Shown: positions 1 to 64,000 of the stretch, in pieces
Layout of the letters: each line of letters begins with the position of its first letter
Position numbering within the stretch: position 1 is the stretch's first letter
Source of the DNA: Pontibacter aydingkolensis
GTDB lineage: Bacteria; Bacteroidota; Bacteroidia; Cytophagales; Hymenobacteraceae
Length of the DNA: 64,000 nucleotides
Reading direction: 5' to 3'
NCBI RefSeq assembly: GCF_019443125.1
Contig: NZ_JAHYXK010000004.1
Span: 124,001 to 188,000 of the forward strand
Made by a program: the position numbers and the translations under genes
Notes under the pieces: generated by a model
The model's input: only the letters and a program-made list of their open reading frames with translations
The model's database searches: none
What the model was told of the DNA's origin: nothing

Positions 1-1
1 T

Positions 2-2398
2 ACAGCAGCACAAACAATCTGCGAAGGCGACGTACCGGCAGCCTTTACAGGTACTGCCCCGGCTGGTGGCAACAACACCTATACCTACTTATGGCAAAGC
101 AGCACCGATGGCAGCATCTTTACAGCAGCCGCAGGCGTGAACAATGCTCAAAACTATATTAATCCTGCCGCTCTTACACAAACTACCTGGTACAGAAGAG
201 TTGTCTCTTCAGGCCCATGCCAGCAGGATGTGAGTGCAGCGGTTAAAGTAACGGTACAGCCGGCTATTACAGGAAACACACTTACATCTGGTGATCAGAC
301 AATTTGCGCGGGTGCTATTCCGTCAAGTATAACGGGTACTGTTCCAAAAGGCGGAAATAATACCTACACATACAACTGGGAGGTCAGCTCAGACGGCATT
401 AGCTTTACCGATGCCCCGGGAACGCGCACTAATGCAGCATATCAGCCGCAGGCACTTAACCAGAACACCTGGTTCCGCAGAAAAGTAGAATCGGGAAACT
501 GCGAGAGTTATTCTGATGCCATCAAGATAACTGTAAACGCTACAATTGCAGCCAACGAAATTTCCGAAAGCCAGACAATTTGTACAGATACGGCCCCACA
601 GCCACTGCAGGGTTCGCAGCCAACCGGAGGCACAGGAAGCTATACTTACCGTTGGGAGTACTCTACTACTGGTGCCAACGCAACAGACTTCAAAGCAGTG
701 GCATCAAACGGTACAAGTATAAACTATGCCCCAGCTGAGCTTTCCACTACTACCTGGTTCAGACGTGCGGTTACCTCTGGCGCCTGCTCTATGGTATCGA
801 ATGTGGTAAAAGTGGAAGTAAATCCGCTTATCAGCAAGAATATTGTAACGCTTTCGCAGAGCATTTACTCCGGTCAGGTTCCGGCACCACTTACTGGCTC
901 TGCACCAGCTGGAGGTAACAGCACTTATACTTACCTGTGGCAGTACAGCGAAAATGGCACCGACTTTATGCCTGCAGCTGCTCCGAACACTGGCAAGAAC
1001 TACGCGCCGGGTGCCTTGACAAAAGATACCTGGTACAGAAGAATAGTATACTCTGGCGGTTGTGAGCATGTATCTGATCCGGTTAAGATAACGGTTACAC
1101 CTGCCGTTGGCAACAACAACATACAGGCAGACCAGGTAATTTGCTTTGGTAACAAACCGGCTACGCTAACAGGCACAACGCCAGCCGGCGGCGAGGGAGA
1201 CTATACGTTTATCTGGCAGCAAAGCACTACCGGCCCGGATGCCGGCTGGACTACGGCTACAGGCACAAGCAATACGCAGAACTATAACCCGCCGGCGCTG
1301 AGCCAGCATACCTGGTACCGTCGCGTTGTTATCTCAGGCCCTAACACAAGTACAAGTGCAGCGGTGATGGTTACGGTGAAGCCGGCCATGAGCAACAACA
1401 AGATCAGCACCAGCCAGACCATATGCTTTAACACAGCGCCATCTACCATAACAGGCACTTTGCCTACTGGTGGCAGCGGCACTTATACTTACCTGTGGGA
1501 GATCAGCACGGAAGGCCCGGATAAAGGCTATACTACAGCACCTGGTGCCAACAACAGGCAGGATTACAGCAGTAATTCCCTTACAAAAACAGTGTGGCTC
1601 CGCCGCGTAGTTACGTCCGAGTCGTGTGATAGACTGGTGAGTGAGGCAGTGAAAATAACCGTTACGCCTTTGCCGAAGGCACCAACAGCTAAAGGAACAG
1701 TTATATGTGCAGGTTCCAGGGCAACACTTACAGCTACAGGAGAAGGTGGCAGCCTGGAGTGGTTCGCCAGCGCAGCAGGCGGTAACCCCATTGCAACAGG
1801 CAGCAGCTATACTACGCCGATACTGCAGCACAACACAAGCTATTATGTGCAGGAGGTGTCGCAATCGTGCGCCAGTGAGCGCAGAGAAGTTAAGGTAACC
1901 GTACAGGAACCAAGTGCCAGCGCAGGCATGGACCTTACTGTAGTAAAAGGCAGAAGCGTGGAGCTGCAGGCAACCGGAGGAGTGAAGTATACCTGGTCGC
2001 CGGCAGAGACCCTAAGCAACCCGAATTTAGCTAACCCAACTGCGTCACCGGAAACAACTACCACTTATACTGTTACAGTAGAGACAGAAGGTGGCTGTGT
2101 ATTCACGGATCAGGTTGTTGTAACCGTGCTGCCGCATGTTTTTGTGCCAAATACCTTTACTCCGAACCGTGACGGTGTGAACGATATGTGGGAGATTCTG
2201 AACATTGAGAAGTATCCTAACTGCAAAGTACAGGTGTTTAACCAGTGGGGCAACCAGGTGTTTGTGTCTGATGGGTACAAGCAGCCATGGGATGGCCTTC
2301 ATCAAGGTAAAGAATTGCCGATAGCCACTTACTATTACATCATTCAATTAGACAGAACAGAAAAGCCAATATCCGGCAGCGTAACCATTGTTAAGTAA
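2..2398 (+). CDS. Repeat-rich secreted adhesin with type B T9SS sorting domain (5' partial)
   Basis: Cell-surface or extracellular protein exported by the type IX secretion system. The frame is open from base 2, so the N-terminus lies outside the window; the first ATG at 137 is internal because the same repeat is readable before it. About six Ig-like units of roughly 90 residues follow one another, each with a QTIC-type start, a TGT-P-GG motif, a YTYxW core, a TWYRR/TWFRR motif and a closing KVTV-like strand. Two different Ig/PKD-like domains follow, the second containing TYTVTV. The last ~85 residues form a CHU_C gliding-motility-type domain (VFVPNTFTPNRDGVNDMW, YYYIIQL), the type B sorting signal. 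The stop is 9 bases before a PorP/SprF gene, the usual partner of such cargo. Adhesion is inferred; no catalytic domain is seen. The heptamer AAGTATA, common elsewhere in the window, is absent here. Confidence 0.9.
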   Translation, partial: TAAQTICEGDVPAAFTGTAPAGGNNTYTYLWQSSTDGSIFTAAAGVNNAQNYINPAALTQTTWYRRVVSSGPCQQDVSAAVKVTVQPAITGNTLTSGDQTICAGAIPSSITGTVPKGGNNTYTYNWEVSSDGISFTDAPGTRTNAAYQPQALNQNTWFRRKVESGNCESYSDAIKITVNATIAANEISESQTICTDTAPQPLQGSQPTGGTGSYTYRWEYSTTGANATDFKAVASNGTSINYAPAELSTTTWFRRAVTSGACSMVSNVVKVEVNPLISKNIVTLSQSIYSGQVPAPLTGSAPAGGNSTYTYLWQYSENGTDFMPAAAPNTGKNYAPGALTKDTWYRRIVYSGGCEHVSDPVKITVTPAVGNNNIQADQVICFGNKPATLTGTTPAGGEGDYTFIWQQSTTGPDAGWTTATGTSNTQNYNPPALSQHTWYRRVVISGPNTSTSAAVMVTVKPAMSNNKISTSQTICFNTAPSTITGTLPTGGSGTYTYLWEISTEGPDKGYTTAPGANNRQDYSSNSLTKTVWLRRVVTSESCDRLVSEAVKITVTPLPKAPTAKGTVICAGSRATLTATGEGGSLEWFASAAGGNPIATGSSYTTPILQHNTSYYVQEVSQSCASERREVKVTVQEPSASAGMDLTVVKGRSVELQATGGVKYTWSPAETLSNPNLANPTASPETTTTYTVTVETEGGCVFTDQVVVTVLPHVFVPNTFTPNRDGVNDMWEILNIEKYPNCKVQVFNQWGNQVFVSDGYKQPWDGLHQGKELPIATYYYIIQLDRTEKPISGSVTIVK

Positions 2399-2407
2399 AG
2401 CAACTCT

Positions 2408-3433
2408 ATGAACAAACTTTTAGCCTTAGGTTTTGTGTGTCTTATGTTTGCTGGCCAGGCCCTGGCACAGCAAAAACCACAGTACTCACAGTATACGTTA
2501 AACAACTACCTGCTTAACCCTGCTATATCCGGCATCGAGAACTATGCTGACCTGAAGCTGGGCACAAGGCACCAATGGTCTGGCCTGGAGGGAGCTCCGG
2601 AATCATACTATGCCACGCTGCATATGCCCATTAACATGGATGCACGGTCATCTTACAGCAGCAGAAGCAGGGGCGGCCAGGTAGCCAAAGAATCAACCAC
2701 GAAAAAAAGCAATGGATATCGCAGGCCTAGGTCTCACCACGGCATTGGCACTATGGCTATGTCTACCAGAACAGGCCCTTTAAAGCGTGGCAGCCTTAGT
2801 TTCAGCTATGCGTATCATCAGCCCCTCACCCGCGACCTGCGCGTGTCGGCTGGTGTGGCACCGGGCATGATACAGTATAGCCTGGACCCGGGTTATGTTA
2901 GAATTGTGAACCCAAATGATCCGGCCGTAATGGACGGACGTATAAATGAGGTAAAGTTTGACCTGAACATGGGCCTGTGGCTTTACTCACATAACTTTTA
3001 CATTGGTGTGGCAGGGGCCCAGCTGGTGCCAAGCAAAAGAGAAAATGTAATTACAACTGGTTCGCCGGAGTATAATAATGGTCAGCTACAGAAGCACTAC
3101 TTTACTACTGCCGGTTATCGCCTGGATTTCACGCCATTTATTTCGGTTATACCTTCTGTTATGGTAAAGATGGCTCAGCCAAGCCCTGTTTCTGTTGATG
3201 CTTCGGTGAAGGTGATGTACAGCAATCGCCTGTGGGCAGGAGCATCTTACCGCCACAAGGAGTCTGTGGCCGCTATGGCAGGGATTAATATCAGCCCTTT
3301 GCTTGATCTGGCCTATTCTTACGATGCCGGCACTTCGCCGTTGGCGGGAACAAACGCAGGCAGCCATGAGGTGGTACTTGGGTTTAAACTACGCAATTCA
3401 CGCAAGATACTTTGCCCGGAATGGGCCTGGTAA
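2408..3433 (+). CDS. PorP/SprF family T9SS outer-membrane protein
   Basis: Outer-membrane beta-barrel of the PorP/SprF family, which accompanies type B T9SS cargo and is needed for its export or surface attachment. The signal peptide ends at ALAQ. Next comes the family start (QYSQYTLNNYLLNPAISG), in which the invariant NPA motif is visible. The body alternates short beta-strands and turns. There is a Ser/Arg/Lys-rich stretch at about residues 78-105 that I read as a long loop. Length (341 aa) is normal for the family. It starts 9 bases after the adhesin stop, so the two are almost certainly one operon, and a terminator follows. Confidence 0.9.
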   Translation: MNKLLALGFVCLMFAGQALAQQKPQYSQYTLNNYLLNPAISGIENYADLKLGTRHQWSGLEGAPESYYATLHMPINMDARSSYSSRSRGGQVAKESTTKKSNGYRRPRSHHGIGTMAMSTRTGPLKRGSLSFSYAYHQPLTRDLRVSAGVAPGMIQYSLDPGYVRIVNPNDPAVMDGRINEVKFDLNMGLWLYSHNFYIGVAGAQLVPSKRENVITTGSPEYNNGQLQKHYFTTAGYRLDFTPFISVIPSVMVKMAQPSPVSVDASVKVMYSNRLWAGASYRHKESVAAMAGINISPLLDLAYSYDAGTSPLAGTNAGSHEVVLGFKLRNSRKILCPEWAW

Positions 3434-3474
3434 GTGCACTCTACAACCTATTCGTTCTACATTTAATTTTAATT

Positions 3475-3504
3475 GGAGGCGGCTTAAAAGGCTGCCTCTT
3501 TTTA
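3475..3504 (+). terminator. Rho-independent terminator after the PorP/SprF gene
   Basis: The 8-bp stem GAGGCGGC/GCTGCCTC (3476-3483 with 3491-3498, one G-T pair) closes a 7-base loop and is followed by a T-run on the + strand. Confidence 0.7.
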
Positions 3505-3555
3505 TGTAAACTTTTTGGTTAAATAGAAGTATAGCTATGTTTAAACTATACGATA

Positions 3556-3942
3556 ATGTTGAAGAAGATACTTGCCATACTTTTAGGCTTAGCCTTTCTA
3601 TCATTTGTGGCTGTACAGTACAATGATCCGGACCCATTGGTCTGGATGCTCATTTACGGATTTGCTGCCATTATCTGCTTTTTAGCTGCTTTTAACAGAG
3701 CACCTCATACTTTACTTTGGATAACTGCCATACTTTTTATAACCGGAGGTATTTACATGTGGCCCGAAAAGTATGAAGGCCTGAGCGTAGGCGGCGGAGA
3801 CATCAGGAATATTGAAGAAGCCAGGGAATCGCTTGGCTTGTTTTTGATTGCACTGGTATACATGAGTTTTATACTTTTAGATAAGTATACAGCACGTAAC
3901 AGAAATGCAGCAGAACAGGCGCAAAAACGAAAGTGGGCTTAG
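3556..3942 (+). CDS. TMEM220-like small integral membrane protein
   Basis: Protein of 128 aa with four predicted membrane helices (about residues 3-20, 27-45, 52-68 and 92-112). It carries the NDPD motif after the first helix and a WPEKYEG segment, both typical of the transmembrane-220 family. The biochemical function of the family is not known to me. It is monocistronic, convergent with the HMA gene, and shares a weak hairpin with it. Confidence 0.75.
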   Translation: MLKKILAILLGLAFLSFVAVQYNDPDPLVWMLIYGFAAIICFLAAFNRAPHTLLWITAILFITGGIYMWPEKYEGLSVGGGDIRNIEEARESLGLFLIALVYMSFILLDKYTARNRNAAEQAQKRKWA

Positions 3943-3964
3943 CCAATTCGACCAAACCCACTTT
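3930..3964. terminator. Weak convergent hairpin between TMEM220-like and HMA genes
   Basis: AAAGTGGG at 3930-3937 pairs with CCCACTTT at 3957-3964 across a 19-base loop. It overlaps the TMEM220-like stop codon. The flanking A/T runs suit termination from either side, but the long loop makes it weak. Confidence 0.4.
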
Positions 3965-3986
3965 GCATTTATTACTCACAAAAAAA

Positions 3987-4199
3987 TCACTGCACTGGCT
4001 CCGCTTTAAAACCGGCTTTTTCAACTGCAGTTTTAATCTCCTGCTCGTTCAGCGTATCCGATTTTACTTCCAGAATCTTATCGGGGTTATTTGTGTCTAC
4101 ATTCCACTCTTCTACCCCTTCCAGTTTGTTTAGGTGAGGTGTTACAGCCTTAATGCAGCTGCCGCAGTTTATGGTTGTTTTAAACTTATGAGTTTTCAT
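3987..4199 (-). CDS. Small HMA-domain metal-binding protein (CopZ-like)
   Basis: A 70-residue single-domain protein with the heavy-metal-associated fold. The CxxC metal site is in NCGSCIKAV near residues 12-20, followed by the beta-alpha-beta pattern ending in AVEKAGFKAEPV. Proteins of this type carry Cu(I) in the cytoplasm or regulate copper handling. It lies downstream of the copper ATPase gene on the same strand with a 168-base gap, so it may be co-transcribed or have its own promoter. No copper-responsive repressor gene is next to it. Confidence 0.85.
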   Translation of the reverse strand: MKTHKFKTTINCGSCIKAVTPHLNKLEGVEEWNVDTNNPDKILEVKSDTLNEQEIKTAVEKAGFKAEPVQ

Positions 4200-4367
4200 C
4201 TTTTTATCTATTTTAATTTAACATAATTTACAAACTATTTACCTAGGCAAAGAAAAGTGTGACAAAGGACAAAAGACTTAAAGAAATATAGAGTTTCCTG
4301 ATCTGTTAGCATTAACTCTTATATCTTTTGTCACACAGCCTTTTGTCAGATCTTCCTTTGCTTATAA

Positions 4368-6605
4368 CTAATCAAGCTTTCTAGCCTTTAAACGCAAACT
4401 ATTGCTTACTACAGAAACAGAGCTTAACGCCATGGCAGCACCTGCCAGCATTGGGCTTAGCAAAAATCCTGTAAAAGGGTATAATACGCCTGCCGCAATC
4501 GGGATACAAATCACATTGTAGAAAAATGCCCAGAACAGGTTCTGACGGATCGTTTTAACAGTAGCTTTGGACAAACGAATAGCATTTGCTATTTGCTTCA
4601 GGTCTGATCGCATCAACGTAATACCTGCCACATCCATAGCCACGTCGGTTCCATGGCCCATGGCTATACTTACGTCGGCAAGGGCAAGAGCCTGCGCATC
4701 GTTAATGCCGTCTCCTACCATGGCCACTGTTTTGCCTTGCTCCTGCAGCTCCTTAATAAAGTCCCCTTTATCGCTTGGTAAAAGCTCTGCCTTATAATTT
4801 GTGATACCTACCTGCTTAGAAACAGCCGCCGCTGTTTGTCTGTTGTCGCCGGTGAGCATATACATCTCTATACCTGCATCCTGCATGGCTTTTATGCCCT
4901 CAGCTGCCGTAGGCTTAATTGGGTCGCTTACCGCGAATACAGCCAATGCATGTGTAGCATCAGCAAAGTAAATAACTGTTTTCGCCTCCTCCTGTAACTG
5001 CTCAGCTGCTAGCTTTAAATGCTCCGGAAGTGCAACGCCATGCTCGAGTAACAACTTCTCGTTGCCTGCATAGTAGCGCGACTCGTTATAATCGGCCTCA
5101 ATACCCTGCCCTGTCAGGCTGCTAAAATAGCCAAGCTTTAACGTTTTAAAGCCCTGCTCTTTATAGTAAGTATAAATGGCCTGCGCAATAGGATGCTCCG
5201 ATTGTGCCTCCATTGAAAAGAAGATCTGCTCTGCCTGCGCTTTCTCTACATGGCTATCTCCCCAGATAACATCGGTTACAGTTGGTTTACCAAGTGTAAT
5301 GGTGCCTGTTTTATCAAGTATAACTGCATTAACGTGCTGGGCACGCTCCAGGCTCTCAGCGTCTTTTATAAGTATGCCCTGCTCGGCACCACGTCCCACA
5401 CCTACCATAATAGCCGTTGGCGTGGCAAGGCCAAGCGCACAAGGGCAGGCAATAACTAATACAGAGATCGTTGAAAGCAATGCCTCTGTAAGATAGGCTT
5501 CGCCTCCCAGTATAAGCCATGTTAGAAAGGTAAGTATGGCAATACCCAGCACGACAGGCACAAAGATACCGGCGATCTTATCCACTAGTTTCTGCACCGG
5601 AGCTTTACTGCCTTGTGCCTCCTGCACCAGTTTTATAATGTGGGCCAGCATAGTTTGGCCTCCGGTTTTCTGCGCCGTAAGCTGCAGGCTCCCTTTCTGG
5701 TTAATCGTACCGGCATACACCATATCACCGGCTTTTTTCTGAACTGGCAAAGGCTCCCCGCTTAGCATACTTTCGTCTACGTAGGTTGATCCTGCCACTA
5801 CTTCGCCATCAACAGGCACTCTGTCACCGGGCAGGAGCAGCACGGTATCGCCAATGCGCACCTCCTCTATCTTTATTTCCAGTTCGGTTTCGCCGCGCAG
5901 TATTCTTACTGTTTTGGGTTGCATGCCCATCAGTTTTTTAATAGCGCTGGTGCTTCGGTTTTTAGCGTTCTCTTCCAGGTACTTACCTAAAAGTATAAAA
6001 GCTATAATTACTGCTACTGCCTCAAAGTATACATGTGGCATCAACCCTCTACTCAGGAAAAACTCCGGGTAAACAGTGTTAAACGCACTGAACACAAAGG
6101 CTATACCTGTGCTTAGGGCCACTAGCGTATCCATGTTAGCCCGCAGGTGCTTTGCCTGTGCCCACGCCCCAACAAAGAACCGCTGGCCTGCCCATAACAC
6201 AACCGGGATAGTAAGTATAAACATGGCCCAGTTTCCCCAGGTAAACGTATCATGGAAAAACATGCCAAGTATAAACACAGGCGCGGAAAGTACAATAGCT
6301 CCTATGGTCTTATGTTTCAAATCAGCCATAGCCTCTGCCTGCCGCTCTTCCAATTCGCTCTGGGTGGTTTCTTCTACCAGCAACTCAAAACCAATTTCCT
6401 GTACTGTATCTTTAAGTTTTGCCGGTGAGGTAACATCAGGTGCATAGGCAACCTGAACAGTCTTTGACGCAAAATTCACGTTGGCGTCTGCTACCCCTTC
6501 ACTTGCCTTCAACATACTTTCGATACTGCTTGCACAGGAGGCGCAGGTCATCCCCTCAACTGGAAAACTGGCCTTGGTTAGTTTTTTATCTTTTACATCT
6601 GCCAT
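4368..6605 (-). CDS. copA: Copper-translocating P1B-type ATPase (CopA-like)
   Basis: Inner-membrane ATPase that pumps Cu(I) out of the cytoplasm. Domains in order: one N-terminal HMA domain with MTCASCAS (about residues 19-26), a membrane region of four helices, the actuator with SGEP, a second membrane block carrying the CPC metal site (IACPCALGLATP), the phosphorylation loop DKTGTIT, the SEHPIAQA nucleotide-binding signature, the hinge GDGINDAQAL, and two final helices. The length of 745 aa is normal for a one-HMA enzyme. CPC with HMA identifies the Cu(I)/Ag(I) subclass. It stands upstream of the small HMA protein. A TACTTTTG -7 element lies just upstream on the same strand. Confidence 0.93.
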   Translation of the reverse strand: MADVKDKKLTKASFPVEGMTCASCASSIESMLKASEGVADANVNFASKTVQVAYAPDVTSPAKLKDTVQEIGFELLVEETTQSELEERQAEAMADLKHKTIGAIVLSAPVFILGMFFHDTFTWGNWAMFILTIPVVLWAGQRFFVGAWAQAKHLRANMDTLVALSTGIAFVFSAFNTVYPEFFLSRGLMPHVYFEAVAVIIAFILLGKYLEENAKNRSTSAIKKLMGMQPKTVRILRGETELEIKIEEVRIGDTVLLLPGDRVPVDGEVVAGSTYVDESMLSGEPLPVQKKAGDMVYAGTINQKGSLQLTAQKTGGQTMLAHIIKLVQEAQGSKAPVQKLVDKIAGIFVPVVLGIAILTFLTWLILGGEAYLTEALLSTISVLVIACPCALGLATPTAIMVGVGRGAEQGILIKDAESLERAQHVNAVILDKTGTITLGKPTVTDVIWGDSHVEKAQAEQIFFSMEAQSEHPIAQAIYTYYKEQGFKTLKLGYFSSLTGQGIEADYNESRYYAGNEKLLLEHGVALPEHLKLAAEQLQEEAKTVIYFADATHALAVFAVSDPIKPTAAEGIKAMQDAGIEMYMLTGDNRQTAAAVSKQVGITNYKAELLPSDKGDFIKELQEQGKTVAMVGDGINDAQALALADVSIAMGHGTDVAMDVAGITLMRSDLKQIANAIRLSKATVKTIRQNLFWAFFYNVICIPIAAGVLYPFTGFLLSPMLAGAAMALSSVSVVSNSLRLKARKLD

Positions 6606-6629
6606 TTAAGTTTATTTTAAGTAACAGTA

Positions 6630-6637
6630 CAAAAGTA
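6630..6637 (-). promoter_or_regulatory. Candidate -7 element TACTTTTG for copA
   Basis: Matches the Bacteroidota -7 consensus TAnnTTTG on the minus strand and sits 25 bases before the copA start codon, leaving a short leader. No good -33 TTTG was found. Confidence 0.4.
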
Positions 6638-6881
6638 CTTCAGCGTCCTGCTCATCTTATTACATAATTACGGCTATCAGTTACATATTCTTTAAAAGTG
6701 CCCTTTATGACTGCGTTTACTACACTTATAGCATTTTATTTATAAAGTGATATAATACATTTTAGTTGGCTCGGAACTAAATTTGAAAATCTTTTATTAT
6801 GTTCAAGCATGTATAGTCAATAATGAGTAAAATATACTACTTTTAAAAGCTATAGCTGCCAATCAACTTTAGCCAAACGTA

Positions 6882-9800
6882 ATGCAAAGTTCTCCAGGGA
6901 ATAAGCACTTTATTTTCTCAAGCCACCGTGATCAGGCTGTCAAACTAATTGGTATCATATTCACGGTACTGGCCGTCTTACTGGTAGGTGTTGGTTATAT
7001 TTCGTTTGTAGGAGCCCGTGAAATTGAGGAAAACTACAGCCTGCACCTTTCCAAAACTATTCAGAAGCTAGAGTTAATCAACGAAATACACCTTAACAAC
7101 GATAAGGTTAATCACCTCATTGAGCGCATTACAGATACATCAACACTAGATGTAAAGGAAACAGTTAGCAAACTAAAGGAAGCACATGATACCAATACCC
7201 ATTTAATACGGAAACTGGAGATAATCACAACACGTGCAGAGAACAAGCGTATCCTGCGCCGGCTAATTGCCTACCGTAAAGCTTATTACCACCACACAGA
7301 CAGTATATCCGAACTGGCCCTTCGCGGAAGAGTAAATGGTGCTGCTTTGTATAAAAGAATGTACTTAACTCCTGTAAATCACCTTCACCAGCAATACCTG
7401 ACCAAACTCAGCAATAACTTCCAGAAATCAATTGATAACCGGGATACCCAGTCGGCGCGGCTTTTAAGTGGTTTTGTGAAACACCAGGAAATTTTGCTGC
7501 TACTGGTTCTGCTTGCTTCCGGATGTGCTATTTTTTTGACACAGTATCTGTTTAAGAGGCTAAGGCGCGAAAACCTTGACTTAAGCAACGAGATAAATAA
7601 ACGGCAGGAACTCCAGAACGAACTTTACAAAAGCCAGCACATCTACAAAACCCTGTTCGACAGCAACCCCATCCCTATGTGGATCTATGACCTTAAAACG
7701 CTCCGGATCCTGAAATCAAATACAGCTGCGTCAAAAGAGTATGGCTATACTTCCGAAGAATTTCTGAAGAAAAAAATATCCGATCTCAAGTTAGAAAATG
7801 ATCTTGAACATTATCTCAGCCACATTATACCTAACACAAGACAGCACAGTGTTTTTCAGAATGTAAAGCATAAACGTAAAAACGGAAGCGAGTTTCGCGT
7901 AGAGGTGCACTCACACGCTTTACCAGAAGAAGAAGGAACATGCCCGAGGTTAGTTGTAGCTGTTAATGTGGAAGTGCAGTTCAATGCCATCGAGAAAATT
8001 GAGCGCAACGAAAAGCAGCTTCGCGAGATAAGTTCCAGCATTCCGGGTGCAGTGTACCAGTTTCATATGGCGGAGGATAAAACGTTTCGGTTTCCCTTTG
8101 TAAGTGCTGGTATAAAGCAGCTCTACGGTGTTTCTCCGGAAGAAATATACGATAACCCCTCTATACTTTATGAAAAGGTACATCCAGAGGATGTAGAAAA
8201 AATCCAGCAGACGGTTTCAGAATCATTTGAGAGACTTACCCCTTGGGTACTGGAGTTTAGAGTGTGGCAGGCAGAACAAAAGCGCTACCTTTGGATTCGT
8301 GCCCATAGCTTACCTACCAAGCGCGAAGATGGCAGCGTACAGTGGAACGGAACATTTATTGACATCACCCGCCAGAAAGAGGCGCAACAGGAACTTGCCA
8401 GAAACGAAGCAAACCTGAAAGCATTGTTGGATAGCTCTAAAAAGGCTGTTTTTCTGCTAGATGCCGAGTTAAAGGTGCTTTCTTTTAATAAAATTGCTGT
8501 CGACTATGTGCGGCAGATCAGGCGCACAGATTTAACTGAAGGTTCTAAAATCAGTAATTATATTAACCAGTCATTGCTTCCGGATTTAAAGGAAGACCAT
8601 GCACTAGCTATGCAGGGGAAGGAAATAGTTTTCGAAACAGGATCGGTTGACAACTGGATTGAGGTAGCTTATAAGCCTGCTATAACAAAAGACAAGCAGG
8701 TACTGGGTGTTGCTTTAACCATTAACAATATTACGGAGCAGCGCAATATTATAGAGACCATCCGCAAAAGCGAAGCCCAGTTAGCAAAGGCACAAGCCCT
8801 TACAAAGCTGGGAAGCTGGGAATATGACTTCAACAAGCAATTGCTCACCGCATCCGGGTCTTTTTCCGAAATATTCGGATTGCCTGCCAGCAACACTCCG
8901 CTTCCTTACAGCACTTTTGAGTCTCTGTATCATCCTGATGATGTAGAACTTGTCTCCCAGCATTTACAAAAGACTATTGACTCTAAAGCAGTTATGGCCT
9001 TTGACCACAGAATTGTGTTGCCAGGCGGCAAGATAAAGTATTTGCATACTATCGGAGAAATAATCTACGACTTGTATGGTAAAGCATCCAAGATATTAGG
9101 TGCGACTCAGGATATTTCAGAATTAAAGTATAAGGAACAGGAGGCACGGGAAGCACAGGAAAAGCTGCAGGCTACCCTGGAGAATATACCAGAAGTTATA
9201 TTCTCTGCAGATGCCGACCTAAACATGCTTTATATTAGCCCGCAGGTACAAAAAATAACTGGGTATAAGGAGGCAGAAGTTAAAGGACTAGCTGCGAACT
9301 GGCTTAAGTTAGTACACCCTGACGACCTTGACCAGTTTTTAGCTTCTGTTACTGCATCTTTAAGCTCCGGCATTAAGTTCCAGTATGAATTACGAATGAT
9401 CACCAAAGACGGGGAAAGCAAGTGGATAGAGCTGCGATACTCTCCTGTAACAGACAGCAACGGCAGCGTTATCAGGATAGATGGTTCGGCAGCTGACATA
9501 ACAGATAAAAAACAGGAAGAGGCGCGACGTACTGTATTAACAGAACAGTTGCAAAAACAGAATCATCATTTGCAACAGTTCGCCTATATAGTCTCACACA
9601 ACCTGCGGGCCCCTATCGCTAATATACTGGGGCTTACCTCCATATATGACCGAAGAAGGCCTGAGGCCATGCTGAATAACCGCGTTATAGATAACCTTGT
9701 TAAATCAGCGCAGCTGCTGGACAGTACTATACGTGACCTGAATGATATTCTGACTATCAGGAGCCAGATTAACGAAGGCATGGAGGTAATAGATTTTAAA

Positions 9801-10235
9801 CAGACACTTGATCATATACTTTCGAGCATATCGGACATCGAAGTAACAGAAGAGGCAGAAATTGATTTTGATTTTACAGAGGTGCCGGATATCATCGCTG
9901 TTAAAAGCTATGTCTATAGTATCATGCTAAACCTAATAACCAATGCGCTTAAATACCGCTCAGAAAGCAGAAAATTAAAACTTCAGCTAAAGACATTCAG
10001 GGTACTTGATTATATTTGCCTTGAAGTGCAGGACAATGGCCAGGGTATTAATCTTGAAAAGGACAGAGACAAGGTATTTGGCCTTTATAAGCGTTTCCAC
10101 CATCATAAAGAGGGCAAGGGCATAGGTCTGCATCTGGTAAAAACTCAGGCTGAACTTTTAGGCGGCAAGGTTGAGGTTGATAGTCAGCCTGACCTGGGAA
10201 GTATTTTTAAAGTATATTTAAAGCACCAATTGTAG
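6882..10235 (+). CDS. Multi-PAS membrane sensor histidine kinase
   Basis: A kinase of 1117 aa. Two membrane helices (about 24-46 and 205-228) bracket a mostly helical ~155-residue periplasmic segment that resembles a CHASE3-type sensor. Five PAS/PAC units follow from about residue 250 to 890; closing motifs such as GTFIDITRQKEA, ATQDISELK and AADITDKKQ mark several ends. The H-box is IVSHNLRAPIANILG, the N-box NLITNALKYRS, G1 DNGQGI and G2 GKGIGLHLVKTQ, so the core is intact. The HNLRAP H-box is common in Bacteroidota kinases paired with stand-alone receivers. The response regulator starts 3 bases after the stop, so it is the obvious partner. The signal is unknown. A TAAATTTG at 6778-6785 may be its -7 element. 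Confidence 0.92.
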   Translation: MQSSPGNKHFIFSSHRDQAVKLIGIIFTVLAVLLVGVGYISFVGAREIEENYSLHLSKTIQKLELINEIHLNNDKVNHLIERITDTSTLDVKETVSKLKEAHDTNTHLIRKLEIITTRAENKRILRRLIAYRKAYYHHTDSISELALRGRVNGAALYKRMYLTPVNHLHQQYLTKLSNNFQKSIDNRDTQSARLLSGFVKHQEILLLLVLLASGCAIFLTQYLFKRLRRENLDLSNEINKRQELQNELYKSQHIYKTLFDSNPIPMWIYDLKTLRILKSNTAASKEYGYTSEEFLKKKISDLKLENDLEHYLSHIIPNTRQHSVFQNVKHKRKNGSEFRVEVHSHALPEEEGTCPRLVVAVNVEVQFNAIEKIERNEKQLREISSSIPGAVYQFHMAEDKTFRFPFVSAGIKQLYGVSPEEIYDNPSILYEKVHPEDVEKIQQTVSESFERLTPWVLEFRVWQAEQKRYLWIRAHSLPTKREDGSVQWNGTFIDITRQKEAQQELARNEANLKALLDSSKKAVFLLDAELKVLSFNKIAVDYVRQIRRTDLTEGSKISNYINQSLLPDLKEDHALAMQGKEIVFETGSVDNWIEVAYKPAITKDKQVLGVALTINNITEQRNIIETIRKSEAQLAKAQALTKLGSWEYDFNKQLLTASGSFSEIFGLPASNTPLPYSTFESLYHPDDVELVSQHLQKTIDSKAVMAFDHRIVLPGGKIKYLHTIGEIIYDLYGKASKILGATQDISELKYKEQEAREAQEKLQATLENIPEVIFSADADLNMLYISPQVQKITGYKEAEVKGLAANWLKLVHPDDLDQFLASVTASLSSGIKFQYELRMITKDGESKWIELRYSPVTDSNGSVIRIDGSAADITDKKQEEARRTVLTEQLQKQNHHLQQFAYIVSHNLRAPIANILGLTSIYDRRRPEAMLNNRVIDNLVKSAQLLDSTIRDLNDILTIRSQINEGMEVIDFKQTLDHILSSISDIEVTEEAEIDFDFTEVPDIIAVKSYVYSIMLNLITNALKYRSESRKLKLQLKTFRVLDYICLEVQDNGQGINLEKDRDKVFGLYKRFHHHKEGKGIGLHLVKTQAELLGGKVEVDSQPDLGSIFKVYLKHQL

Positions 10236-10238
10236 AGG

Positions 10239-10649
10239 ATGAGCACTTTGAGAAGGGTAGTATTAATAGATGATGACCAGGTAAGTAATTTCGTTTGCGA
10301 AAGTATTATTAAAAATGATGGCTTTGCAGATGAAGTGTACAGCTTTGAGTGGGCTCAGGATGCTTTAGAATTTATGCAGAGATCATCCATTAATGATCCG
10401 GACGGGTTTCCTGATCTTATTTTCCTGGACATTAACATGCCGGGTATGGATGGCTGGGCTTTTATACAGGAGTACCGTAAATTACCGGAGCATGTAACGT
10501 GCAAGTGCAGTCTGTTCATGTTGTCATCAGCAGTTGACAGAAAAGACATTATTTGTGCGAAAAGCCATGAGGAAGTAAAAGACTTTTTTTCAAAGCCGCT
10601 CTCTCCGGAGATTCTGGCTATTATTCGGGAAGAGTTTATTTCACAATAA
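10239..10649 (+). CDS. Single-domain response regulator (CheY-like receiver)
   Basis: A stand-alone receiver of 136 aa with no output domain. Acidic residues are in LIDDDQ at the N-terminus, the phospho-acceptor Asp is in FLDINMPGMDGW (about residue 66), the Ser switch is in MLSSA and the conserved Lys is in FFSKPLS. It probably relays phosphate from the multi-PAS kinase to another protein, as no DNA-binding region is present. The gap to the kinase is only 3 bases, and a terminator follows. Confidence 0.9.
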   Translation: MSTLRRVVLIDDDQVSNFVCESIIKNDGFADEVYSFEWAQDALEFMQRSSINDPDGFPDLIFLDINMPGMDGWAFIQEYRKLPEHVTCKCSLFMLSSAVDRKDIICAKSHEEVKDFFSKPLSPEILAIIREEFISQ

Positions 10650-10690
10650 ATTATTCTTTTTTAAGCCCAGCTAATTTAAAGTATAGCATT

Positions 10691-10731
10691 ATACCTATGT
10701 AGTCAATTTGTCTGCATGGGTATTTTTTTTG
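10691..10731 (+). terminator. Terminator after the receiver gene
   Basis: A 12-bp stem (10691-10702 with 10712-10723, two G-T pairs) and 9-base loop run straight into eight Ts on the + strand. Confidence 0.75.
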
Positions 10732-11023
10732 GCTATTATTGTAAACCTTAAAAAATATAACTTAAGCACCAACCTCTATAAAACTTTGCCTGACAAGCAC
10801 TTACACAAAAACCTTTTAGTAGGCATAATACGCTCATTAATTCATTAATTGGAATATATCGAGTTAATTATATATAAACAGGCATATCTTTTAATTTAAT
10901 AAAATTTAAATAAACCTATAACATAATATATAACAAGGTCGTAAAGCTAATCAAAACTATATAATTATACCAATATAGTTTACTTGTGAAATATACCCTA
11001 ACCCTAATAAAAGCTTTACCCTT
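10732..11023. other. AT-rich intergenic region
   Basis: About 290 bases without a convincing ORF. It is very AT-rich and probably holds the promoter of the small secreted protein at 11024, though no clean TAnnTTTG was found at a useful distance. TATATAATTATACCAAT at 10958-10974 recurs exactly at 26732-26748. A telomere-like ACCCTAACCCTAA string near 10993 occurs once only. Confidence 0.5.
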
Positions 11024-11404
11024 ATGAAAAATTTACTACTTTCTGTTTCAATATGCATTCTTTCATCAGTTTCTGTTTTTGCACAAGGCCATGACTATAC
11101 TCTTTCATCAAGCCAGGAAGCAAAATGCACTGAGCTAACACGCTCTATGGTTAATGAGTTAAGGCTGAATGAAATTGGATATATAAAATTAAAGGCATTA
11201 AACCGTGAGAGAATGGCCTTGGAAGAGGCTGCAAAAGAAAGCCTGAAAGATGACTTGGCTGCACAGAGCATAAAACTACAGGAAATCGGGTCTGACTACG
11301 ACCAGAAGTTAACTGCCATGCTGGATGCAAGCCAACTGCAAGCATATGCTGCCTATAAAAGAAAGTCAACTATAAATTACATTGCTGTTTCGGAAGAAAA
11401 ATAA
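11024..11404 (+). CDS. Small secreted protein, Spy-like helical family
   Basis: A 126-aa protein with a clear signal peptide (MKNLLLSVSICILSSVSVFA, cleaved near A-Q). The mature part is almost all helix and charged. Its pattern (NELRLN, KLKALN, LDASQLQAYAAYKRK) aligns with the protein at 21856-22299 (KNLRLT, KLKAIN, LTPYQFQQYQDRREE), so the two are paralogues. Both resemble the LTxxQ/Spy-CpxP type of periplasmic helical proteins in outline, and a chaperone-like role would be inference. It is monocistronic and shares a bidirectional terminator with the next gene. Confidence 0.75.
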   Translation: MKNLLLSVSICILSSVSVFAQGHDYTLSSSQEAKCTELTRSMVNELRLNEIGYIKLKALNRERMALEEAAKESLKDDLAAQSIKLQEIGSDYDQKLTAMLDASQLQAYAAYKRKSTINYIAVSEEK

Positions 11405-11457
11405 AATCTGCAGATAGTAAAGACCAACTAAAAGTAGGTCTTTACTGGCAGGCATTA

Positions 11458-11486
11458 AAAAAGGGAGCTTTACGGCTCCCTTTTTA
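11458..11486. terminator. Bidirectional terminator
   Basis: GGGAGC at 11463-11468 pairs with GCTCCC at 11475-11480. An A-run precedes the stem and a T-run follows it, so it can serve both converging genes. It touches the stop codon of the minus-strand gene at 11490. Confidence 0.85.
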
Positions 11487-11489
11487 TTT

Positions 11490-11855
11490 TTAACGTCGGC
11501 TATAATCCGCATCGTCTGGTTTTTCTTCGTCATCACCAAAAGGCTGGTCTCCCCTCCTTATACCTGCCACGTTATCATCCATGCCGGTATCGCTGCCTTC
11601 ATATTCAAACCCGGGGCCTTGCGCGAACTCCTCGGTGCTATTAGGGTTGTTACCGCCATAACCAGTTGTCTCGTCACCTTTTATCTTCAGGTTCTTTAGT
11701 TTGTCTTTCTGGCCGGGGCGCTCTGTGATTCCCCCAGGTCCCATGTTGCGTTTTGCAGACGGATCTGGATGGTTACCCATAGATACACGTTTGTTGTAAT
11801 CGCTGTTTACATTATCCAGGTCTTCTTTATTTATATCTTCTTTATCAGTAGCCAT
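11490..11855 (-). CDS. Small hydrophilic protein of unknown function
   Basis: Protein of 121 aa, strongly hydrophilic and rich in Asp, Glu, Gly, Asn and Lys, with no hydrophobic core, signal peptide or membrane helix. It is probably largely disordered (NKEDLDNVNSDYNKR near the start, an acidic tail EEKPDDADYSRR). I recognise no family. It could be a stress-related hydrophilin-like protein, but that is a guess from composition only. Confidence 0.65.
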   Translation of the reverse strand: MATDKEDINKEDLDNVNSDYNKRVSMGNHPDPSAKRNMGPGGITERPGQKDKLKNLKIKGDETTGYGGNNPNSTEEFAQGPGFEYEGSDTGMDDNVAGIRRGDQPFGDDEEKPDDADYSRR

Positions 11856-11948
11856 AATGCTTGTATTTAGTTATGGTAGTTTATACGCTACCTTAACGCA
11901 GGTGTTCAGAGCACTATTCCATATTTAACATAATAAAACAACTAAACG

Positions 11949-12704
11949 CTATCTAGATAATTCATTCAATGACCAGTTGTAAGTATAATAATTTACTTTA
12001 TAATCCTGAGGAATAGGTGATGATCTAAACTTGTTTATATAGGCAATTATACTTGGGGCCTCAGCCACGAAGTCTGCTTCGTACCACTTAAAAAGCTCCG
12101 ATACCTGTATATGTTTTTGTTTAGGAAGTACTTTCGTAAAAGTGGCGTCCTGCATGGCCAATTTGGTTTGCTTTTGGAGTTGCTCCTCTACACGCTGCGG
12201 GGTGTAAGCCTCATTTAACAAAGCCGGACACGATTTTGCGGCACAAACCAAAGCAAAATGCAAACGGGCGTCTTTATAAGGCTTAAGTAGCTTGCCTTTC
12301 TCCAGTTCATTTAAAGTCAGGCTCTCTCCTGCTACTGTATACTTTTGCTTATCAAAAAAACCCGGCACATCCATAACCGACTTTATAGGATAATGCTCCA
12401 TTACCTGTTTTAAAACAAGCACGTTATAGGCGTTAATGTAAAAGGCTTTTTTCTCGGCAGGAGTTGCCTTATTCAAACTGTAAAGTTCAATCTGCCTGAC
12501 TAACTTATCCAGTTTTGCCTTATCTTTCTGAAGCACTTTATACTTTACCTGCCCATTTGCAACGTTACGCTGCAGCAACTCAGTTACAGAAGTATAAAAA
12601 CTACTCTCGTGATTGCTAACAATTGAAGGTGATATACCTGCCTGAGCAGGCGAAGCCAATAAGAAATAGCTAAAAAGTATAGATAGAAGCAAAACGCTGC
12701 GCAT
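11949..12704 (-). CDS. DUF547 domain-containing secreted protein
   Basis: A 251-aa protein with a signal peptide ending near ASPAQA. The DUF547 core covers roughly residues 80-215 and shows KKAFYINAYNVLVL, a long helix region, ALVCAAKSCPAL with paired cysteines, and LFKWYEADF. The family is widespread in Bacteroidota and proteobacteria. Its activity is not established, although a cysteine-containing active-site-like CAAKSCP segment is conserved. It is monocistronic. Confidence 0.88.
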   Translation of the reverse strand: MRSVLLLSILFSYFLLASPAQAGISPSIVSNHESSFYTSVTELLQRNVANGQVKYKVLQKDKAKLDKLVRQIELYSLNKATPAEKKAFYINAYNVLVLKQVMEHYPIKSVMDVPGFFDKQKYTVAGESLTLNELEKGKLLKPYKDARLHFALVCAAKSCPALLNEAYTPQRVEEQLQKQTKLAMQDATFTKVLPKQKHIQVSELFKWYEADFVAEAPSIIAYINKFRSSPIPQDYKVNYYTYNWSLNELSR

Positions 12705-12765
12705 AGAAAATTTTATTTTATGGATTACCGGTAAGGCAAGTATAACAACAACTGCACCGTTCTGT

Positions 12766-12773
12766 TATATTTG
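12766..12773 (+). promoter_or_regulatory. Candidate -7 element TATATTTG
   Basis: A full match to TAnnTTTG on the + strand, 73 bases before the start of the 75-aa membrane protein at 12847. The predicted leader is about 65 bases. Confidence 0.4.
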
Positions 12774-12846
12774 CTTTTATATTTCGGTTTATGGCACCAC
12801 TAACGGCCTTAAATCGTTAGTGCCTTAAGACATAAACAGCACGCAC

Positions 12847-13074
12847 ATGAAATTATCAAAAATTTACGACCCAAGAGAGATGAACTCTTACCAGTTTGTT
12901 GCCGCCACTGGGTTTGTAATGACCATAGTAGCCCATATTATCCTGATGCTGATTGGTAAAAGCATTGAGAACTTTATGGCACTTTATATCTGCTGGTCTG
13001 TTTTTTTCACGCTTGGTGCCATAGCCAACTATAATAGCAAACCCGGCGATAACGATCATCACCATCATCATTAA
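12847..13074 (+). CDS. Small two-helix membrane protein with poly-His tail
   Basis: A 75-aa protein with two predicted membrane helices (about residues 19-38 and 43-62) in a hairpin, preceded by a short charged segment (DPREMNSYQF). It ends in DNDHHHHH. Both ends would lie on the same side. A natural run of five histidines after two aspartates at the extreme C-terminus could bind divalent metal, which is inference. I do not recognise a family. Confidence 0.7.
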   Translation: MKLSKIYDPREMNSYQFVAATGFVMTIVAHIILMLIGKSIENFMALYICWSVFFTLGAIANYNSKPGDNDHHHHH

Positions 13075-13095
13075 ACCTTATAAGGCTGGGAATTC

Positions 13096-14094
13096 CTATT
13101 TCAAAAAAGACACCAGGTGGTTATGAAACTGGCTGGTGGCCTCCAGGTGCGGTATATGCCCTACATTAGGCAGTTCAACTAATTTAGCTCCGGGTATTGC
13201 CCTGGCGGTTTCTTTGCCTAGCTTAGGGTACTGCCCATGCTCATTCAGCTTTTGCTTATCCTCTATAAATCCTTTGCCTGCAATTGTTCTGTCCTGCTGC
13301 CCTATTACCAGCATCGTGGGTACCTTTAACTTACTGAACTCATACACCACAGGCTGTTGGTAGATCATGGCGTACGTTAAGGCGGATACCTTGGCTACTT
13401 TGTCATAAACGGGATGCTTTGTCTGGGCAGCGGGCACTTTAACCCATTCGTCGTATTCCGGCTTCCACGAAGTATAATAGGTCTGGTGGTATTTCCTGAT
13501 GGATTCCTCAGTGGTTTTTAGCTCATTCTTCAGCAACTCATACAGCGACTTATACGGTACGAACAGCCTGTAATCTTCCAGCCCTATCGGGTTTTCCAGC
13601 ACCAGTTTAGTAGTTACCTCAGGGTACATCAGGGCAAACCTTGTGGCCAGCATCCCACCCATCGAGTGCCCAACCACGGCTGCTTTCTGCACACCCAGGT
13701 CTGATAACAGTTGCCGTGTATTCTGCGCCAGTTGATGAAAAGTATAGTATACTTCCGGCTTGTCTGATTTACCGAACCCAACCTGATCCGGAACAATTAC
13801 CCTGAAGCCGTTTTTAGAGAGGTGCTCAATCGTTTGTTTCCAGTAGGCTCCGAAGAAGTTCTTACCGTGCAGCAACAGTACAACAGGTGCGTTGCTATTC
13901 CCATTGCTGGCTTTTACATCCATATAAGCTATCCTGACTGGCTTGCCTTCTAATGTTACTGTAGTATACTTTACCTCATAGGGGTATTTATACCCATCCA
14001 GGGTGGCGTTAAGCGTAGCCGGCACCTGGCCCTGTACAAGTAGTGGCAAGGCAAATAAAACTACGAGTAAGAAAACATACTTTAAGAATCGCAT
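13096..14094 (-). CDS. Secreted alpha/beta hydrolase
   Basis: A 332-aa alpha/beta-hydrolase-fold enzyme with a signal peptide ending near LLVQGQ, so periplasmic or exported. Landmarks: oxyanion region LLLHGKNFFGAYW, the PDQVGFGKSDKP loop, the nucleophile elbow VVGHSMGGML with the catalytic Ser near residue 144, an acidic residue after LVIGQQDRTIAGK, and the catalytic His in LPNVGHIPHLE. The substrate cannot be told from sequence. Related proteins include esterases, haloperoxidase-like and epoxide-hydrolase-like enzymes. Confidence 0.88.
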   Translation of the reverse strand: MRFLKYVFLLVVLFALPLLVQGQVPATLNATLDGYKYPYEVKYTTVTLEGKPVRIAYMDVKASNGNSNAPVVLLLHGKNFFGAYWKQTIEHLSKNGFRVIVPDQVGFGKSDKPEVYYTFHQLAQNTRQLLSDLGVQKAAVVGHSMGGMLATRFALMYPEVTTKLVLENPIGLEDYRLFVPYKSLYELLKNELKTTEESIRKYHQTYYTSWKPEYDEWVKVPAAQTKHPVYDKVAKVSALTYAMIYQQPVVYEFSKLKVPTMLVIGQQDRTIAGKGFIEDKQKLNEHGQYPKLGKETARAIPGAKLVELPNVGHIPHLEATSQFHNHLVSFLK

Positions 14095-14148
14095 AGCTAT
14101 ACTTTATGGGTTATACTTTAGAGCATACGCAACAACTGGCAAAGCATA

Positions 14149-14181
14149 AAAAAAGCCCACAGAATTTCTGCAGGCCTTTAT
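14149..14181 (-). terminator. Terminator after the T9SS cargo gene
   Basis: On the minus strand, GCCTGCAGAA and TTCTGTGGGC (14155-14175) form a near-perfect 10-bp stem with G-T pairs, followed by seven Ts. It lies 20 bases past the stop codon. Confidence 0.75.
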
Positions 14182-14200
14182 TCCATTTTCACATTTTCAA

Positions 14201-15364
14201 TTATCTAACAAGAATCTTTTTAGTATGATAACGCTTGCCCTGCGCCACCTGCAAAAAGTATAAACCTTTTCCGAACGGTGTCAGGTCTATCTGGCGGCTG
14301 TATTCTCCGTTCAGCTTTTCTACTGTGTCTACAAATACTTCCTGCCCTTTGCTGTCCAGCACGCGCACCACGGTGGTTCCTTTATTTTCAGGCTTAAACC
14401 TGAGGTTAAACCGGCCATCATTCGGGTTAGGGTAATACTTGATCTGCTCCAGCTCCAGTTCCTCTTTTGGTTTGGTCTCTACGGGTGTGCCCGTCTTTTT
14501 TAGTGCCGAGATGTCTTCAGCGGTCATATCCTGCACAGTTACTTCCCGAATAAATATGGCAACTGTTTTGCCTGGCTGCAATGCTATTCCGCGCAGCATA
14601 CGTTCTTCCCCGGCCTCACCTATTCTGAATATGCGGTGTACACGGGCACTGTCGTTTGCGATGATTCTATAGGTAGTTTTACCATCTGACTTGAACACCA
14701 GTGAGTCTACTGTAACATGTTTGGCGTTTTTGTGGATGTAAATACGCTCAGCTTTTGCAGGGCTCAGGACCGCGAGACTGTCTACCCTGCTAAATCGCAA
14801 TGCCTTAATGCTATCGCCCTGAATTCTGAACATTGCCTTGGGAGCAGCACCTTCTATTGTATACGCTTTGAATTTTGGAGCTTTGGCTACTCTCCCGATA
14901 GCCATGGAGCTAAGGCTGTCTCTTGCAAGTACTTTCAACTTGCCACTCTGGAGCAAAACATTAAGTATGCTGTCGTCTGGGTGCGCGGCAAGCTGTTTTA
15001 TAAGTACTTCACGCTCCGCTTCGGTTAAATTTTCGCTAAGGCGCATCACCCTGAACTCCTTGTTTTTGGCTTGCCTCGGTTTTGTTTCAAACACATGGGT
15101 ATCGAATTTTCCAGTATGTAGCTTCCTGAATGCGGCCGTATCTACTTTTAAACCTGAAAAGCTCGGTATTGACATGGCAGCACCTGTTACTATAATAGTG
15201 GTGTCTTTTACTGTTTCTACCCCGTTTATATTTTCGATATACTTAATACGGAGTTTTTTCTCGGTTTTAGGGGCTTCCTGCGCCACAATTATGTGTAATG
15301 GCAGCAGGGCCAGCAGCAGGCTAAGTATAAACCTGATAATGTTCTGAAGTGTAGTAATATCCAT
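14201..15364 (-). CDS. Secreted protein with type A T9SS sorting domain
   Basis: A 387-aa exported protein. The N-terminal hydrophobic stretch ending in HIIVAQ is the signal peptide. The last ~75 residues are a type A sorting domain (YYPNPNDGRFNLRF, VRVLDSKGQEVF, GLYFLQV, KKILVR). The ~250 residues between them match no family I recognise. It is divergent from the histidine kinase gene at 15627, and a phased GTTAAA array lies between its -7 element and that gene. This makes it a likely direct target of the two-component system. Confidence 0.85.
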   Translation of the reverse strand: MDITTLQNIIRFILSLLLALLPLHIIVAQEAPKTEKKLRIKYIENINGVETVKDTTIIVTGAAMSIPSFSGLKVDTAAFRKLHTGKFDTHVFETKPRQAKNKEFRVMRLSENLTEAEREVLIKQLAAHPDDSILNVLLQSGKLKVLARDSLSSMAIGRVAKAPKFKAYTIEGAAPKAMFRIQGDSIKALRFSRVDSLAVLSPAKAERIYIHKNAKHVTVDSLVFKSDGKTTYRIIANDSARVHRIFRIGEAGEERMLRGIALQPGKTVAIFIREVTVQDMTAEDISALKKTGTPVETKPKEELELEQIKYYPNPNDGRFNLRFKPENKGTTVVRVLDSKGQEVFVDTVEKLNGEYSRQIDLTPFGKGLYFLQVAQGKRYHTKKILVR

Positions 15365-15390
15365 GATACCCTGTTTTATTTTGATGTACT

Positions 15391-15398
15391 CAAAGGTA
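15391..15398 (-). promoter_or_regulatory. -7 element TACCTTTG for the T9SS cargo gene
   Basis: A full TAnnTTTG match on the minus strand, 26 bases before the start at 15364, giving a leader of about 20 bases. The GTTAAA array at 15421-15464 begins 23 bases upstream of it, an activator-like position. Confidence 0.6.
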
Positions 15399-15420
15399 CG
15401 TGCTGCAAAGGGCGGGTATA

Positions 15421-15464
15421 GTTAAGGCTACGTTAAAGTATGTTAAAGAAAAGTTAAAGTTAAC
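15421..15464. promoter_or_regulatory. Phased GTTAAA array 1 (probable regulator-binding sites)
   Basis: Hexamers GTTAAG, GTTAAA, GTTAAA, GTTAAA and GTTAAC start at 15421, 15432, 15442, 15453 and 15459. The first four are spaced 11, 10 and 11 bases, one helical turn apart, as in direct-repeat boxes of OmpR-family regulators. The 17-mer GTTAAAGAAAAGTTAAA (15442-15458) recurs exactly in array 2. Confidence 0.6.
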
Positions 15465-15550
15465 AACAGGCGTACCTTCTACTGCCCGGCAATGGTATGC
15501 AAGTATACAAGCCAATCATAAACAGATACTTACAAACAGGTAGCGTAATC

Positions 15551-15587
15551 GTTAAATTGAGTTAAAATGCGTTAAAGAAAAGTTAAA
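15551..15587. promoter_or_regulatory. Phased GTTAAA array 2 (probable regulator-binding sites)
   Basis: Four exact GTTAAA hexamers start at 15551, 15561, 15571 and 15582 (spacing 10, 10 and 11). The array ends 28 bases before a TAAATTTG element (15615-15622) and 40 bases before the kinase start, mirroring the position of array 1 relative to the other promoter. Autoregulation by the linked response regulator is the simplest reading. Confidence 0.6.
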
Positions 15588-15614
15588 ATTAGAGCACTTA
15601 CCGTTTCAAAAGTA

Positions 15615-15622
15615 TAAATTTG
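15615..15622 (+). promoter_or_regulatory. Candidate -7 element TAAATTTG for the kinase gene
   Basis: A full TAnnTTTG match ending 4 bases before the GTG start. Transcription starting about 7 bases downstream would fall at or just after the GTG. The mRNA would then be leaderless, or translation would begin further in (ATG at 15663), or this match is fortuitous. Confidence 0.4.
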
Positions 15623-15626
15623 TTAA

Positions 15627-17849
15627 GTGAGCAAGAATGTAATAATCGGAGTGCTGGTGCTGATGAGCATCTCTCTGCTGGGCGTGGTAGGTTTGCAGCT
15701 CTATTGGATAAACGATGCCATACAGGTAAAGCAGGCAGAGTTTGACCGCAGCGTAAACGAGGCACTGGCCAAAGTAGTAGAGAAACTCGAAACCCAGGAG
15801 GCTGCCAATGTGGTGGCAAATCAGTTTGCAACACTGCAAAGCGACTCATCTGCTTTTAACTCTGTCAAAGCAGAAGCAATACCTACTAGTTCTTCTGAGT
15901 CAGTAAAGGTCGGTAATAAAGAAACACCTGCTGCAAAGCAAACTGCCAAAGCTGCTCCAGCGGCAAGTATAGCTGGAGCAAAAAAAACAGAAGCAGATAA
16001 GCCAAGAGAGCGCCAGGGCGACAAGGAGCATGAAAGTAATAAGAGTTTTACAATTGAGGGCAGCGCTTCAGCTCCGAAAAAAGATGTTCGCTTATACTTC
16101 AGCAAAAGTGACTCCGTTAAAGTAAAGCAGGCATTAAGGGATTTAAGCGGTACTAGGAAAACCATAGTCCCATCAACTATAAACGGCAATGCTACGCAAT
16201 ATCAGCGCCTGTCACCCTCCGGTTCAGAATCTCTTAGTGTGGCCCACCTGCGCAAGGGCAGTGTATACCAGTTAGAACAGGTAACTGATACAATCAAGTT
16301 TTTCAGAATGGACAATAGATCTGTCAGGATTTCTGTGGATACGCTTAAAACAATGGCTTTCAGGATGGATAGCCTGCTACGCTTAAGTAAACGGCCAAAC
16401 AAATTCCGCCCAGTAGAGATTGCCTCCATAGACGTACGGAACGACAGTATTTTTATCACTAAGGGAGATAACTCAAAGCCGGTTTATGTAAACCATAATC
16501 CTTCCATTCAGCATACTGGCATGCCTGTTACGAAAAACAGGACCTACTCCAGGAGCCTGCAACATACCGCAGCGGAATCTGAAACACATTTTTTTAAATT
16601 TTATGCACCTACGGCTACCTCTCCCGCCACTGCAAGAACCTTTTCCCATACTAAGGATACCATACAGGCTGTCATTAAACCTCTGAATCCGGCAAGGGTA
16701 CCTAACAAGAAAACGAATGCTTCTGCCATCAGCAAGATCGAGGTTAAAAAGGACATGCTTAACGATGTAGTACAGAAAATGGTAGTAGAGTATGTTGTAA
16801 AAGACAAGCCACTGCAGAAACGCATGAACCTGCAAACGTTACCAAACCTGATTCAATCTGAGTTGGAAAACAAAGGCATAAACCTTGATTTCGGATACTG
16901 GGTAGTAGCCGGCAAAAACGACACCGTAGCCGCCAACAATTTACAGCCGCTAAAAAAGCTCCATCTGCCAAAGTATAAAGCCAGCCTTTTCCCGAACGAC
17001 ATCTTTGACAAGCCCGATTACCTTGGTTTATACTTTGCCGACAGCCGTACGTATGCCATAAAATCGCTTTGGGGAATGCTTTCGCTTTCTGCCCTATTTA
17101 CGCTGGTAATGATCGCCACTTTTGGTACCACCATCCATATTATCTACAAGCAGAAGAAGCTGTCGGAGATGAAGAACGACTTCATCAACAACATGACGCA
17201 TGAGTTTAAAACACCGATAGCCACTATCTCGCTGGCGACTGATGCCATCTCTAATCCAAAAATCTACGAGCATCCTGAAAAGGTACAACATTACACCAGC
17301 ATCATCAGGCAGGAAAACAAACGCATGAATGTACAGGTGGAAAATGTGCTGCAAATTGCGCAGTTAGAGAAAAATGACTTTAAGCTGACCTTTAAACCTG
17401 TGGATGTGCACATACTTATTACCAAAGCCATTGAAAGTATACGCCTACAGGTAGAAGAACGACTTGGCCAGATAAACATACAACTCAACGCCCTGCAGCA
17501 CGAACTTAGCTCTGACGAGGTGCACCTTTTCAACGTGATCTGCAACCTGCTGGATAACGCGAATAAATACTCTCCTTCTACGCCTGAGATAAACCTGGTA
17601 ACGCAAAATGTGGATGGCGGGCTTCTGATAGCTGTGGAGGACAAAGGCATGGGCATGAGCAAAGAAACACAGCAGCGCGTTTTCGATAAGTTTTACCGCG
17701 TACCAACCGGCAACCTGCACAATGTAAAAGGCTTTGGCCTCGGCCTGAGCTATGTAAAAGCCATCGTGCAGGCACATAAAGGCAACGTACGCCTGAAAAG
17801 CGAACCCGGAAAAGGCAGCCGTTTCGAGATATTTTTACCGTTAAGCTAA
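15627..17849 (+). CDS. Sensor histidine kinase, RprX-like
   Basis: A 740-aa membrane kinase. Helix 1 covers about residues 5-27 and helix 2 about 477-500, enclosing an unusually long periplasmic region of ~450 residues. That region is rich in Ala, Lys, Ser and Thr at first, then beta-like, with no family I recognise. The cytoplasmic core is complete: H-box NNMTHEFKTPIATISLA, N-box NLLDNANKYSP, G1 DKGMGMS and G2 GFGLGLSYVKAIV. The start chosen is GTG, which gives MSKN before the first helix; the next Met (15663) would cut the helix short. The OmpR-type regulator at 18027 is the partner. The core resembles RprX of Bacteroides. The GTTAAA array upstream suggests autoregulation. Confidence 0.88.
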   Translation: MSKNVIIGVLVLMSISLLGVVGLQLYWINDAIQVKQAEFDRSVNEALAKVVEKLETQEAANVVANQFATLQSDSSAFNSVKAEAIPTSSSESVKVGNKETPAAKQTAKAAPAASIAGAKKTEADKPRERQGDKEHESNKSFTIEGSASAPKKDVRLYFSKSDSVKVKQALRDLSGTRKTIVPSTINGNATQYQRLSPSGSESLSVAHLRKGSVYQLEQVTDTIKFFRMDNRSVRISVDTLKTMAFRMDSLLRLSKRPNKFRPVEIASIDVRNDSIFITKGDNSKPVYVNHNPSIQHTGMPVTKNRTYSRSLQHTAAESETHFFKFYAPTATSPATARTFSHTKDTIQAVIKPLNPARVPNKKTNASAISKIEVKKDMLNDVVQKMVVEYVVKDKPLQKRMNLQTLPNLIQSELENKGINLDFGYWVVAGKNDTVAANNLQPLKKLHLPKYKASLFPNDIFDKPDYLGLYFADSRTYAIKSLWGMLSLSALFTLVMIATFGTTIHIIYKQKKLSEMKNDFINNMTHEFKTPIATISLATDAISNPKIYEHPEKVQHYTSIIRQENKRMNVQVENVLQIAQLEKNDFKLTFKPVDVHILITKAIESIRLQVEERLGQINIQLNALQHELSSDEVHLFNVICNLLDNANKYSPSTPEINLVTQNVDGGLLIAVEDKGMGMSKETQQRVFDKFYRVPTGNLHNVKGFGLGLSYVKAIVQAHKGNVRLKSEPGKGSRFEIFLPLS

Positions 17850-18026
17850 AGAGGTAAAAAGGTAGAGACGCAATATCGTTATTAGTTGATAGTTATTGGT
17901 TGTTCGATATTCGGGAACGTAGTCTTGTCAGCTACGAAGCAATAAAGTATAAGCAGCTCAACCATTAGCAATTTAATAATTCAACTATCTGACAATTATC
18001 AATTAACAACCAGCAATTAAAAAGCT
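17850..18026. repeat. Intergenic spacer with AT-rich, partly inverted arms
   Basis: The spacer between kinase and regulator holds GTTGATAGTTATTGGTTGTT-like sequence near 17885-17905 and a loosely complementary CAATTATCAATTAACAACC near 17993-18011. Between them a short inverted repeat CGTAG/CTACG occurs near 17920-17938. It resembles the AT-rich filler common between Bacteroidota genes. No ORF or clear promoter was seen. Confidence 0.35.
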
Positions 18027-18725
18027 ATGAACATACTACTTGCCGAAGACGACCCTAATTTTGGAATAGTGCTGCGCGATTACCTGGAGCTGCATGATTA
18101 TACTGTTACGCTTTGCAAAGACGGCTGTCTGGGTATTACAGCTTTTCGAAAGGGCAAGTATGACCTGTGCATTTTAGATGTGATGATGCCGGAAAAGGAT
18201 GGCTTTACGCTTGCCCGTGAGATAAAGAAACTAGACCCTGCCACCCCGCTTATTTTCCTGACGGCCAAGGCCATGAAAGAAGATATGCTGGAGGGTTTTA
18301 AGATAGGTGCCGACGATTATATTACCAAACCATTCGACTCTGAGGTGCTACTCTACAAAATAAAGGCAGTATTAAATAGAAAGTTACCTACCAAACCAGA
18401 GCAGAAAGAGCAAACTGAGTTCACCATCGGTCAATATCATTTTCAGTCCAGCTTGCGCATACTTTCCAGAAACGGGACAGAAGAAAAGTTATCACCAAAA
18501 GAAGCCGAGTTGCTTAAAATGTTGTGCCTGCACCTGAACGACGTGCTCCCCCGCGACCTGGCTCTGGAGAAAATCTGGAATGAGGACACTTACTTTACTG
18601 CCCGAAGTATGGATGTGTACATCGCCAAACTACGCAAGTACCTGAAGCACGATCCTGCTGTAGAGATCATAAACATACACGGCCGAGGCTATAGGCTTTG
18701 CGTGCACAATGGTGTGATGCTATAA
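18027..18725 (+). CDS. OmpR-family response regulator, RprY-like
   Basis: A 232-aa DNA-binding response regulator. The receiver (about 1-120) has EDD in LLAEDDPNFG, the phospho-acceptor in LCILDVMMPEKDGF (about residue 52), Thr in FLTAKA and Lys in YITKPFD. The C-terminal winged helix (about 135-230) has KLSPKEAELLKMLC and the recognition region RSMDVYIAKLRKYL, ending in IHGRGYRLCV. It is the partner of the kinase 177 bases upstream. Regulators of this family usually bind direct repeats spaced about 11 bp, which fits the GTTAAA arrays at 15421 and 15551. Confidence 0.92.
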   Translation: MNILLAEDDPNFGIVLRDYLELHDYTVTLCKDGCLGITAFRKGKYDLCILDVMMPEKDGFTLAREIKKLDPATPLIFLTAKAMKEDMLEGFKIGADDYITKPFDSEVLLYKIKAVLNRKLPTKPEQKEQTEFTIGQYHFQSSLRILSRNGTEEKLSPKEAELLKMLCLHLNDVLPRDLALEKIWNEDTYFTARSMDVYIAKLRKYLKHDPAVEIINIHGRGYRLCVHNGVML

Positions 18726-18986
18726 ATTGCACATTTTCATACTCTAAAGCTTTGCCCCTGCTTCATAAAAAGCTCTTTTACTTTTTGCTGACCTGCTGTA
18801 AATCAGGAGCTACAACAGTCTGCGTACCCAACAATTTCAGCTAAAATATTTTACTAAAATTTACCTGTTGTTATATTAAATATAACTGCTATTCTATTAT
18901 ATTTATCGGATTTTTATGCACACATTTTAATGTAGGCTTTAATTTCGAGCTATCCGGAAATAATATAGAAAACCAACTTTTAGCAC

Positions 18987-19622
18987 ATGAAAAAATTTTT
19001 ACTTTTTGCACTGATTTGCGTTACATTGGCAAGCTGTGGCCCTGAAATTTACCAGGCAGCCTCATTTAAAGAGGTTAAAAACACCCACAAAACAGTAGCG
19101 ATTATGCCTTTTGACGTTACTATCGAATCCAGAAAACTGCCTAAAGGCGTTACTCCGGAAATGATACAGGACCAGCAGCGCGACTATGGCTACGGCATAC
19201 AGAGCGATGTTTACGGTTACTTCCTGAAGGAAATGAGCAAGAACAAGTACACTGTTAACTTCCAGGACGTAAGCAAAACAAACGCTATCCTGAACAGCTA
19301 CGGTATCAGTTACGACGACCTGCGTTTAAAGTCTAAAGACGAGATATGCCAGCTTTTAGGCGTTGATGCAGTGGTATCAGGCAAAGCGATGATGAGCAAG
19401 CCTATGTCTGACGGCGCTGCTATAGCAGTTGGCTTACTTGTTGGGGCCTGGGGACCTACAAATACAGTAAACACTACCATCACCATTCACGAAGGTAGCG
19501 CAGGCGACCTGATGTGGAAGTATGATTACCAGGCATCTGGCAGCATCGGTAGCAGCAGACAGTCGCTTACTAACGCTTTAATGCGCAACTCATCTAAGAA
19601 ATTTCCTTACAAGAGATCTTAA
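18987..19622 (+). CDS. Lipoprotein, CsgG/GNA1162-like fold suspected
   Basis: A 211-aa lipoprotein with signal peptide and lipobox LASCGPE (lipidated Cys about residue 17). After it come KTVAIMPFDVTIESRK, a helix region (YGYGIQSDVYGYFLKEM) and LLGVDAVVSGKAMMS, then a glycine-rich hydrophobic stretch and a beta-rich end. This order (VAIMPF strand, helix, DAVVSG) recalls the CsgG/LpoB/GNA1162 group of periplasmic lipoproteins. The assignment rests on pattern only. A strong terminator follows. Confidence 0.7.
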   Translation: MKKFLLFALICVTLASCGPEIYQAASFKEVKNTHKTVAIMPFDVTIESRKLPKGVTPEMIQDQQRDYGYGIQSDVYGYFLKEMSKNKYTVNFQDVSKTNAILNSYGISYDDLRLKSKDEICQLLGVDAVVSGKAMMSKPMSDGAAIAVGLLVGAWGPTNTVNTTITIHEGSAGDLMWKYDYQASGSIGSSRQSLTNALMRNSSKKFPYKRS

Positions 19623-19656
19623 TATCAAAGCAGGATAGCATTAAGATCTGTAAGAC

Positions 19657-19704
19657 AAAGTATAAAGGGCAGCCGATTTTTACATCGGCTGCCCTTTATA
19701 CTTT
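19657..19704. terminator. Very strong bidirectional terminator with AAGTATA base
   Basis: A perfect 21-bp inverted repeat (19657-19677 with 19684-19704) with a 6-base loop lies between two converging genes. The base of the stem is AAGTATA/TATACTT, the window-wide heptamer, so that motif here forms part of an RNA hairpin. Confidence 0.9.
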
Positions 19705-19771
19705 TAAAAACAACAGGCTGCACCATTATAGTCGCAGCCTGCCGTAATCACCAAAACAAAATCTCTATACT

Positions 19772-20452
19772 TTAAAAGGTAAAACCTACAGAGGCTTTAA
19801 TTACGCGGTTATAAGTCTCAAAACTACCTCTAGAGTCTACAGTATTTACTCCGTAGTCGTAGCCTGCACTAACGTTAAAACCACTGGCAAATCTGTAGCC
19901 AAGGCCACCAGTAAGTGCCAGGTCAATCTCACGGAAGCCGTCTTTCATATCCCATTCCCTGTTCAGGGCTTTAAAGCCAAGCGCACCTGCTTCGGCCTGC
20001 ACTTTATTAGATATCAAGTAAGATACCTGCGGACCACCGTAAATGTGGAAACCTTCGCCTATGTATACTTTAGCCAGAATGGGCATGTCCAGGTACTCAG
20101 CTTTATTTGTTAGCGTAAGGTTTGCGTTCAGAAACTCTACTTCTTCAATCGGAATTTTACCGATAAGTCGTGTACCTTTCTGAGAATACTGTAGCCCCGG
20201 TTCAATCTCAAAACCTGTCCCAAGCGGTATGCTTACATAGCCACCCACATGGAAGCCCTCGCGCATTTTGCGGCTTACAGAGCCATCCGTCATGTCAATA
20301 AGATTCTGGGCACTGTTAATTGTTTCACCTTGCCATTCAGCAAGGTTAACTCCGGCTTTTACGCCAAACCGAACAGTATTTTGCTGCTGCGCATTTACCT
20401 TAGTGGCTGCAAAGCCCAACACAACTGCGATAAGTAAAAATATCTTTTTCAT
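19772..20452 (-). CDS. Outer-membrane beta-barrel protein (porin-like)
   Basis: A 226-aa outer-membrane protein of the small-barrel type common in Bacteroidota. The start taken is the ATG at 20452 (MKKIFLLIAVVLGFAAT), which begins a normal signal peptide; a longer frame reaches 20524 but adds a non-signal leader. The mature part begins VRFGVKAGVNLAEW and ends with the aromatic strand VIKASVGFTF, as expected for barrel insertion. It has alternating strands with Gly and Tyr (GGLGYRFASGFNVSAGYDYG). No enzymatic motif is seen. Confidence 0.85.
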   Translation of the reverse strand: MKKIFLLIAVVLGFAATKVNAQQQNTVRFGVKAGVNLAEWQGETINSAQNLIDMTDGSVSRKMREGFHVGGYVSIPLGTGFEIEPGLQYSQKGTRLIGKIPIEEVEFLNANLTLTNKAEYLDMPILAKVYIGEGFHIYGGPQVSYLISNKVQAEAGALGFKALNREWDMKDGFREIDLALTGGLGYRFASGFNVSAGYDYGVNTVDSRGSFETYNRVIKASVGFTF

Positions 20453-20661
20453 GGTAGTAATCTTTAATGGTCTGTCTTCTAAGAATAAGCTGCGCTGCTT
20501 GCAAATGCACAATGGAAAAACCATGCCAAAAAGATTTGAACTTTTTAAAAAAGTTCATTTTACAAACAATATATAATTGATAATCAAAAGCATAGACCTC
20601 AAAAAAAGTATAACCTGCTCCAGAAAATCAACAACTTATACTTCACTTAGCCTCAAATCCA

Positions 20662-20669
20662 TACCTTTG
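20662..20669 (+). promoter_or_regulatory. -7 element TACCTTTG for the NA37 gene
   Basis: A full TAnnTTTG match, 28 bases before the ATG at 20697. The predicted leader is about 20 bases and contains an AAGTATA copy. Confidence 0.55.
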
Positions 20670-20696
20670 CACCTCTAAAAGTATAGTCAAATAACA

Positions 20697-21746
20697 ATGA
20701 TGGATAAAAGAGAGGTACGCCTGAAGCAGCTGGCCGTGCACAGGGTTGGAAATAAGTCGAAAGAAGAGGGCGTAGTCGTATCCAGCGAACTGGTAGACCT
20801 GCGCGATGAGCAGTTATCGGACCTGCTACTAAATTACTTTCTGTCGCCGTTTAAGCAGGAAGAGTTTTTCAGATTTACCCATACTTCGGACCTGGCCCTG
20901 AACGAAATGTTTGCCTATGCTGCGCTTATTTTTACAGAGCCCAGCAAATTTCACGAGTATTCGGTGCACATTCTTAACCACCTGTACGAGCAGTCGGACC
21001 ATCCGAAGGTGAAAAGCGGAGAGCTGTATGTGGTGCATTTTTCCGGCTGCCTGATGGAGGAAGATATTGTAGACGCTGTGGGCATATTCAAGTCTGAGAA
21101 CAAGGACACCTTTCTGACGATACAAGATGAGCAGGACGACCTGAACGTGAACTACCATTTCGGGGTGAACCTGAAGGGCGTGGATAAAGGCTGCATGATC
21201 TTTAATGTGGAGGCTGAGGATGGTTTCAGGGTGAAGATGGTAGATGCCAACGGTTACGATGCTGCTTTCTGGAAAGAGGATTTCCTGAACGTGACCGAAC
21301 TGAAAGACACTAACTTTAACACCAAGGCTGTGCTGAACCTTTGCAAGGATTTCTCGGAGGAGGTGTTTGCCCAGAAAGAAAGCAAGAAAGCCCAGGTAGA
21401 TTTTATCAGCCGTTCGGTAGATTACTTCTCTAAAAGCGAAACCTTCGACCTGGAAGAGTTTACCAGCAGCGTGATTGATGAACCAGAGGCTAAAGAGCGT
21501 TTTAAAAACTACAGCCAGGCCTATGCCGAAGAACGCGACATAGAAGGCTTCACGGATTTTACCATAAACAAGAATACCGTAAAGAACATGAAGCGCAAAT
21601 TCCGTAACTTCATCAAGCTGGATACACAGATCGAGATCAAGTTTAGTGGGTATAACCCGGAGCAGAGCGAGCAGTTTGTAGAGCGCGGCTTTGATCAGGA
21701 ACGCAACATGCACTTTTATAAAGTATACTTTTACAACGAGAGTTAG
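20697..21746 (+). CDS. Nucleoid-associated protein, NA37/YejK family
   Basis: A 349-aa cytoplasmic protein of the 37-kDa nucleoid-associated family (PF04245), which binds DNA in bacteria. The N-terminus (LKQLAVHRVGNKSKEEG) and the ELYVVHFSG segment are typical, as is the central acidic region (VNLKGVDKGCMIFNVEAEDG). It has no signal peptide or membrane segment. Two ATGs stand in tandem (20697 and 20700); either could be used. A long antisense ORF across it is a shadow. The palindrome AAGTATACTT sits at its 3' end (21721-21730). Confidence 0.85.
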   Translation: MMDKREVRLKQLAVHRVGNKSKEEGVVVSSELVDLRDEQLSDLLLNYFLSPFKQEEFFRFTHTSDLALNEMFAYAALIFTEPSKFHEYSVHILNHLYEQSDHPKVKSGELYVVHFSGCLMEEDIVDAVGIFKSENKDTFLTIQDEQDDLNVNYHFGVNLKGVDKGCMIFNVEAEDGFRVKMVDANGYDAAFWKEDFLNVTELKDTNFNTKAVLNLCKDFSEEVFAQKESKKAQVDFISRSVDYFSKSETFDLEEFTSSVIDEPEAKERFKNYSQAYAEERDIEGFTDFTINKNTVKNMKRKFRNFIKLDTQIEIKFSGYNPEQSEQFVERGFDQERNMHFYKVYFYNES

Positions 21747-21855
21747 CGTTTAGCAGAAACTATAGCCAAAGCATTGGTGTTTTAAGAATCTTTGCAACAA
21801 AGTAGAATCAGGAACGATACTTGCTCTTAGTAGCAGACAGAAATAACCCAACCGT

Positions 21856-22299
21856 ATGAAAAGAATAGTTGTAGCCGTATTGTTTGCTCTTGCAGGAAGC
21901 GTAGCCTATGCGCAAAGTTCCACAGCCCCGCAAAAGGCAGCCACTCAGGCACCAGCCGAAAAGACATTAGAGCAGCGCGCTGATGAAATTACCGCCGGCA
22001 TGGCCAAGAATCTGCGCTTAACACCAGAACAGACCGTTAAGCTGAAAGCCATAAACCTAAACGGGATGAAACTGGTTGAAGAGGCCAAAGTAAAGTATAA
22101 AGATGACCCGCGTTTGGTGGTAAAACAGATCGATATCATCAGCCAGACCAGGCTTTCGCAGATAAAAGACTTACTTACCCCTTACCAGTTCCAGCAGTAC
22201 CAGGACCGTCGAGAAGAAAAAATGGGTGTACCAAAAGAGGCTAAGAGTAACCCTGCTTCAAGGCAGCAAAGCCCTATGAACCAGCAAGACAGTTATTAA
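21856..22299 (+). CDS. Small secreted protein, Spy-like helical family
   Basis: A 147-aa protein with a signal peptide ending VAYAQ, a Pro/Ala/Thr-rich linker, then a helical domain with KNLRLTPEQTVKLKAIN and LLTPYQFQQYQDRREEK. It is a paralogue of the protein at 11024-11404. The LTPEQ motif recalls Spy/CpxP-type periplasmic proteins. The last ~20 residues are Gln/Ser/Pro-rich and likely disordered. A possible -7 element AATCTTTG lies near 21787, and a terminator follows. Confidence 0.78.
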   Translation: MKRIVVAVLFALAGSVAYAQSSTAPQKAATQAPAEKTLEQRADEITAGMAKNLRLTPEQTVKLKAINLNGMKLVEEAKVKYKDDPRLVVKQIDIISQTRLSQIKDLLTPYQFQQYQDRREEKMGVPKEAKSNPASRQQSPMNQQDSY

Positions 22300-22319
22300 T
22301 TCAATATACCTGAAAATAT

Positions 22320-22359
22320 AAACAGCAAAGGCCCGTAAAATTCCGGGCCTTTGCTGTTT
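22320..22359. terminator. Bidirectional terminator
   Basis: A perfect 16-bp inverted repeat (22320-22335 with 22344-22359) with an 8-base loop lies between converging genes. Its right arm touches the stop codon of the hydroxylase gene. Confidence 0.88.
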
Positions 22360-23321
22360 CAGGCGGCTCCTGCTGTATCAACAGCTTTTAATGGAACTGA
22401 CCCTGACTCTTCTTCTCTTCTAAGTTGTTGTGCCGGCTCACGTTGCAAAGTATTTCGCTGATGCTCGGTCACAATAGATCCGGGTGGTTTAAAAAGTATA
22501 TCCCATACTTCTCTTCCTGATTTTGCGTGCTTCAAATCTTTCCAGATATCAATCCACTCATGGAATACCAAAAAGATCGGATTAAACGATTTAACAGGGG
22601 TTGTAAGGCCATAAGTCGGGTGCTCTTCCTCTTTCTGAAACGTACCAAACAGCCTGTCCCAGATAATGAAAGTAGAGCCATAGTTCTTATCCAGGTACTT
22701 TACATCTGAACCGTGATGTACCCGATGGTGCGAGGGCGTAACAAAGAAATACTCAATTGGGGCCGGTAGTTTCTTTATCAGCTCTGTGTGCACAAAAAAC
22801 TGGTAAAGCACTGCTATCTGGTGGCAGATAAAGAACGTGAAAGGGTCTAAGCCTATAAAAGGCACGGGCAAAAAGAACACGAACTTAATATGCTGCGTCC
22901 AGCCGGTGCGGAAAGACACAGAGAAATTCATTTTTTCGGAGGAGTGGTGCGTAACGTGTGTGGCCCACCAAAAACGCTGCTCATGAGAAATACGGTGCGC
23001 CCAGTAACGGCAAAAATCCACGGCAAAAAAACAAAGTATAAACCCCCACCAAACGCGAGGCACCGACCAGGGCACCAGGTTATAAATCACCATGGCCACT
23101 GCAAAAAGCCATATCTTTAAAACGCCGCCAAGTACGGTGTTAACTCCACCAATAGTAAGGGCAGCCATGAAGTCCTTTTTATGGTAGTAATCTTTTTTAT
23201 TATATAGTCCCACCAGCCATTCTGCCAGCACCGAAATAAATATGATAGGGGCTGCATAGTGTATAACGGTAAGATCATCAAGTCCTCGTAATTGTTCAAG
23301 CGTAATAATTTCTTTCTCCAT
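22359..23321 (-). CDS. Fatty acid hydroxylase / sterol desaturase family protein
   Basis: A 320-aa integral membrane di-iron enzyme. Histidine clusters are visible in order: HRISHE near residue 105, HVTHHSSEKMN near 118, and HHRVHHGSD near 200, the three-box pattern of this superfamily. Several membrane helices surround them (about 22-40, 50-75, 80-98, 145-170). It hydroxylates or desaturates a lipid in the inner membrane; the substrate is unknown. The last ~35 residues are polar and variable. Confidence 0.9.
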   Translation of the reverse strand: MEKEIITLEQLRGLDDLTVIHYAAPIIFISVLAEWLVGLYNKKDYYHKKDFMAALTIGGVNTVLGGVLKIWLFAVAMVIYNLVPWSVPRVWWGFILCFFAVDFCRYWAHRISHEQRFWWATHVTHHSSEKMNFSVSFRTGWTQHIKFVFFLPVPFIGLDPFTFFICHQIAVLYQFFVHTELIKKLPAPIEYFFVTPSHHRVHHGSDVKYLDKNYGSTFIIWDRLFGTFQKEEEHPTYGLTTPVKSFNPIFLVFHEWIDIWKDLKHAKSGREVWDILFKPPGSIVTEHQRNTLQREPAQQLRREEESGSVPLKAVDTAGAA

Positions 23322-23502
23322 AGGCTCAGGGTTGATCGCACAGATATTATAGCCATTTCAACGGGCATGCGGCTAAAGGGTTAGCCAACTTTGTTGCCTC
23401 TTGCATGTAAAAAGCAGAAAAATGTTAGATAAGAGCGGAATTACAATGACCAAGCACTGATCTGTGTCAATTAAAAACTGGCATCAGAATTGAGAACTTT
23501 TA

Positions 23503-23510
23503 TACATTTG
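23503..23510 (+). promoter_or_regulatory. -7 element TACATTTG
   Basis: A full TAnnTTTG match 19 bases before the ATG at 23529. The leader would be about 12 bases. It supports the short start for that gene. Confidence 0.5.
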
Positions 23511-23528
23511 CAAACAAAACACCCAATT

Positions 23529-23720
23529 ATGAACATCAAGAAGAAAGTTAAAACAAACATACCTGCACAGGGCTCCCGGTTTGCCGCCCTGGATGTTTTT
23601 GTAAAAGCCGCTGAAAATGAAAAATGGACAGAGCAGGAAGTACAATTTGTGATTGATGAAGTTGTGGAGGCTGAAAATGATAAAGCCGGGCTGGAAGCAC
23701 TCCGCTATTATACTTCCTGA
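23529..23720 (+). CDS. Small conserved-looking cytoplasmic protein, unknown function
   Basis: A 63-aa protein starting [18 protein letters not shown], with a predicted helix [17 protein letters not shown] and ending ALRYYTS. The ATG at 23529 was chosen because the upstream frame (from 23490) overlaps a good promoter element. Basic N-terminus, acidic middle, no signal peptide. I do not recognise a family. Confidence 0.65.
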
Positions 23721-23814
23721 GTTTTATAGAGCCAGTACAACCATTTTGCCTGCACAGGCATCTACATATAGAAACGTAACTATTTAAGCTGCAACAGTTC
23801 AGTCCACACAGGCA

Positions 23815-24489
23815 ATGAAGAAGTTAGGAACCATACTTGTTGCAGCCATACTGTTATTTGGTTGCGAAGACTCTGTACTAGACCTAACCACAGAAGCTAC
23901 CGGCACAGTGATAGACCACGTTAGTAAACAGCCCATTGCAGGTGCTACTGTAACTTTAAGCGAAAACGATGATGTGCTTTTAGGAGGTGCCCGGATTATA
24001 GCTGAGCAGCAGACTGATGCCAATGGTAAGTTTGCCTTCAAGTTTGAGTGGAAGGAAAGCCCATACAAACTACGGGTAACTAAACAGGACTATACTTTTG
24101 TCCATATAGAACGTAATGAGCGGTTTGAAAACCTGCCTGCTGTTGTAACGGATTACCGCATACTAGAAAGCCTGAAGAAAAAGCAGGACTTTGTTTTAGA
24201 TATGGAGCCAGTTGGAAGCCTGATTGTAAATATCCACAATACATAGCCCCAGGCAAACAGCAATAAGATCACGGTAAGGTTTCAGAATGTTAGCAAACGT
24301 GTTTTATCTATCTGGACACCAACTTTTACAGGTAACGGCATAGAAGAGTATAATGTAGGTGGTTACGCCACTGCCAACAAGTATGTACGCTATACTTGCG
24401 TTAGAGAAATAAATGGCGTATCCGAAACCAAAGTAGACTCCATTTTAATTAAGCACATTACTCCTACAGTACTCGATATAAACTACTAA
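23815..24489 (+). pseudogene. Lipoprotein with carboxypeptidase-regulatory-like domain, split by an in-frame TAG
   Basis: The first part (23815-24246, 143 codons) encodes a lipoprotein: lipobox LLFGCED, then a carboxypeptidase-regulatory-like Ig domain (ATGTVIDHVSKQPIAGATVT, DANGKFAFKF). It stops at TAG (24244-24246) after VNIHNT. The same frame continues without a stop for 80 more codons to TAA at 24487-24489. That stretch reads like protein (KITVRFQNVSKRVLSIW, YVRYTCVREINGVSE) and ends just before a terminator. The ancestral product was probably about 224 aa. The stop is a nonsense mutation, read-through or a sequencing error. The stable first domain may still be made. Confidence 0.75.
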
Positions 24490-24490
24490 A

Positions 24491-24527
24491 AAAGAAAAGG
24501 CCAGCTTTAAGACTGCCCTTCTCTTTG
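24491..24527. terminator. Convergent terminator hairpin
   Basis: An imperfect stem of about 14 pairs between the A-rich 24491-24508 and T-rich 24510-24527 stretches. It lies directly after the TAA at 24489 and just before the HD-protein stop, supporting 24489 as the original gene end. Confidence 0.55.
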
Positions 24528-24530
24528 TCG

Positions 24531-25091
24531 CTATTCTATACTTACCTGCGGCGTTAGCTGAAGTTCGTCCTGATGCTTTTGCAGCACTTCTATGATAAAG
24601 GAGATGTGCTCTTTCATATCCACACCGAACATCTCTGCACCTATTCTTACCTCGTCACGGTCTACGGATGCGGCAAAACTCTTTTGCCCTAGTTTCTTGT
24701 TAACAGACTTTGCCTCAAGGCCCTCCAGGCGCTGCGGCCTTACCTGTGCACAGGCAACTATAAAACCAGTAATCTCATCGCAGGCGATGAGTGCTTTGTC
24801 CAGGAGTGTATCGTAGCTTACTCCCCACTTGGTGTAATGTGCCGATATGGCGTGTGCTACCTCTGCTTCTCCTTTCTCTTGCAACATTTTCACGATAACA
24901 TTGGGGTGCTGCTCCGGGTAGGCCTGGTAATCGGCATCGTGCAGCAGGCCGGCTATGGCCCATTGGGTGGCATTTTCGCCTAACTTGTTGGCATAGGCTT
25001 CCATTACTAGTTCTACGGTCCGGGCATGGCGTAGCAGGCTCTCGCTTGTTGTCATGCTTTGTAGTATGTCTTGTGCTTCCTGGCGTGTCAT
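24531..25091 (-). CDS. HD-domain phosphohydrolase-like protein
   Basis: A 186-aa soluble protein. The HD-domain metal ligands are visible: His in LLRHARTVELVMEAYA, the HD pair in GLLHDADYQAYPE (about residue 51), His in VAHAISAHYTKWG and Asp in IACDEITGFI. This is the compact HDIG-type arrangement found in predicted phosphohydrolases. Substrate unknown. It lies upstream of no other gene on its strand and 63 bases downstream of the channel gene. Confidence 0.85.
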   Translation of the reverse strand: MTRQEAQDILQSMTTSESLLRHARTVELVMEAYANKLGENATQWAIAGLLHDADYQAYPEQHPNVIVKMLQEKGEAEVAHAISAHYTKWGVSYDTLLDKALIACDEITGFIVACAQVRPQRLEGLEAKSVNKKLGQKSFAASVDRDEVRIGAEMFGVDMKEHISFIIEVLQKHQDELQLTPQVSIE

Positions 25092-25154
25092 GGTTTAAAA
25101 GTATGGTTTTATACTTTCTAAGATACTTATTTTAGAGAAACTGCCAAAGCGAAG

Positions 25155-26000
25155 CTATACTTCTGGAATGCTTGAATCTGATGGTGGCTGCTGAGTTTTT
25201 TGTGTAGCGGTTACTGCCTTTAACTCGGAGCGCAAAAGTTTTATTTCGTCATGCAGTGCCTCTAACTGTTTAGCACCAGCCAGTTCTGCATCATTGCTCT
25301 CGGCATCCTGCCCGATAAAGAATGTAGCGAGGGTAGCTGTAACATAGCCAAACACTGCAAAACCATACAGCGCCAGCAACAAACAAAGTATACGGCCCTC
25401 AGGCGTAACCGGGAAATAGTCGCTGCCAATGGAGGTGAGTAGCATGGTTGTCCACCAGAGGGCTTCGCCGTAGGTATTCAGGCCATGGTTATTTTCAAAA
25501 GCATACATTCCTGCTGCGCCTGTTGTTATTACAACCAGCGTGAGCGCCACCACATAGCCAAACGCGCGCCGTTGCATGGTTTTGCCCAGGCTGCGCATGC
25601 CCCGGTTTATAGAGCCTACCACCTTTACCAGGCGCAGGCCCCTTACTGCCCGCACCGACCGTATCACCCGAAACACCCTTACCATCCGGAATACCCGAAA
25701 GGCAGGTACAACAAGCGAGATAGAAGTCAGAATGTTGTTGCGGAGGAAAACAAGCTTATGCGGCGCAAGTATAAACTTAACTGCAAAGTCAAGTATAAAG
25801 ATGACCCATATTACGATGCTTATAAGCTGCAGGTAATGGTTAAGCCCCCAGATAAACTCTACCACCAGCAGTACCAGCCAAATAAAGCCAAGCACGATCA
25901 GGGGCACTTCCAGCATATCCTGTAGCCTGTTAAGCAACTGGTAACGCTCCCGGGACAGGAGGCGCTTCTGAGCTTTATGCCTTAAGTTACGTTTACCCAT
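25155..26000 (-). CDS. Voltage-gated-type ion channel with non-canonical pore motif
   Basis: A 281-aa channel subunit with six membrane segments. S4 is strongly basic, with Arg or Lys at nearly every third position (FRMVRVFRVIRSVRAVRG, about residues 100-118), the voltage-sensor pattern. The pore loop lies in WWTTMLLTSIGSDYFPVTPE (about 180-200). The filter position reads TSIGSD where potassium channels have TVGYGD, so ion selectivity cannot be assumed. S6 is LALYGFAVFGYVTATLATFF, and a C-terminal coiled coil (LEALHDEIKLLRSELKAV) could set the tetramer. I believe related bacterial proteins with GSxY-type filters exist, but their selectivity is not known to me. Confidence 0.85.
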   Translation of the reverse strand: MGKRNLRHKAQKRLLSRERYQLLNRLQDMLEVPLIVLGFIWLVLLVVEFIWGLNHYLQLISIVIWVIFILDFAVKFILAPHKLVFLRNNILTSISLVVPAFRVFRMVRVFRVIRSVRAVRGLRLVKVVGSINRGMRSLGKTMQRRAFGYVVALTLVVITTGAAGMYAFENNHGLNTYGEALWWTTMLLTSIGSDYFPVTPEGRILCLLLALYGFAVFGYVTATLATFFIGQDAESNDAELAGAKQLEALHDEIKLLRSELKAVTATQKTQQPPSDSSIPEV

Positions 26001-26102
26001 TTGCGCTGTTCTTAACTTAAAGTATGGCCTGCTGAGACCACCTTATTCTGCATTGGGTACGGATGCTACGCCTGTTCGTTTAACAGCTGCAGGTAATCAA
26101 GG

Positions 26103-26606
26103 TTAATCCAGTCTGGCTATCTGAACGTTAGGCCATAAGCCCATGATCCGGTCTTTTCTACCAACCAGAATATCGATCTGCTTGCGCATTCTTTTATTCA
26201 TCACATCTCTTACAATGTAAACCCCATCCAGTTCGTCGGAGATGCCGGTTACCCACAGGGAGTCTCCATAGCTTAGCTCTCCGCCCCACCTGCTGTGCAG
26301 GTCACGCGATACAGCTATCCAGCGGTGTTTTTTGGGATTACGTTTGTTGATGCGGGAGCCGTCTGCCGTAATGTAGGGGGTGGCGTCGGTCTGGCCTGGC
26401 TCCGGGTGGTAAATTGAGGCCTTTACTGTTATGGTTGCAGGGGAAGCGGGTAATTCTAAGTTTGTTTGGCTTGTTTCTTCAGGTGGCCAGCCAAGCCGTC
26501 TTTCTTCGACTTTCGGTGTGCGGGAATCAGCAGTAAAAAAGGAAAATTCTTCAGCCGTTGCCACCACCATGGATAGCATGGCTGCCAGTAATTTTATCCT
26601 AAACAT
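26103..26606 (-). CDS. Secreted double-psi beta-barrel (3D/RlpA-like) protein
   Basis: A 167-aa exported protein with a signal peptide ending near VVATAEE. The C-terminal ~110 residues follow the 3D-domain pattern of wall-associated double-psi barrels: VKASIYHPE, ITADGSRIN, WIAVSRDL, YGDSLWVTG, VYIVRDVMN and DILVG, with the Asp residues in the usual positions. Such proteins cleave or bind peptidoglycan. A role in the cell wall is inferred. RlpA is the nearest alternative family. Confidence 0.75.
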   Translation of the reverse strand: MFRIKLLAAMLSMVVATAEEFSFFTADSRTPKVEERRLGWPPEETSQTNLELPASPATITVKASIYHPEPGQTDATPYITADGSRINKRNPKKHRWIAVSRDLHSRWGGELSYGDSLWVTGISDELDGVYIVRDVMNKRMRKQIDILVGRKDRIMGLWPNVQIARLD

Positions 26607-26910
26607 AAGCAGTCCATTTCGTGAAACATCGATTTCGTATTAACAACAGGCTTAAACGACGCTTCAAAAGAATGGTTTTACAAAGTATCTAATTTTGCTA
26701 TATTCGTATAAATTTAATTAATTTTAGTATTTATATAATTATACCAATTAGCTATTATCTTACCTACTGACTATCAAGCAATCAGTGCAATTTTTTATCG
26801 CTATATAGGTATTAATTCTCATGTAAAGCCAGGCACTACTTTTATTCCATTAGAAGTTTATAGAATTAGCATTCACTAGTTGACTCTAACATGCTACCTT
26901 CCAGTACTAT
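26607..26910. other. AT-rich intergenic region
   Basis: About 300 bases with no convincing ORF, upstream of the DPBB gene and downstream of the tricorn-like gene. It contains the exact 17-mer shared with 10958-10974 (here 26732-26748). No clear TAnnTTTG element on either strand. Confidence 0.5.
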
Positions 26911-26950
26911 AAAAACAAAAGCCAGCTGACTTTAGCTGGCTTTTGTTTTT
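26911..26950. terminator. Terminator after the tricorn-like gene
   Basis: A perfect 17-bp inverted repeat (26911-26927 with 26934-26950), 6-base loop, with A/T runs at both ends, 14 bases past the stop of the minus-strand gene. Confidence 0.88.
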
Positions 26951-26963
26951 AATATAAGAGGTA

Positions 26964-29900
26964 TTACCGTTTTGTTTGCGGAGCATTCAAAATTTCCTGA
27001 ATTGCCCGCTCCAGTTGTGGATCTTTGTTCTCCAGTCGGTCCTTGAAAGTAGTCTTTAGATAGATATCCGGCTGAACTCCTTCGCGCTCAATGTTCTTGC
27101 CATCTAACGTATAGCAGCCCCACGACGGCAGCCTGTAAAAAGAACCATCTACAAGTTGCTTGCCAGAGGTAAAAATGATCCAGCGGTAGGTGTCTGTCCC
27201 GATGATCTTACCAAGGCCCAGTTCTTTAAAACCAGTGGCAGTCATTTCGCCGTCGCTAAGGGTTTGCTCGTTCATGAGCAACACCATCTGACCAGCAGCT
27301 GGGGTAAAGTTAGGCTGGTTAGTTAAGGCACCGCCACGGTACTTCCACTGCAGGTATGGCTTTTGGGCCAGGAAGCGGAGCACATCGTTGTGCACGTTGC
27401 CGCCGGTGTTGTAGCGCAGGTCAAGTATAAGCCCGTTGCGTTGGTAGCCTTCAGTGGTCATTTCTATCAGGAATTGCTCTAAGGCCTGTGTGCTCATGTT
27501 TTTCATGTGCACATAGGCAATCTTATTACCCGAGGCATCATCTACATACTTCTGGTTGGCAGTTACCCATTCATCGTACAGGTTTTCGCGTTGCGCCCCG
27601 TAACTTTGCGGGTGTACTTTTACTGTAAATTCCTTGCCATTACGGGCAAAGGTCAGTTCAGATTCATCGAGCAAAGACGGTTTAATAAAGTAGGACTCCC
27701 GGTTTAGCTGCTGGTTCACAGACTGCCCGTCTACTTTTACAAGTATATCGCCGGGCTTAATGTCCTTGCCTTTTACATCCAGAGCGCTTTTCTGCACTAC
27801 AGCCTTTACCTTATAAGGATTATCGTCTTCAAACAACAAGCCTGTGGCCAGAGAACGGGTTTTATAGTATGGCTGCTCTTCTAAGCCATTAGAGGTAAAG
27901 CCCATATGAGAGGAGTTAAGTTCTCCCAGCATGTCGTTGAGCAAAGTGCGCAGGTCGGCACGGTTGGTTACGTAAGGCAGCAACTTAGCATAGGTCTCCT
28001 TTTTCATTTTCCAGTCGATGCCGTGGAAATCGTCGTCGTAAAAGTTCTCTTCTACGCCTGCCCACATTTCATAAAACATCTGATTAAACTCATCTTTCAG
28101 GTTTCTCCGGAAAGTATGGCTCACCTCAATTTTCTCCACCTTGTTGCCGTCGAGGTTAAACGTGTGGATATTGCCTTTTAAAAGTAAATAGTGGTTGTTA
28201 TCAGCTGTAACAAGGCTTATAGAGCCAGCATCGGCTCCGGCTACTTTCTCTGTCTTTGACTCTTCAAATGGGCTGGTGGTATACTTCCAGATGTTTGCTT
28301 TGCCGTCGCCGTGGTTGGAGGTAAAGAGCACAGTGGTCTTATCGTCCTTCTGCAGTACTTTGGGGTTACCTTGGAACCCAAAGCCCTCAGCAACGCGCTC
28401 CCAACGGTTCTGCAGGTCAGTCAGGTCGAGGGTAACAAAGCTCTTATCTGGCTCTGGCTTGGTATCTTTTTCAGACTTTTTGCTTTTTTTGCCCTTGTCG
28501 TCTTTCTTTTCCTCACTGGCAGGTTCTTCTTTAAACAGGTCGTTATACTTATCGGAGCGGTATGGTTTCTCCAGTTTGTTCAGCGCAATGCGGTACAGAT
28601 CCGGGCCCTTCATGCCATAAGGATAGCTTGGGTTAGTACGGTCAGAGGCAAAGTATATGTAGTTACCGTCCGGAGACCAGTAAGGGGCAGTTTCGGTTAC
28701 ACCTGAGTTGGTCAGGTTGTAGGTTTTGTTGCTTGCCAACTGGTGCACGAAAATGTCTTCTTCAAAGTTGCGGTAAGCCGTGAACAGCACATACTGCCCG
28801 TCCGGCGAAAAGCTTGGATCGGAGTTATACATGGCCCAGATCTCATCTTCTACCAGCGTTTTGGTTTTCAGCGTTTTCAGGTCGATGTGCTTCAGGTGTT
28901 TGCGGCCGCTGTAGTATACGCCCTGACTTCTGTCCTTGCTGAAAACAATGTTACGGTTATTCTGAAGCTCATCCGTAAGCTGTACTTCTTTTGAGCTGCC
29001 ATCGGCTGAGATCACAAACAGGTTAAAGTAGCCATTGTTGGTTTGCGTGTACACCAGGCGTTTGTTATCAGCCATCCAAAGCACCTCTCCTACTCTTTCG
29101 GAGGCACGGGTTGGTATTTCCTGCACAAACTTGCCCTTTACATCCGACACAAACAATTTGCCCCGCGATACAAAGGCCATTTTCTTGTTGTCCGGCGAAA
29201 CATCAAAGTTGGTGATATTGCCTGCTACAGTATAATCCTTCTCTTTTTCGAGGGTGCTGTTCTGCAGGGCGTTTACCTGTACTTTGCTTGTTTTGCCACT
29301 GGCCTTATCATACACATAAATCTGGTAATCCTTTTCAAACACCACTTTTTCGCCGTTGGCACTCACCACTGGAGTTTTAATGGAAGTATCGAAACTGGTC
29401 AGCTGTGTTTTCTTGCCGTCTTTAAAAGTATAAAGGTTATACTCGCCGTTAGCCTCATCCGAAGCAAAGTATAAACTGCCTTGCTTGTCTATACTCACCC
29501 ACAGGTCTTTGCCATCGTAATCGGTATAGCGCTTATACTCTTTGGTTTTGGTGTTGTAAGACTGTACATCGGGGTTGTAGGCACCTTTGTAGCCTTTGCG
29601 ATGCGTAAAGTTTTTGCTTTCCCAGCTTTCGTCAAAAAAGATCTCGCCGCTGGTGGGGTGTTCGGCTACGTTATGCACCGTATGGAAGTAGTGCTGAAAT
29701 ATGCGTTTTGGCGTACCTCCACTTAAATCAATTTTATAGGCAGAATAGCGGTTATAACGGTCAGAGGTAAAGTAGATGGTTTTCGAGTCCCAGCTCCACG
29801 AATCTAGCTGATCAGCTGCTTCGTGAAAAGTAAGCTGTTTAATTTCTCCTCCCCCTACAGGCATTACAAACACATCTTCGTTGCCATATTGTGTAGAGGT

Positions 29901-30146
29901 AAAGGCTATCCATTTGCCATCGGGTGAGATGCGTGGACGTGTTTCGTTGCCGGCCATACCTGTCAGGCGCATAGCATTGCCCCCATTGCTTGCCACCTGC
30001 CAAATATCTCCTTCGTAGCTGAAAACAATGGTTTTGGCATCGGGGCTTATACTTGGGTTAGTGGCAAAGTATACTTCCTGCTGCTGGGCCATAGCCATTG
30101 TGCTGCCAAGGCCAAGCAAAAGCGTGAGAAAAGGTTTTCTGTTCAT
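26964..30146 (-). CDS. Tricorn-like S41 protease with beta-propeller and PDZ
   Basis: A 1060-aa exported peptidase (signal peptide ending AMAQ). The N-terminal ~650 residues carry WD40/TolB-like propeller repeats (SISPDAKTIVFS, RISPDGKWIAFTS, SFSPDGQYVLFT, YWSPDGNYIYFAS), interrupted by a Lys/Asp/Glu-rich insert near residue 545. Next is a C1-like helical segment ending LGELNSSHMGF, whose Ser-His pair matches tricorn catalysis. Then come a PDZ domain (DIKPGDILVKVDGQSV) and the S41 core with LILDLRYNTGGNVHNDVL and the nucleophile in LSDGEMTATGFK. It probably degrades peptides in the periplasm. It is one of the longest genes here and appears complete. Confidence 0.92.
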   Translation of the reverse strand: MNRKPFLTLLLGLGSTMAMAQQQEVYFATNPSISPDAKTIVFSYEGDIWQVASNGGNAMRLTGMAGNETRPRISPDGKWIAFTSTQYGNEDVFVMPVGGGEIKQLTFHEAADQLDSWSWDSKTIYFTSDRYNRYSAYKIDLSGGTPKRIFQHYFHTVHNVAEHPTSGEIFFDESWESKNFTHRKGYKGAYNPDVQSYNTKTKEYKRYTDYDGKDLWVSIDKQGSLYFASDEANGEYNLYTFKDGKKTQLTSFDTSIKTPVVSANGEKVVFEKDYQIYVYDKASGKTSKVQVNALQNSTLEKEKDYTVAGNITNFDVSPDNKKMAFVSRGKLFVSDVKGKFVQEIPTRASERVGEVLWMADNKRLVYTQTNNGYFNLFVISADGSSKEVQLTDELQNNRNIVFSKDRSQGVYYSGRKHLKHIDLKTLKTKTLVEDEIWAMYNSDPSFSPDGQYVLFTAYRNFEEDIFVHQLASNKTYNLTNSGVTETAPYWSPDGNYIYFASDRTNPSYPYGMKGPDLYRIALNKLEKPYRSDKYNDLFKEEPASEEKKDDKGKKSKKSEKDTKPEPDKSFVTLDLTDLQNRWERVAEGFGFQGNPKVLQKDDKTTVLFTSNHGDGKANIWKYTTSPFEESKTEKVAGADAGSISLVTADNNHYLLLKGNIHTFNLDGNKVEKIEVSHTFRRNLKDEFNQMFYEMWAGVEENFYDDDFHGIDWKMKKETYAKLLPYVTNRADLRTLLNDMLGELNSSHMGFTSNGLEEQPYYKTRSLATGLLFEDDNPYKVKAVVQKSALDVKGKDIKPGDILVKVDGQSVNQQLNRESYFIKPSLLDESELTFARNGKEFTVKVHPQSYGAQRENLYDEWVTANQKYVDDASGNKIAYVHMKNMSTQALEQFLIEMTTEGYQRNGLILDLRYNTGGNVHNDVLRFLAQKPYLQWKYRGGALTNQPNFTPAAGQMVLLMNEQTLSDGEMTATGFKELGLGKIIGTDTYRWIIFTSGKQLVDGSFYRLPSWGCYTLDGKNIEREGVQPDIYLKTTFKDRLENKDPQLERAIQEILNAPQTKR

Positions 30147-30209
30147 GTAAGGGAGTTGTGTTTAGATAAAGTAAATAAAGCAATACTCCCACAAAATGCA
30201 AATTATAGT

Positions 30210-30968
30210 TTACTTGCTCCTGATATACTTATCATAGATAATATAGCCGATAAAGGCTGCTATACTAACCGCAGAAACCCAGATCAGACCTGTTTTAAGT
30301 CTTTCGTTGTTCTCACCGAGCCAGGCAAGGAGAATGGCAAGTGGGACAATACCTGCCAGGGTGGCCCCTATAAACCTGAAGTAATTCATTTTAGCCAGGC
30401 CCGCTACAATACTGATGGCATCGTTTGAGAGAAAAGGAGAAATACGCGCTATCATCACAGCCCACAATCCATAATCATCTACAAAGTTCATTACCTTGTG
30501 TTCGGTTTTAGGCCCTATCAATTTTGAAACGCCTGCTTTTCCAACGCCACGACCTATCAAATAACCTACAGTAGAAGCTACTACCACAGCCGTTATGGCA
30601 ACCAATGTTCCCCATACAGGTCCATATGCAATAATAGACACAAGCATTAGCGCCACCACATTAATCACCAGCAAAAACATCTGGGCTATCATGGCAAGTA
30701 TGATAAAGAAAGGTCCCCAAAAACCGAATTGTTCAACCCAGTCGGAAATGCGTTGCCTGTCGCCGCTTGTGAGCACATCCCAGCTTGTGTCTACCTCTTT
30801 CTGAAATCCGGGGAAAATAAAGTAAGAGGCAACCAGGGATGCGATAAGTATGAGCGTGATGATCAAAGGCCACTTGCTTTGCTTATGCGAGTTGTCTTCT
30901 GTTGTTTTCTGATCGTAGCTATACTTTCGTGGATGTGTGTTCTTTTCCTTCTGCTTATTGCTATTCAT
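30210..30968 (-). CDS. TVP38/TMEM64 (VTT, DedA-like) membrane protein
   Basis: A 252-aa integral membrane protein. After a charged N-terminus of ~33 residues come five or six helices with the VTT/SNARE-associated core: GPVWGTLVAITAVVVASTVGYLIGRG, the MIARISPFLSNDAISIVAGL re-entrant motif and ATLAGIVPLAILLAWLG. The family includes proposed lipid scramblases and DedA transporters. The start lies 8 bases after the rhomboid stop, so the two probably form one operon. Confidence 0.88.
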   Translation of the reverse strand: MNSNKQKEKNTHPRKYSYDQKTTEDNSHKQSKWPLIITLILIASLVASYFIFPGFQKEVDTSWDVLTSGDRQRISDWVEQFGFWGPFFIILAMIAQMFLLVINVVALMLVSIIAYGPVWGTLVAITAVVVASTVGYLIGRGVGKAGVSKLIGPKTEHKVMNFVDDYGLWAVMIARISPFLSNDAISIVAGLAKMNYFRFIGATLAGIVPLAILLAWLGENNERLKTGLIWVSAVSIAAFIGYIIYDKYIRSK

Positions 30969-30975
30969 GCCATGT

Positions 30976-31785
30976 TTAGTCTGTACGCTTTTTATAAGAC
31001 GTTACAACAACAGCATTGGTTAAGGCAGTTGCCCTGCCTGTAGTGGTGTTTAAAGTATAGAAATGGTTCTTTTCTGTGGTTGGCTGAGGTACCTGGTAGT
31101 TAATGTGCATGTGCCGGTAGTGCGGCCCTATGGTGTTGCTTACGTGCCGCTGCACAATGCCTGGCTCAATGTAGGTTGGCACTGTTTTTTTGATACCTTC
31201 TCCGTAAACCAGGGCAGCCACTAAACCGGCCACGAAGCCAGCCAGGTGCCCCTCCCAGGAAATGCGTTCTTCTGTGGGCAACAAACCATAAAACAAGCCA
31301 CTATATAAAAAAAGTATGGCCATCGATACAGCCATGGCGCTACGGTTTTGCCTTAAAAAGCCATTAAAAAGCAGAAAACCGGCCAACCCGTACACCACCC
31401 CGCTTGCCCCGATATGGAAAGATGGCCTGCCGATAAACCAGGTGAGTATGCCACTAAGTATGTAGACCAGTACTATTACCTTAACAGCCACTTTTCGGTG
31501 CAGGTAAAGTATAAACCCGGAAAGCAGTACAAGCGGAAAGGAGTTGGAAAGCAGGTGCAGCAAATCGCCATGTATCAGGGGACTTGTAACGATGCCTATC
31601 AATCCAAAGAAACTGCGCGGCCTCACTCCCAGCCAGGCCAGGTCGGCATCTGTCAGGTAACTTAGCAGGCTGATAAGGCAGAGCAGCGCCACAAACAGAG
31701 TTCCTGGCAAAAAGCTGTAAGCAAACTGCGCGTTTTCATTTTCCGAAGTATAAAACCCCTTGCCTGCCAGTGTTTGATCCATCAC
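30976..31785 (-). CDS. Rhomboid family intramembrane serine protease
   Basis: A 269-aa membrane protease with about six helices. Catalytic Ser is in the GASGVVYGLAGF motif, catalytic His in GHLAGFVAGLVAAL, and the HGDLLHLLSNSF motif provides the oxyanion-side His and Asn. It would cut membrane-embedded substrates within the inner membrane. A polar tail of ~70 residues follows the last helix. It is first gene of a likely two-gene unit with the VTT protein. Confidence 0.9.
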   Translation of the reverse strand: MMDQTLAGKGFYTSENENAQFAYSFLPGTLFVALLCLISLLSYLTDADLAWLGVRPRSFFGLIGIVTSPLIHGDLLHLLSNSFPLVLLSGFILYLHRKVAVKVIVLVYILSGILTWFIGRPSFHIGASGVVYGLAGFLLFNGFLRQNRSAMAVSMAILFLYSGLFYGLLPTEERISWEGHLAGFVAGLVAALVYGEGIKKTVPTYIEPGIVQRHVSNTIGPHYRHMHINYQVPQPTTEKNHFYTLNTTTGRATALTNAVVVTSYKKRTD

Positions 31786-31979
31786 ATTAAATGATTTTAG
31801 GAGATAGTTTGTTACCTACAATATAAAATAAAATTACCTATGCCACTAACGGTAAATTAGCTAAATCAGCGATGTTTTCCGTATTCTAAACAGGTAACAT
31901 TTTAAACCCGCCAGTTTAAAAAGTAGTAAGTATCTTACTTATACCATAAAAACTGCCTCAGGCGGAGTTTTATAAAGTC

Positions 31980-33827
31980 ATGTTTTACATACACCAATTA
32001 TATGCCCGAAAGGTGCTGAAGCCCTGCTGGTACTCACTCTGTATCGTACTACCATTGTTTCTGACCTCCTGCGAGGGCGCCGATACACAGCAGCAGTCGC
32101 TTGCCAAATCTACGGCTGATTTTGTTCCGGATCGGGTACCTTATGTAAAGGCTGCATCGCTTATCGATGCCTTGGAGGAGAAAGACAGCCATTGGGTAGA
32201 TTCTGTTTTTAACTCCTTAACACCAGATGAGCGTATTGCCCAGCTTATCATTATAGAGGCGTTCTCAGACCAGGGACCAGCCTATGAAGCGGATGTCATG
32301 CGACTCATCAAAAAGTATAAAGTAGGTGGGCTCATATACTTTCAGGGAGGGCCGGTGCGGCAGGCAAAACTCACAAACAAGTATCAGGCTGCCTCCAAAG
32401 TACCGCTCTTTATTTCTATGGATGCCGAAACTGGCGTGGGCATGCGCCTGGATAGCACCGTGCAATACCCTTTCCAGCAGATGCTGGGCGCTGTAGCCGA
32501 CAATGGCCTGATCTATAGTATGGGCGCACAGGTGGCAGAAGAATTCAAGCGGCTGGGCATGCACATCAACTTTGCTCCTGTGGCAGACATCAACAACAAC
32601 ACGGCAAACCCGATCATCGGCTATAGGGCATTTGGCGAAGACCGGCAGGACGTTACCGGCAAAAGCCTGGCCTTTATGCGGGGCATGCAAGACAATGGCA
32701 TTATTGCTGTAGCCAAACACTTTCCTGGCCACGGCGATACCGATGTAGATTCTCATTACGATCTGCCCATCATTCCTTTCTCCAAAGAACGGCTGGACTC
32801 GCTGGAACTATATCCTTTCCGGGAACTGATCAAACACGGAGTGGGCGGAATAATGGTGGCGCATATGCACATACCTATGCTCGATTCTACACGCAATTTG
32901 CCCTCTACGCTTTCGCCTCCTATTGTAAATGGTTTACTAAAGAAAGAACTAGAATTTAAAGGCCTTGTATTTACAGATGCTATGGTGATGAAAGGTGTTA
33001 CCAAGTACTTTGAACCCGGCGAGGCCGAAGCCAGGGCACTGATTGCTGGCAACGATATATTAGAACGTCTCAACAACGTGCCTAAGGCTATTAAAGCTAT
33101 TAAACAGGCCGTGGCGCGCGGCGATCTGAGCCAGGAAGAACTGGACCAGAAATGCAGGCGCGTATTAAAGGCAAAGCAATGGTTAGGCCTGGATAACTAC
33201 AAACCCATTAACATTGATAACCTGCATGAGGACCTTAACACCAGCCTGGCCGACAGCACAAACCGTGCTCTGGCCGAAGCGGCAGTTACGCTGTTAAATA
33301 ACAACAAAAGGATGATCCCGTTGCGCACCAAAAGGAAAACTACAGTCGCAACAGTCGGGTTTGGCCTTAAAAATCCTAGCGCCTATCAGAAATTTGTAAA
33401 AGAAGAGATACGCACCACAGATTATGTTATCTCCCGGAAGGCAAATAAAAAGGAGGCGGATGCCCTCTGGAAAAAACTAAGCAGGTATGATGTAGTGGTG
33501 GTGGCCCTGTATGGCCCCAGCATCCGGCCAAGCAACAAACTCGGCTACTCTAAAGAGGCTGCAGAACTGGTTAGAAAACTGGCTACGTCTAACAAAGCAG
33601 TAATTACGCTATTCGATAATGCTTATGCCTTAACCCAGTTTCCGGAGATAGAAAAGAGCCGCGCGCTGATCATGGCATACCAGCCGCATTACCACTCCCA
33701 GGAGGCAGCTGCCAATATACTTTTCGGTAAATTGCCGGCTCGGGGCAAATTGCCGGTAACCGTAAACAAGCACTTTGCCTATGGCGATGGCATAAGTAAG
33801 GATAAGCCGCTAATTGCTGGCCCATAG
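31980..33827 (+). CDS. Glycoside hydrolase family 3 lipoprotein (beta-N-acetylhexosaminidase-like)
   Basis: A 615-aa lipoprotein (lipobox LTSCEGA, Cys about 31). The GH3 N-terminal barrel (about 65-400) has RLGMHINFAPVADINNN, the NagZ-type motif AVAKHFPGHGDTDVDSH and GLVFTDAMVMKG, where the Asp is the expected nucleophile. The His-Asp general acid/base pair of NagZ enzymes is in the GHGDTD loop. A GH3 C-terminal domain follows from about 440. It probably acts on muropeptide or chitin-type sugars. Many Bacteroidota versions carry an extra beta-lactamase-like domain; this one does not. Confidence 0.9.
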   Translation: MFYIHQLYARKVLKPCWYSLCIVLPLFLTSCEGADTQQQSLAKSTADFVPDRVPYVKAASLIDALEEKDSHWVDSVFNSLTPDERIAQLIIIEAFSDQGPAYEADVMRLIKKYKVGGLIYFQGGPVRQAKLTNKYQAASKVPLFISMDAETGVGMRLDSTVQYPFQQMLGAVADNGLIYSMGAQVAEEFKRLGMHINFAPVADINNNTANPIIGYRAFGEDRQDVTGKSLAFMRGMQDNGIIAVAKHFPGHGDTDVDSHYDLPIIPFSKERLDSLELYPFRELIKHGVGGIMVAHMHIPMLDSTRNLPSTLSPPIVNGLLKKELEFKGLVFTDAMVMKGVTKYFEPGEAEARALIAGNDILERLNNVPKAIKAIKQAVARGDLSQEELDQKCRRVLKAKQWLGLDNYKPINIDNLHEDLNTSLADSTNRALAEAAVTLLNNNKRMIPLRTKRKTTVATVGFGLKNPSAYQKFVKEEIRTTDYVISRKANKKEADALWKKLSRYDVVVVALYGPSIRPSNKLGYSKEAAELVRKLATSNKAVITLFDNAYALTQFPEIEKSRALIMAYQPHYHSQEAAANILFGKLPARGKLPVTVNKHFAYGDGISKDKPLIAGP

Positions 33828-33902
33828 TGTAAAGTATCTAACATAGCTGGTATCCGTAATAAGAGCAGAATTAAGATAAACATGTTCTGAAAGTATAAAA
33901 CT

Positions 33903-34613
33903 ATGAGCACCGCCATAAAACCACTAAACTACATTGCTGCATTGTGCCTTATTAGCTTATTATGGAGCTGTGAAGGGCGCCGCGACAGGGACGATACTGA
34001 GGTAATAACAGTTGACACTGCCGAAACAGAAGACACGGCACGTGTAGTACAAACAGGCAAAACAGCAGAGCAGCAACTTGAAGAGTTCAGAGGATGGCTT
34101 AATCGTCAGTCTGAAAAAGGTGATATAGCCATAAGGAGCAACTGGCCAAAAGTAAAGGAAGAGCTCCGCCAGCGCAATGCACAACTGGAACAGAACTTCG
34201 ACAGCCTTTCTGATAAATCGAAGCAGGAATACAGAGACCTGCAGGAGCGTTACAAGCGCTGGGAAACACGCCAGGAACGCCGCCAGGCACAACCCCTTGA
34301 CCCAAGCAAACTAACGCTGTTTGAGGAGCAGTTGCTGCGCGAGTATAAGAATCTGCAAAGTATAAATGCTAACAACATACGCGAAGCATATTTAACCTTT
34401 ATGGGAACTGTAAGAGCTAAGCGCCGCAACTGGACTCCAGATGACTGGGATTACGTAGACTATGTTTACTCGCAGCTTAACCAGCGGCGCGGCCAGGTAG
34501 AAGGACAGATATCCACAGGCGACAATTTAAAGATAAGAGCACTGCAGGCAGAGTACCTTACTCTTGAAGGCGCAGCCGACACCCAAAGCGCAGTCAGAGG
34601 CACAAAGAGATAA
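33903..34613 (+). CDS. Coiled-coil lipoprotein of unknown function
   Basis: A 236-aa lipoprotein with lipobox LLWSCEG (Cys about residue 22). An acidic stretch (DDTEVITVDTAETED) is followed by a long charged helical region (about 60-150, for example LRQRNAQLEQNFDSL and RDLQERYKRWETRQERR), probably coiled coil. No family recognised. It follows the GH3 gene on the same strand after 75 bases, so co-transcription is possible, and precedes a terminator. Confidence 0.75.
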   Translation: MSTAIKPLNYIAALCLISLLWSCEGRRDRDDTEVITVDTAETEDTARVVQTGKTAEQQLEEFRGWLNRQSEKGDIAIRSNWPKVKEELRQRNAQLEQNFDSLSDKSKQEYRDLQERYKRWETRQERRQAQPLDPSKLTLFEEQLLREYKNLQSINANNIREAYLTFMGTVRAKRRNWTPDDWDYVDYVYSQLNQRRGQVEGQISTGDNLKIRALQAEYLTLEGAADTQSAVRGTKR

Positions 34614-34619
34614 GTATAG

Positions 34620-34645
34620 AAGCAGGTTTAACGCCTGCTTTTATA
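34620..34645 (+). terminator. Short terminator after the coiled-coil lipoprotein
   Basis: AGCAGG (34621-34626) pairs with CCTGCT (34634-34639), loop 7, followed by a T-rich stretch on the + strand. Confidence 0.6.
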
Positions 34646-34917
34646 TTTTATAAGATGTTCTTTTCTAGGAGCAGACATAACCTTATGTCGTCAGGTTAAG
34701 AAAATGCTCTTCCGGACATCTTTGTCTGGAAGTAGCCTACCGGTGACTCCCTAATCCCACGTTGCTGAATAAAGCGGACCAAGATTCGGACACCATGAGA
34801 AATTTATCCAAAATTAGTGCAGAAGGAATTCTATTAAGATCTCTCCTATCGTCGAGATGACAAAAATGCTTAAATTAGCGGCATTTGGTCGCGACCTGTC
34901 CCTGCAAAGAGACAAGC
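34646..34917. repeat. Intergenic region with two hairpins and a REP-like element
   Basis: No ORF. Two small hairpins occur: GACATAA/TTATGTC (34674-34680 with 34683-34689) and TTCCGGACA/TGTCTGGAA (34710-34718 with 34723-34731, one G-T pair). The stretch 34797-34872 is clearly related to 60706-60780: both have a GAAATTT/GAAATCT start, a GAATTCT/GAAATTCTCC middle and end in AGAT-T/C-TCTCC followed by GTCGAGATGACA or GTCGAAATGATA. It is a dispersed REP-like repeat. Confidence 0.55.
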
Positions 34918-35436
34918 TTATACTTTAACCTGCAACTTTACCCACTGCTGGGCAATTATTGTCTTGGCGTCTGGCGTTTGGAATTTACCGAATTCATCAG
35001 CAGAAAGGCGGACAAGTTCGATGTGCTCATTTTCGTGGTCGTTTCCTCCGCCATCATGGTGCTGATCCGACACTTCTGCATAGTATAACATTACTTTTTC
35101 GGTGGTGCCTCCCGGCGACGAATAAAAAGTATGCAGATGCTCCAGCTTATCTACCTGGTAGCCGGTTTCCTCCTCTATTTCACGTGCTATACTTTGTTCA
35201 GGCGTTTCTCCCTTGTCAACCATACCGGCCACAACCTCCACCAATTCTGACTCTGAGCCCACCCTGAACTGCTTCGCCAGGATATACTCCTGCTTTTGGG
35301 TATCATAGATAAGTGCAGCAACGGCATCTCCACGGTCAAATTGCTCGCGGGTAAATGTCTGTCCCTCCTGCTCTACGGTAAGTTTATAGATTTTAAAATA
35401 GCCGTTATAGGCGGTTTCCCGGTTCTTGATTTTCAT
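34918..35436 (-). CDS. NUDIX hydrolase, probably nucleoside-diphosphate-sugar type
   Basis: A 172-aa Nudix enzyme. The box fits the consensus exactly: G-x5-E-x7-REIEEETG in GMVDKGETPEQSIAREIEE. An upstream KQFRVGSESELVEVVAG region matches the ADP-ribose / GDP-mannose pyrophosphatase subgroup, which cuts NDP-sugars to NMP and sugar phosphate. The start at 35436 was preferred over 35457 because a TACCTTTG element ends too close to the latter and AGAGAG lies before the former. A short acidic insertion occurs near DQHHDGGGNDHENEH. Confidence 0.88.
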   Translation of the reverse strand: MKIKNRETAYNGYFKIYKLTVEQEGQTFTREQFDRGDAVAALIYDTQKQEYILAKQFRVGSESELVEVVAGMVDKGETPEQSIAREIEEETGYQVDKLEHLHTFYSSPGGTTEKVMLYYAEVSDQHHDGGGNDHENEHIELVRLSADEFGKFQTPDAKTIIAQQWVKLQVKV

Positions 35437-35470
35437 AAAGGTTCTCTCTAAAGCCAAAAGTATGGCTCAG

Positions 35471-35478
35471 CAAAGGTA
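35471..35478 (-). promoter_or_regulatory. -7 element TACCTTTG for the NUDIX gene
   Basis: A full TAnnTTTG match on the minus strand, 35 bases before the preferred start at 35436. The leader would be about 28 bases. Confidence 0.5.
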
Positions 35479-35504
35479 TAAAGTATAAATTAAGTATAAT
35501 TTGT

Positions 35505-36527
35505 TTACAATTCGTTGTTGCGCATGGCAGCCTTATCTGTACTTTCCGTCAGGCTAGACCTGGACAAGGGTGATTCGCTTTCATAGCCCTTTGCCCGCTG
35601 CTTTCCAATACCGCCCTCTCCTGGTAAAACACGGTTTACCAAACTGAAAATACCTGTCATCAGGGATGGAGATATACCATGCAGTAGTTCACCAAATTTA
35701 GCAGGCATTGTTGTGGTTACCTCTGCTTCGCCGTGCCGCAGCGCATCCAGAATCTGTTTGGCAGAGGCTTCAGCGCTAATAGAAGTTAACGGACTGGAGT
35801 CCATTATTTTAAAAAGTGCATACTCCTCTTTGTGGTGCCCTTTTACAACAGCATGTCTTGGGCTTCCAGTCCTCATCAGTCCCGGGTTTGCAGTAGTTAC
35901 AAGTATGTTATACTTCTTCAGCTCTGCCCGCAAGCCCTCCGACAATCCTACTAAAGCAAACTTGCTGGCGCTATAGGGCACCAGGTGCGGCACGCTGATC
36001 TTACCGCCAATGGAGGAAATGTTCAGTATCCTGCCCTCTCCCCTTGCTCTCATGCTGGGCAGCACAGCCAATGTTGTATAAAGCGGCCCCCAGAAATGAG
36101 TGTTCATGGCTTCCTCAAACTCCTGAATTGTCATTTCCGCAACAGGGCCTGCGCTTATTATACCGGCATTATTTATCAGCACGTTAATAGGGCCATACTC
36201 ATTCAGCACATTGGTGATCATATCGTTTACCTGCTGCTCACTGGTTACATCGCATTTCTGCACCAGCACATCGGCGCCCTTGCCAGCTAATTCCATACGG
36301 GCATCCTCCAGTTCTCTTTCATCGCGGGCACAGAGCACCAGTCTGGCGCCTTCTTTTGCCAGTTGCCGGGCCATGACCAGGCCCAACCCACGCGAGCCGC
36401 CGGTTATCAGTATAGTTTTACCAGAAAAATCGTATGCTGTGAGGCTGCGGTAAACGGTTCGGGCAGCCAGCAGTGCGCCGGCGCCAGCGGCCAGCCACCA
36501 GAGTTTATCTTTATCGTTTGCTTTCAT
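35505..36527 (-). CDS. Membrane-anchored short-chain dehydrogenase/reductase
   Basis: A 340-aa SDR enzyme. A hydrophobic segment (WWLAAGAGALLAARTVY, about residues 9-26) may anchor it or act as an N-terminal helix. The classical SDR core follows: cofactor motif TGGSRGLG near residue 42, NNAG near 118, catalytic Ser in ILNISSIGG and YSASK near 185. An Arg pair after the second strand (CARDERE) suggests NADP(H). The C-terminal ~60 residues are variable and Ser-rich. Substrate unknown. Confidence 0.88.
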   Translation of the reverse strand: MKANDKDKLWWLAAGAGALLAARTVYRSLTAYDFSGKTILITGGSRGLGLVMARQLAKEGARLVLCARDERELEDARMELAGKGADVLVQKCDVTSEQQVNDMITNVLNEYGPINVLINNAGIISAGPVAEMTIQEFEEAMNTHFWGPLYTTLAVLPSMRARGEGRILNISSIGGKISVPHLVPYSASKFALVGLSEGLRAELKKYNILVTTANPGLMRTGSPRHAVVKGHHKEEYALFKIMDSSPLTSISAEASAKQILDALRHGEAEVTTTMPAKFGELLHGISPSLMTGIFSLVNRVLPGEGGIGKQRAKGYESESPLSRSSLTESTDKAAMRNNEL

Positions 36528-36612
36528 AGTAGAGCGATAATTTAGTTATAGTATCGCTTTACCTCTACGGCAACAAACAAAGTGTAGTTAAATATAATGG
36601 AGATGCTTATAG

Positions 36613-37383
36613 TTACTCCTGATACTTCTTGCTGAATATCTTGTTTTTAATAACAGGCGTGTACATTATTTTAATCGCAGCAACAGCGTAATGGTCTGTT
36701 CCACTGGCAGGCAATAGCCTAGGACCTACGTTATCAAGAAATTTTGTGGTAGTGAGGTGGTACATCGCTTCTCCCGCAACGGCTATCTCATCTGAGAAAC
36801 GAAACCGAAGACCACCGCCAAACGGAATAACAGCGGCTATTGCCGGGTATTCCCGCTCCGGGTCATAGGTTGTCTGGGAGTCTTCCAGGCTACTGGCATC
36901 ACCGGGGTAAGATGTGGCTGTATAATAAATAAAACCGCCTCCTGCTCTGGCATAGGGTACTACAAATCGCTTACGGGACGACCTGTAATTGCCTGAGCCA
37001 GCATAGCTGTCCAGCAGGTTTACAACGACAGTACCTGTAACTTCAATCACTTCCGACTGGAAAGAAACATTAAGCGGCCGCCTTGGGTCTTTTTCACTGG
37101 CGCCCAGCCGCACATAATCAACACTGCTGGCAAGGCTAACGTAAGGAGATATTTTATACCAGGCCCCTATACTTGCATTAGGGCCAAAATCATTACAGCC
37201 CGGGCTTCCGCAAATACTGCTTTTTACACCAGAAATGCCGCCACCGGCCACAATAACTAGCCCCCGCTCCGGTATCTTACTTTTGCCAATGCGTTGGGTA
37301 AAACTATTCTGAGCCTGCATGCCAAGTGGCATCAGGAGTAAGGTTGAGATAAGTATGATGAAGCAGGTAGTATTTCTGTTCAT
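36613..37383 (-). CDS. Predicted outer-membrane beta-barrel protein
   Basis: A 256-aa exported protein (signal peptide ending GMQAQ). The mature sequence is full of short amphipathic strands with aromatic residues (ASIGAWYKISPYVSLASSVDYVRLG, FGGGLRFRFSDEIAVAGEAMYHL) and ends IKIMYTPVIKN plus a polar tail, as for a small outer-membrane barrel. A Cys pair (SSICGSPGC) near residue 60 is unusual. I recognise no named family. Confidence 0.7.
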   Translation of the reverse strand: MNRNTTCFIILISTLLLMPLGMQAQNSFTQRIGKSKIPERGLVIVAGGGISGVKSSICGSPGCNDFGPNASIGAWYKISPYVSLASSVDYVRLGASEKDPRRPLNVSFQSEVIEVTGTVVVNLLDSYAGSGNYRSSRKRFVVPYARAGGGFIYYTATSYPGDASSLEDSQTTYDPEREYPAIAAVIPFGGGLRFRFSDEIAVAGEAMYHLTTTKFLDNVGPRLLPASGTDHYAVAAIKIMYTPVIKNKIFSKKYQE

Positions 37384-37660
37384 ACATCTAAAGATAGATT
37401 ATAAAATAATAACGCAGGCAAGATGCTGATATTTGTAATTACTACTAGGTATCATCGCCACCAGGCATTTTCCGCTTTTGTTTTATCTACGATTTATCTA
37501 ACAAAAAGATGACGATTTAAGCATACTTATATCTCGATATTAAAATTATCCAATTAAAGATAAATTTATACTTATAAGACTTTCTCTATAAAAAGGCCTA
37601 TATTTACCTTAACCTACTAAGTATGAATATATTGGAAACCAGATTTAAAAGCTGCTTGCA

Positions 37661-38566
37661 CTACTGACTTTTAAGAAAACTTTTATCAGCAATCTTCAAA
37701 AAATCGATAACGAGCGCTGCCGCCTCAGCATAAAAATCCGGATTGATATTAACATAATCGTCGGATGGTTTATGGTAATGCGGATGGTCTTCTACACCAA
37801 AGTATACGAAAGGAATTTTGCGTTTATGAAACTGGAAATGATCTGACTGTGTGGTCCAGTCATCTGAGCCCTGTTCAGGTTTATCGTGGCCAATCAGTAA
37901 TTTTGCTTTAAGCCTTGGCGCTACCTGTTCTAAGTGTGGTTTTAGCTGCGGGTAATGATACGTGCCGCTGGCATAAAGTTCGCCTTTGCTGTTGATGCTA
38001 AGCATATCCATATTCACGTTCAGGATAATCTGCTCCAGCATAACGGGCGGGTTCTCCAGGAAAGCGTTGGCTCCCTGCAGGCCGAGTTCTTCGCCATCAA
38101 AGGCGGCAAAGACTATAGTATGTTTGGGAGGGTTCTTCTTAAAGTATGCGGCGGCGGCCAGTAAAGCACCTACACCAGAGGCATTATCATCAGTCCCGTT
38201 ATATATCTCGCCGTTGCGAACACCTACATGGTCGTAATGCGCGCTTACCACAATCGTTTTTCCTGACTTACCCGGAATGTAGCCTACCAGGTTTGTGGCC
38301 TGCTCTACGCTCAGCCTTTTGCTTTCGATCTTAAAGTACTGCTTAAAGCTTCCGTTAAACGGCTTCAAACCAATCTGGTTAAAGCGCTTCAGAATATATT
38401 CCTGGGCCATATGGCTACCCTCTGTGCCGCTTAAACGGCCCTGCATGGAGTCTGCGGCGAGCACTTTAATATCTTGCAGTAACTGCTTTTGATCTAACGG
38501 AAGTTTCTGTGCACTTCCTGAAAACGGCATAGCGGCCAGGCACGCCAGCAGGATTATCTTTTTCAT
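37661..38566 (-). CDS. Secreted M28 family zinc aminopeptidase
   Basis: A 301-aa exported peptidase. The start was set at the ATG at 38566 (MKKIILLACLAAMPFSGSAQ), a normal signal peptide. All M28 zinc and catalytic residues are visible in order: His and Asp in SAHYDHVG, Asp in NGTDDNASGV, the catalytic Glu and ligand Glu in FDGEELGLQG, Asp in NMDMLS and the final His in DHPHYHKPSDD. It removes N-terminal residues from peptides in the periplasm or outside. It is monocistronic. Confidence 0.92.
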   Translation of the reverse strand: MKKIILLACLAAMPFSGSAQKLPLDQKQLLQDIKVLAADSMQGRLSGTEGSHMAQEYILKRFNQIGLKPFNGSFKQYFKIESKRLSVEQATNLVGYIPGKSGKTIVVSAHYDHVGVRNGEIYNGTDDNASGVGALLAAAAYFKKNPPKHTIVFAAFDGEELGLQGANAFLENPPVMLEQIILNVNMDMLSINSKGELYASGTYHYPQLKPHLEQVAPRLKAKLLIGHDKPEQGSDDWTTQSDHFQFHKRKIPFVYFGVEDHPHYHKPSDDYVNINPDFYAEAAALVIDFLKIADKSFLKSQ

Positions 38567-38621
38567 TCTAATTGTAATAAAGTATGAAGATAACACAGCC
38601 AGCGGTGCCAGCCAAATACCT

Positions 38622-38846
38622 TTATGCTTTAGGCCACGGAACCCAGCTTTTCTGGCGGTTTGTTACCTTATTTTTTTTGGATGGTCTGGATGGCTGGTTC
38701 TCAACCTCTTGTTCTACGTTATCTTTGTAAGTTAGTGCCTCAACTTTTGGTACCCATCCGCTGCTGCGCATATAGGTTTCAACGGCACTTGCTTTTACTT
38801 CTTGTCTGCTGCTTAAAAACAGATCGTATCCCTTTGGCATAGTCAT
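38622..38846 (-). CDS. Small hypothetical protein
   Basis: An ORF of 74 codons for a basic, polar protein (MTMPKGYDLFLSSRQEVK at the start, Lys/Arg/Pro-rich end RPSKKNKVTNRQKSW). No signal peptide, no recognised domain. The gap it fills between two genes on the same strand is otherwise empty, but the ribosome site is weak. It may be real or chance. Confidence 0.45.
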   Translation of the reverse strand: MTMPKGYDLFLSSRQEVKASAVETYMRSSGWVPKVEALTYKDNVEQEVENQPSRPSKKNKVTNRQKSWVPWPKA

Positions 38847-39028
38847 CTTATCTGGCTTTAAATTTCTAAAAACTTATAACCCAACTAATACAAGGAACGT
38901 GCCACTACGGGCAGATAAAATAAAAGTTTCTTTTTTATTTCAAGTCCAACATACAAATAGTATAAAAACTGGAAAGGACCGGGCAAAAACGCCTGGCCCT
39001 ATCAAATTTCTAATACAATAAAATGCAC

Positions 39029-39607
39029 TTACTTCATAATATTAATGAAAGCGGGAAGCTCCACAGGTCCTACAGAAGTTTGCACCGTAGGCTTAATCTG
39101 AAGTTGCACCTGGCCTTTGCCTTTATCCTGGTTCAGCAGTGTAGCAATACGTAGCAGGGTATTCAGGTTGGTGCCGCCGTTTTCCTGAGCAAAAGCCAGC
39201 GGCGAGCTTACTGTAAGGGTATTTACTCCGTTTTTAAGTTGGATTGCCTCCTGAATTATTCCGCTAAGTGCTTTTTCGTTGTTAACAAGCATCTGCCACT
39301 TCAGTTGCGTTACTGTCATGGTTCTGTCCTTATGCTCCTCTCCCAGGTCCACGTTCAGGTTTAGGGTTGATGTAGCATTCAGTTTATTTTCCGAGAAGGC
39401 AGAGAAAAGCACAGCAGCTTCGCCGAAAGAGAAATCCTCGGCCCGTTTCTTTTCCAGCAGGTTTATTCCATTTACCCTAACCTCATCCACACTTTTAAGG
39501 CTATAGTCTGCCTCTTTAAATGCCTCAAAGTCATCTTTTGTTTTGCAGGCTGTGCCGGCCAGTAAAAGCAGCAGCACAAACAGGTAATTCTTAAGTTTTA
39601 TAGTCAT
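39029..39607 (-). CDS. Lipoprotein, possible LEA-type-2/WHy-like fold (paralogue 1)
   Basis: A 192-aa lipoprotein (lipobox LAGTACKTK). The mature domain shares the run of features seen in the protein at 42163-42750: DDFEAFKEADYSL, VNGINLLEKK, TSTLNLNVDL, QLKWQMLV, the LQIKPTVQT segment and a closing VELPAFI. The layout, one strand-rich domain with a central NAT-TLNLNV strand, suggests a LEA2/WHy-type domain, which is inference. It starts 1 base after the head-GIN stop, so the two are one operon. Confidence 0.75.
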   Translation of the reverse strand: MTIKLKNYLFVLLLLLAGTACKTKDDFEAFKEADYSLKSVDEVRVNGINLLEKKRAEDFSFGEAAVLFSAFSENKLNATSTLNLNVDLGEEHKDRTMTVTQLKWQMLVNNEKALSGIIQEAIQLKNGVNTLTVSSPLAFAQENGGTNLNTLLRIATLLNQDKGKGQVQLQIKPTVQTSVGPVELPAFINIMK

Positions 39608-39608
39608 C

Positions 39609-40322
39609 TTATTCTTTTATCACTTTACCGGACCCTGAAACATTTAAATTGGTGTCCGGGTTTCCTTTGTAAAATACGCGGCCGCTTCCGCTTATACTTG
39701 CATCCAGTTCATCTGAGGCCTGAACCCGCGCCTTACCAGAGCCGGAAATATTCACATCTGCGCGGTTTGATCTCAGATCGAAAGCATAATGGCTGCCTGA
39801 TCCGGAAATGTGTATATCCTGCTCCCTGGCAACCCCTGTTAGCTCTATACTGCCTGAGCCGCTTATGCGTGAGGTCAGTCTTTCGGTATCAATTTTACCT
39901 TCTATATCACCGGAGCCAGACACCGCTGCCTCAAACTCCCTTGCCCTGAATTTATCCTGCAATTCTATATAGCCAGAACCGCTTACTTTAGCCGAAGTTA
40001 ACTCTGGCACTGTAATGTATACCTCTACTGTTTTATGTTTGCGCAGGCATCTGTCAAAGCCTATATCCCAAACGCCTCCTTCCACATTCGTTTCCAGTTC
40101 GTCCAGAATATTTGGCTGACCCTTTACATCCACTCGTTGCCTGTTTCCGCGCGTAATGTATACTTTGGTATTGCCTTGTACTTTTACCCCTTCCAGTCTG
40201 CTAAGTTCTAATGTTCTGGCTTCTACATCACCTTCTCCCTCCAGGCAAAAGCCGCTTTCATCACAAGCGCTTAAACTAAGTATGCTAAATAGTACTACAG
40301 TTGTAATTCTGAGGGATTTCAT
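39609..40322 (-). CDS. Head-GIN domain (DUF2807) lipoprotein
   Basis: A 237-aa surface or periplasmic protein. The Cys in LSLSACDES is a likely lipobox. The rest is a right-handed beta-helix-like DUF2807 domain with five or more repeats centred on SGSG (VSGSGYIEL, VSGSGDIEGK, ISGSGSIELTG, ISGSGSHYAF, ISGSGKARV, ISGSGRVFY, VSGSGKVI). The family is abundant in Bacteroidota; a role in adhesion has been proposed for its 'head GIN' name but is not shown. It is the first gene of a tight pair with the LEA-like lipoprotein. Confidence 0.9.
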   Translation of the reverse strand: MKSLRITTVVLFSILSLSACDESGFCLEGEGDVEARTLELSRLEGVKVQGNTKVYITRGNRQRVDVKGQPNILDELETNVEGGVWDIGFDRCLRKHKTVEVYITVPELTSAKVSGSGYIELQDKFRAREFEAAVSGSGDIEGKIDTERLTSRISGSGSIELTGVAREQDIHISGSGSHYAFDLRSNRADVNISGSGKARVQASDELDASISGSGRVFYKGNPDTNLNVSGSGKVIKE

Positions 40323-40386
40323 AGGCTGCTGTGTTTTAGGTTAGAAGTATAAGGTACAGCAATATAGTTAATATTGGATATATACT

Positions 40387-40427
40387 AAAAAAAGAGCCGT
40401 AACAGTTTATACTGCTGCGGCTCTTTT
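40387..40427 (-). terminator. Terminator after the M48-like gene
   Basis: AAAAGAGCCG and CGGCTCTTTT form a 10-bp stem with further inner CAG/CTG pairing. The minus strand runs into a T-run. It is 19 bases past the stop at 40446. Confidence 0.75.
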
Positions 40428-40445
40428 GTCTAAAACTTCTATACT

Positions 40446-41375
40446 TTACCCCAGGTAACCTACCTTTTGCCCCTGCCTGTTCAACAGCATACCACGCTCT
40501 GTTACATACACCGTCTTCATCAGATCGCTCTCAAAATAATATGGAATCTCGGGATTATTGGTTCTGGCCAGCTTGCCTATGATCTTGATCCCGTTATCGG
40601 TAACATGCACCAGGTGCAGCTTCGTAGTTATGTAAAATTCTTCTTTGGGTGCCTTGGAAAAATGTACCCGCGACAACACAAACTTTGTATCCAGGGAAGA
40701 ACTCTGAGTCTGGGCCTGAGGCTGACGCTCCTCACGGTGCAGTTGCTGCAACTGGCGCTGGCTTGGCTGAGATCTGGCAATAGCACGCTGGTCTGGCTGC
40801 GGCGACTTAGCGCTTGCCACCAATTGATCGTTGGCGCTGCGCCAGCCTTTGCTGATTGCCTCCAGCCTGTAATTACGGCCTGGATGCGTGCGTGAGCTTC
40901 TTTCTTCGGATAACAGGTTTATAGCAGCCTGTGCCTCTGCAAGACTTGCACCCATTTTGCGAAGCACAAACCCGGAGAACTCATCTGCCTCCAGTTCATC
41001 GGCAGGGTTGCTACCGTTTTTGCTAAGAGTATGTCCGTTCAGGTGGTGGCCTATCTCATGAGCAATTATACTTACGCCACCCCAGTCTGTGTGCACTGCA
41101 TTATTGATAGCAGCTAAAAAACGCTCATTGTAAAGTATGTAACGCTTGCCATTGTAAACTACAGCTGCAGCATTGTCAATATCAGCAGGCATTAGCTCGA
41201 AACGCGGCTTTAATCCTATTACATTAATTATTTCCTGCACTATATCGCGTGTACCTGCCGCAGCATAGGCTGTAGTAAGAGAAGGAGCAGCCACCGTGGC
41301 CGCATTGGCTCCTGGGCTAAGCAAAGATGCTGCAGCCAGTACCAATGCAAATGTAAATGTCTTGAAGTATGTCAT
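40446..41375 (-). CDS. Secreted M48-like zinc metalloprotease
   Basis: A 309-aa exported protein. The start at 41375 gives a proper signal peptide (MTYFKTFTFALVLAAASLL, ending GANA). The zinc motif HEIGHHLNGH (about residue 114) and the downstream ELEADEFSGFVLRKMG (third ligand Glu) are the M48-type pattern. A Gln-rich linker (about 200-235) joins a C-terminal region of ~70 residues with no recognised domain. It probably degrades envelope proteins. Confidence 0.85.
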   Translation of the reverse strand: MTYFKTFTFALVLAAASLLSPGANAATVAAPSLTTAYAAAGTRDIVQEIINVIGLKPRFELMPADIDNAAAVVYNGKRYILYNERFLAAINNAVHTDWGGVSIIAHEIGHHLNGHTLSKNGSNPADELEADEFSGFVLRKMGASLAEAQAAINLLSEERSSRTHPGRNYRLEAISKGWRSANDQLVASAKSPQPDQRAIARSQPSQRQLQQLHREERQPQAQTQSSSLDTKFVLSRVHFSKAPKEEFYITTKLHLVHVTDNGIKIIGKLARTNNPEIPYYFESDLMKTVYVTERGMLLNRQGQKVGYLG

Positions 41376-41712
41376 AGCAGGAATTTTAAACTTTCGGGCC
41401 GTATAGTTTAAACGCAAAACCTATAGCCGATTGTATAAAAGCAACTTCTTTGCCAAAAATCACTTAAACCAAATACTGCCTGAATTATTTAAAAATACCT
41501 CTAACAATGTTGAAGCTGGCAATCGGTTTCGGCAAAATCCTGTATTAAGCCAGAGGGCACAGCAACACATCCATGAACCGTAAAAAACACAAATAACAGA
41601 TTGCTATAAGACCTGAAAGGCAGGGAAGTATGGATTAATTAAAACATTCTCACTATATTTAACATATAACATAATATCCCCTTAAGTGTAGTAGGTACAA
41701 AAAATTAAGAGG
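41376..41712. other. Divergent intergenic region
   Basis: About 340 bases between diverging genes. AAGAGG just before 41713 is a plain ribosome-binding site. TATATTTA near 41653 is a one-mismatch -7 element for that gene. No other structure was seen. Confidence 0.45.
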
Positions 41713-42150
41713 ATGGCTGACCAAACAAAGGAACAGATCGATATTATAGACTCATCACAACTAAGAGTTCACGTAGAACCTGCTCTGTCCCTGGCGGTTC
41801 TTACCTTTAACGGGTGTGCAAGATCAGACCATTATAAAACTGGCGTCACGGCAGTGCTTAATCTGCTCAAAGAAGAAAAACTACATCGTGTATTAATTAA
41901 TTGCGGCAGCGGATGCTCCATTAAAGACGAAGACCTGGACTGGACATTCGAAAAAGTAGTGCCGGAAATTGCCAGAGGACCTGACTTAAAAAAGGTCGCC
42001 ATCATAGAGTCACCAAATATTAACTCCAGAATAAGCCTTATGTCGCTCTTCGAAAAGCTTGTTATGAACACCGATATAGAGATACAGTTTTTTGAGAAGG
42101 AAAAAAATGCCCGGAGTTGGATATCAGAGGATAGCAACCTGGATTTTTAA
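41713..42150 (+). CDS. STAS/SpoIIAA-like domain protein
   Basis: A 145-aa soluble protein. Its alternation of strands and helices, with LAVLTFNGC, a helix YKTGVTAVLNLLKEE, the strand HRVLINCGSG and the strand KKVAIIESP followed by helix MSLFEKLVM, is the fold seen in Bacteroidota STAS/SEC14-like (DUF3478-type) proteins. No ligand or partner can be named. It has its own leader and is convergent with the lipoprotein at 42163. Confidence 0.6.
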   Translation: MADQTKEQIDIIDSSQLRVHVEPALSLAVLTFNGCARSDHYKTGVTAVLNLLKEEKLHRVLINCGSGCSIKDEDLDWTFEKVVPEIARGPDLKKVAIIESPNINSRISLMSLFEKLVMNTDIEIQFFEKEKNARSWISEDSNLDF

Positions 42151-42162
42151 ACCATCACTAGG

Positions 42163-42750
42163 TTAGTTATTTACAGGCTCAGACACTGTAATATACTCTG
42201 GCACTTCAATAGCACCAATTGGCGTTTGTACTGTCGGTTTAATTTGCAAGGTAAGTTTTTGGCGCAGGTCTTTTTTCTGGGCAAGCAGCGTCATCAGTTT
42301 AGAGAGTTCCTCATAGTTTCGCATCCCCCCCTGCTCTGTCATCTTCACAATAGTATTAATGGGCAGTTCATTCAAACCATTCTGCAAGTTCAGCGGTTTT
42401 TCCACCAATCCATCCAACGTTTCTTCACCGTCAACCAGCAATTGCCATTTTAGCCTTGTTATCGTCATTTGGCGGGCAATTTCAGGGTCCTGCATCTGAA
42501 CCTGCAAGTACAAGGTTGTAGATGCCTGTAACGTATTTTCTGATATAGATGCTAAAATGCTGTCGCCTTCGCGGGTAGTAAAATCCGATGGGTTGCGCTT
42601 CTGCATCACGTCAATGCCGTTTAGTTTCAGGTCGTGCATTTCCTGTAAGCTATACTTTGCCTCTGTGAATGCCTTTATATCGCTTGCCTGTTTACAGCCA
42701 AAGCTTAAAAAAGCAACCAAAAGTATAAATCCTGAAACAAGTCTTTGCAT
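42163..42750 (-). CDS. Lipoprotein, possible LEA-type-2/WHy-like fold (paralogue 2)
   Basis: A 195-aa lipoprotein (lipobox FLSFGCKQA). It is a paralogue of the protein at 39029-39607: shared blocks are IKAFTEAKYSL, LNGIDVMQKR, STTLYLQVQM, ITRLKWQLLV, the near-identical LQIKPTVQTP and IEVPEYI. Copies are separated by a head-GIN, an M48-like and a STAS-like gene. Function unknown; the family is probably periplasmic. Confidence 0.75.
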   Translation of the reverse strand: MQRLVSGFILLVAFLSFGCKQASDIKAFTEAKYSLQEMHDLKLNGIDVMQKRNPSDFTTREGDSILASISENTLQASTTLYLQVQMQDPEIARQMTITRLKWQLLVDGEETLDGLVEKPLNLQNGLNELPINTIVKMTEQGGMRNYEELSKLMTLLAQKKDLRQKLTLQIKPTVQTPIGAIEVPEYITVSEPVNN

Positions 42751-42772
42751 GTTGGTTCATTATGTTGTGTAA

Positions 42773-42780
42773 CAAAGGTT
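42773..42780 (-). promoter_or_regulatory. -7-like element AACCTTTG for the paralogue 2 gene
   Basis: Seven of eight positions match TAnnTTTG on the minus strand, 23 bases before the start at 42750. Confidence 0.35.
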
Positions 42781-42901
42781 GCTAAGCAAAATACACACCA
42801 AAGTAATTTATGCTGGTTTACAAGATAAACCGAGAACTAAAGTATAATGCATAAAAACACCAATCATTATTAACAGCAAATTACCAAAGGCTATAAAATA
42901 A

Positions 42902-42939
42902 AAGCGGCAAACTGCCTTGGGAGCAGCTGCCGCTTTAAA
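42902..42939 (-). terminator. Terminator after the 21-aa peptide gene
   Basis: AAAGCGGCA and TGCCGCTTT (with inner GC/GC pairing) form a hairpin. On the minus strand it is followed by TTTTATTTTATAG. It ends a transcript of about 230 bases that starts near 43127. Confidence 0.65.
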
Positions 42940-43048
42940 CTTCAACTAAACTTACTAAATCCTCTTTTATAACTTAACAGGTATACAATTTAGTATATTT
43001 TCCTGCGAACTCCTTGTAATTTATACTTTCAGCAACAGGTTGTTGTCG

Positions 43049-43114
43049 CTAACTAAATGTTGTAAAAGCCATTCCAACAGCTACCAACACTAAAATAAAA
43101 ATACGGATCTTCAT
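43049..43114 (-). CDS. 21-residue membrane peptide
   Basis: An ORF too short for ordinary calling, with sequence MKIRIFILVLVAVGMAFTTF plus a final Ser. Positive charges stand at the start, followed by one hydrophobic helix. A full -7 element TATATTTG (43134-43141) lies 20 bases upstream and a terminator lies 110 bases downstream, so it forms its own compact unit. It could be a small membrane peptide, or the start of a regulatory RNA with a long 3' part. No family recognised. Confidence 0.6.
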   Translation of the reverse strand: MKIRIFILVLVAVGMAFTTFS

Positions 43115-43133
43115 AGCACAGATAATTATATAG

Positions 43134-43141
43134 CAAATATA
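43134..43141 (-). promoter_or_regulatory. -7 element TATATTTG for the 21-aa peptide
   Basis: A full TAnnTTTG match on the minus strand. The predicted start is near 43127, giving a 13-base leader before the ATG at 43114. Confidence 0.55.
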
Positions 43142-43243
43142 CTATATAATTTATCATTTACACAACTCATATCCAAATTTTTTACAGGAATAATCAAGTA
43201 AAATCTCTCTTATTTTTACCTAAGAGCCCATATCACTGCCTAA

Positions 43244-43545
43244 TTACCTCAGAACCACATGCTTCCACAGTTCATCTTTACTTCCATTTATTTGCAGATG
43301 GCAAATTCCTTTAGGCAGGTTATGTACATGTAATACTTTTTCTGATGTTAAGGAGAGCAGTAAATTTTACCGCCCTGCTCTACAATGTATAAAAGGCTGC
43401 CATTGTTAGCAATTACCGCTTCCAGCTGGTTGCTGAATTGCACGTTTGGGTATGCTTCGCGCAACAGGTACTCCTGCGCCTGCGCAGCCTGACTCAGGCA
43501 AAGTATAAAAAGTATGGCAAGAATAAATTGCAGATATGTTTTCAT
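43244..43545 (-). pseudogene. Decayed T9SS cargo gene (dehydrogenase-like start, sorting-domain end)
   Basis: The first frame (43545-43348) encodes a signal peptide (LSQAAQAQ) and then LREAYPNVQF, LEAVIANNGSLLYIVEQGG, which is like the opening strand of PQQ-type glucose/sorbosone dehydrogenases, and stops after 65 codons. In another frame directly beyond, 43244-43358, there is a C-terminal sorting-domain-like end: LTSEKVLHVHNLPKGI, then LQINGSKDELWKHVVLR and a stop. The two parts fit the ends of one secreted enzyme whose middle, several hundred codons, was deleted with loss of frame. A TACTTTTG -7 element remains upstream. Confidence 0.65.
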
Positions 43546-43620
43546 TGCAGCTGAAGGATAAATCTAAAAGTATAAACTTGTATAAGCAGACCACATACCA
43601 CCAAGACTTAGAACCACTTA

Positions 43621-43628
43621 CAAAAGTA
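43621..43628 (-). promoter_or_regulatory. -7 element TACTTTTG of the decayed gene
   Basis: A full TAnnTTTG match on the minus strand, 76 bases before the ATG at 43545. It suggests the remnant may still be transcribed. Confidence 0.35.
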
Positions 43629-43636
43629 GCCTGCAC

Positions 43637-43674
43637 AAAAAAGCGCCCTGACTCTTTGCAAATCAGGGCGCTTT
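43637..43674 (-). terminator. Terminator after tex
   Basis: A perfect 12-bp stem (AAAGCGCCCTGA with TCAGGGCGCTTT) and a T-run on the minus strand, 26 bases past the Tex stop. Beside it, ATACTTTAAAGTAT (43680-43693) is a perfect palindrome built from two TACTTT/AAAGTA halves. Confidence 0.85.
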
Positions 43675-43699
43675 AGTTTATACTTTAAAGTATGGCAGC

Positions 43700-45955
43700 C
43701 TACTTGAACATACCTTTCAGTTTAGCCAGTTTCGTCTGGAAATCATCCATCGGCTCTTCCTCGCGTTTGTTGCCACCTTTGCTACGGTTACCGCCACCGG
43801 CTGGTTTAGGAGCAGCAGGGTCGCCTTTCATACTTAAAGAGATGCGCTTGCGGTTTGCATCCACTTCCAGTAAAGTTACCTCAACCTTCTGCCCTACCTT
43901 CACCACATCGTGTGGGTTGCTCACAAATCGATCAGACAGGTGACTTACGTGTACCAAACCATCCTGGTGTACCCCAATATCAACGAAAGCACCAAAGGCA
44001 GTAATATTAGTTACAATCCCTGGCAGTTTCATGCCTTCGCGCAGGTCCTTTATTTCGTTCACGCCTTCAGTAAAGCTGAACGCCTCAAAGGTCTGGCGTG
44101 GGTCGCGGCCCGGCTTAGCCAATTCGCTTACAATATCCTGCAGGGTTGGCAGACCTACGGTATCGGTCACGTAGTTTTTCAGATTGATCTGCTTGCGCAA
44201 TTCGTCTTTCTGCATTAAATCCTGCACTGTTACGCCCAGGTCTTTAGCCATCTGCTCCACAATTGGGTAGCTTTCCGGGTGCACAGCAGAGGCATCTAAT
44301 GGGTTCTTTGCATCCCGGATCCTTAAGAAACCTGCGGCCTGCTCAAATGCCTTATCACCTAAACGGGCCACCTTCTTTAACTCTGTGCGGGTTTTGAATG
44401 GTCCGTTCTGGTTACGGTACTCTACAATATTCTGCGCCAAAGCGGGTCCTAAACCGGAAACATAAGTTAACAGTTGCTTGCTGGCGGTGTTTACTTCCAC
44501 ACCCACCGCATTTACGCAGCTCATTACTACATCATCCAGTGAGTGCTTTAGGGCAGACTGGTCCACGTCGTGCTGGTACTGGCCTACACCTATACTTTTT
44601 GGATCGATCTTTACCAGTTCTGCTAGTGGGTCCATTAACCTGCGACCAATAGAAACAGCGCCACGCACCGTTACGTCCTGGTCAGGAAATTCCTCACGGG
44701 CAACATCCGAAGCAGAGTAAATAGAGGCACCGCTCTCGTTCACCATCACCACCATGACAGAGGCCGGCAATTTCAGACTCTTCACAAAAGCTTCTGTTTC
44801 GCGACTGGCTGTGCCATTACCAATAGCAATGGCCTCTACCTCGAAGCGGGTAACCATGTAACGCACCGCCTGCGCCGCCTCCTGCTCTTTGTGCTGACCA
44901 GTATGCGGGTAAATAGTTTCGTTATGCAGCAGTTTACCCTGCTTATCTAGCACTACAGATTTTACACCTGTTCTAAAACCTGGATCCAAAGCCAATACCG
45001 TTTTCTGACCTAGTGGCGATGACAACAGCAACTGTCGCAGGTTATCGGCAAACACACGGATGGCTTCTTCGTCGGCACGCTTTTTAGAGCTCAGGCGTAC
45101 TTCTGTTTCCATGCTTAACTTCAGCAGGCGCTTGTAGCAATCTTTGGCAGCCAGCTTTACCTGCTCAGAGGCAGCGTTATTGCCCTGCACAAACATGTTT
45201 TCCAGTTTCGCTAGTGCAGCTTCTTCGTCTGGCTGGGCTGTTAACATCAACACCATTTCGGTTTCGCCGCGGCGCATGGCAAGTATACGGTGTGACGGTG
45301 CTTTCTCGATTGGCTCTTCCCACTCAAAGTAATCCTTGAATTTCTGGCCTTCCTCTTCCTTACCCATCATCACGCGACTCTTGAACACACCCTGCTTCTC
45401 GAACAGCTGGCGCATCGTGGCACGTGCATCGGCGTTTTCGTTCATCCACTCAGCCATAATGTCGCGGGCACCGGCAAGGGCCTCATTCACATCCTTTACC
45501 TCTTTCTCTTCGGAGATAAAATTGGCGGCCTCGGCTTCCACGTCGAAATTACCCTGCGCAAAAATACGCTCTGCCAGCGGCTCCAGGCCTTTTTCACGGG
45601 CGATAGTGGCTTTGGTACGACGCTTCGGTTTGTAAGGCAGGTAAATATCTTCCAGCACGGCCATCGTTTCGGCAGCCATAATCTGGGCCTCCAGCTCTGG
45701 CGTAAGCTTCTCCTGGTCTTTAATAGACTTCAGTATACTTTCGCGGCGCTTGTCGAGCTCACGCAGCTGCTCCATTCTGTCGCGGATAGCCGCGATCTGC
45801 ACCTCATCCAGGGAGCCGGTAACTTCCTTTCGGTAACGGGAGATAAACGGTACGGTAGCACCCTCGTCGAGCAAAGTGGCTGTGGCCTCTACCTGTTTAA
45901 TGGTAATAGAAAGCTCAGAGGCGATCTTTAATAAGTGTTCTAAATTAGGTTCCAT
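43700..45955 (-). CDS. tex: Tex family S1-domain RNA-binding protein
   Basis: A 751-aa cytoplasmic protein of the Tex family, which binds nucleic acids and affects transcription. The start was set at the ATG at 45955 (MEPNLEHLLKIASELSI); the upstream open frame has no Tex homology. Family landmarks in order: ATVPFISRYRKEVTGSLDEVQ, YLPYKPKRRTKATIAREKGLEPLA, the YqgF-like LALDPGFRTGVKSVVLD, SIGVGQYQHDVDQ, a HhH region YVSGLGPALAQNIVEYR and the C-terminal S1 domain MKLPGIVTNITAFGAFVDIGVHQDGLVHVSHLSD. The basic, Gly-rich tail is normal. Confidence 0.95.
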   Translation of the reverse strand: MEPNLEHLLKIASELSITIKQVEATATLLDEGATVPFISRYRKEVTGSLDEVQIAAIRDRMEQLRELDKRRESILKSIKDQEKLTPELEAQIMAAETMAVLEDIYLPYKPKRRTKATIAREKGLEPLAERIFAQGNFDVEAEAANFISEEKEVKDVNEALAGARDIMAEWMNENADARATMRQLFEKQGVFKSRVMMGKEEEGQKFKDYFEWEEPIEKAPSHRILAMRRGETEMVLMLTAQPDEEAALAKLENMFVQGNNAASEQVKLAAKDCYKRLLKLSMETEVRLSSKKRADEEAIRVFADNLRQLLLSSPLGQKTVLALDPGFRTGVKSVVLDKQGKLLHNETIYPHTGQHKEQEAAQAVRYMVTRFEVEAIAIGNGTASRETEAFVKSLKLPASVMVVMVNESGASIYSASDVAREEFPDQDVTVRGAVSIGRRLMDPLAELVKIDPKSIGVGQYQHDVDQSALKHSLDDVVMSCVNAVGVEVNTASKQLLTYVSGLGPALAQNIVEYRNQNGPFKTRTELKKVARLGDKAFEQAAGFLRIRDAKNPLDASAVHPESYPIVEQMAKDLGVTVQDLMQKDELRKQINLKNYVTDTVGLPTLQDIVSELAKPGRDPRQTFEAFSFTEGVNEIKDLREGMKLPGIVTNITAFGAFVDIGVHQDGLVHVSHLSDRFVSNPHDVVKVGQKVEVTLLEVDANRKRISLSMKGDPAAPKPAGGGNRSKGGNKREEEPMDDFQTKLAKLKGMFK

Positions 45956-46187
45956 ATATTGATGTAAGACAATAGTCGGATTAGTGAGCAAGAGGCGCAC
46001 TGTCAGCAGCTGTGCTTTTGATGTGATTCCCTGCAGTTTCCTTCGCCTCTGTTTGCATTTTTTAGTAGTATGGTTGAGATACCGGAACGTCAAATTTAAG
46101 GGATATTGCCTTAATCTGAAACAAGATTCTCTTATTATCAACTACCTTACACCATGCTTTTGCCACCTTTTTCCTAACTTGGTAAGG

Positions 46188-47528
46188 TTGAAAAAGTATA
46201 AACACCCCAGTTACCCGCTTTATTTACTGCCTGTACTCCTGTTGCTTTGCCAGAGCTGCGTGGTGCAGAAGCTGGATTATACCCCCTACTCCCAAACCGA
46301 CTATTACCGCAAAACCTTAGCCGGACTGGATACTTTAGCAGATCGCACCGCAACCTGCGACACCTTAAAAGCAGGCTGGGCCAAAGTAAACATTACGCCA
46401 CCTGCGGGCACACCGCTGGCCGGCTACGGAAAACGGAAAGGCATGAAGTATACTGCTGTGCACGATTCAATTTGGGTACGTACCTTCGCTTTCGATAACG
46501 GCACCAAGCAGACATACTTTGTAACGCTGGACATGCTGATAGCCCCCATGAGTGTGGCAGCTGAGCTTGAAGCAAAGTATAAAAGTATAAATCTGCAGCC
46601 TGATCAAGTATACCTGGCCGCCACCCACACCCACACCAGCTTTGGCGGCTGGGGCAAGAAACTGGCAGGTCGCATGATGGCCGGTAAGTATAAAAAACAG
46701 GTAGTCCGGCAAACGGCGCAGTACATCATCCAAAGTATAAAACTGGCCCAGGCAAACCTTCAACCGGCTAAAGTGGGTTATGGTACTGCCAACGGAGCAG
46801 CCTTTGTCAGGAACAGGCTTACTGGTTCTGAATCAGAACGCGATACTACCATTCGATTTATCAAGTTTGAGAAGCATAACGGGGAGCAGGCTATACTTTG
46901 CACTTTTGCATCACACCCAACTATACTTCCATCTATGCAACCTATACTCTCCGGTGACTACCCCAGCGTGCTGGTGAGAAGGCTGGAGCAGGACGTGAGT
47001 TTTGCAGCTTTCTCGGCGGGGGCAGTTGGCAGCCACTCCAGCGTTTACTCGCACGGCGACAGCTTTGAGAGCACGGAAGAGGTTGGCCAAAGTATAGCAC
47101 AAAGCATACTTGCAGTAGCTTCTGAAATAGAGACAGTTTATACTTCTGAGCTTCAATATCGCCGACTGCCACTCCACATGCCGGAACCGCACTGGCGTTT
47201 GGGTAAGAAAAAGCGCTTTGCACCGGGTTTGTTTTATACTCTATTTGGAAAGTATGATGCATATGTTAATAGTCTGCAAATAGGGAATACTACCTTACTT
47301 GGCGTGCCTGCTGATTATTCCGGAGAGTTTATGCCTTTGCTGGAGGCTACAGCTGCTGCACAAAACAAGCATGTTATACTTACCGGCTTTAATGGCAGCT
47401 ACCTGGGGTATATTATTCCTGATGAGCACTACAACCTTAAAAAGTATGAGGCCAGGGCTATGAATTTCTACGGCCCTAGTGCAGGCAGCTACCTTACTTT
47501 TATACTTCAGAAACTTCTGGCAAAGTAG
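46188..47528 (+). CDS. Neutral/alkaline ceramidase N-terminal-domain lipoprotein
   Basis: A ~446-aa lipoprotein. The TTG at 46188 was chosen because it gives LKKYKHPSYPLYLLPVLLL with lipobox LLLCQSC; the open frame upstream (to 45984) runs back towards the Tex start and reads poorly. The ceramidase-type N-domain shows AGWAKVNITPPAGTPLAGYG, a long helix, then ATHTHTSFGGWG, whose histidines match the zinc site, and ILTGFNGSYLGYIIPDE near the end. The typical C-domain is absent. It probably hydrolyses amide-linked lipids or related substrates; specificity is inferred. The gene carries about 15 copies of the AAGTATA heptamer. Confidence 0.8.
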   Translation: MKKYKHPSYPLYLLPVLLLLCQSCVVQKLDYTPYSQTDYYRKTLAGLDTLADRTATCDTLKAGWAKVNITPPAGTPLAGYGKRKGMKYTAVHDSIWVRTFAFDNGTKQTYFVTLDMLIAPMSVAAELEAKYKSINLQPDQVYLAATHTHTSFGGWGKKLAGRMMAGKYKKQVVRQTAQYIIQSIKLAQANLQPAKVGYGTANGAAFVRNRLTGSESERDTTIRFIKFEKHNGEQAILCTFASHPTILPSMQPILSGDYPSVLVRRLEQDVSFAAFSAGAVGSHSSVYSHGDSFESTEEVGQSIAQSILAVASEIETVYTSELQYRRLPLHMPEPHWRLGKKKRFAPGLFYTLFGKYDAYVNSLQIGNTTLLGVPADYSGEFMPLLEATAAAQNKHVILTGFNGSYLGYIIPDEHYNLKKYEARAMNFYGPSAGSYLTFILQKLLAK

Positions 47529-48100
47529 TGCCTTATGCACTATTCAGTTTTTTATTCTTTGAATGCTAAAAAAGTTTATTGAAAAGTATAATAAATTCAG
47601 TGCTATATTTTTAAGCATTAAAATATAACATCAGATACATTTGAAAAATATATTTGAATATTAATTCATAACATAATTATATTTATATCACCACTTAAAA
47701 TTTGATCGCTGCTCATTTAAAAACAGGATATAGTATTTTCTGTAGCACTTTTTAATGTACAGGCAGCGTAGTATTCCAGAAACTTCTATCTAAGAACTGG
47801 TTTCCTCTACTTATCCGGCAAAATTGTTAATAGGCTTGCCTGTTGCTAAAAAAGGGTACAAAACCTTTTTGCTAGCTACCTATGCGCTCACATCCAGGCC
47901 TTTACTTGTAACGTACTTATGCCATTACCAGGCAAATGCACCTACTGCAGCCTGGTAAAACTAGTATACTTTAAAAAAACATCCCACACCACCCTATTTG
48001 TATCGCACTTAGAAAACTACAAGAAGACACTACAAAACCTAGTATTAAAACAATTGAATCAATACCAATATGTAACACTTCTAAATTTTAGCAACAGCTT
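47529..48100. other. Long intergenic region before the M36 gene
   Basis: About 570 AT-rich bases. A 61-codon ORF (47919-48104) overlaps the next start codon by ATGA but looks composition-driven, so it is not called. No clear promoter, hairpin or repeat beyond scattered AAGTATA copies (47583, 47974). Confidence 0.5.
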
Positions 48101-51100
48101 ATGAAACGAAAAGCTAAGTACAATTTACTGGCGTTGGCCTGCTTATTCCTGTTTCTTTCCGGAACGGCCTATGCGCAAACGGCACTCTCCACCGCCCTGC
48201 AGCATATAGAACAAAACAGGGCCAAGTATAAACTGACACCAGCAGACATATCTGACTATGTAATAACTGACCAATACACTTCCAAAAACAACGGCATTAC
48301 ACATATTTATCTTCGACAGCGCCACAACGGCATCGAAGTAGTAGACGCAAACATCAACATCAACATCAGCAAAGACGGTAAGGTAGTGAACATGGGCAAC
48401 CGCTTTATCCCGAACTTGCGTGCGGCTATAAAAGGCAATGCAGCGGGCCTGTCGCCAGAAAAGGCGGCCGCGGCTGCTGCCGGTCATCTGAAGCTGCAGG
48501 TAAAGGAGCCACTTATAATTAAAGAGCGTAAAAGGCCAACCGACAAACTGCCTGCAGCGGCAAAGGCAGTTGTACTTAGCGACGGGGGCATCTCCCTCTC
48601 TCCTATCCCGGCAAAACTTGTTTACCAGCCTATGCCAGATGGCTCTGTACGCCTGGCATGGGAAGTAGGCATTTACCAGATAGATGCACAAAGCTACTGG
48701 AATGTAAAAGTAGATGCTGCAGACGGTAATGTACTAAAGAAGGAGGACCTGGTTGTGCATGACAACTGGGGTTTGCCAACCGTTACCGATGCACCTGGAG
48801 AATCTGCGTACTTCTCCCGAAAAACACCAGCTCCAAAAGCGAAAACTGCAACAGTAGCCGAAAAAAAGAAACTGCAGCAGGATTTTATGACGCTGGCCAT
48901 GGCACCACGTAGCGTAGCCAGCACGGCAGCTGCCAACATGGCCTCCAGCGGAACCTACCGCATTTACGACGCACCTTACGAAACGCCAAGCCACGGAGAG
49001 AGAACGTTGGTTACAGGAAAAGAGAACACCAATGCCTCGCCTCTTGGCTGGCACAACGACGGGCTGGTAACTTATACCATCACCAAAGGCAACAACGTGC
49101 ATGCCTACGAAGATATACTAGGCGCCAATGCCGGTATCAGTCCGGACGGTGGCCTGAACCTGAACTTTGACTTTCCGCTTGATTTGACACAAGAGCCCAC
49201 AACTTATGTGCAGGCCGCCACAACAAACCTTTTCTACTGGAATAACCTGATGCACGACGTGTTTTACCTGTATGGTTTTGACGAGGAAAGCGGAAATTTC
49301 CAGCAGACTAACTTTACAGGCGCAGGTCAGGGACTGGATGGTGTAATGGCCGAAGCACAGGATGGCGGCGGTACTAACAACGCCAACTTCCTGACGCTGC
49401 AGGATGGTGTGCCGGGTCGTATGCAAATGTATCTCTGGACCTCGTCGCTTCCGGCCAAACTGCTGCATATCTCTGCTCCTGCGTCTGTAGCAGGGTCTTA
49501 CACAGGTGTGCAGGCTGCTTTCGGACCTGCTGTTGATGAAAGAGGAGTTTCTGGAAAGATAGTTATGGCAGATCCAGCCAACGGATGTAATAGTGCCCCT
49601 GCTCTTCCAGCCGGATCTGTGCCTACACCACTTAATAACCAGGCAGAGATATCTGGTAACATAGCGCTGATAGACCGTGGAGGCTGCTCTTTTATTTCCA
49701 AAGCGCTGAACGCGCAGGCATCTGGAGCAACAGCTGTTATAGTAATAAATAATATAGATGGCCCTGCCATATCAATGGGTGGCGACGAAACAGGCACAGC
49801 AGTATTGATTCCTGCTATCATGATAAGCAAAGCTGATGGCGACAAACTTAAAGCGGCACTTACTGCTGGTCTGGCTGGCTCATTAAGGCTAGAGGGTGGT
49901 GTTCCTCCGTTACGGGATGGTGACCTCGACAACGGTATCATCGCGCATGAATACGGACATGGCATCTCAATTAGGTTAACTGGAGGGCCTGGTACCCAAT
50001 GCTTGTCTGGTGCAGAGCAGGGTGGCGAAGGCTGGAGCGATTTCTTTGCACTTTTCATGACTATGCGTGAAGGCGATACTGGTCCGCAGCGCCGTGGCAT
50101 AGGCACCTATGTGCTATCAGAAAGCACAGACGGTGGCGGTATACGCCCTGCCCCTTACAGCACCGACATGGGCATTAACCCTTATACCTATGGCATGGTG
50201 TCTAACCCTGAGATTTCTGTACCGCACGGCGTAGGCTTTATCTGGGCTACTATGCTATGGGAATTAACCTGGAACCTGATAAATGAGTATGGCTACGATC
50301 CGGACATTTATAACGGAAAGGGCGGAAACAACATAGCACTACGACTGGTAATTGACGGCTTAAAGCTACAACCTTGCAGTCCTGGCTTTATTGATGCCCG
50401 CGATGCTATACTTGCCGCCGACCAGATCAATAACGGTGGGGCTAACCAATGCTACATCTGGCAGGCGTTTGCCAAGCGTGGCCTGGGCTACAGCGCACAG
50501 CAAGGCAGCAACAACGACCTCACCGATGGTGTAGAGGCTTTTGATATGCCGCCATCATGCGCGCCACAGTTTGCCATAAACTTAAAAGCCAACCCTTCTC
50601 CGGTAGTAGACGGGCAAGTGCTGACTTATACGATTAACGTGACGAACAACACTGCCAGCAGTGTCAACAATGTGTCCATCAGCAGTCCGCTTCCTGCCAA
50701 TACTACCCTTATACAGGAATCTAGTGGAGATAGTCCGAAGCTGAGCAATGGAGTGGTTACCTTCAAACCAGTTAAGATGCCACAGGGAGAAAGTATAAAC
50801 CGCACCTATAAAGTGATCGTGAATAAAGGAGACGGCACCACGGTATACTTCCACGATGATATGGAGAACGGCGGCAGTAAGTGGAAAGTATCGCATGGTT
50901 TAGGCCTGAGCGACTGGCAGCTAAGCACCAAGAATCCGTTTAGCGGCACCACCTCCTGGTTTGCAGTAGACCCGGATGCCTTTAGTGACCAATACCTGAG
51001 GTTATCTACACCGGTTACGCTTGGCGAGAATGCGCTGCTTCGTTTCTGGCACAGCTACGCCACAGAAGGTGGTTTTGACGGCGGTGTGGTAGAGATAAGC

Positions 51101-51742
51101 ACCAACAATGGCCTGACCTGGACAAACCTGGGCAGTAAAATGATTCAGAACGGTTACAACTCAGAGATTCCGCTAACTAATGCCTCTACCATCATCGGAC
51201 CTGCCTTTACCGGCGGCAGCAATGGTTATATTCAAACTATAGTAGACCTGAGCAGCTACAAAGGACAGAAGGTGTTGATCCGTTTCAGGATGGGCTCTGA
51301 TGTACTTACTGGTGCCACAGGTTGGTACGTGGATAACGTTGACATAGTAAGCAACCCGGTAAGTATAACCAACACGGCAACAGTAACCTCTAAATGGGGT
51401 GGCGAGAAAACAGCTACCGTAGAAACGCTGGTTCTGAAATCGGGAAGTATAAATGTAGCGCAGACTTCCACTGCCTTAGCATCAGACATGGATAAGACTA
51501 TGCTTTATCCTAACCCGGCGCAGCAGCTGGTTACCCTAAAGCTGGCAAAAGGTATAACCGGTGCTATTGAAGTGAATGTGGTTAACACGCTCGGGCAGCT
51601 GGTAATACACAAACAGCTGAACGCTGAAGAAGCCAGTGCCGGAGCAGGCATTGCGCTGGATAAGCTACCAAACGGCATTTATTACTTTACCATAACGGCA
51701 GGCGGTTCAAGGGAGACGCACAAGCTGATCATTAAGAAATAA
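48101..51742 (+). CDS. M36 fungalysin-type metallopeptidase with type A T9SS sorting domain
   Basis: A 1213-aa secreted zinc protease. Order: signal peptide ending AYAQ; FTP-type propeptide (TSKNNGITHIYLRQRHNGIEV); M36 catalytic domain with zinc motif GIIAHEYGHGIS (about residue 616) and GGEGWSDFFALF giving the third ligand; a PA domain inserted before the HExxH site (about 470-605, ALIDRGGCSFISKA); a DUF11-like beta domain (YTINVTNNTASSVNNVSI); a jelly-roll/MAM-like domain (DDMENGGSKWKVS, YLRLSTPVTLG); and the sorting domain (LYPNPAQQLVTL, LPNGIYYFTI, LIIKK). It probably digests extracellular protein. Strong terminator after it. Confidence 0.95.
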   Translation: MKRKAKYNLLALACLFLFLSGTAYAQTALSTALQHIEQNRAKYKLTPADISDYVITDQYTSKNNGITHIYLRQRHNGIEVVDANININISKDGKVVNMGNRFIPNLRAAIKGNAAGLSPEKAAAAAAGHLKLQVKEPLIIKERKRPTDKLPAAAKAVVLSDGGISLSPIPAKLVYQPMPDGSVRLAWEVGIYQIDAQSYWNVKVDAADGNVLKKEDLVVHDNWGLPTVTDAPGESAYFSRKTPAPKAKTATVAEKKKLQQDFMTLAMAPRSVASTAAANMASSGTYRIYDAPYETPSHGERTLVTGKENTNASPLGWHNDGLVTYTITKGNNVHAYEDILGANAGISPDGGLNLNFDFPLDLTQEPTTYVQAATTNLFYWNNLMHDVFYLYGFDEESGNFQQTNFTGAGQGLDGVMAEAQDGGGTNNANFLTLQDGVPGRMQMYLWTSSLPAKLLHISAPASVAGSYTGVQAAFGPAVDERGVSGKIVMADPANGCNSAPALPAGSVPTPLNNQAEISGNIALIDRGGCSFISKALNAQASGATAVIVINNIDGPAISMGGDETGTAVLIPAIMISKADGDKLKAALTAGLAGSLRLEGGVPPLRDGDLDNGIIAHEYGHGISIRLTGGPGTQCLSGAEQGGEGWSDFFALFMTMREGDTGPQRRGIGTYVLSESTDGGGIRPAPYSTDMGINPYTYGMVSNPEISVPHGVGFIWATMLWELTWNLINEYGYDPDIYNGKGGNNIALRLVIDGLKLQPCSPGFIDARDAILAADQINNGGANQCYIWQAFAKRGLGYSAQQGSNNDLTDGVEAFDMPPSCAPQFAINLKANPSPVVDGQVLTYTINVTNNTASSVNNVSISSPLPANTTLIQESSGDSPKLSNGVVTFKPVKMPQGESINRTYKVIVNKGDGTTVYFHDDMENGGSKWKVSHGLGLSDWQLSTKNPFSGTTSWFAVDPDAFSDQYLRLSTPVTLGENALLRFWHSYATEGGFDGGVVEISTNNGLTWTNLGSKMIQNGYNSEIPLTNASTIIGPAFTGGSNGYIQTIVDLSSYKGQKVLIRFRMGSDVLTGATGWYVDNVDIVSNPVSITNTATVTSKWGGEKTATVETLVLKSGSINVAQTSTALASDMDKTMLYPNPAQQLVTLKLAKGITGAIEVNVVNTLGQLVIHKQLNAEEASAGAGIALDKLPNGIYYFTITAGGSRETHKLIIKK

Positions 51743-51756
51743 GCCAAAGGACCAAA

Positions 51757-51800
51757 AGCGAAAGCCACCTCTCTATAGAGGTGGCTTTCGCTTTTTATAA
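51757..51800 (+). terminator. Strong terminator after the M36 peptidase
   Basis: A long stem pairing AAAGCGAAAGCCACCTCT with AGAGGTGGCTTTCGCTTT around a 4-base loop, then a T-run. Confidence 0.9.
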
Positions 51801-52027
51801 CTAGCAAGACATGGCACAATTATAACTGATCAGCACAAAAACAGTGCAAACTATACATCCATCAGAATCATGTAAACAAAACATCAGTGCAATTATATAC
51901 TTCACAATTAGCTCATATTGCAAACAGTTTCTTTATTTAATCCATAACTTAAAACACAATTATCTGTTTAATAAGTATAGTAGCTAGCATGTTACAAGCT
52001 GGCATTGTGCAATTTTAACAGACACTC

Positions 52028-52249
52028 ATGGAGGTTTTACCAAATATAATATTGTTTACCGTTGCGGGCCTTTACCTGCTTTTGCTGGTATTTATATTGG
52101 CTTGGGTATACCACGACGCAGAACAGCGCGGGTTAAATGGCTGGCTGATAACAGCGCTTGCCTTTTTCTCCGGAACGATATTCGGAACACTGGTATGGTT
52201 GGTACTGCGGCCAAGACTTGAACCGCAAACTGTACCTGTCCGAAGCTAA
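52028..52249 (+). CDS. Small membrane protein, PLDc_N-like
   Basis: A 73-aa protein with two membrane helices (about residues 5-27 and 39-60) around WVYHDAEQRGLNGWL, the Tyr-xx-Ala-xxx-Gly linker typical of short PLDc_N-type membrane proteins. Ends in a polar Pro/Val tail. Function unknown. Confidence 0.65.
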   Translation: MEVLPNIILFTVAGLYLLLLVFILAWVYHDAEQRGLNGWLITALAFFSGTIFGTLVWLVLRPRLEPQTVPVRS

Positions 52250-52380
52250 GGCAGAATTTTTCTAGTTTTAATTCAGCAGCTGGCAGCAATTTTTGTTGTC
52301 AGCTGTTTTTTTGTGCCTTGTGGCGACAGAATTCTACCTACCAATGAGTATTTGGCCTGTGCTAAGTATGCGAAAGTGCT

Positions 52381-52388
52381 TATATTTG
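52381..52388 (+). promoter_or_regulatory. -7 element TATATTTG for the patatin gene
   Basis: A full TAnnTTTG match 21 bases before the ATG at 52409. It supports that start over an upstream in-frame ATG at 52313. Confidence 0.55.
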
Positions 52389-52408
52389 AGCAGTATATAC
52401 AAAATAAA

Positions 52409-53479
52409 ATGAGAAAGCTCTTTTTAGGCTTTTGCCTGCTGCTAAGTATAAACGCTGTCGCACAACAGCCAAAGTATAGCAACCTGGTTCTGGAAGGCGG
52501 AGGAATACGTGGCATTGCCTACGGAGGCGCTTTAGCCGAACTCGACTCCCTGGGCATCTTACCGCAGATAAAGCGGGTTAGCGGTACATCGGCAGGAGCC
52601 ATTCAGGCGGCGCTGCTGGCAGTAGGCTATACTCCCACCGAGATAACTGAAGTAACCTTTACTACACCTGTACAACAGTTTAACGATGGGCGCTTTATCT
52701 TTTTCGGAGGCACCAACAGGCTTTTTAAACAATACGGCTGGTACCGTGGCGATAAATTTACCGAATGGCTCGGGAAACAGATCGGTGCCAAAACAGGAAA
52801 TCCGGATATTACTTTTGCCGAATTACATGCGTTAGCCATCCAAAACAAGGCCAGAGACCTGTATGTTACCGGCACCAATTTAACAGACCAGTGCGTGATG
52901 GTTTTCTCACATGAGACATTCCCGAATATGCAGTTAAAGCATGCCGTGCGTATTTCCATGTCTATCCCGTTATACTACCGAGCGGTACTGCTCGACCAGG
53001 AAGGAAACATTGTGACAAAACCTAAAAAAGGACAGCAGGTAGATGTGTTAGTCGACGGAGGCATACTGGCAAACTTTCCGTTAACGCTTTTCGACGATCA
53101 AAAGTACCTCGACAACTCATCCGCGCTTAGCCAGGACTACGACAGCCAGGGCATCTATCATAACCCACAAACACTTGGCCTCAGGCTTGACCGCGACGAG
53201 CAGATTGCCTTCGACGAGCAACAGGCTGGCCTTGCCCCCTATAACATCAACAAGTTCGGCGATTACATGGGTGCGTTTTATACGATCGTAAAAGAAAGCC
53301 TTAACCGCCAAAGCCTAACTTCGCACGACTGGGACAGAACAGTATCGATAAGTACAGCAGGTTTTAGTCCACGCGTACGCAAACTAAGCGAAACAGAAAA
53401 AAGCACCCTGCTGGCTAGTGGGCGTAAAGGCGTACAATCCTTTATGCACAGAACACAGCAGGCCATAAACCATGATTAA
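52409..53479 (+). CDS. Secreted patatin-like phospholipase
   Basis: A 356-aa lipase-like protein with signal peptide MRKLFLGFCLLLSINAVAQ. The catalytic dyad is intact: oxyanion loop LEGGGIRGIAYGG, nucleophile elbow VSGTSAGAIQAALL and the Asp in VLVDGGILANFPL. It would hydrolyse acyl chains of membrane lipids in the periplasm. It overlaps the next gene's start by 8 bases, so the two are translated from one message. Confidence 0.9.
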   Translation: MRKLFLGFCLLLSINAVAQQPKYSNLVLEGGGIRGIAYGGALAELDSLGILPQIKRVSGTSAGAIQAALLAVGYTPTEITEVTFTTPVQQFNDGRFIFFGGTNRLFKQYGWYRGDKFTEWLGKQIGAKTGNPDITFAELHALAIQNKARDLYVTGTNLTDQCVMVFSHETFPNMQLKHAVRISMSIPLYYRAVLLDQEGNIVTKPKKGQQVDVLVDGGILANFPLTLFDDQKYLDNSSALSQDYDSQGIYHNPQTLGLRLDRDEQIAFDEQQAGLAPYNINKFGDYMGAFYTIVKESLNRQSLTSHDWDRTVSISTAGFSPRVRKLSETEKSTLLASGRKGVQSFMHRTQQAINHD

Positions 53480-54419
53480 AAACCAGGATATACAGCAGGA
53501 GTCGATCTATGTGCAGGTTACGGGTACAGACTTGCTGCACCTGCGGCGGATAAGTATAAAGCACAAGGGGCCACCCGTGTTGCTCGTACACGGCTCCATC
53601 GAAAACGGCAAAATCTTTTATACAAAGTCCGGTAAAGGCTTTGCATCGTACATGGCCCGGAATGGCTACGATGTGTTTGTGGCAGATTTGCGTGGCCGTG
53701 GCAAAAGTAAACCTGCTATCTCCCGGTTCTCCGATTTTGGGCTCAGCCATACGTTAACAGAGGATTTCCCGGCCATCATTCGCCAAATAAAAGAGCTGAA
53801 GGGTGATGTACCGCAGTATTGGGGGGCTCACTCTTGGGGAGGAGTACTGATGCTGGCCTACCTGGCCCGGCCTGCAGAGCCGGTGCAGGTACAGGCAATG
53901 GCTTTTTTCGGGAGTAAGCGCCGTATTAGCATCCGCAGTCTGAAAAAGTTTGTGATGGTGGATGTGGTCTGGAACTGGGCATCTAAAGTAGTAGTGGCTG
54001 CCAAAGGCTGGTTACCGGCCAAACACATGCGCATTGGCTCCGATAGCGAAACCCGCCTCACCCACAGCCAAACCCACGACTGGGTAGTGCAGAAAAAGTG
54101 GCTGGACTGGCACAATGGCTTCGACTATGCCGCTGCCCTCCAAAGTATAAATCTGCCCCCTGCCTTATACCTTACCGGTGCCAAAGACGATGTGCTGGGT
54201 CACCCTGTTGATGTGGAGAAGCTGATGCAGGAAACAGGCTGCCAGAACTGCGAGCTTAAAGTTATCAGTAAAGCCAATGGCAACCTGCACGACTATGGCC
54301 ACATCGATCTCCTGACACACCATGACGCACAGCGCGATCACTTTCCGATGGTGCTGGCATGGTTCAGAAAAAACTCCTATGTTGCAACGCTTACGCCTGA
54401 TTCTGGGTCAGGAGAGTAA
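53472..54419 (+). CDS. Alpha/beta hydrolase coupled to the patatin gene
   Basis: A 315-aa alpha/beta-hydrolase-fold enzyme without signal peptide. Visible: the oxyanion region VLLVHGSIENGK, the loop DLRGRGKSKPA, the nucleophile elbow GAHSWGGVLMLAY (Ser where GxSxG places it), Asp in YLTGAKDDVLG and a likely catalytic His in LHDYGHIDLL. The ATG lies inside the patatin stop region, so translation is coupled. The pair suggests successive steps of lipid or ester breakdown, which is inference. Confidence 0.85.
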   Translation: MIKNQDIQQESIYVQVTGTDLLHLRRISIKHKGPPVLLVHGSIENGKIFYTKSGKGFASYMARNGYDVFVADLRGRGKSKPAISRFSDFGLSHTLTEDFPAIIRQIKELKGDVPQYWGAHSWGGVLMLAYLARPAEPVQVQAMAFFGSKRRISIRSLKKFVMVDVVWNWASKVVVAAKGWLPAKHMRIGSDSETRLTHSQTHDWVVQKKWLDWHNGFDYAAALQSINLPPALYLTGAKDDVLGHPVDVEKLMQETGCQNCELKVISKANGNLHDYGHIDLLTHHDAQRDHFPMVLAWFRKNSYVATLTPDSGSGE

Positions 54420-54481
54420 CAACATTTATACTTCATCATTAAACCGGATTCAAATTATACATTTTTACACCTCATCTTTTT

Positions 54482-55075
54482 ATGAAATTCACGCTTAAAA
54501 CCTGCCTGGCATTGCTTTTTGGCTCTGTACTTTTTACATCCTGCGAGAACTGCAAAAGCCCTTCGATCACAACATTTACAGAAACAGACACTGACTGGCT
54601 TGCCTATACTGCAGACGCTCCCACTGATGGCAAACCTGATACCATATGGTTTACAAACGATGCCGGGGCTGATATAAAGTTTACCCGCACGCAACTGTAT
54701 GCCAATAACCTTCCGGGCGATGGTTTTACCTTCGATGACAAATGCATAGACCAAATGAATGCGCAGGCAGGAGCTATCATTCAGGATGTGACTAGGAAGA
54801 TGCCCGGGCTTGCGACTTATATCCTTAAAAAGCCCAACGATTTGCAGGTAAAGCTATTAGTAGAAAAACTAGGCACTTACGAGATACAGGAAGAGAACCC
54901 TACGCATGCCTCGCTTACTATAGACGGACTAACTTATGTGGATGTGTTTGAAGTAAGCATACCCGGGAACGACACAGACGACAAAGGCAAAGTAAAGCTG
55001 GTATACTTTAACAAGACCCATGGCTTTATCAGGGTAGAGTTTTATGGCGGCAAATTCCTTCAGCTGCAGGCATAA
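54482..55075 (+). CDS. Lipoprotein of unknown function
   Basis: A 197-aa lipoprotein (lipobox LFTSCENC, Cys about residue 20; a second Cys three residues on). The mature part is a beta-rich domain: TIWFTNDAGADIKFTR, YEIQEENPTHASLTIDGL, YFNKTHGFIRVEFYGGKF. No family recognised. A TACATTTT -7-like element lies just upstream (near 54457) and a terminator follows. Confidence 0.7.
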   Translation: MKFTLKTCLALLFGSVLFTSCENCKSPSITTFTETDTDWLAYTADAPTDGKPDTIWFTNDAGADIKFTRTQLYANNLPGDGFTFDDKCIDQMNAQAGAIIQDVTRKMPGLATYILKKPNDLQVKLLVEKLGTYEIQEENPTHASLTIDGLTYVDVFEVSIPGNDTDDKGKVKLVYFNKTHGFIRVEFYGGKFLQLQA

Positions 55076-55078
55076 ACA

Positions 55079-55114
55079 AAAAGGCGACTCTGGTTAGAGT
55101 CGCCTTTTTAATTT
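55079..55114. terminator. Bidirectional terminator
   Basis: AAAAAGGCGACTC and GAGTCGCCTTTTT form a 13-bp stem with a short loop between converging genes. Confidence 0.85.
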
Positions 55115-55120
55115 CATTTT

Positions 55121-55603
55121 TTAAGCGTGCTGATGTTCTTTATTTAATTTCTCAAGCACTTCAATAGCTGTTTTAACATGCTCCAGTGGCTTTGTCATGG
55201 AGTTGAAAACATAGCGCACTACTCCTTCTTTATCAATGATGTAGGTCACTCGGCCCGGCAAGATGCCCAGCTTGCGCGGCACACCGTACAGGTTGCGGAC
55301 ACGTCCGCCTTTGTCGCTTAAAAGCACGAAAGGAAGGTGGTGCACCCGTTCGAACCGCTTGTGCGAATCTACACTATCTGAGCTAATGCCAACAACCTCG
55401 GCGCCATGCTCCTTAAACACCTCGTACTGGTCGCGGAACTCGCAGGCCTGCTTTGTGCAGCCCGGGGTGCTATCTTTCGGGTAAAAGTATAGCACTACAT
55501 TTTTATCGTGTAACAGGTCTTTTAAACGGAAAAAGCCACCATCCTGTCGGGTCAATTCAAAGTCTGGTGCTTTATCGCCTACTTTAATTACTTCTCTGCT
55601 CAT
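55121..55603 (-). CDS. bcp: Thioredoxin-dependent peroxiredoxin, Bcp type
   Basis: A 160-aa cytoplasmic peroxiredoxin that reduces peroxides and is recycled by thioredoxin. The peroxidatic Cys is in DSTPGCTKQACEFRD (about residue 48) and the second Cys five residues on is the resolving Cys of the Bcp/PrxQ class. Start chosen at the ATG at 55603 (MSREVIKVGDKAPDFELT); a GTG at 55615 adds four residues. Length is normal. It is monocistronic. Confidence 0.92.
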   Translation of the reverse strand: MSREVIKVGDKAPDFELTRQDGGFFRLKDLLHDKNVVLYFYPKDSTPGCTKQACEFRDQYEVFKEHGAEVVGISSDSVDSHKRFERVHHLPFVLLSDKGGRVRNLYGVPRKLGILPGRVTYIIDKEGVVRYVFNSMTKPLEHVKTAIEVLEKLNKEHQHA

Positions 55604-55759
55604 AGTCTTTTTCACAATTCACCAATATGTATAACCAAACCTGTTGTAAAAAGTTCGGCTGCAAGTTAGATTCTTAACAGGCAAACAGCCAAAGAAATCG
55701 CGCATTAATAGCAAACAAAACAGAAAATAAACATCTTTGTGCCCACTCTTGCACAAACA

Positions 55760-56455
55760 ATGCCCCTTATAAACGTTATCATACCGGCCTACAACGAGGA
55801 AAAATCCATAGCCAAAGTAGTGCATGACATTCCGAAGGGCTTTGTGGATGAGGTAATTGTGGTAAACAACAACTCATCCGACGCTACGGCCGCTGTTGCA
55901 GCTCAAGCGGGTGCCACTGTGCTGCACGAGCCACAGCCAGGCTACGGAAATGCCTGTTTAAAGGGAATAGCCTATGCAGCCTCCAAACCGGAAGCCACCC
56001 GCCCTGATATCATCGTTTTCCTGGATGGGGATTATTCTGATTACCCGGAAGAAATTACAAAGGTAGTGCAGCCTATACTTGATGGCCGCGCTGAGATGGT
56101 GATCGGATCGAGGGCCCTGGGCAACAGGGAGTCAGGCGCCATGATGCCGCAGCAGATTTTCGGAAACTGGCTGGCAACTACCCTACTGCGCTGGTTCTAC
56201 GGTGCAAAGTTTACTGACTTAGGCCCCTTCAGAGCTATTAAGCTGCAAACCCTGCTGGACCTGGACATGCGCGACCGCACCTATGGCTGGACGGTGGAGA
56301 TGCAGGCCAAAGCCGCAAAAAAGAAAGTACGTTATACTGAGGTACCTGTAACCTATCGCAAGCGCATCGGTTTCTCTAAAGTATCGGGCACGGTAAAAGG
56401 CACTGTTATGGCCGGGTATAAGATAATATTTACGATATTTAAGGTGTTGTTTTGA
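55760..56455 (+). CDS. Family 2 glycosyltransferase (dolichyl-phosphate-mannose-synthase-like)
   Basis: A 231-aa GT2 enzyme with no membrane helices at the end. Motifs: VIIPAYNEEKSIAKVVHDIP, the NNNSSDAT loop, DGDYSDYPEEI (the DxD metal site at about 89) and the C-terminal RKRIGFSKVSGT. It probably moves a sugar from an NDP- or lipid donor to undecaprenyl- or other polyprenyl phosphate, making a donor for the membrane glycosyltransferases downstream. The ATG at 55760 was chosen because a CATCTTTG -7-like element (55732-55739) overlaps the GTG at 55739. Confidence 0.85.
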   Translation: MPLINVIIPAYNEEKSIAKVVHDIPKGFVDEVIVVNNNSSDATAAVAAQAGATVLHEPQPGYGNACLKGIAYAASKPEATRPDIIVFLDGDYSDYPEEITKVVQPILDGRAEMVIGSRALGNRESGAMMPQQIFGNWLATTLLRWFYGAKFTDLGPFRAIKLQTLLDLDMRDRTYGWTVEMQAKAAKKKVRYTEVPVTYRKRIGFSKVSGTVKGTVMAGYKIIFTIFKVLF

Positions 56456-56774
56456 TATTAACACTCCTGGCGCGAATTTCCAGATTCGTGACTAAATAAT
56501 GATGTTGAGTCTCTGACTCAACTGGCCTGGAAGGACAGGCAATAGTCGGTTACAGGTAGCAATTACAGAACTTGCACCTACGACTTTTGAAACCAGAAGG
56601 TAGATAAAACGGACTTAATGCCATTGCTAGAGCAAGAGGCTATACTTTGTTGCAGATGCTTAACCTCCCTTCTACCAAGATCCTTTCAGGATGACAGGAG
56701 GTATAGTAATGGCTAAAGTATACTTTTTGTGGTCAAGAGGCTGAAGCATAACCTAAAACACAGACGAAACCAAA
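56456..56774. repeat. Intergenic region with REP-like end
   Basis: About 320 bases. AAGATCC, TTTCAGGATGACAGG at 56677-56701 resembles the GATGACA end of the elements at 34.8 and 60.7 kb. The palindrome AAGTATACTT is at 56716-56725. No ORF or clear promoter. This gap separates the first glycosyltransferase from the next two. Confidence 0.5.
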
Positions 56775-58253
56775 ATGAACATACTCGAAGCATCGGTAAT
56801 AGCAGTTTACGGCCTGTGCCTGGCTTTTATCTTTTGCTATAGTATGGCCCAACTGCACCTTACCATACTTTACTGGCGCCACAAAAAGCAGCGCACCCAA
56901 CAGGCACAAAGTATAAATCAGGAACAGCAAGTATGGCCAAAAGTTACGGTACAACTGCCGCTGTACAACGAACGCTACGTGACCGAACGCCTGATAGAAG
57001 CAATTACGGCATTCGATTACCCACGCCAGCAGCTTCAAATTCAGATCCTTGACGACTCTACAGATGACACCACCGCCATTATTGAAGAAAAGCTGAAGCA
57101 ATATCCAGACTTAAACATCCAACTGATCCGCAGGGAGAAACGGGAAGGGTTTAAAGCAGGGGCATTACAGTTTGGTTTGCAAACTGCCACAGGTGAGTTT
57201 ATCGCAATATTTGATGCTGATTTTCTGCCAGGTTCTGATTTTCTGAAGCGTACTGTATCAAAGTTTACCGATGCCGGAATAGGTGTGGTGCAAACCCGAT
57301 GGGGACATTTAAACCAGCACTACTCGCTACTTACCAAACTGCAGGCTTTTGGGCTGAATGCGCATTTTACAGTAGAGCAGGGTGGCCGATACAGCGGAGG
57401 GCATTTTATTAACTTTAACGGCACAGCCGGTGTTTGGCGCAAAGCCTGTATAATCGACGCCGGCGGCTGGCAGGCTGACACCCTCACCGAAGACCTGGAC
57501 CTGAGTTACCGGGCACAGCTTAAGGGCTGGCATTTTGTTTTTATGGAAGATGTGGAAGCACCCGCCGAGTTGCCCGCTGCCATGGGTGCCCTTAAATCGC
57601 AGCAGTTCCGCTGGACAAAAGGCGCTGCCGAAACTGCCCGAAAACACCTTGGCCGGGTATTGCAATCCGAAGTGCCGTTGCCTACCAAACTGCATGCTAC
57701 CTTTCATCTACTCAATAGTATGGTTTTTATTTGTGTGCTACTAACGGCGGTGCTGAGTGTACCTATGCTTTTTATCAAAGACAACAACCCACAACTGGCC
57801 ATACTTTTTAGATTTGGTTCGGTGCTGTTGCTTAGTTTAGTGGCATTGGTGGCATTTTACTGGACGGCCCTTTACCAGCAAAGCTACCAGGCCTGGAAAA
57901 CCACTAAACGCTTCATACCCGATTTCTTCCTGTTTTTGTGCATGAGTATGGGCTTGTCGCTGCATAACAGTATGGCTGTGGCAGAGGGGCTATTGGGTAT
58001 TAAAACTCCATTTATCCGTACGCCAAAGTATAACCTGCTGCAAAAGCGAGGCACCTGGCGGAAACAAGCCTACTTTATGCAGAGTATAAGTCCAGTAACG
58101 GTAGTGGAGGGTATACTTACTTTATACTTTGCAGCAGGCGTTGTGCTGGCTTTTCGGTTTAATGACTTTGGTTTGCTGCCTTTCCATGTGATGTTGGTAA
58201 TTGGGTTTGGGGCCGTGTTTTTTTATTCGCTTTTGCATAACAGGCGCACCTAA
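56775..58253 (+). CDS. Membrane glycosyltransferase, cellulose-synthase-like GT2
   Basis: A 492-aa processive-type GT2. It opens with one or two helices (about 5-27), then VTVQLPLYNERYVTERLI, the first Asp in ILDDSTDDT, DADF (metal site) in IAIFDADFLPGSD, TEDLDLSYRAQ and the QQFRWTKG (Q-x-x-RW) motif, then four helices (about 310-470). This is the catalytic order of cellulose- and glucomannan-synthase-like enzymes. The 8-base gap to the next gene makes an operon. The product is unknown. Confidence 0.88.
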   Translation: MNILEASVIAVYGLCLAFIFCYSMAQLHLTILYWRHKKQRTQQAQSINQEQQVWPKVTVQLPLYNERYVTERLIEAITAFDYPRQQLQIQILDDSTDDTTAIIEEKLKQYPDLNIQLIRREKREGFKAGALQFGLQTATGEFIAIFDADFLPGSDFLKRTVSKFTDAGIGVVQTRWGHLNQHYSLLTKLQAFGLNAHFTVEQGGRYSGGHFINFNGTAGVWRKACIIDAGGWQADTLTEDLDLSYRAQLKGWHFVFMEDVEAPAELPAAMGALKSQQFRWTKGAAETARKHLGRVLQSEVPLPTKLHATFHLLNSMVFICVLLTAVLSVPMLFIKDNNPQLAILFRFGSVLLLSLVALVAFYWTALYQQSYQAWKTTKRFIPDFFLFLCMSMGLSLHNSMAVAEGLLGIKTPFIRTPKYNLLQKRGTWRKQAYFMQSISPVTVVEGILTLYFAAGVVLAFRFNDFGLLPFHVMLVIGFGAVFFYSLLHNRRT

Positions 58254-58260
58254 AACTTAC

Positions 58261-59592
58261 ATGACAAAAAGCAGAATTGCAGCTTATACTTTGCTCGCCC
58301 TGTCGGCTGCGGTATACCTTGCACTGGGCTATGCCACCCCGCGCACTGCCTTTACACAGTTGTTGCTACTGTATGCAGTTTTGTTTGCGGCCTATCTGTA
58401 TATGGCAAACCATAAACTGAACATCTGGGTCGGAATTGGGGCAGCTATACTTTTCAGGCTGTTGTTCCTCTTTGCTGAGCCGGCTTTGTCTGATGATTAT
58501 TTCCGGTTTATCTGGGATGGGCGTTTACTCGCTGCAGGCGTTAATCCATATGCACATATCCCTTCTTTTTTTATAACTGCGGATGCCCCCCAGGTGGCAG
58601 GTATAACCAAAGACCTCTACCAGCAGCTTAACTCGCAGCAGTATTTTAGCGTGTATCCTCCTGTTACTCAGGCAGTGTTCTGGCTATCGGCGACACTCTC
58701 ACCGGAAAGTATAAAAGGAAGTATAGTAGTAATGCGGTTTATACTTATACTTGCCGAACTGGGAAGTATACTTTTGCTGCTGCGCCTGCTCCGGAAAATG
58801 GCCCTCCCAGAAAAACACCTGCTGCTGTATGCTTTAAACCCTTTGGTAATTGTAGAGCTTACCGGCAACCTGCACTTCGAGGCGATCATGATCTTTTTTC
58901 TGCTGCTGGCCCTGCATCAGTTATTTTATCAGCGAAGTATAGTTTCGGGTGTAGCCTTCGGTCTGGCTATTGGCGCAAAGCTTATCCCGCTGATGTTCCT
59001 GCCCTTTTTGCTCCGGAAGCTGGGTTTTTACAAATTCGTGGTTTTTGCTGCTTCGGCTTTGTTTATACTTATTGCCATTTTTTACCCGCTGGTAAACCTG
59101 GAACTGCTACAAAACATGTGGCAGAGCATCGATCTATACTTTCAGCGGTTCGAGTTTAATGCCAGTTTTTATTACCTGCTGCGCTGGCTGGGCTTCCGCC
59201 TTACTGGCTATAACCAGATCGCCATACTTGGGCCATTGCTGTCTCTTATTACGCTGGTAGTTATAATTGCCTTAGCCTTTGTTAAAAAGCTGGCCTCTAT
59301 CCGCAGACTGGCTGGTTATATGGCAGTGGCCCTTACAGTATACTTGTTCCTGGCAACTACTGTGCACCCCTGGTATATCTGTACGGTGCTGGCCCTTACG
59401 GTTGTCAGTAATTTCAGGTATGCGGTGGTTTGGTCGGGTTTGGCTATACTTACTTACGCTACCTACCGCCACACTCCCTACCACGAAGACCTAGGCCTGG
59501 TAACACTGGAATATACCCTTGTTTTTTTGTGGGTGCTGGTAGAGTTATACCTGTACCGCCAGCGAAGAAGATACCCTAATTTGAAGGGGTAA
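58261..59592 (+). CDS. Polytopic membrane glycosyltransferase, GT87/PMT-like
   Basis: A 443-aa protein with about eleven predicted helices. The start at 58261 (MTKSRIAAYTLL) follows the preceding stop by 8 bases; an upstream in-frame start would overlap that gene. The extracytoplasmic loop has DDYFRFIWDGRLLAAGVNPYAHIP, in which the Asp residues and NPY match the GT-C acceptor/donor loop of GT87-type mannosyltransferases. It would use a lipid-linked sugar in the periplasm. It has about 13 AAGTATA copies, the highest density in the window. Confidence 0.82.
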   Translation: MTKSRIAAYTLLALSAAVYLALGYATPRTAFTQLLLLYAVLFAAYLYMANHKLNIWVGIGAAILFRLLFLFAEPALSDDYFRFIWDGRLLAAGVNPYAHIPSFFITADAPQVAGITKDLYQQLNSQQYFSVYPPVTQAVFWLSATLSPESIKGSIVVMRFILILAELGSILLLLRLLRKMALPEKHLLLYALNPLVIVELTGNLHFEAIMIFFLLLALHQLFYQRSIVSGVAFGLAIGAKLIPLMFLPFLLRKLGFYKFVVFAASALFILIAIFYPLVNLELLQNMWQSIDLYFQRFEFNASFYYLLRWLGFRLTGYNQIAILGPLLSLITLVVIIALAFVKKLASIRRLAGYMAVALTVYLFLATTVHPWYICTVLALTVVSNFRYAVVWSGLAILTYATYRHTPYHEDLGLVTLEYTLVFLWVLVELYLYRQRRRYPNLKG

Positions 59593-59737
59593 ATTTGTTT
59601 GTTACTTATATAGCATTGCGTATATTTAACAAAACATACGTGTAGCCACCGGAAATTGGGGTAAAAGCGTAGGTTATTACGTTTAGCTAGTAGTTGTATG
59701 TAATGAAATCAATTAAAACTATACTCAAAAATTGCTT

Positions 59738-60085
59738 ATGAAAACCCAAACAAGCTTACTTACCATTTTGACCATGCTTTTATTCATAAGCTTCGGCTGT
59801 GATAAAAAAGAAGAAGTTACATGTATTGATGATTGTATGGAGTCATACTTGAAGCAAAATGAGATGGTCAGCTATAAAGGTGAAGATGTAGGCTGTAAGT
59901 TTTTTTTGAAATTGTATGAGTACCAAAACAAGCAATACTATGTGTTAGATAGCCATTGTGCTGATGTGGCAATTAATCCTTCTGATTGTAATGGCAACAC
60001 CTTGTGCGATACTGATAATGGGAAGGTATGCAATGAGTTTTTTGAAAAGGCAAAGTATATAGGTATAGTTGGAATAAAACCATAA
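59738..60085 (+). CDS. Small Cys-rich lipoprotein
   Basis: A 115-aa lipoprotein (lipobox LLFISFGCDKK, Cys about residue 21). The mature part has at least seven more cysteines (VTCIDDCME, VGCKF, SHCAD, SDCNGNTLCD, KVCNEFF), suggesting disulfides in the periplasm. Starts at ATG 59738 rather than the TTG six bases earlier. No family recognised. Confidence 0.7.
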   Translation: MKTQTSLLTILTMLLFISFGCDKKEEVTCIDDCMESYLKQNEMVSYKGEDVGCKFFLKLYEYQNKQYYVLDSHCADVAINPSDCNGNTLCDTDNGKVCNEFFEKAKYIGIVGIKP

Positions 60086-60155
60086 ATCACCACACAACAA
60101 CACCTATAGTATATAAACGCACTGTAGCCCAGTTCGTTGAAATAAGTCACTCTCT

Positions 60156-60544
60156 ATGTAAAACCTTTTGCTCGCCTTCCTTTTCCTAATTCTTTTTTTC
60201 CTGCAATTGCCAAAAACGCAGAGAAAGCTTATTATTTTAAGAGTGGCGGTATTATGGGTAAAACAGAAACAATTATCGAATCAAAAGATTCTACCTATAT
60301 TATACACCGATACTTTTACGGTAAATTAGGTAGTGCATTAACGGATACTTTAATACAAGTGAATGGTAAATTTCAAAGTGATCACTTTTACCTCTTCTTT
60401 TCAGATAAAGGAATAAACCTGCAGCATCGGGAAGACAATAAACCGTCAAAACCTAAAAAGTATAGGGTATACGCTAACGATCACCCTTTCATAGTATCGA
60501 AGTATGATCAATGGAGCGCCTGGGAAAACAGATCTGGAAATTAG
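60156..60544 (+). pseudogene. Probable decayed secreted protein
   Basis: A 96-codon ORF starts at 60254 (MGKTETIIESKDSTYII), but reading frame continues sensibly upstream of it (KNAEKAYYFKSGGI). Still further up, in another frame, a signal-peptide-like stretch begins at ATG 60156: its second codon is TAA, then NLLLAFLFLIL. One indel in the seven-T run (60193-60199) would join them as ...LFFPAIAKNAEKAYYFK, and the TAA would come from AAA. So the gene is probably broken by a nonsense codon and a frameshift. The 60254 start may still make a cytoplasmic fragment. Confidence 0.5.
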
Positions 60545-60811
60545 AGCGGATAAGTATAAAACATGTCCCAACAACTAACTAAAGCAATGGCCTTTATTAA
60601 CAAGTACATTAAAAACAAACTCCCTCTGCTCTTAATGCTTTAAACTTAAGCTAAAGCTGTCATTTCGAACATGCCTGAGACGAGAGTCGAAAGGGACCTG
60701 CGTAGCAGTGTGAAATCTGAAATATTGCGGAACAGTGAAATTCTCCAGATTTCTCCCGAAGGTCGAAATGATAAAAACGCTGCTGTTCTCCTTAAATTGA
60801 CAGAATTGTAC
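60545..60811. repeat. Intergenic REP-like element
   Basis: TGTCATTTCGAAC (60658-60670) and GGTCGAAATGATA (60762-60774) form imperfect terminal inverted repeats around ~90 bases. The inner right half resembles 34797-34872. A short ORF on the + strand through it (60671-60886) is not credible. No mobilising gene is nearby. Confidence 0.6.
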
Positions 60812-61495
60812 TTATTCCTGTCCTATCTCCTTCAGTGGCTCCATCAGGAAATCGTAAAAAGGTTTCAACGCCTTCATGGCGTCTAATACCACATTCATGA
60901 AACCAGCACTTAGCACGGTTTTGTCATTAATCGGCATAACGGCATTCCAGCTTTTAAAGCGCAGGTACTCAATGGCGGGGTTTTCTTTATCGTAGCCTTT
61001 GGGGGTGGTCTTTAGTTGCTCGCCGCTTATACTTCCGAAGCGTTTCTTAAAATCCGGTGCCTCCACTATACTTTTAAACTCGTCCAGGCTGTAGTCTATT
61101 TCCTGGCGCACGGCTTTCAGGTAATCAGAAGGCGGCATCCAGAGGCCTCCGGCTACAAACGAGTTATTGTTGGCAGCCAAGTGTAAATAATAACCCGGGT
61201 AAATAGATTTTCGTCCGCCCTCAGCCACATATGCCCCGAAATGGTCTTTGTAAGGGCGCTTGTCGTTAGAGAAACGCACATCGCGGTAAATCCGGAACAC
61301 CAGGTCTTTGCCTTTCTGCTCAAGTGCGACAGGCTCAAAGGCAGCCATCTCTTCCAGCATCTCATCCAGAAACTGGATGTAATTCTTCCGGGCTGTTTCG
61401 TAGCGCTTTTTGTTTTCGTTAAACCATTCGCGGTTATTGTTACGGGTAAGGTCAGCTAAAAAATCTAATGTGGTTTTATCTATTGTGGCAGCCAT
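60812..61495 (-). CDS. DUF2461 family protein
   Basis: A 227-aa soluble protein of the DUF2461 (TIGR02453) family: LADLTRNNNREWFNENKKRYE at the start, LVFRIYRDVRFSNDKRPYKDHFGAYV in the middle, then YYLHLAANNNSFVAGGLWMP. Length is normal and the gene complete. Function is not established. The family is found across bacteria and fungi. Confidence 0.92.
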   Translation of the reverse strand: MAATIDKTTLDFLADLTRNNNREWFNENKKRYETARKNYIQFLDEMLEEMAAFEPVALEQKGKDLVFRIYRDVRFSNDKRPYKDHFGAYVAEGGRKSIYPGYYLHLAANNNSFVAGGLWMPPSDYLKAVRQEIDYSLDEFKSIVEAPDFKKRFGSISGEQLKTTPKGYDKENPAIEYLRFKSWNAVMPINDKTVLSAGFMNVVLDAMKALKPFYDFLMEPLKEIGQE

Positions 61496-61709
61496 TGCAT
61501 TGATCAGAGTTTAAGTATACAAACAACGCAGAAGCACCTGCTTTGTTCTGTCTGAAATTCTCCTAAAATTAAGACAATTATACTTTAAGCGAAAACCGGT
61601 ATTTAATAGATTGTCCTTGCCACCTGTAAGCGCTTTACCGGCTACTCCATTACCCTCCTATTGTGGTGCAATCACGTACAATAAATAGTTAGTACCTACA
61701 CTTTTTACC

Positions 61710-62864
61710 ATGTTACGCTTGCTGTACCTGCTGCTTTTTACTTTACTTACTGCCACAGTATGCGCACAGCAAAGTCTGCAGACGGCAGCGCCTTATGCCA
61801 GGCAAAGGATGCAGGGAGCTATTATTGCATATCAAGCAATGCTGGAAACAGGAAGCTGGAACACATTTCCGGACAATACTTTACTAAGGCAGGGAGATAC
61901 AACAACATATGTAACGGCCCTGCAGGAAAACCTGGTACTTACCGGCGACCTGTCTCTGGATGCTGCCACCTTGCCCGGAGTTTATACTTCGGAGATGAAA
62001 AAGGCCGTACAAAAATTTCAGGCCAGGCACGGGCTTATTGCAGACGGTGTGGTTGGACCCAACACGGTTGCCGCTATCAATGTGCCCCTGACCCAAAGGC
62101 TCTGGCAACTAAAATACAACTTGGCCAATTGGGATACTGCTTTCTTCTCTGTAACACAGCCTTATGTAGTCATCAACCTTCCGGATTATACTTTACAAGT
62201 GGTAGACAGCAACAAAACGGTGCTGCAGATGCGTGTGATCATTGGCAAACCCTCACTGATGACCTACCCGATATTGAGTGAACTGGACATGCTGGTGCTG
62301 TACCCTTACTGGTATATCCCGAAGTCAATAGCCGTAAACGAGATAGTGCCTTTGCTACGGAAAAACCCGGGGTATTTATCTAAGAAAAAGATGGTACTTG
62401 AGCAGCAAAGCCCCAATGGCTGGATACGCGTAAGCCCCTGGCAGGTGGACTGGCAAAGTATAAATGCCTCTAATTACACCTACCGGATCTACCAATTGTC
62501 TGGCAAGGATAATGAGCTGGGCCAGGTGAAGTTTTTGTACCCGAACAGACTGCCACAGTATATGCACGACACCCCGAACAAAGAATTGTTTACTTACCCA
62601 AACCGTACCTTCAGCCACGGCTGCATCAGGCTCGAAAAACCTTTTGAGTTGGCCGACTATATTTTAGAAAAGGGCTCCGGCTACACGCCGCAAAAAGTAA
62701 ACGACCTCTGGAACCGGAACACCCCCAATCATTACATTAAAGTAAAAAAACCGTTGCCTTTGCGTATTGTATACTTTACCGCCTGGGTAGATGCGCTTGG
62801 GCAGGTACAGTTCCGGGATGATATGTACGGTCTTCACCGTCCGCCGCAGTTAAGTGCTGAGTAA
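61710..62864 (+). CDS. L,D-transpeptidase with peptidoglycan-binding domain
   Basis: A 384-aa exported enzyme (signal peptide ending TVCAQ). A PG_binding_1 domain (about 85-130) has TSEMKKAVQKFQARHGLIADGVVGPNT. The YkuD catalytic domain (about 150-345) has YVVINLPDYTLQVVD, VIIGKPS, LYPYWYIPKSIAV, HDTPNKELF and the catalytic SHGCIRLEKP (Cys about 305). It makes or alters 3-3 cross-links or attaches proteins to peptidoglycan. Shorter than YcbB-type enzymes of ~600 aa, with the N-terminal SH3-like part missing. Confidence 0.9.
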   Translation: MLRLLYLLLFTLLTATVCAQQSLQTAAPYARQRMQGAIIAYQAMLETGSWNTFPDNTLLRQGDTTTYVTALQENLVLTGDLSLDAATLPGVYTSEMKKAVQKFQARHGLIADGVVGPNTVAAINVPLTQRLWQLKYNLANWDTAFFSVTQPYVVINLPDYTLQVVDSNKTVLQMRVIIGKPSLMTYPILSELDMLVLYPYWYIPKSIAVNEIVPLLRKNPGYLSKKKMVLEQQSPNGWIRVSPWQVDWQSINASNYTYRIYQLSGKDNELGQVKFLYPNRLPQYMHDTPNKELFTYPNRTFSHGCIRLEKPFELADYILEKGSGYTPQKVNDLWNRNTPNHYIKVKKPLPLRIVYFTAWVDALGQVQFRDDMYGLHRPPQLSAE

Positions 62865-62931
62865 AGGTTGCAGTGTCGTGTTGGATTCTGGAGTACATTA
62901 TCAGATTTCAGCTGCATATGGTCCAGCTGCC

Positions 62932-63010
62932 CCTCTCAAGAGCAGGGTCGTTTCATTCTACCAAAATATGTAATTTTAGTGCCTTCGCTCGCGTCCCTGC
63001 TCTCAAGAGG
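62932..63010. repeat. Imperfect inverted repeat
   Basis: CCTCTCAAGAGCAGGG (62932-62947) and CCCTGCTCTCAAGAGG (62995-63010) pair at 13 of 16 positions around ~47 bases. Not followed by a T-run. It could be a REP-type structure or a stem in the transcript of one neighbour. Confidence 0.45.
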
Positions 63011-63024
63011 GAAATTCCGAAAAC

Positions 63025-63057
63025 AAAAAGCCCTCTCCTGTTTCCAGAAAAGGGCCT
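63025..63057 (-). terminator. Terminator after the ankyrin protein gene
   Basis: On the minus strand GGCCC/GGGCT and CTG/CAG pairing around GAAA, then five Ts, 24 bases past the stop at 63081. Confidence 0.65.
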
Positions 63058-63080
63058 CTATATGATTTTATACTTTATAC

Positions 63081-64000
63081 TTATTTCTGTTTTTCCGGCG
63101 AACCTGCTGCCATTAGTATATTCTGCACATTCTCATGTTTGGTATAGTCAATGGCAGCTTTACCGGTACTATCCTTTACTTTGGCATCGGCACCGGACTG
63201 CAGCAGGGCAAGGATGATCTCGAAGTTGGCATCCATCTCACAGGCCAGCATCAATGGTGTTTTAGCTTCGTTGTTCTGGATATTCGGGTCAGCGCCGGCT
63301 TCCAGCAACTTGCCTAGCTCCATAATACCGATATGCTGGCCAATGGTAGCCTGTAATGCTTCAGCCAGAACTGTATTCCCATTCTTATCCTTGATGTTAG
63401 GGTCTGCCCCTCTGGCAATAAGCGTATCCAGCAAATCAACCTGCTCCTGTTCATATAACTCTGATCGCACCCTGGAACTGCTCACAGCATAATGCAATGC
63501 AGTTTTACCGTCATCGTCCTGTGCATTTATATCAGCTTTATTGTTAAGCAACAGGCTTACAGTTTTCAGGCGTACTTCAGGCTCGTAAATAACACCGTAA
63601 TCTTCTAATAGCATTGGCACATAAACTGTATGCATCAGCGGGGTACGTCCGTTAAACTCAGCTACAAAATCATCGGGTATGGCCAGTGTGTTTGCATCGC
63701 CGCCTGCAGCCAATGCACGTTTCAGCATTTCAGGATCTCGGTTTACGGAGGCGATTACTACCTTCTGGTCTGGCGTCTGGTTAATGTAGAGCAACTGCTC
63801 ATAAGCCAGTACACTACCTTTAGCAATTGCCTGACGGTAAAGTTTTCGGGCTTCGTCTGTTTTTACTTCTCCTAAAGTTCCTTCTTCGTGTAGCAGGCCC
63901 AACGTATAAAACGCCTCACGATCGCCGGCAGCTACGCCTCTGTTTAACCAGTATGCCGCCTTATCATAGTCTTTTTTAACGCCTTCACCGTTCAGATACA
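63081..64000 (-). CDS. Sel1-repeat plus ankyrin-repeat protein (5' partial)
   Basis: The frame is open to the window edge; the Met at 63902 is internal. The upstream part reads YLNGEGVKKDYDKAAYWLNRG, AAGDREAFYTLGLLHEEGTLG and EARKLYRQAIAKGS, which are Sel1-type helical repeats (G-A-G pattern). They are followed by ankyrin repeats from about residue 85 of the visible part: NGRTPLMHTVYVP, DDDGKTALHYAVSSSR, DPNIKDKNGNTVLAEALQ, DPNIQNNEAKTPLMLACEM and DAKVKDSTGKAAIDYTK. It is a protein-interaction scaffold. The fusion of Sel1 and ankyrin repeats is known in bacteria. Partner unknown. Confidence 0.85.
   Translation of the reverse strand, partial: YLNGEGVKKDYDKAAYWLNRGVAAGDREAFYTLGLLHEEGTLGEVKTDEARKLYRQAIAKGSVLAYEQLLYINQTPDQKVVIASVNRDPEMLKRALAAGGDANTLAIPDDFVAEFNGRTPLMHTVYVPMLLEDYGVIYEPEVRLKTVSLLLNNKADINAQDDDGKTALHYAVSSSRVRSELYEQEQVDLLDTLIARGADPNIKDKNGNTVLAEALQATIGQHIGIMELGKLLEAGADPNIQNNEAKTPLMLACEMDANFEIILALLQSGADAKVKDSTGKAAIDYTKHENVQNILMAAGSPEKQK

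Follow-up and report, generated by a model that had tools for sequence, protein, structure and literature searches.

Within a 64,000-nucleotide stretch of the Pontibacter aydingkolensis genome (contig NZ_JAHYXK010000004.1, positions 124,001 to 188,000; here termed the window and numbered from its first letter), two arrays of helically phased GTTAAA-type hexamers lie between a T9SS cargo gene and a two-component operon, and these arrays are very probably the operators of the OmpR-family response regulator encoded at 18027, which would most likely activate both its own kinase/regulator operon and the T9SS-exported protein. The initial annotation of the locus had already supposed that the linked regulator controls its own kinase and a secreted protein, and this is supported by the conservation of the arrays in related genomes, by relocated and unlinked copies of them and by their recurrence before homologous kinase genes in many Bacteroidota, from which we infer binding by the regulator. 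Published EMSA of Porphyromonas gingivalis RprY with its own promoter (PMC3646045) and DAP-seq of Riemerella anatipestifer PhoP (PMC9603813) are in keeping with such binding. To our knowledge, few regulators of the Bacteroidota have a defined operator code that is tied to promoter position. In the present case the operator code, its spacing from the −7 element and the candidate targets can all be read from sequence, and an RprY-like system is linked to exported proteins.

Organization of the locus

The features of the locus are collected in Table 1. Both arrays lie on the plus strand between the minus-strand cargo gene and the plus-strand kinase gene. The initial annotation had described each as four or five hexamers at 10–11 bp; the arrays are real and hold four boxes each, but only three of those in array 1 are exact GTTAAA, and the supposed fifth element, the adjoining GTTAAC, is out of helical register and is found in only two of 22 full arrays, those of this genome (L014) and of L015. 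An exact 17-mer, GTTAAAGAAAAGTTAAA, is common to the two arrays as had been stated (15442-15458 and 15571-15587), and the distance of 23–28 bases given between each array and the TAnnTTTG element of a divergent gene proved close, the exact values being 22 bp on the cargo side and 27 bp on the kinase side. Each array thus holds at least two same-strand repeats at 10–11 bp, the tandem direct-repeat arrangement of an OmpR/PhoB-family operator.

Table 1. Coordinates of the two arrays, the promoter elements and the flanking genes in the window
Feature	Position	Strand	Description
T9SS cargo gene	14201..15364	-	Secreted 387-aa product bearing a T9SS type A sorting domain at its C-terminus; predicted target
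Cargo −7 element	15391..15398 (15398-15391)	-	TACCTTTG; 22 bp from array 1
Array 1	15421..15458	+	GTTAAG at 15421, GTTAAA at 15432, 15442 and 15453 (GTTAAG-N5-GTTAAA-N4-GTTAAA-N5-GTTAAA); spacing 11-10-11 bp; same pattern at relatives' kinase loci
GTTAAC adjoining array 1	15459..15464	+	6 bp after last box
Array 2	15551..15587	+	GTTAAA at 15551, 15561, 15571 and 15582; spacing 10-10-11 bp
Kinase −7 element	15615..15622	+	TAAATTTG; 27 bp from array 2
Sensor histidine kinase gene	15627..17849	+	740 aa; large region followed by HisKA and HATPase_c
OmpR-family response regulator gene	18027..18725	+	RprY-like; putative recognition helix RSMDVYIAKLRKYL

The phasing, rather than the hexamer, is what is enriched. 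Single GTTAAA occurs 67 times in the window (62.7 expected), and GTTAAA-N3..6-GTTAAA occurs five times (0.18 expected), a number reached in none of 100 shuffles. A search of the whole genome for GTTAAA-N4/5-GTTAAA, which the initial annotation had proposed as a way to define the regulon, returned 13 occurrences against one for the reversed pattern. An unlinked GLPGLI-family gene, considered below, has an array in all six of its orthologues. Two of the other single pairs lie inside mechanically called reading frames (L003, L006), and such pairs are probably in part due to chance, the reversed control itself giving one.

The cargo protein has the two marks of a T9SS type A substrate, a sorting domain at residues 311-386 (PF18962, 50.8 bits; TIGR04183, 46.1 bits) and a signal-like N-terminus, the latter judged by eye, and no other Pfam or NCBIfam domain was found in it. 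A proposal that it mimics the sensor region of the kinase was rejected, homology between the two having an hhalign probability of 3.3%. The regulator has the receiver (PF00072) and winged-helix (PF00486, Trans_reg_C) domains of its family. Its best NCBIfam match is the RprY equivalog NF051850 (309.7 bits, E 1.1e-92), which falls below the curated cut-off of 370, and so the label RprY-like, already used in the initial annotation, is apt. The ArcA model gives only 106.6 bits against a cut-off of 334, which places the protein outside that family, and SaeR is absent among the 13 solved-structure sequences that match it at E≤1e-20. Downstream of the regulator, at 18987-19622, is a lipoprotein-like gene of 211 aa with no Pfam or NCBIfam match, which is perhaps part of the two-component system.

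Promoter elements and their spacing

Start sites mapped in Flavobacterium psychrophilum place TAnnTTTG at −12 to −5 (PMC9723704). On this scale array 2 is predicted to span about −76 to −40 of the kinase promoter and array 1 about −72 to −35 of the cargo promoter, of which they are the probable operators. Transcription of the kinase gene would then start right at the GTG codon (15627), and that of the cargo gene is predicted to start near 15386. That GTG lies 4 nt past the −7 element at all 23 kinase loci of the genus, so a leaderless kinase mRNA is predicted; at the Rufibacter-like loci described below, an ATG lies about 5 nt past the kinase TAnnTTTG. The −33 element is a TTG, and no TTG was found 15–23 bp from the −7 element in any of the 23 kinase promoters or in 19 of the 22 divergent promoters of the genus, which is weak evidence since chance would give a TTG in only a minority. 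The boxes run toward the kinase promoter, where the usual gap is 26 bp, and away from the divergent promoter, where it is 22 bp. A PhoB half site reaches about 4 bp past its hexamer on the 3′ side, and the two gaps would fit a PhoB-like half site that is likewise about 4 bp longer on that side.

Conservation in the genus and its sister genus

A search of 120 genomes of the family at E≤1e-40 found the kinase in 23 of 44 Pontibacter-like genomes, this one included. Two of six further genomes of the genus also have it, making 25 of 50, and a homologue in the named Pontibacter pamirensis record is 55% identical. A sister genus (g6) is termed Rufibacter-like from a resemblance seen at L102. The initial annotation had held that loss of the arrays in relatives that share this gene order would count against it, and both arrays and spacing are kept. 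The kinase TAnnTTTG lies 26 bp past the last box at all 23 same-genus loci (27 bp in L014-L016) and again 26 bp at all seven Rufibacter-like loci. A full four-box array is found at 22 of the 23 same-genus loci and stands in every case (22/22) exactly 22 bp from a TAnnTTTG that faces the divergent gene, so that the operon carries a conserved putative operator upstream of its own promoter, as an autoregulated operon would.

The gene beside these 22 arrays is a cargo homologue in 21 and an AhpC/TSA-type gene in one (L018); 17 of the 21 could be read to a sorting-type tail and four (L026, L027, L034, L036) are cut by the end of the locus. The Pfam sorting domain is present in all 11 homologues that were aligned and also in L295, L298 and L299. 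At the remaining same-genus locus (L019, genome G075) there are two boxes and a different divergent gene. Of the 25 same-genus loci, 12 have a single array shared by both promoters and another 12 a pair of arrays, full or partial; at the last (G075) the cargo gene lies elsewhere. The Rufibacter-like loci have a single intergenic array, some boxes of which are altered. This single copy in the sister genus points to a shared operator as the ancestral state, with a doubling in the present genome.

Relocated cargo genes and unlinked targets

A profile built from 15 array sequences and applied with strict filters (E<1e-3) matches all 25 kinase-positive genomes of the genus and none of the 25 kinase-negative ones, mostly at the linked locus. 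This co-occurrence is partly trivial because the array adjoins the kinase gene, and since the split therefore reflects mostly linkage, more weight was given to cargo genes that have moved and to targets that are unlinked.

Two rearrangements are informative. In G075 the cargo homologue is about 129 kb from the kinase and still has a four-box array upstream, 22 bp from TAGCTTTG, with the start codon some 150 nt past that element. In G052 (L295) an AhpC/TSA-type (thioredoxin-like) gene with a four-box array at 22 bp has come to lie between the kinase and the cargo gene, and the displaced cargo gene has degenerate boxes of its own, 22 bp from TAATTTTA as counted from the printed sequence. It is therefore the promoters that the arrays accompany, not the locus alone. 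The assignment of the promoter is less direct in G075 and in G103, where roughly 150-200 nt separate the cargo start codon from the −7 element next to the array (about 190 nt beyond it in G103, L035/L299).

The unlinked GLPGLI-family gene (TIGR01200, 125.7 bits) has orthologues in six of the 50 genomes, all of them kinase-positive (Fisher p 0.022, not corrected for phylogeny), and the array is present in all six in the orientation seen at the cargo gene, 22 bp (five) or 23 bp (one) from a TAnnTTTA. A second unlinked gene encodes a secreted protein that contains a carboxypeptidase-regulatory-like domain; its orthologues occur in 12 of the 50 genomes, again all kinase-positive (Fisher p 8.6e-5, also without phylogenetic correction). 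Only five of these 12 (L283-L287) have a box pair and L294 keeps a single GTTAAA, so the gene was rejected as a firm member of the regulon and is regarded as a partial target. Genome-wide, N4/5 pairs average 5.8 against 2.2 for the reversed control in 23 kinase-positive genomes, and 1.9 against 1.7 in 21 kinase-negative ones.

Box groups were also seen in other settings. In the present genome (G000) two opposed groups about 100 bp apart occur at C4:59533-59647 (L001/L002), flanked by the end of a priA-like gene and by a cupin-like gene, both named by eye, and the nearest relative, G077, keeps them (L266). Neither a promoter at the expected distance nor a frame of at least 80 aa between the groups was found there, and the region possibly encodes a small RNA or controls the cupin-like gene. 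In two relatives, similar outer-membrane-type genes, likewise named by eye, are preceded by box pairs at L261 (G117 C23) and L271 (G058 C1) and are possible further envelope targets.

Distribution across the Bacteroidota

Two wider samples were used, in both of which start codons were assigned by rule, and some upstream regions may consequently be misplaced. The first consisted of named relatives of the kinase, namely the best 80 of 576 confirmed loci, one of them from a Chlorobiota record, from which L122 was dropped for its short flank to leave 79. The second was a class sample of 40 regulator loci, picked by hand from plus-strand rows with room upstream rather than at random. In the 79 upstream regions, 45 GTTAA pairs have a period of 10 bp and 62 a period of 11 bp, and the remaining periods between 5 and 20 bp together account for 17, ten of these at 20 bp, or two helical turns. 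A 10/11-bp pair is present at 59 of the 79 loci, against 0.135 expected from mononucleotide shuffles. In the class sample, 26 of the 40 loci have a chain in the 200 bp that precede the kinase, and three chains lie elsewhere in those stretches. When the samples were combined, with two redundant loci removed and L214 excluded because its kinase was not found by motif, a 10/11-bp GTTAA chain was found upstream of the kinase at 84 of 116 non-redundant loci (1/116 for the reversed control), and 65 of these 84 also have a TAnnTTTG 25–27 bp past the last box. The strict pair is missing in 32 of the 116 regions, including three of the four loci examined among the five whose regulator exceeds the RprY cut-off, which tells against the proposed reading.

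The regulator is likewise conserved. Within the best 80 of the 576 loci, 71 hold a regulator that is 48-79% identical, and the putative recognition helix RSMDV[YF]...LRK is kept wherever a loose pattern located a helix (29 of 30 loci of the genus and the Rufibacter-like group, 34 of 40 class loci). It is reasonably likely that one operator-promoter design, in which GTTAA boxes at 10–11 bp stop 25–27 bp short of TAnnTTTG and are read by an RprY-like regulator with this near-fixed helix, has persisted since an early ancestor of the Bacteroidota as the positive self-control of a single envelope-sensing system, around which further targets such as T9SS cargo and the GLPGLI and carboxypeptidase-regulatory-like envelope proteins have been gained and lost. 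If so, sequence by itself could suffice to define the regulon in those members of the phylum that have not been cultured.

Proposed mechanism and alternatives

Each GTTAA(A) box would probably be the half site of one monomer, two boxes 11 bp apart would form a dimer site, and the four boxes of an array would accommodate two tandem dimers on one face of the helix. The arrays lie just upstream of the site expected for a −33 element, and an operator directly upstream of a promoter suggests activation, so that the bound regulator would most likely activate both divergent promoters and the system would induce its own kinase/regulator operon along with the T9SS-exported protein. In the present genome each of the two promoters has a copy of the array at its own characteristic spacing; in about half of the same-genus relatives one array would serve both.

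The same regulator bound to the same operators might instead repress the kinase and cargo promoters, which is unlikely but has precedents. RprY of Porphyromonas gingivalis, which binds its own promoter in EMSA, has been proposed to repress chaperone genes (PMC3646045), and 34 of 50 genes that are both directly bound by PhoP of Riemerella anatipestifer and differentially expressed are up in the phoP mutant (PMC9603813), so activation is not certain. The boxes, however, stop 26–27 bp before the kinase −7 element and do not lie over it, simple repression would have difficulty in explaining the strict spacing on both sides, and the missing −33 TTG lends weak support to activation. It is distinctly improbable that the arrays are bound by some other OmpR/PhoB-family regulator. 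GTTAA-type repeats are not unique to one regulator, since SaeR and ArcA read similar ones, but none of the 25 genomes of the genus that lack the kinase matches the array profile (E<1e-3), the arrays accompany the kinase operon widely, and a regulator in the identity range given above is encoded at nearly all of the best 80 named loci (71/80).

That the arrays are merely functionless A-rich low-complexity sequence, or a recent local duplication, has a negligible probability. Short A/T-rich units and an exact 17-mer in both arrays might have such an origin, but the register is kept across two genera, the seven Rufibacter-like loci have a single array, periods of 10 and 11 bp dominate in the 79 regions (45 and 62, against 17 at the others), and this conservation and fixed spacing refute the idea. 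Activation by the linked regulator from both arrays remains the preferred reading.

Comparison with known systems

Systems of this kind are already known, in the form of SaeR, ArcA, the Riemerella PhoP and the self-binding of the Porphyromonas RprY, and what appears to be new here is the breadth, the strict geometry and the secreted targets. A search of titles and opening abstracts, mostly within literature available without subscription, found no paper that describes such an operator, with its spacing, throughout the phylum.

The SaeR box of Staphylococcus aureus, GTTAA-N6-GTTAA, has the same 11-bp period, with one or two sites per promoter, and SaeR autoinduces its own operon (PMC5083920). 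SaeR nevertheless belongs to another phylum and promoter type, and its targets are Staphylococcus exoproteins. Escherichia coli ArcA likewise recognizes two to five direct repeats, mainly 11 bp from center to center, but these are degenerate and serve the control of carbon oxidation, with 74 operons directly repressed, and the available portions of that study describe no fixed promoter spacing of this kind (PMC3798270). RprXY, known from Bacteroides and P. gingivalis, is similar in that RprY is the best family match of the present regulator; it differs in that the regulator falls below the RprY cut-off and in that strict pairs are missing at three of the four loci examined above it. A term search of the accessible text of PMC3646045 and PMC6032018 found no binding motif for RprY.

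A close parallel comes from the Flavobacteriia, where the PhoPR system of R. anatipestifer also has an OmpR-family regulator and a kinase in one operon (PMC5399024). Its DAP-seq motif has the core TTTAACA, the complement of which is TGTTAAA, and ahead of its own operon PhoP occupies a stretch of 35 nt, with EMSA on its own promoter (PMC9603813). The direct targets include five GLPGLI-family proteins, the family of the unlinked gene with an array here, as well as a TonB-dependent receptor and a beta-barrel protein (PMC9603813). That paper likens the motif to ArcA, and its available portions describe neither the four-box geometry nor the promoter spacing nor a T9SS cargo (PMC9603813); the likeness is one of motif, operon layout and GLPGLI targets. 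Four Flavobacteriaceae-type loci in the present material (L159, L165, L170, L176) have regulators that are 62-63% identical and a GTTAA pair upstream of the kinase. The self-binding of RprY in P. gingivalis and the PhoP motif of R. anatipestifer may be views of one conserved system.
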